Assembly: GCA_021812505.1 (NCBI GenBank)
Contig: JAKANG010000032.1
Location: 1 to 8,563, forward strand
From: Pseudomonadota bacterium
Lineage (GTDB): Bacteria > Pseudomonadota > Alphaproteobacteria > Rhizobiales > Beijerinckiaceae
Reading direction: 5' to 3'
DNA length: 8,563 nt
Under the pieces are notes generated by a model. That model was not told the DNA's origin. It searched no databases and saw only the letters and a list, made by a program, of their open reading frames with translations. How positions within the stretch are numbered: position 1 is the stretch's first letter; the number at the start of each line of letters is the position of its first letter. The position numbers and the translations under genes were made by a program. Positions 1 through 8,563 of the stretch are shown here, piece after piece.

Positions 1-512
1 AGCGCTATACCGGGCTCGGCGACAGCGAGATTGCAGTGCAGGCGAGGGTCTGGCGCGACGATTCGACGGTGATTTCAGTGCTGGCCGGCGTGCGCGCGGC
101 AACGAGCGGAGGGGCGACCAACAGCTGGCTACAGGGACCGAACCAGCCCGAATATGATTTCCAGCTTCTGCTGGGGCATAATGTCAGCCTCCGGGATTTT
201 TCCGGTTTTCTCGATTTCGCCGCGGGCTACCGGCTAGTCGGGGGAAGCACGCCGAACGAAGGCCATTTCGACGCAACTTTCGGACTTTACGCGACGCCGG
301 AGCTGCTTGTGCTGGCGCAGAGTTTCAATACGATCTCGGCGGCGTCCAGCAATCCGCAGACGCCGCAATGGGCGCAGGCCAAGGCGCAACTCAGCCTCGT
401 CTATCAGTTCAGCGCCGGATGGCGGGCGCAGGCGGGCGGCTATGTCACACTGGCCGGGCTGAACGCCTATCGCGAGAATGGCCTGCTGCTTGGCCTGTGG
501 CGGAAATTCTGA
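1..512 (+). CDS. C-terminal part of an outer-membrane beta-barrel protein (5' truncated by the window)
   Basis: The reading frame is already open at the window edge (first complete codon at base 3) and runs to TGA at 510-512, giving 169 visible residues; the true start lies upstream. There is a GTG at 36, but the frame continues in front of it with similar composition (RYTGLGDSEIAV), so it is not the start. The protein shows repeated stretches of alternating hydrophobic and polar residues with many Gly, Tyr, Phe and Trp, such as FLDFAAGYRLVGG and AQAGGYVTLAGLNAY. It ends in a terminal Phe after an aromatic strand (LLLGLWRKF), the usual C-terminal signature for assembly of outer-membrane barrels by the BAM complex. 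I infer an outer-membrane location. No porin family or substrate can be assigned; a MetA/phenol-degradation-type barrel is one possibility. cdd starts 11 bases downstream and may be cotranscribed. Confidence 0.75.
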   Translation, partial: RYTGLGDSEIAVQARVWRDDSTVISVLAGVRAATSGGATNSWLQGPNQPEYDFQLLLGHNVSLRDFSGFLDFAAGYRLVGGSTPNEGHFDATFGLYATPELLVLAQSFNTISAASSNPQTPQWAQAKAQLSLVYQFSAGWRAQAGGYVTLAGLNAYRENGLLLGLWRKF

Positions 513-523
513 AGGCGGGAAAC

Positions 524-919
524 ATGAATGGTTTCGACGAATTATTCATCCGGGCAAAGGCGGCCCGGGCGCGGGCCTATGCGCCCTATTCGCGCTTTCC
601 GGTCGGCGCCGCCCTGCGTGCGGAAAGCGGCGCGGTCTTTGCCGGCTGCAATGTGGAGAATGCGGCTTATCCGCTCGGCGTCTGCGCCGAGACCTCGGCC
701 ATCTCGGCCATGATCGCGGCGGGCGAGCGGCGGATCGCGGAAATTCTGGTGCTCGGCCCTGGCGCCGAGCGGATCGCGCCCTGCGGCGCCTGCCGCCAGC
801 GCATCGCCGAATTCGCCGGTCCCGGGGCGCGGGTGCATATGGCCGACGACAGCGGACAGGTCGAGACCTTGCGTCTGTCCGAGCTTCTGCCGCGCGTCTT
901 CACGCTCGGTGGGGGCTGA
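524..919 (+). CDS. cdd: Cytidine deaminase
   Basis: This 131-residue enzyme hydrolytically deaminates cytidine and deoxycytidine to uridine and deoxyuridine in cytoplasmic pyrimidine salvage. The length is that of the small homotetrameric class. The zinc site is complete: C54-A-E56 carries the first zinc cysteine and the catalytic glutamate, and P86-C87-G-A-C90 supplies the other two cysteines. The preceding CNVENAAY stretch (42-49) is the conserved substrate-binding segment, and the N-terminal YAPYSRFPVGAAL (19-31) is also typical. The frame is open further upstream, but ATG 524 is chosen because it has a GGCGGGA-type ribosome binding site at 514-520 and gives the family N-terminus; a longer form would overlap the preceding gene out of frame. 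It follows the outer-membrane protein by 11 bases. The opposite-strand opgD ends 15 bases after its stop, so there is no room for a separate terminator between them. Confidence 0.96.
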   Translation: MNGFDELFIRAKAARARAYAPYSRFPVGAALRAESGAVFAGCNVENAAYPLGVCAETSAISAMIAAGERRIAEILVLGPGAERIAPCGACRQRIAEFAGPGARVHMADDSGQVETLRLSELLPRVFTLGGG

Positions 920-934
920 CTCGACGAAATCCGG

Positions 935-2524
935 TCACTGCGCGATCCAAGGCTTCAGCCAGGTTTCGGTCAGGACCTTTGGCCCAGCATGGAGAAAGGC
1001 GCGAACATCCGTGCTCTGCCCTGGCGGGACCTCGATGTCGATCATGGCGCGGAAGCCGTCGATATGCGGGTTGACCATCAGGAAGGTGCGCGTGACCTTG
1101 CCGACCGAAGCGCTGGCGGAGATATCCACCATATTCGGATCCTTCAGGTAATAGGCGAGGTCGCCGCCGGCGAAATCGACGATGAAGCGGCGCGAGCCGA
1201 CATCGACCGCCTCGTTGGAGCCGAGCGCCTTGGGGCTGGTCGACCAGGTATTGACCACGCGGCCGTTGGGCGAGAGGTCGGCGGCGTCAAGCAGGGCGCG
1301 GATGCGATAGGAATAGGAAAAGGGCTTGCCCGATTCCGGAGGCGTCTTCGGGGTCCAGTACGTCACGATATTGTCGGCGGTCTCGTCCTTGGTCGCAAGT
1401 TCGAGCAGTTCGATCCGGCCTTCGCCCCATTCGCCATGGGGTTCGACGAAATAGGTCGGGCGGATCTCATAGGCCAGTTCGAGATCCTGGTAATGGTCGA
1501 AATTGCGGTCGCGCTGCACCAGGCCGAAGCCGCGGATATTGTCGCCCGCGAATGTCGTCATGACCTTGACATGCGGCGCGCGCAACGGCCGCCAGATCCA
1601 TTCGCCGCTCGCGGAATGCATCAGCAGCCCGTCCGAATCGTGCAGCTCGTAGCGCCATTCGTCCTCGCAATGCTCGCATTGCCGCCCCTCGCCGAGGAAG
1701 AACATCGACGTAAGCGGAGCGAAGCCGAATTTCACATTGTCGCGGCGCGGGAAAATCGTCGCGGAAACCTCCATGACGCTCTCGACGCCGGGATAGAGAT
1801 CGAAGCGGTAGGCGCCGGTGACCGAGGCGCTGTCGAGCAGCGCGAAGATCGTCGCCTTGTCGGGCAGTTGCGTCGAGGTCTCGATCCAGAATTCACGAAA
1901 ATAGGGGAATTCCTCGTCGTCGCCGCCAGTATTGACGGCGAGGCCACGCGCCGAGAGACCATAGTTCTGGCCGCGGCCGAGGAAGCGGAAATAGGTGGCG
2001 CCCAGGAAGGAGACGAGTTCGTCCTGGCCATGGGGCGAATTCAGCGGGTAATGCAGGCGGAAGCCGGCGAAGCCGACATTGACCGGCAGGGTCTTGTCGA
2101 ATTTCGCGCGGCCATAGTCGAAGAGCGACGACGAATAGGGTATCGGCGCGGCGATGCCGTCGCGGATCGTGTTCACCACCACCGGGCGCTTGTAAATGAA
2201 GCCGGGATGGAACAATTGCAGGCGGAAGGGCCCGGCCGTAATCGGCGATTTGTCGGATTTGAAGCGGATGTCGCGGTAGGCGTCGAAATCCAGCTTGGTC
2301 AGGGCTTCGGGGAGTTTCGGCAGGGCGCCGTCATAGGGCGCGGCGGCAAGGTCGCGCGCGCGCTTCACCACATCGTCGAAGCCGAATTTCGCCGCCGGCG
2401 GGGGAGCGCCGGCGGGCGCTGAGGCGGTCTGCGCCGAGGCGCCCGACAGGGCGCGCGGCGCGAGCGCGGCGGCGCCGGAAACGGCGAGGGCGTTGAGCAG
2501 GAAGCGGCGGTCGATTTGAGACAT
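935..2524 (-). CDS. opgD: Periplasmic glucan biosynthesis protein, OpgD/OpgG (MdoD/MdoG) family, with Tat signal
   Basis: This 529-residue protein belongs to the OpgG/OpgD family, which acts in the periplasm on beta-1,2-linked osmoregulated glucans; E. coli members have been assigned to a beta-1,2-glucanase fold family (GH186). The N-terminus has a twin-arginine signal (D5-R6-R7-F8-L9-L10, then an Ala-rich hydrophobic stretch) with likely cleavage near ASA-Q at 31/32. A Tat signal is a feature of E. coli OpgD rather than OpgG, hence the symbol. Family stretches include FKSDKSPI (88-95), the FLGA/YFRFLGRGQNYGLSARGLA region (173-196), HDSDGL (295-300), GFGLVQRDR-x-FDHYQDLE (332-349) and EWGEGRIELLE (365-375). 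The start is taken at ATG 2524; an in-frame GTG at 2536 adds four residues and neither has a strong ribosome binding site. The only two cysteines form C283-E-H-C286. No glucosyltransferase opgH lies in the window, so the gene stands alone here. It is convergent with cdd. Confidence 0.93.
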   Translation of the reverse strand: MSQIDRRFLLNALAVSGAAALAPRALSGASAQTASAPAGAPPPAAKFGFDDVVKRARDLAAAPYDGALPKLPEALTKLDFDAYRDIRFKSDKSPITAGPFRLQLFHPGFIYKRPVVVNTIRDGIAAPIPYSSSLFDYGRAKFDKTLPVNVGFAGFRLHYPLNSPHGQDELVSFLGATYFRFLGRGQNYGLSARGLAVNTGGDDEEFPYFREFWIETSTQLPDKATIFALLDSASVTGAYRFDLYPGVESVMEVSATIFPRRDNVKFGFAPLTSMFFLGEGRQCEHCEDEWRYELHDSDGLLMHSASGEWIWRPLRAPHVKVMTTFAGDNIRGFGLVQRDRNFDHYQDLELAYEIRPTYFVEPHGEWGEGRIELLELATKDETADNIVTYWTPKTPPESGKPFSYSYRIRALLDAADLSPNGRVVNTWSTSPKALGSNEAVDVGSRRFIVDFAGGDLAYYLKDPNMVDISASASVGKVTRTFLMVNPHIDGFRAMIDIEVPPGQSTDVRAFLHAGPKVLTETWLKPWIAQ

Positions 2525-2571
2525 AGGTCGAATCACTTGCGGTGGCGCGGACGCGGCGCGGCTGGCTCAAG

Positions 2572-2600
2572 CAGTTATCCACGATTTGCGGCTCGCGCAA
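2572..2600 (-). promoter_or_regulatory. Weak candidate sigma-70 promoter for opgD
   Basis: Read on the minus strand there is TTGCGC (plus-strand 2595-2600), a 17-base spacer, and TAACTG (2572-2577), roughly 48 bases upstream of the ATG at 2524. The -35 matches the consensus at its first three bases (TTG) and the -10 is poor. Spacing and position are right, but chance occurrence is quite possible in a region this size. Confidence 0.27.
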
Positions 2601-2655
2601 GGCGTCATGCGGGCGCAGTTGGCGCGGAATTCGAGCACCGGCGCCACGGGGACGG

Positions 2656-2681
2656 AAAAATTCGAAGATTGCGAAATTTTT
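2656..2681. repeat. AT-rich inverted repeat directly upstream of the plus-strand -35
   Basis: The arms are AAAAATTCG (2656-2664) and CGAAATTTTT (2672-2681), complementary apart from one bulged base, around the loop AAGATTG. It is conspicuously AT-rich in GC-rich surroundings and ends two bases before the candidate -35 of the decarboxylase leader. It could be an operator, an UP-element-like sequence, or a transcriptional barrier between the divergent opgD and polyamine units. The symmetry is seen directly; the function is inference. Confidence 0.45.
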
Positions 2682-2683
2682 AC

Positions 2684-2711
2684 TTGCGTTCGAGGCGCGA
2701 ATTCCTATGTT
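2684..2711 (+). promoter_or_regulatory. Candidate promoter for the ornithine decarboxylase leader
   Basis: TTGCGT (2684-2689) and TATGTT (2706-2711) are separated by 16 bases, a plausible alphaproteobacterial housekeeping promoter. It would start transcription near 2718, about 470 bases before the decarboxylase start codon. The start of the hairpin-rich region shortly downstream fits this. No better promoter-like pair was seen closer to the gene. Confidence 0.45.
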
Positions 2712-2717
2712 CGGCCT

Positions 2718-3188
2718 TGCCCAAATCGCACGTGCCTGTGGTCGTGTGTCGGTTGGCGGAAATCCGGACAAGAGGCCGGAGAAACGCCTGAGAAACAAAC
2801 CGGCAGCCGGAGGCGAACCGGCGAACCCCGTCTGAACGGGGGATCGCGACTTAAAGCAACGACGGACCGGGCTTTTTCGTCTCTGTCGGCCCTCCAAAGG
2901 CCGGCTTACCGAAGAGGCTAGTCTTTCTTGCCGGGCGTGCGGAACGGGTTCTCCCATTCCAATCGAAGGCCGCAGAATTAACTTGGATGGCGCGACGCCT
3001 TCCGGGTTTTTCGCGTCCACGGCGCAGCACCCGATCGCCAGGCGGCGTTTTATCGTCGCATGAACGGTCCTGGACGGCGTTGTCATCTGCTGCTCGCGTC
3101 TCCATCGCGCGAGAGCGGACGACTGTCGTTCGTCCTTCCGAAGCTCTGTTTGTCCTGGCGGGAAACCGCCCTTCGAAGGGATGCCGCG
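2718..3188 (+). promoter_or_regulatory. Long structured 5' leader of ornithine decarboxylase (candidate speF-type cis-regulatory RNA)
   Basis: About 470 bases without a convincing gene contain a chain of strong hairpins. H1 (2755-2788) has GGCG/CGCC outer and TCCGG/CCGGA inner stems around a symmetric GAAA/GAAA internal loop. H2 (2821-2847) has CCCCGT/ACGGGG closed by a CTGA loop over an outer GCGA/TCGC stem. H3 (2885-2905) pairs GTCGGCC with GGCCGGC, extendable by CTCT 2881-2884 with AGAG 2913-2916. H4 (2941-2960) pairs GGAA-C-GGG with CCC-A-TTCC over TTCT. GGCG/CGCC (2989-2999) lies before a T5 run at 3007-3011. CGCC/GGCG (3036-3047) is followed directly by TTTT, and CGCC 3036-3039 can instead pair with GGCG 3021-3024. 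H7 (3117-3135) pairs GGACGA with TCGTCC. A speF leader family is known upstream of alphaproteobacterial ornithine decarboxylases, so that is my first guess, but I cannot match the consensus from memory. The 5' end depends on the candidate promoter. Confidence 0.55.
3157..3180 (+). promoter_or_regulatory. Ribosome-binding-site switch: GAAA tetraloop hairpin versus SD-sequestering hairpin
   Basis: GGCGG (3157-3161) pairs with CCGCC (3166-3170) around a GAAA tetraloop. Immediately after comes the perfect palindrome CCCTTCGAAGGG (3169-3180), which can fold as CCCT/AGGG over TCGA. The two helices share C3169-C3170, so both cannot form fully. The second buries GAAGGG (3175-3180), the ribosome binding site eight bases before the decarboxylase ATG at 3189. 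A further anti-SD, CCTTC at 3134-3138, lies upstream and overlaps the 3' arm of the 3117-3135 hairpin. The complementarity is seen directly; translational control is inference. Confidence 0.5.
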
Positions 3189-4331
3189 ATGACCGATCGT
3201 ATCCTTGAATTCCTCCGCGACCGCCGCGAAAAGGGGCTGGACTCCGGCCCGTGCCTGGTCGTCGATCTCAACGTCGTGCGCGACAATTACGACGCCTTCG
3301 CCAAGGCGTTGCCGGACACCCGCGTCTTTTACGCCGTCAAGGCCAATCCCGCGCCGGAAGTCCTGTCGTTGCTGGCTTCGCTCGGCTCCTGTTTCGATTG
3401 CGCCTCGGTTGTCGAGATCGAACAGGCGCTCGCGGCAGGCGCGGCCCCCGACCGCATCTCCTTCGGCAATACGATCAAGAAGGAGCGCGATATTTTCCGC
3501 GCCTTCGAATTGGGCGTCCGCCTCTACGCTGTCGACTGCGATGCCGAGGTCGAAAAGGTCGCGCGCGCCGCGCCGGGCTCGAAAATATTCTGCCGCATGC
3601 TCTGCGAGGGCAATGGCGCCGAATGGCCGCTGTCGCGCAAATTCGGCTGCGCGCCGGACATGGCGCCGCGAGTCCTGGAACATGCGCATCGCCTCGGGCT
3701 GGAAGCCTATGGCCTGTCCTTCCATGTCGGGTCGCAGCAGCGCAATCCGCGCATGTGGAACGGCGCGCTGAAAAGCGTGGCCGGCGTCTTCCGCGAACTG
3801 GCCGAGCGGGGAATCAATCTCCAGATGGTCAATCTCGGCGGCGGCTTCCCGACGCGCTATCTCAAGCGCGTGTCGAGCGTGCGCACCTATGGCGACGCCA
3901 TCTTCGGGGCGCTGCGACGACATTTCGGCAACCAGATCCCGGAGACGATCATCGAGCCGGGACGCGGCATGGTCGGCGACGCCGGCATGATCGAGGCGGA
4001 AGTCGTGCTGATTTCGAAGAAGTCGGACGACGACAAGGTCAAGTGGGTCTATCTCGACATCGGCAAGTTCAACGGGCTCGCCGAAACCATGGACGAGATG
4101 ATCCGCTATCCGATCCGCACCGATTTCGATGCGGACGCGCGCGAGCCTTGCGTCCTCGCCGGCCCGACCTGCGATTCGGTGGATGTGCTCTATGAAAAGG
4201 AGCCCTATCTGCTGCCGGTCAGTCTCGAAATCGGCGCGAAAGTGCTGATCGAGGGAACGGGCGCCTATACGACGACCTATTCCGCCGTCGGCTTCAACGG
4301 TTTCCCGCCTCTGCAATCGTTCGTGATCTGA
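3189..4331 (+). CDS. speF: Ornithine decarboxylase (PLP-dependent, alanine-racemase fold; possibly ornithine/lysine)
   Basis: This 380-residue cytoplasmic enzyme decarboxylates L-ornithine to putrescine and belongs to the eukaryotic-type fold III family. The PLP lysine is K51 in YAVKANP. Other family sites are HVGSQ (179-183), GGGF (217-220) and EPGR (256-259) for phosphate binding, and C328-D329 in AGPTCDSVDVL, the catalytic Cys-Asp pair contributed across the dimer. Family members in alphaproteobacteria can also take lysine, and the specificity helix cannot be judged by eye. The start is ATG 3189, with GAAGGG at 3175-3180 as ribosome binding site. The frame stays open back to an ATG at 3060, but that would add 43 Arg-rich residues with no family resemblance and would consume the structured leader. 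It is the first gene of the polyamine block, and hss downstream uses its product. The symbol speF follows alphaproteobacterial usage; odc would be equally apt. Confidence 0.94.
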   Translation: MTDRILEFLRDRREKGLDSGPCLVVDLNVVRDNYDAFAKALPDTRVFYAVKANPAPEVLSLLASLGSCFDCASVVEIEQALAAGAAPDRISFGNTIKKERDIFRAFELGVRLYAVDCDAEVEKVARAAPGSKIFCRMLCEGNGAEWPLSRKFGCAPDMAPRVLEHAHRLGLEAYGLSFHVGSQQRNPRMWNGALKSVAGVFRELAERGINLQMVNLGGGFPTRYLKRVSSVRTYGDAIFGALRRHFGNQIPETIIEPGRGMVGDAGMIEAEVVLISKKSDDDKVKWVYLDIGKFNGLAETMDEMIRYPIRTDFDADAREPCVLAGPTCDSVDVLYEKEPYLLPVSLEIGAKVLIEGTGAYTTTYSAVGFNGFPPLQSFVI

Positions 4332-4399
4332 GTCCGGTTCCCCGTTTTCCATCAGCCTTCGCCGCCCTCGTTTCCTGGGCGGCGGCCTCCTCACTCCGC

Positions 4400-4426
4400 G
4401 CCGGCCTTGTTCCGGCCGCGGCTTTT
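4400..4426 (+). terminator. Weak hairpin with short T run between decarboxylase and acetyltransferase
   Basis: GCCGG (4400-4404) pairs with CCGGC (4412-4416) around CCTTGTT, with TTTT at 4423-4426. The T run is six bases from the stem and short, so it is at best a partial terminator and transcription could continue into the acetyltransferase. The rest of the 116-base gap shows nothing clear. Confidence 0.22.
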
Positions 4427-4447
4427 CGCGACCCGAGGGAGGTCCGC

Positions 4448-5014
4448 ATGAACCAGATCGCTTCCGTCCCGGCCATCGCCGACCAGATTGTCATCCGCGC
4501 TGAATCCGCGCTTGATTTCCTTGCGCGTGAAGCCCTGCTCGATCGCGCTTTCGGTCTCGATCGCTGGCGCAAGACCTGCGAGCGCCTGCGCGAAGGCCGC
4601 CTTCCGGCGCCGGGCCTCGCCTTTTCCGCGATCCGCGGCGGCGTTCTCGTCGGCACGCTGCGTTTCTGGTCGATCAAGGCCGGAGACGCGCACGACGCCT
4701 TGCTGCTCGGCCCGATCGCGGTGAGCGCGTCCCTGCGCTCGCAGGGCCTTGGCGGCGCGATGATCCGGCTCGGCCTCGAGCACGCCCGCGCGCTCGGCCA
4801 CAAGGCCGTGATCCTCGTCGGCGACGCGCCTTATTACGAGCGCTTCGGCTTTTCGCGCGTCGGCGCGGAACACCTCGACCTGCCGGGCCCGGTGGAGCTG
4901 GCGCGTTTCCTCGCGCTGGAGCTGGCGCCGGGCGCGCTCGCCGGCGCGCAAGGCATGGTGCGCGCGACCGGCGCCTTCAGCGAGTCCGAAGGCGACCGAC
5001 GCCTCGCGGCGTAA
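4448..5014 (+). CDS. GNAT-family N-acetyltransferase (YhbS-like), unknown substrate
   Basis: This 188-residue protein has the GNAT fold, which transfers acetyl from acetyl-CoA to an amine. Motif A is clear at LGPIAVSASLRSQGLGGAMI (87-106), with the pyrophosphate-binding R97-S-Q-G-L-G102. It is followed by a helix ending ARALGHKAVILVGD (113-126) and the motif B segment YYERFGFSRV (129-138), in which a tyrosine usually serves as general acid. This arrangement resembles the YhbS-type (COG3153) acetyltransferases. The start is ATG 4448, five bases after a strong GGAGG (4438-4442). It lies between ornithine decarboxylase and homospermidine synthase on the same strand. From position one may infer a role in polyamine or ornithine acetylation, but the sequence does not reveal the substrate. 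The C-terminal 30 residues are Ala/Gly-rich and less conserved in appearance. Confidence 0.88.
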   Translation: MNQIASVPAIADQIVIRAESALDFLAREALLDRAFGLDRWRKTCERLREGRLPAPGLAFSAIRGGVLVGTLRFWSIKAGDAHDALLLGPIAVSASLRSQGLGGAMIRLGLEHARALGHKAVILVGDAPYYERFGFSRVGAEHLDLPGPVELARFLALELAPGALAGAQGMVRATGAFSESEGDRRLAA

Positions 5015-5029
5015 TCTTCTTCAAACCGT

Positions 5030-5100
5030 CACATCCCTTGTAAAATGTGGCCTTGCGCCAGCGCGGCCGCTTGACCTTGTCCGGCGTCTCGGCCAGTAAA
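5030..5100 (+). promoter_or_regulatory. Region upstream of hss: small dyad and weak promoter candidate
   Basis: CACAT (5030-5034) and ATGTG (5045-5049) form a five-base dyad in a locally AT-richer stretch. Further on, TTGACC (5071-5076) and AGTAAA (5095-5100) are 18 bases apart and could be a weak promoter giving hss its own transcript. Both are modest matches; the -35 is better than the -10. Confidence 0.25.
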
Positions 5101-5110
5101 CCGCGCAAAG

Positions 5111-5125
5111 CCCGCCCGCCCGCCC
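5111..5125. repeat. Short CCCG tandem repeat
   Basis: CCCG is repeated three times plus CCC, six bases before the hss ribosome binding site. It is a simple-sequence tract outside any coding region; a change in repeat number would alter the leader length of hss. No function is evident. Confidence 0.5.
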
Positions 5126-5144
5126 ATCAGAGAAGGATGACACG

Positions 5145-6578
5145 ATGACTGACTGGCCCGTTCATGGCCGCATTTCCGGCCCGATCGTGATGATTGGCTT
5201 CGGCTCCATCGGCAAGGGCGCGCTGCCTCTGATCGAGCGGCATTTCGAATTCGACAAGAAGCGCCTCGTCGTCATCGACCCCTGTGACGTCGATCGCGAG
5301 ATCGCGGAAATCCGCGGCTATGAATTCATCAAGGCGGCGGTCACCAAGGACAATTACCGCGAGCTTCTCGTTCCGCTGCTGACCCGCGGCGGCGGCCAGG
5401 GCTTCTGCGTCAATCTCTCCGTCGACACCTCGTCGCTGGCGATCATGGAGCTGTGTCGCGAGATCGGTTCGCTTTACATCGATACCGTGATCGAGCCCTG
5501 GGCCGGCTTCTATTTCGACAAGCACCTCGGCCCGGAAGCGCGTTCGAACTACGCCCTGCGTGAAACGGTGCTGGAAGCGCGCCGCAAGAACCCCGGCGGC
5601 GTGACCGCCATTTCCACCTGCGGCGCCAATCCCGGCATGGTGTCCTGGTTCGTGAAACAGGCGCTGGTCAATCTCGCCGCCGATACGGGCGACACGGCGC
5701 CTGAGCCCAAGACCCGCGAGGAATGGGCGGCGCTCAGCCACCGGCTCGGCGTCAAGGGCATCCATATCGCCGAGCGCGACACCCAGCGCGCCAAGAATCC
5801 CAAGCCGCGCGGCGTATTCGTCAACACCTGGTCGGTCGAAGGCTTCGTCTCGGAAGGCATGCAGCCGGCCGAACTCGGCTGGGGCACGCATGAGACCTGG
5901 ATGCCCGAAAACGGCCGCACCCACAAATTCGGCTGCGGCGCCGCGATCTACCTGTTGCAGCCGGGCGCCAACACCCGCGTGCGCAGCTGGACCCCGACGC
6001 CCGGCCCACAATACGGCTTCCTGGTCACCCACAACGAGTCGATCTCGATCGCGGATTATTACACCGCGCGCAACGACAAGGGCGAAGTGATCTATCGCCC
6101 GACCTGCCATTACGCCTATCACCCGGCCGACGACGCCGTGCTGTCGCTGCATGAAATGTTCGGCGCCGGCGGCAAGGTGCAGGAAAAGAACCACATTCTC
6201 GACGAGCACGAGATCGTGGACGGCATCGACGAGCTGGGCGTGCTGCTCTTCGGCCACGCCAAGGGCGCCTATTGGTATGGCTCGCAGCTCTCGGTCGAGG
6301 AAACCCGCGCCCTCTGCCCCTATCAGAACGCCACGGGCCTGCAGGTCTCGTCGGCGGTCCTGGCCGGCATGGTCTATGCGCTGGAAAATCCGAACGAAGG
6401 CATCCTCGAAGCCGACGAGCTCGACTACAAGCGCTGCCTCGAAATCCAGCGCCCCTATCTCGGACCGGTGATCGGCGCCTATACCGACTGGACCCCGCTC
6501 GCCGGCCGCCCCGGCTTCTTCCCCGAGGACATCGACGAAAGCGACCCTTGGCAGTTCCGCAACATTCTGGTGCGGTGA
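5145..6578 (+). CDS. hss: Homospermidine synthase
   Basis: This 477-residue NAD-dependent enzyme makes sym-homospermidine from two putrescines (or putrescine plus spermidine) in the cytoplasm, releasing ammonium or diaminopropane. The N-terminal Rossmann fold has G18-F-G20-S-I-G23 and an acidic strand end, VVIDPCD (42-48). The length equals that I recall for the structurally characterised Blastochloris viridis enzyme, and residues reported there for the active site occur at the same positions: E117, N162 (GANPG), E210, W229 (the cation-pi tryptophan, in NTWSVEG) and H296. The numbering match is from memory of that enzyme. ATG 5145 has AGAAGGA (5131-5137) seven bases upstream. The gene closes the polyamine block begun by ornithine decarboxylase, whose product it uses. 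The stop is TGA 6576-6578, followed by a hairpin. Homospermidine replaces spermidine as a major polyamine in many Rhizobiales. Confidence 0.97.
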   Translation: MTDWPVHGRISGPIVMIGFGSIGKGALPLIERHFEFDKKRLVVIDPCDVDREIAEIRGYEFIKAAVTKDNYRELLVPLLTRGGGQGFCVNLSVDTSSLAIMELCREIGSLYIDTVIEPWAGFYFDKHLGPEARSNYALRETVLEARRKNPGGVTAISTCGANPGMVSWFVKQALVNLAADTGDTAPEPKTREEWAALSHRLGVKGIHIAERDTQRAKNPKPRGVFVNTWSVEGFVSEGMQPAELGWGTHETWMPENGRTHKFGCGAAIYLLQPGANTRVRSWTPTPGPQYGFLVTHNESISIADYYTARNDKGEVIYRPTCHYAYHPADDAVLSLHEMFGAGGKVQEKNHILDEHEIVDGIDELGVLLFGHAKGAYWYGSQLSVEETRALCPYQNATGLQVSSAVLAGMVYALENPNEGILEADELDYKRCLEIQRPYLGPVIGAYTDWTPLAGRPGFFPEDIDESDPWQFRNILVR

Positions 6579-6589
6579 GCAGGAGGCCA

Positions 6590-6619
6590 TCCTTCGCCGC
6601 TCTGTTTCGCAGCGAAGGA
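6590..6619 (+). terminator. Hairpin just downstream of hss
   Basis: TCCTTCGC (6590-6597) pairs perfectly with GCGAAGGA (6612-6619), an eight-base stem over a 14-base loop, starting 12 bases after the hss stop. No T run follows, so it is not a classical intrinsic terminator; it may be a 3'-end stabilising or processing stem. Confidence 0.35.
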
Positions 6620-6682
6620 ATCGGACGGCTTGTGCTCGGGACGGCCGCCTGTTCAGCGCGCCAAATTCACTTTCGTCCGCGA

Positions 6683-6701
6683 CGGGCGTCTCGTGCGCCC
6701 G
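6683..6701. repeat. Small GC hairpin in the gap before the metal operon
   Basis: CGGGCG (6683-6688) pairs with CGCCCG (6696-6701) around TCTCGTG. It lies ten bases before the larger dyad at 6711-6750. Six-base GC stems are common in sequence of this composition, so significance is doubtful. Confidence 0.3.
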
Positions 6702-6710
6702 CCGCCTCGC

Positions 6711-6750
6711 TTTCGCCCTTTTGCCGCGCTTGGTGGTAAAAGGCGCGAAA
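6711..6750. promoter_or_regulatory. Long imperfect inverted repeat at the ribosome binding site of the DUF1007/NicO operon
   Basis: TTTCGC-CCTTTT (6711-6722) pairs with AAAAGG-c-GCGAAA (6738-6750): twelve base pairs with a single bulged C at 6744. The loop of 15 bases can add two G-C pairs and one G-U pair next to the stem. The 3' arm ends in AAA at 6748-6750 and runs into AAGGAG (6750-6755), the ribosome binding site of the GTG start at 6764. It could be a metal-responsive operator, a translational control stem, or the end of the hss transcript. It does not fit the NikR, RcnR or alphaproteobacterial Zur operator patterns I know. Confidence 0.5.
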
Positions 6751-6763
6751 AGGAGAGTGAATC

Positions 6764-7402
6764 GTGGCGGCAAGATTTTTGGCGGCTTTCCTGATTGTGG
6801 CGGGGCTGACGGCGCCCGCGGCCGCCCATCCCCATGTCTGGGTGACCGCCAAGGCGCAGATCCTGTTCGGGCCTGATGGCAAGATCGTCGGCTTCCGGCA
6901 CGTCTGGACCTTCGACGAAATGTATTCCGCCTTCGCCACGCAGGGGCTGGGCAAGGATGGCAAGCCGCCGACCAAAGAAGAACTGGCGCCGCTGGCCAAG
7001 ACCAATGTCGAATCCCTCGCCGAATTCCAGTATTTCACGGTCGCCAAGACCGGTCCGCATTATTATGAATTCGGCGCGCCAAAGGATTACGAGCTCACGG
7101 CCGACGACAAGAAGATCGTCACCTTGAGCTTCACCTTGCCGCTCAAGGAGGCGGTCTCGGCCACTAAGCCCTTCACCTTCATGGTCTATGACCCGACCTA
7201 TTTCGTCGATTTCGAACTGCAAAAGGGCGAGGCGGTCGCCTTGAAGGACGCGCCGCCCGGTTGCTCGGTCAATACGCTGCGCCCCGACCCGCTCGGGCAG
7301 GAGGACACGAAAAAGCTCAACGAGAGCTTTTTCACCGGCCTGCCGATCGGGTCCGATTTCGGGGTCAAAATGGCGACCCGATCGATCGTGGCCTGCCCAT
7401 GA
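6764..7402 (+). CDS. DUF1007-family periplasmic protein, partner of NicO metal permease
   Basis: This 212-residue secreted protein has a clean Sec signal peptide (residues 1-21, LAAFLIVAGLTAPAAA) and predicted cleavage before H22-P-H24-V-W-V, the hallmark N-terminus of DUF1007. Later stretches VGFRHVWTFDEMYSAFAT (42-59) and FTFMVYDPTYFVDFEL (137-152) also fit the family. DUF1007 proteins are commonly encoded next to NicO/RcnA-type nickel and cobalt permeases and are presumed to handle metal in the periplasm; the biochemical role is not established. The start is GTG 6764, eight bases after AAGGAG at 6750-6755; an out-of-frame GTG at 6757 does not fit. Two cysteines remain in the mature chain (C167, C211) and could form a disulfide. 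The stop overlaps the permease start as ATGA, which implies translational coupling. Confidence 0.9.
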   Translation: MAARFLAAFLIVAGLTAPAAAHPHVWVTAKAQILFGPDGKIVGFRHVWTFDEMYSAFATQGLGKDGKPPTKEELAPLAKTNVESLAEFQYFTVAKTGPHYYEFGAPKDYELTADDKKIVTLSFTLPLKEAVSATKPFTFMVYDPTYFVDFELQKGEAVALKDAPPGCSVNTLRPDPLGQEDTKKLNESFFTGLPIGSDFGVKMATRSIVACP

Positions 7403-8382
7403 GAAGGCTGGGCTGTTCGCTCGCGGTCCTGGCCTTGTCCGTCGCGCCGGCCGCCGCCCAATTCGCGCGCAAAAATCCCTTTTCCGTCGGCGTCAACGAA
7501 GGCTCGGTCGGCGAGGTCGGGCGCGTGGGCCTGTGGCTTTTGCAAGAGCAGGCGCGCTTCTATCACGCTTTGAACCGGGCGGTCGACGCCGCGCAGACCA
7601 ATCCCTGGGCGGCCATTTCCCTGGCCTCGGTGGCCTTCGCTTACGGTATCTTTCACGCCGCCGGCCCCGGTCACGGCAAGGCGGTGATCGCGAGCTACAT
7701 GCTCGCCAATGAGAAGGCGCTTCGGCGCGGGGTCGTCATCGCCTCGCTCGCCGCCTTGCTGCAGGCCATGGTCGCCATCGCCATCGTCGGAATCGCTTCG
7801 CTGGCGCTTGAGGCCACGGCGCAGAAGATGACCGCAGCGACGCAAGCCGTCGAGGTCGGGTCCTATTTCGCCATCACTGCCTTCGGGCTCTGGCTCCTCG
7901 CACGCAAGGGCGTCGGCCTCGTCGCCGCCTTGCGCGCGCCGCCGATCCCGATCGCCGGGCGCTTCCGTTGCGATGACGCCGCGCAGCCCTTGTCGCACGG
8001 ACCCGATTGCGCCCATTGCGTCGCGCCCGATCCTAGCCGGCTTGGCGAAGGCTTTTCCTGGCGCCAGGGCGTGGCGACCGTGGTCGCCGCCGGTTCTCGG
8101 CCTTGTTCAGGCGCCATTCTGGTGCTGGTTTTCGCCGCGGCGCAGCAAGTGTTCCTGATCGGCGTCTGGGCGGTTTTCGCCATGGCCGTCGGCACGGCCA
8201 TGACCACGGCGGCTCTGGCGGCGAGCGCCGTGCTCGCCAAGGGCGCGGCGACGAAATTGCTCGGCGCGAGCCCGCGTCGCGCCGAGATCTTCGGCCGCGT
8301 TCTGGAGGTCGCCGCAGCCTGTGTCATACTGGGTCTCGGGGCTTCGCTCCTCGCCGGCTGGGTCGTCGCAGGCGGGGTCTGA
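7399..8382 (+). CDS. NicO-family nickel/cobalt permease
   Basis: This 327-residue inner-membrane protein of the NicO/RcnA superfamily probably moves Ni or Co ions; direction is not decided by sequence. The N-terminus resembles a signal sequence (1-20, APAAA-Q). The family signature HAAGPGHGKAVIASY (86-100) lies at the end of the first core membrane segment (about 71-88). Further hydrophobic segments are at about 112-136, 152-168, 224-248, 250-280 and 302-324. The second signature, GSRPCSGAILVL (232-243), is present. Between them a hydrophilic loop (about 187-222) carries C191 and H200-G-P-D-C204-A-H206-C207, a candidate metal-binding cluster and shorter than the His-rich loop of E. coli RcnA. 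The start is ATG 7399, overlapping the DUF1007 stop; the frame is open 46 codons further upstream, but that would overlap the partner gene and spoil the signal sequence. Confidence 0.92.
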   Translation: MRRLGCSLAVLALSVAPAAAQFARKNPFSVGVNEGSVGEVGRVGLWLLQEQARFYHALNRAVDAAQTNPWAAISLASVAFAYGIFHAAGPGHGKAVIASYMLANEKALRRGVVIASLAALLQAMVAIAIVGIASLALEATAQKMTAATQAVEVGSYFAITAFGLWLLARKGVGLVAALRAPPIPIAGRFRCDDAAQPLSHGPDCAHCVAPDPSRLGEGFSWRQGVATVVAAGSRPCSGAILVLVFAAAQQVFLIGVWAVFAMAVGTAMTTAALAASAVLAKGAATKLLGASPRRAEIFGRVLEVAAACVILGLGASLLAGWVVAGGV

Positions 8383-8460
8383 TCAATGCGGGCGGCGGGC
8401 AAGGGCTTAAAATAATCTTCTGGTTTTGGCTGGATTGCGTCGGAACGAAGGGAGGCCGCC

Positions 8461-8563
8461 TTGCTCGATATCGCCCATTCAATCGCTGACAAGCGCGCCA
8501 GCGACGTCATGACCTCGCCCGTCGTCACCGTCGGGCCGGACGAGACCGTCCGCGCCTCCGCCG
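8461..8563 (+). CDS. CBS-domain protein, N-terminal fragment (3' truncated by the window)
   Basis: A TTG codon at 8461 follows AAGGGAGG (8448-8455) with five bases spacing and opens a frame to the window edge (34 complete codons). The translation includes ASDVMTSPVVTVGPDETV, which is characteristic of the first beta-alpha segment of a CBS domain, a module that binds adenosine nucleotides. The rest lies outside the window, so whether this is a stand-alone two-CBS protein or a fusion cannot be told. The alternative ATG at residue 17 falls inside the CBS motif and is therefore unlikely. In the 78-base gap before it, a TAAAAT at 8408-8413 could be a -10 element, but no convincing -35 accompanies it. 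Confidence 0.8.
   Translation, partial: MLDIAHSIADKRASDVMTSPVVTVGPDETVRASA

Follow-up and report, generated by a model that had tools for sequence, protein, structure and literature searches.

The speF leader of E. coli and Salmonella, in which the speFL peptide undergoes arrest on ornithine, controls an ornithine decarboxylase gene whose product has a fold other than that of the enzyme treated here. Two Rfam families are closer to the present locus, ar45 (RF02347) and speF (RF00518), and the former has been covered, together with its sister families, by a later survey. Corbino et al. (2005) published the ar45-speF pair as one 'extended speF element', in which conservation begins near the putative start site and a stem able to carry a four-way junction is followed by an 80-nt bulged stem-loop and then by conserved blocks to which no structure was assigned (PMC1273637). 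When the A. tumefaciens RNA was analysed by in-line probing, ornithine, lysine, diaminopimelate, putrescine, cadaverine and spermidine were all unbound; homospermidine was not among these six metabolites (Corbino et al., 2005; PMC1273637). The founder of the ar45 family is, as we read it, SmrC45 (Smr45C) from Sinorhizobium meliloti, an RNA of 181 nt with a mapped 5' end and a 3' end assigned to a terminator U-run (PMC2780559). The Bartonella counterpart Bbar45 is transcribed separately, and BbspeF lies within a transcript of more than 700 nt (PMC7717549). The ar45 element is also present in Methylosinus sporium, where its function is described as unclear (PMC12403871). The sections of the S. 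meliloti and Bartonella papers available to us present ar45 as an autonomous sRNA and contain no proposal of attenuation (PMC2780559, PMC7717549).

The window, i.e. the whole stretch of 8,563 nucleotides analysed in this work, carries genes for a cytidine deaminase and MdoG (minus strand), then the leader and genes for ornithine decarboxylase (ODC), a GNAT acetyltransferase, a saccharopine-dehydrogenase-type protein, a DUF1007 protein and a NicO transporter. All features described in the following lie on the plus strand. The regulated gene (3189-4331) encodes a COG0019-type ODC of the alanine-racemase fold (Pfam Orn_Arg_deC_N, 183.5 bits), and its start is placed at 3189 because the tblastn alignments to most relatives begin with the first or second residue of the protein. 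It is followed by the GNAT gene (4448-5014, Pfam), probably the second gene of an operon, and by a gene for a protein with saccharopine dehydrogenase domains (5145-6578, Pfam) that is homospermidine synthase-like and that we take to be homospermidine synthase (HSS). HSS is located downstream in all nine same-genus loci compared, one of which is cut by a contig end; in two of the nine (L273 from G584 and L276 from G589) no GNAT match was found between ODC and HSS.

The leader (2717-3188) is a tandem of ar45 (2719-2876; cmscan, 65.3 bits, cut-off 40) and, after a gap of 7 nt, speF (2884-3045; cmscan, 56 bits, cut-off 37), which extends over 2884-3019 in the whole-genome search; either family has a single match in the genome of origin. 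As the pair has already been published as one element, the finding is ordinary in kind. The locus agrees with the extended speF element in its site before ODC, the order of its parts, its sequence and the P1 hairpin, and with the S. meliloti ar45 in sequence, bulged closing stem, U-run end and place before speF. An earlier note, prepared from the DNA sequence alone, had predicted a structured leader of about 470 bases that controls a polyamine gene, possibly as a speF leader. The fold of 2717-3200 indeed beats dinucleotide shuffles (z -2.66; 1 of 100 shuffles equally good), as do those of 2717-2880 (z -2.23; 4 of 200) and 3046-3200 (z -2.59; 3 of 200), and the energy of 2880-3045 is ordinary by the same comparison (z -0.58; 64 of 200). 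With these values, the position of the ODC start, and both conservation and covariation present among relatives, where their lack would have spoken against it, the leader can be regarded as real. Its cis-regulatory nature is supported by the Rfam match and by the co-occurrence of speF with ODC, and the remark that no ligand is established still holds. The assignment to speF stands with regard to the match to RF00518, while the 5' third turned out to be the separately named ar45, and a third conserved hairpin outside the Rfam model also belongs to the element.

Upstream of ar45, a putative promoter can be read in the sequence (CTTGCG, a 17-nt spacer and TATGTT; 2683-2711), from which transcription would start at about 2715-2719. 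TTG occupies the -35 place in all of the 133 leaders in which ar45 is readable and the upstream DNA is long enough, and [CGT]TA the -10 place in 107 of them; a generic promoter scan of the window did not list the 2683-2711 promoter. The ar45 element itself consists of a bulged closing stem with a four-way junction on top (arms 2747-2805, 2806-2822 and 2826-2841), and the minimum-energy fold of 2717-2880 yields a stem and junction of this type. Two of the odd closing elements mentioned in the earlier note, a CTGA loop (2826-2841) and a GAAA/GAAA internal loop (2759-2762 versus 2781-2784), were recovered as parts of the arms of this junction; a third, a C-A mismatch, could not be assigned to one stem. 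The third-arm loop, CUGA in the window, reads CUCUCCA in eight other leaders (L022, L116, L137, L146, L175-L177 and L180), close to the P3 loop described below. A CRISPR-DR28 match at 2820-2843 (25.6 bits, below the cut-off of 35) was discarded, as it is an arm of ar45.

At the base of the closing stem GCCC (2719-2722) pairs with GGGC (2869-2872) and UUUUU follows directly, which by sequence and fold gives ar45 a terminator-like end (2869-2877). Among the 135 leaders selected for a readable ar45 3' end with GGGC, every one has at least four T within 7 nt after GGGC and 131 have GCCC at the 5' end. The outer pairs are nearly invariant and covariation is therefore unable to test them. Internal loops interrupt the U-run stem, and a simple terminator scan that accepts only loops of 3-8 nt did not list the ar45 end. 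In relatives, the whole element ranges from about 74 to 306 nt; its top is highly variable in size and the strands of the closing stem are near-constant. Its most conserved piece contains a perfect palindrome, GCACGTGC (2728-2735), which, judged by sequence, could serve RNA dimerisation or constitute a DNA site just past the start.

In the speF element, hairpin P1 (2885-2905; loop CUCCAAA, 2892-2898) shows compensatory changes: all six pairs are changed on both sides, each in at least one of 68 relatives. UCCA occurs within the P1 region in 111 of the 115 leaders that carry GAAGAGGC. This motif belongs to the conserved speF core (2911-2971; conservation and alignment), together with UUGCC, GUGCGG, a small GGG/CCC hairpin, UCCAANC and GGC. 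The core is mostly invariant, so covariation is silent there. GUCUCU (2879-2884) is able to pair with AGAGGC (2913-2918), a rival to the Rfam pairing AGGC:GCC, and since both sides are near-invariant covariation is of little help in this case as well. Between speF and P3, a block at 3017-3031, CCACGGCGCAGCACC, is kept in the genus, largely also in genomes without ODC, and in L003, L153 and L174 from related genera.

Beyond the Rfam model, there is a third conserved hairpin between speF and the start codon, present in about half of the relatives. This hairpin, P3 (CUCGCG-UCUCCAUCG-CGCGAG; 3093-3113), has a 7-nt loop, CUCCAUC (3100-3106), with a U-G closing pair, and appears in the minimum-energy folds of both 2717-3200 and 3046-3200. 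UCCA is the most over-represented four-letter word in hairpin loops of the spacers from speF to ODC (74 of 153 spacers; 4.2 expected from shuffles), 24 of these re-anchored spacers having been placed by ar45 alone with P3 possibly clipped. With the earlier anchors, which started too early in 12 of 145 spacers and so allowed P1 or ar45 arms to enter the count, the corresponding counts were 85 of 145 for UCCA (4.6 expected) and 65 of 111 for strict P3. When 66 leaders were picked by the word UCUCCA only, its flanks fell into one pairing register, with values of 0.80, 0.88, 0.95, 0.76, 0.74, 0.61 and 0.53 at the seven innermost pairs.

Covariation was assessed on set A1, for which the 94 of 145 leaders that contain TCTCCA once only were reduced to 67 rows, three of which (L083, L119 and L139) are misplaced. 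On A1, 74.6% of the P3 cells pair, and sliding the register lowers this to 34-45%. The covariation score of 0.563 compares with 0.204 after shuffling and with no more than 0.234 after sliding, and double-sided changes affect 125 cells (shuffled 62). All seven pairs show a double-sided change, a count no better than in shuffles (mean 6.4; 205 of 500 reach it), and the two innermost pairs vary little. Strict P3 occurs in 63 of 118 non-redundant spacers versus a mean of 0.62 and a maximum of 3 in 100 rounds of shuffling, and seven control words gave 0-1. Over all leaders it was found in 72 of 153 and not in the other 81, in some of which the spacer is clipped; the 81 include a Bartonella (L172) and Rhizobiaceae, the latter of which keep UCUCCA in another stem. 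Four leaders, one from a Bartonella, lack UCCA in the spacer with either anchor set.

Under model R1, the window's P3, itself a training member, scores 31.4 bits and is the best of 150 candidates scored in its own genome (next 22.1), and the ODC leaders of five same-genus genomes that were not used for training score 29-34 bits. The idea of a wider family of P3-bearing genes was dropped after a scan of 13 genomes, in 12 of which 150 candidates and in the remaining one 67 were scored: matches outside ODC leaders reach 26.5 bits, and the sole repeated non-leader pair (L251/L253, the ODC-less leaders aside) is open in several frames.

The loops of P1 and P3 share the layout N-UCCA-NN. The 145 leaders examined contain 504 hairpins whose loop is 7 nt long, and in 163 of these UCCA fills positions 2-5 of the loop, namely in 90 P1 hairpins, 70 in the 3' spacer and three others; the runner-up motif, UCUC, accounts for 45 of the 504, mostly in the third arm of ar45. 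Such a UCCA loop is present in both P1 and the 3' spacer in 43 of these leaders and in neither in 27. We infer that P1 and P3 together may form a two-site landing place for a candidate trans factor. ANTAR and CsrA targets are known twin-hairpin binding sites of regulatory proteins and likewise consist of two hairpins sharing a short loop motif; they differ in that the loop here is N-UCCA-NN, about 200 nt separate the hairpins in the window and no binder is known. Two other explanations of the loops were rejected. Kissing of UCCA with a UGGA loop inside the leader would find a partner in only 3 of the 504 7-nt-loop hairpins. The loop of tRNA-Trp(CCA) resembles CUCCAAA, but tRNAs have a purine at the position after CCA, and P1 and P3 are not regarded as copies of its anticodon arm because a pyrimidine often follows CCA in the leaders.

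Across the class, ar45 was detected in 12 and speF in 12 of 289 alphaproteobacterial genomes; 11 contain both, invariably spaced by 7-9 nt. Among 297 genomes at the order level, speF was matched in 145 (118 above the cut-off) and ODC in 151 (E up to 1e-100), with 144 in common, and both lie on the same contig in 142 of the 143 genomes for which both places are listed. In G339, a speF match (26 bits) sits on another contig than ODC, and ar45 pieces are located upstream of ODC. Two matches are likely false positives, ar45 in G260 (L013; 29.5 bits; no ODC) and speF in G321 (26.6 bits; lacking ar45 strands and GAAGAGGC). The leader set was derived from 233 fetched loci plus the window, 170 of which carry ODC and 156 of which gave unique leaders; the copy from the window's own genome was later set aside. 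All 102 fetched speF-derived loci (L001, L014-L054 and L174-L233) carry ODC by tblastn. Named loci were selected by an ar45 motif and conservation of this motif was therefore counted on speF-matched genomes, where the exact 15-mer is present in 73 of 101 leaders and absent within three mismatches in four. ODC was not detected by tblastn at 63 of the 119 motif-picked loci listed; these 63 are chance 14-mer matches or loci cut short of ODC.

ODC is missing in three of nine same-genus genomes, G582 (L269), G586 (L270) and G587 (L271), where the best match is about 30% identical. Between mdoG and GNAT-HSS, these loci keep the ar45 core, P1, GAAGAGGC, the loop of P3 and, around the ribosome-binding site, CCCTTCGAAGGG; what is left of ODC is, as judged by eye, a short remnant resembling both ends of the gene. 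As the remnants resemble each other, the loss looks shared by the three, and it is possibly tolerated since a PF01276-family decarboxylase is present in all nine genomes. The ODC-less leaders were identified by position, sequence and Rfam ar45 match: with cmscan, each of them matches ar45 (54.5-57.8 bits) and only L270 reaches the speF cut-off, and the P3-model E-values of 0.02-0.05 in these genomes lie within background, with the leader not the best match in G586. Outside the eroded speF block, 76 of 81 group-conserved columns are identical between L269 and L270 versus 186 of 233 elsewhere (p 0.003, with columns treated as independent), and the two other pairs give 75 of 81 versus 186 of 231 and 80 of 81 versus 196 of 222. 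One P1 pair is changed on both sides, from C-G to U-A, in the same-genus comparison. On the other hand, two of the three show erosion in the 3' half of the speF core, and part of the ODC-less leader may simply be decaying; the evidence stems from three related genomes. Since the leader outlives ODC, it would act at the level of the operon or in trans and not only on ODC translation.

Our preferred reading, which we regard as having an even chance of being correct, is that the ar45-speF tandem is the leader of an ODC-GNAT-HSS operon, with attenuation at ar45 and a trans factor acting on P1 and P3. RNA polymerase would start at about 2717, some transcripts would end at the ar45 U-run and give rise to the ar45 sRNA, and read-through would produce the ODC-GNAT-HSS mRNA. 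Something acting on those bulges in the ar45 stem that are invariant in sequence would set the fraction of read-through, and the UCCA loops of P1 and P3 would form a bipartite site for one trans-acting factor, a protein or an sRNA, controlling the read-through mRNA. The proposal of termination at ar45 draws on the sequence and on RNA data from the literature, whereas both the factor and the control step are presumed. No antiterminator was seen on unsystematic inspection. In contrast to the ar45 sRNA family as described, ar45 would thus be the 5' portion of the ODC operon transcript, released by termination, and not a stand-alone gene.

The opposite case, that ar45 is an independent trans-acting, Hfq-binding sRNA merely located before a separate speF leader, appears rather doubtful to us, although several observations point in its direction. 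SmrC45 co-precipitates with Hfq in S. meliloti (PMC2848018), smrC45/SpeF is tabulated among trans-sRNAs (PMC7143759) and ar45 has been considered to be possibly transcribed independently (PMC2573895). Furthermore, ar45 survives the loss of ODC and, among the seven of 297 genomes with ODC and without a speF match, ar45 pieces occur at four of six examined ODC loci (G334 was left out; none were seen at G330 and G369). Against this stand the distance between ar45 and speF, which is 7-9 nt in all 11 genomes of the class sample that contain the two, and an alignment in which, by eye, no conserved second promoter block separates ar45 and speF. The terminated leader would also be able to act in trans, and an independent sRNA is therefore compatible with attenuation at ar45.

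We consider it unlikely that the leader is a metabolite riboswitch in which ar45 and/or speF form an aptamer that directly senses a polyamine such as homospermidine. The very high conservation of unpaired parts and a gene context of ODC and homospermidine synthase would suit such a function, but the A. tumefaciens RNA left six pathway metabolites unbound upon in-line probing (PMC1273637).

Close to the start codon, the stretch 3157-3180 contains a GGCGG-GAAA-CCGCC hairpin and CCCUUCGAAGGG, which by its sequence could cover the ribosome-binding site; within the genus CCCUUCGAAGGG is conserved except for one change in two genomes. That P3 hides the ODC ribosome-binding site through loop pairing of UCUCCA with UGGAGA is very improbable: of 155 leaders, 98 have GGAG in the ribosome-binding region, but only 21 have UGGAG and only 18 UGGAGA, the site in the window is GAAGGG, and by eye the site offers no match to UUUCCA and GUCCA, two variants of the loop. 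A leader peptide stalling ribosomes on ornithine in the manner of the E. coli speF leader, to which the same enzyme activity and a long leader might point, is scarcely credible, since in the speF core the spacing of two conserved blocks falls almost evenly into all three frames (39, 37 and 35 of the 111 leaders that show the pattern) and ORF lengths scatter. The conserved part able to hold an upstream ORF thus bears out the earlier note's statement that the leader contains no convincing gene; the locus resembles the E. coli and Salmonella system in the control of an ODC gene and differs from it in that no conserved translated upstream ORF was found in the conserved speF core, nor was RNA similarity noted.

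Beyond the literature searched, this work adds the covarying P3 hairpin and leaders that persist after the loss of ODC. The 2005 paper could assign no structure to the last 150 nt of the extended speF element (PMC1273637), and P3 with its matching UCCA loop supplies one there. No description of P3 or of leaders without ODC was found in the open-licence literature searched, and one may exist elsewhere. More generally, and tentatively, it is conceivable that the element is a control RNA that acts independently of ODC, at the operon level and/or in trans, with ar45 as its terminated form and N-UCCA-NN of P1 and P3 as the bipartite site for an undescribed RNA-binding protein or sRNA that controls polyamine synthesis across the alphaproteobacteria. 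No ligand has become known for the regulatory RNA speF since 2005, and P3 with the twin UCCA loops offers a concrete, mutable site for finding the missing factor. The survival of the leader without ODC suggests control of the whole operon or control in trans, which it fits better than control of ODC translation alone, and tests directed at ODC translation alone could miss what the leader does.
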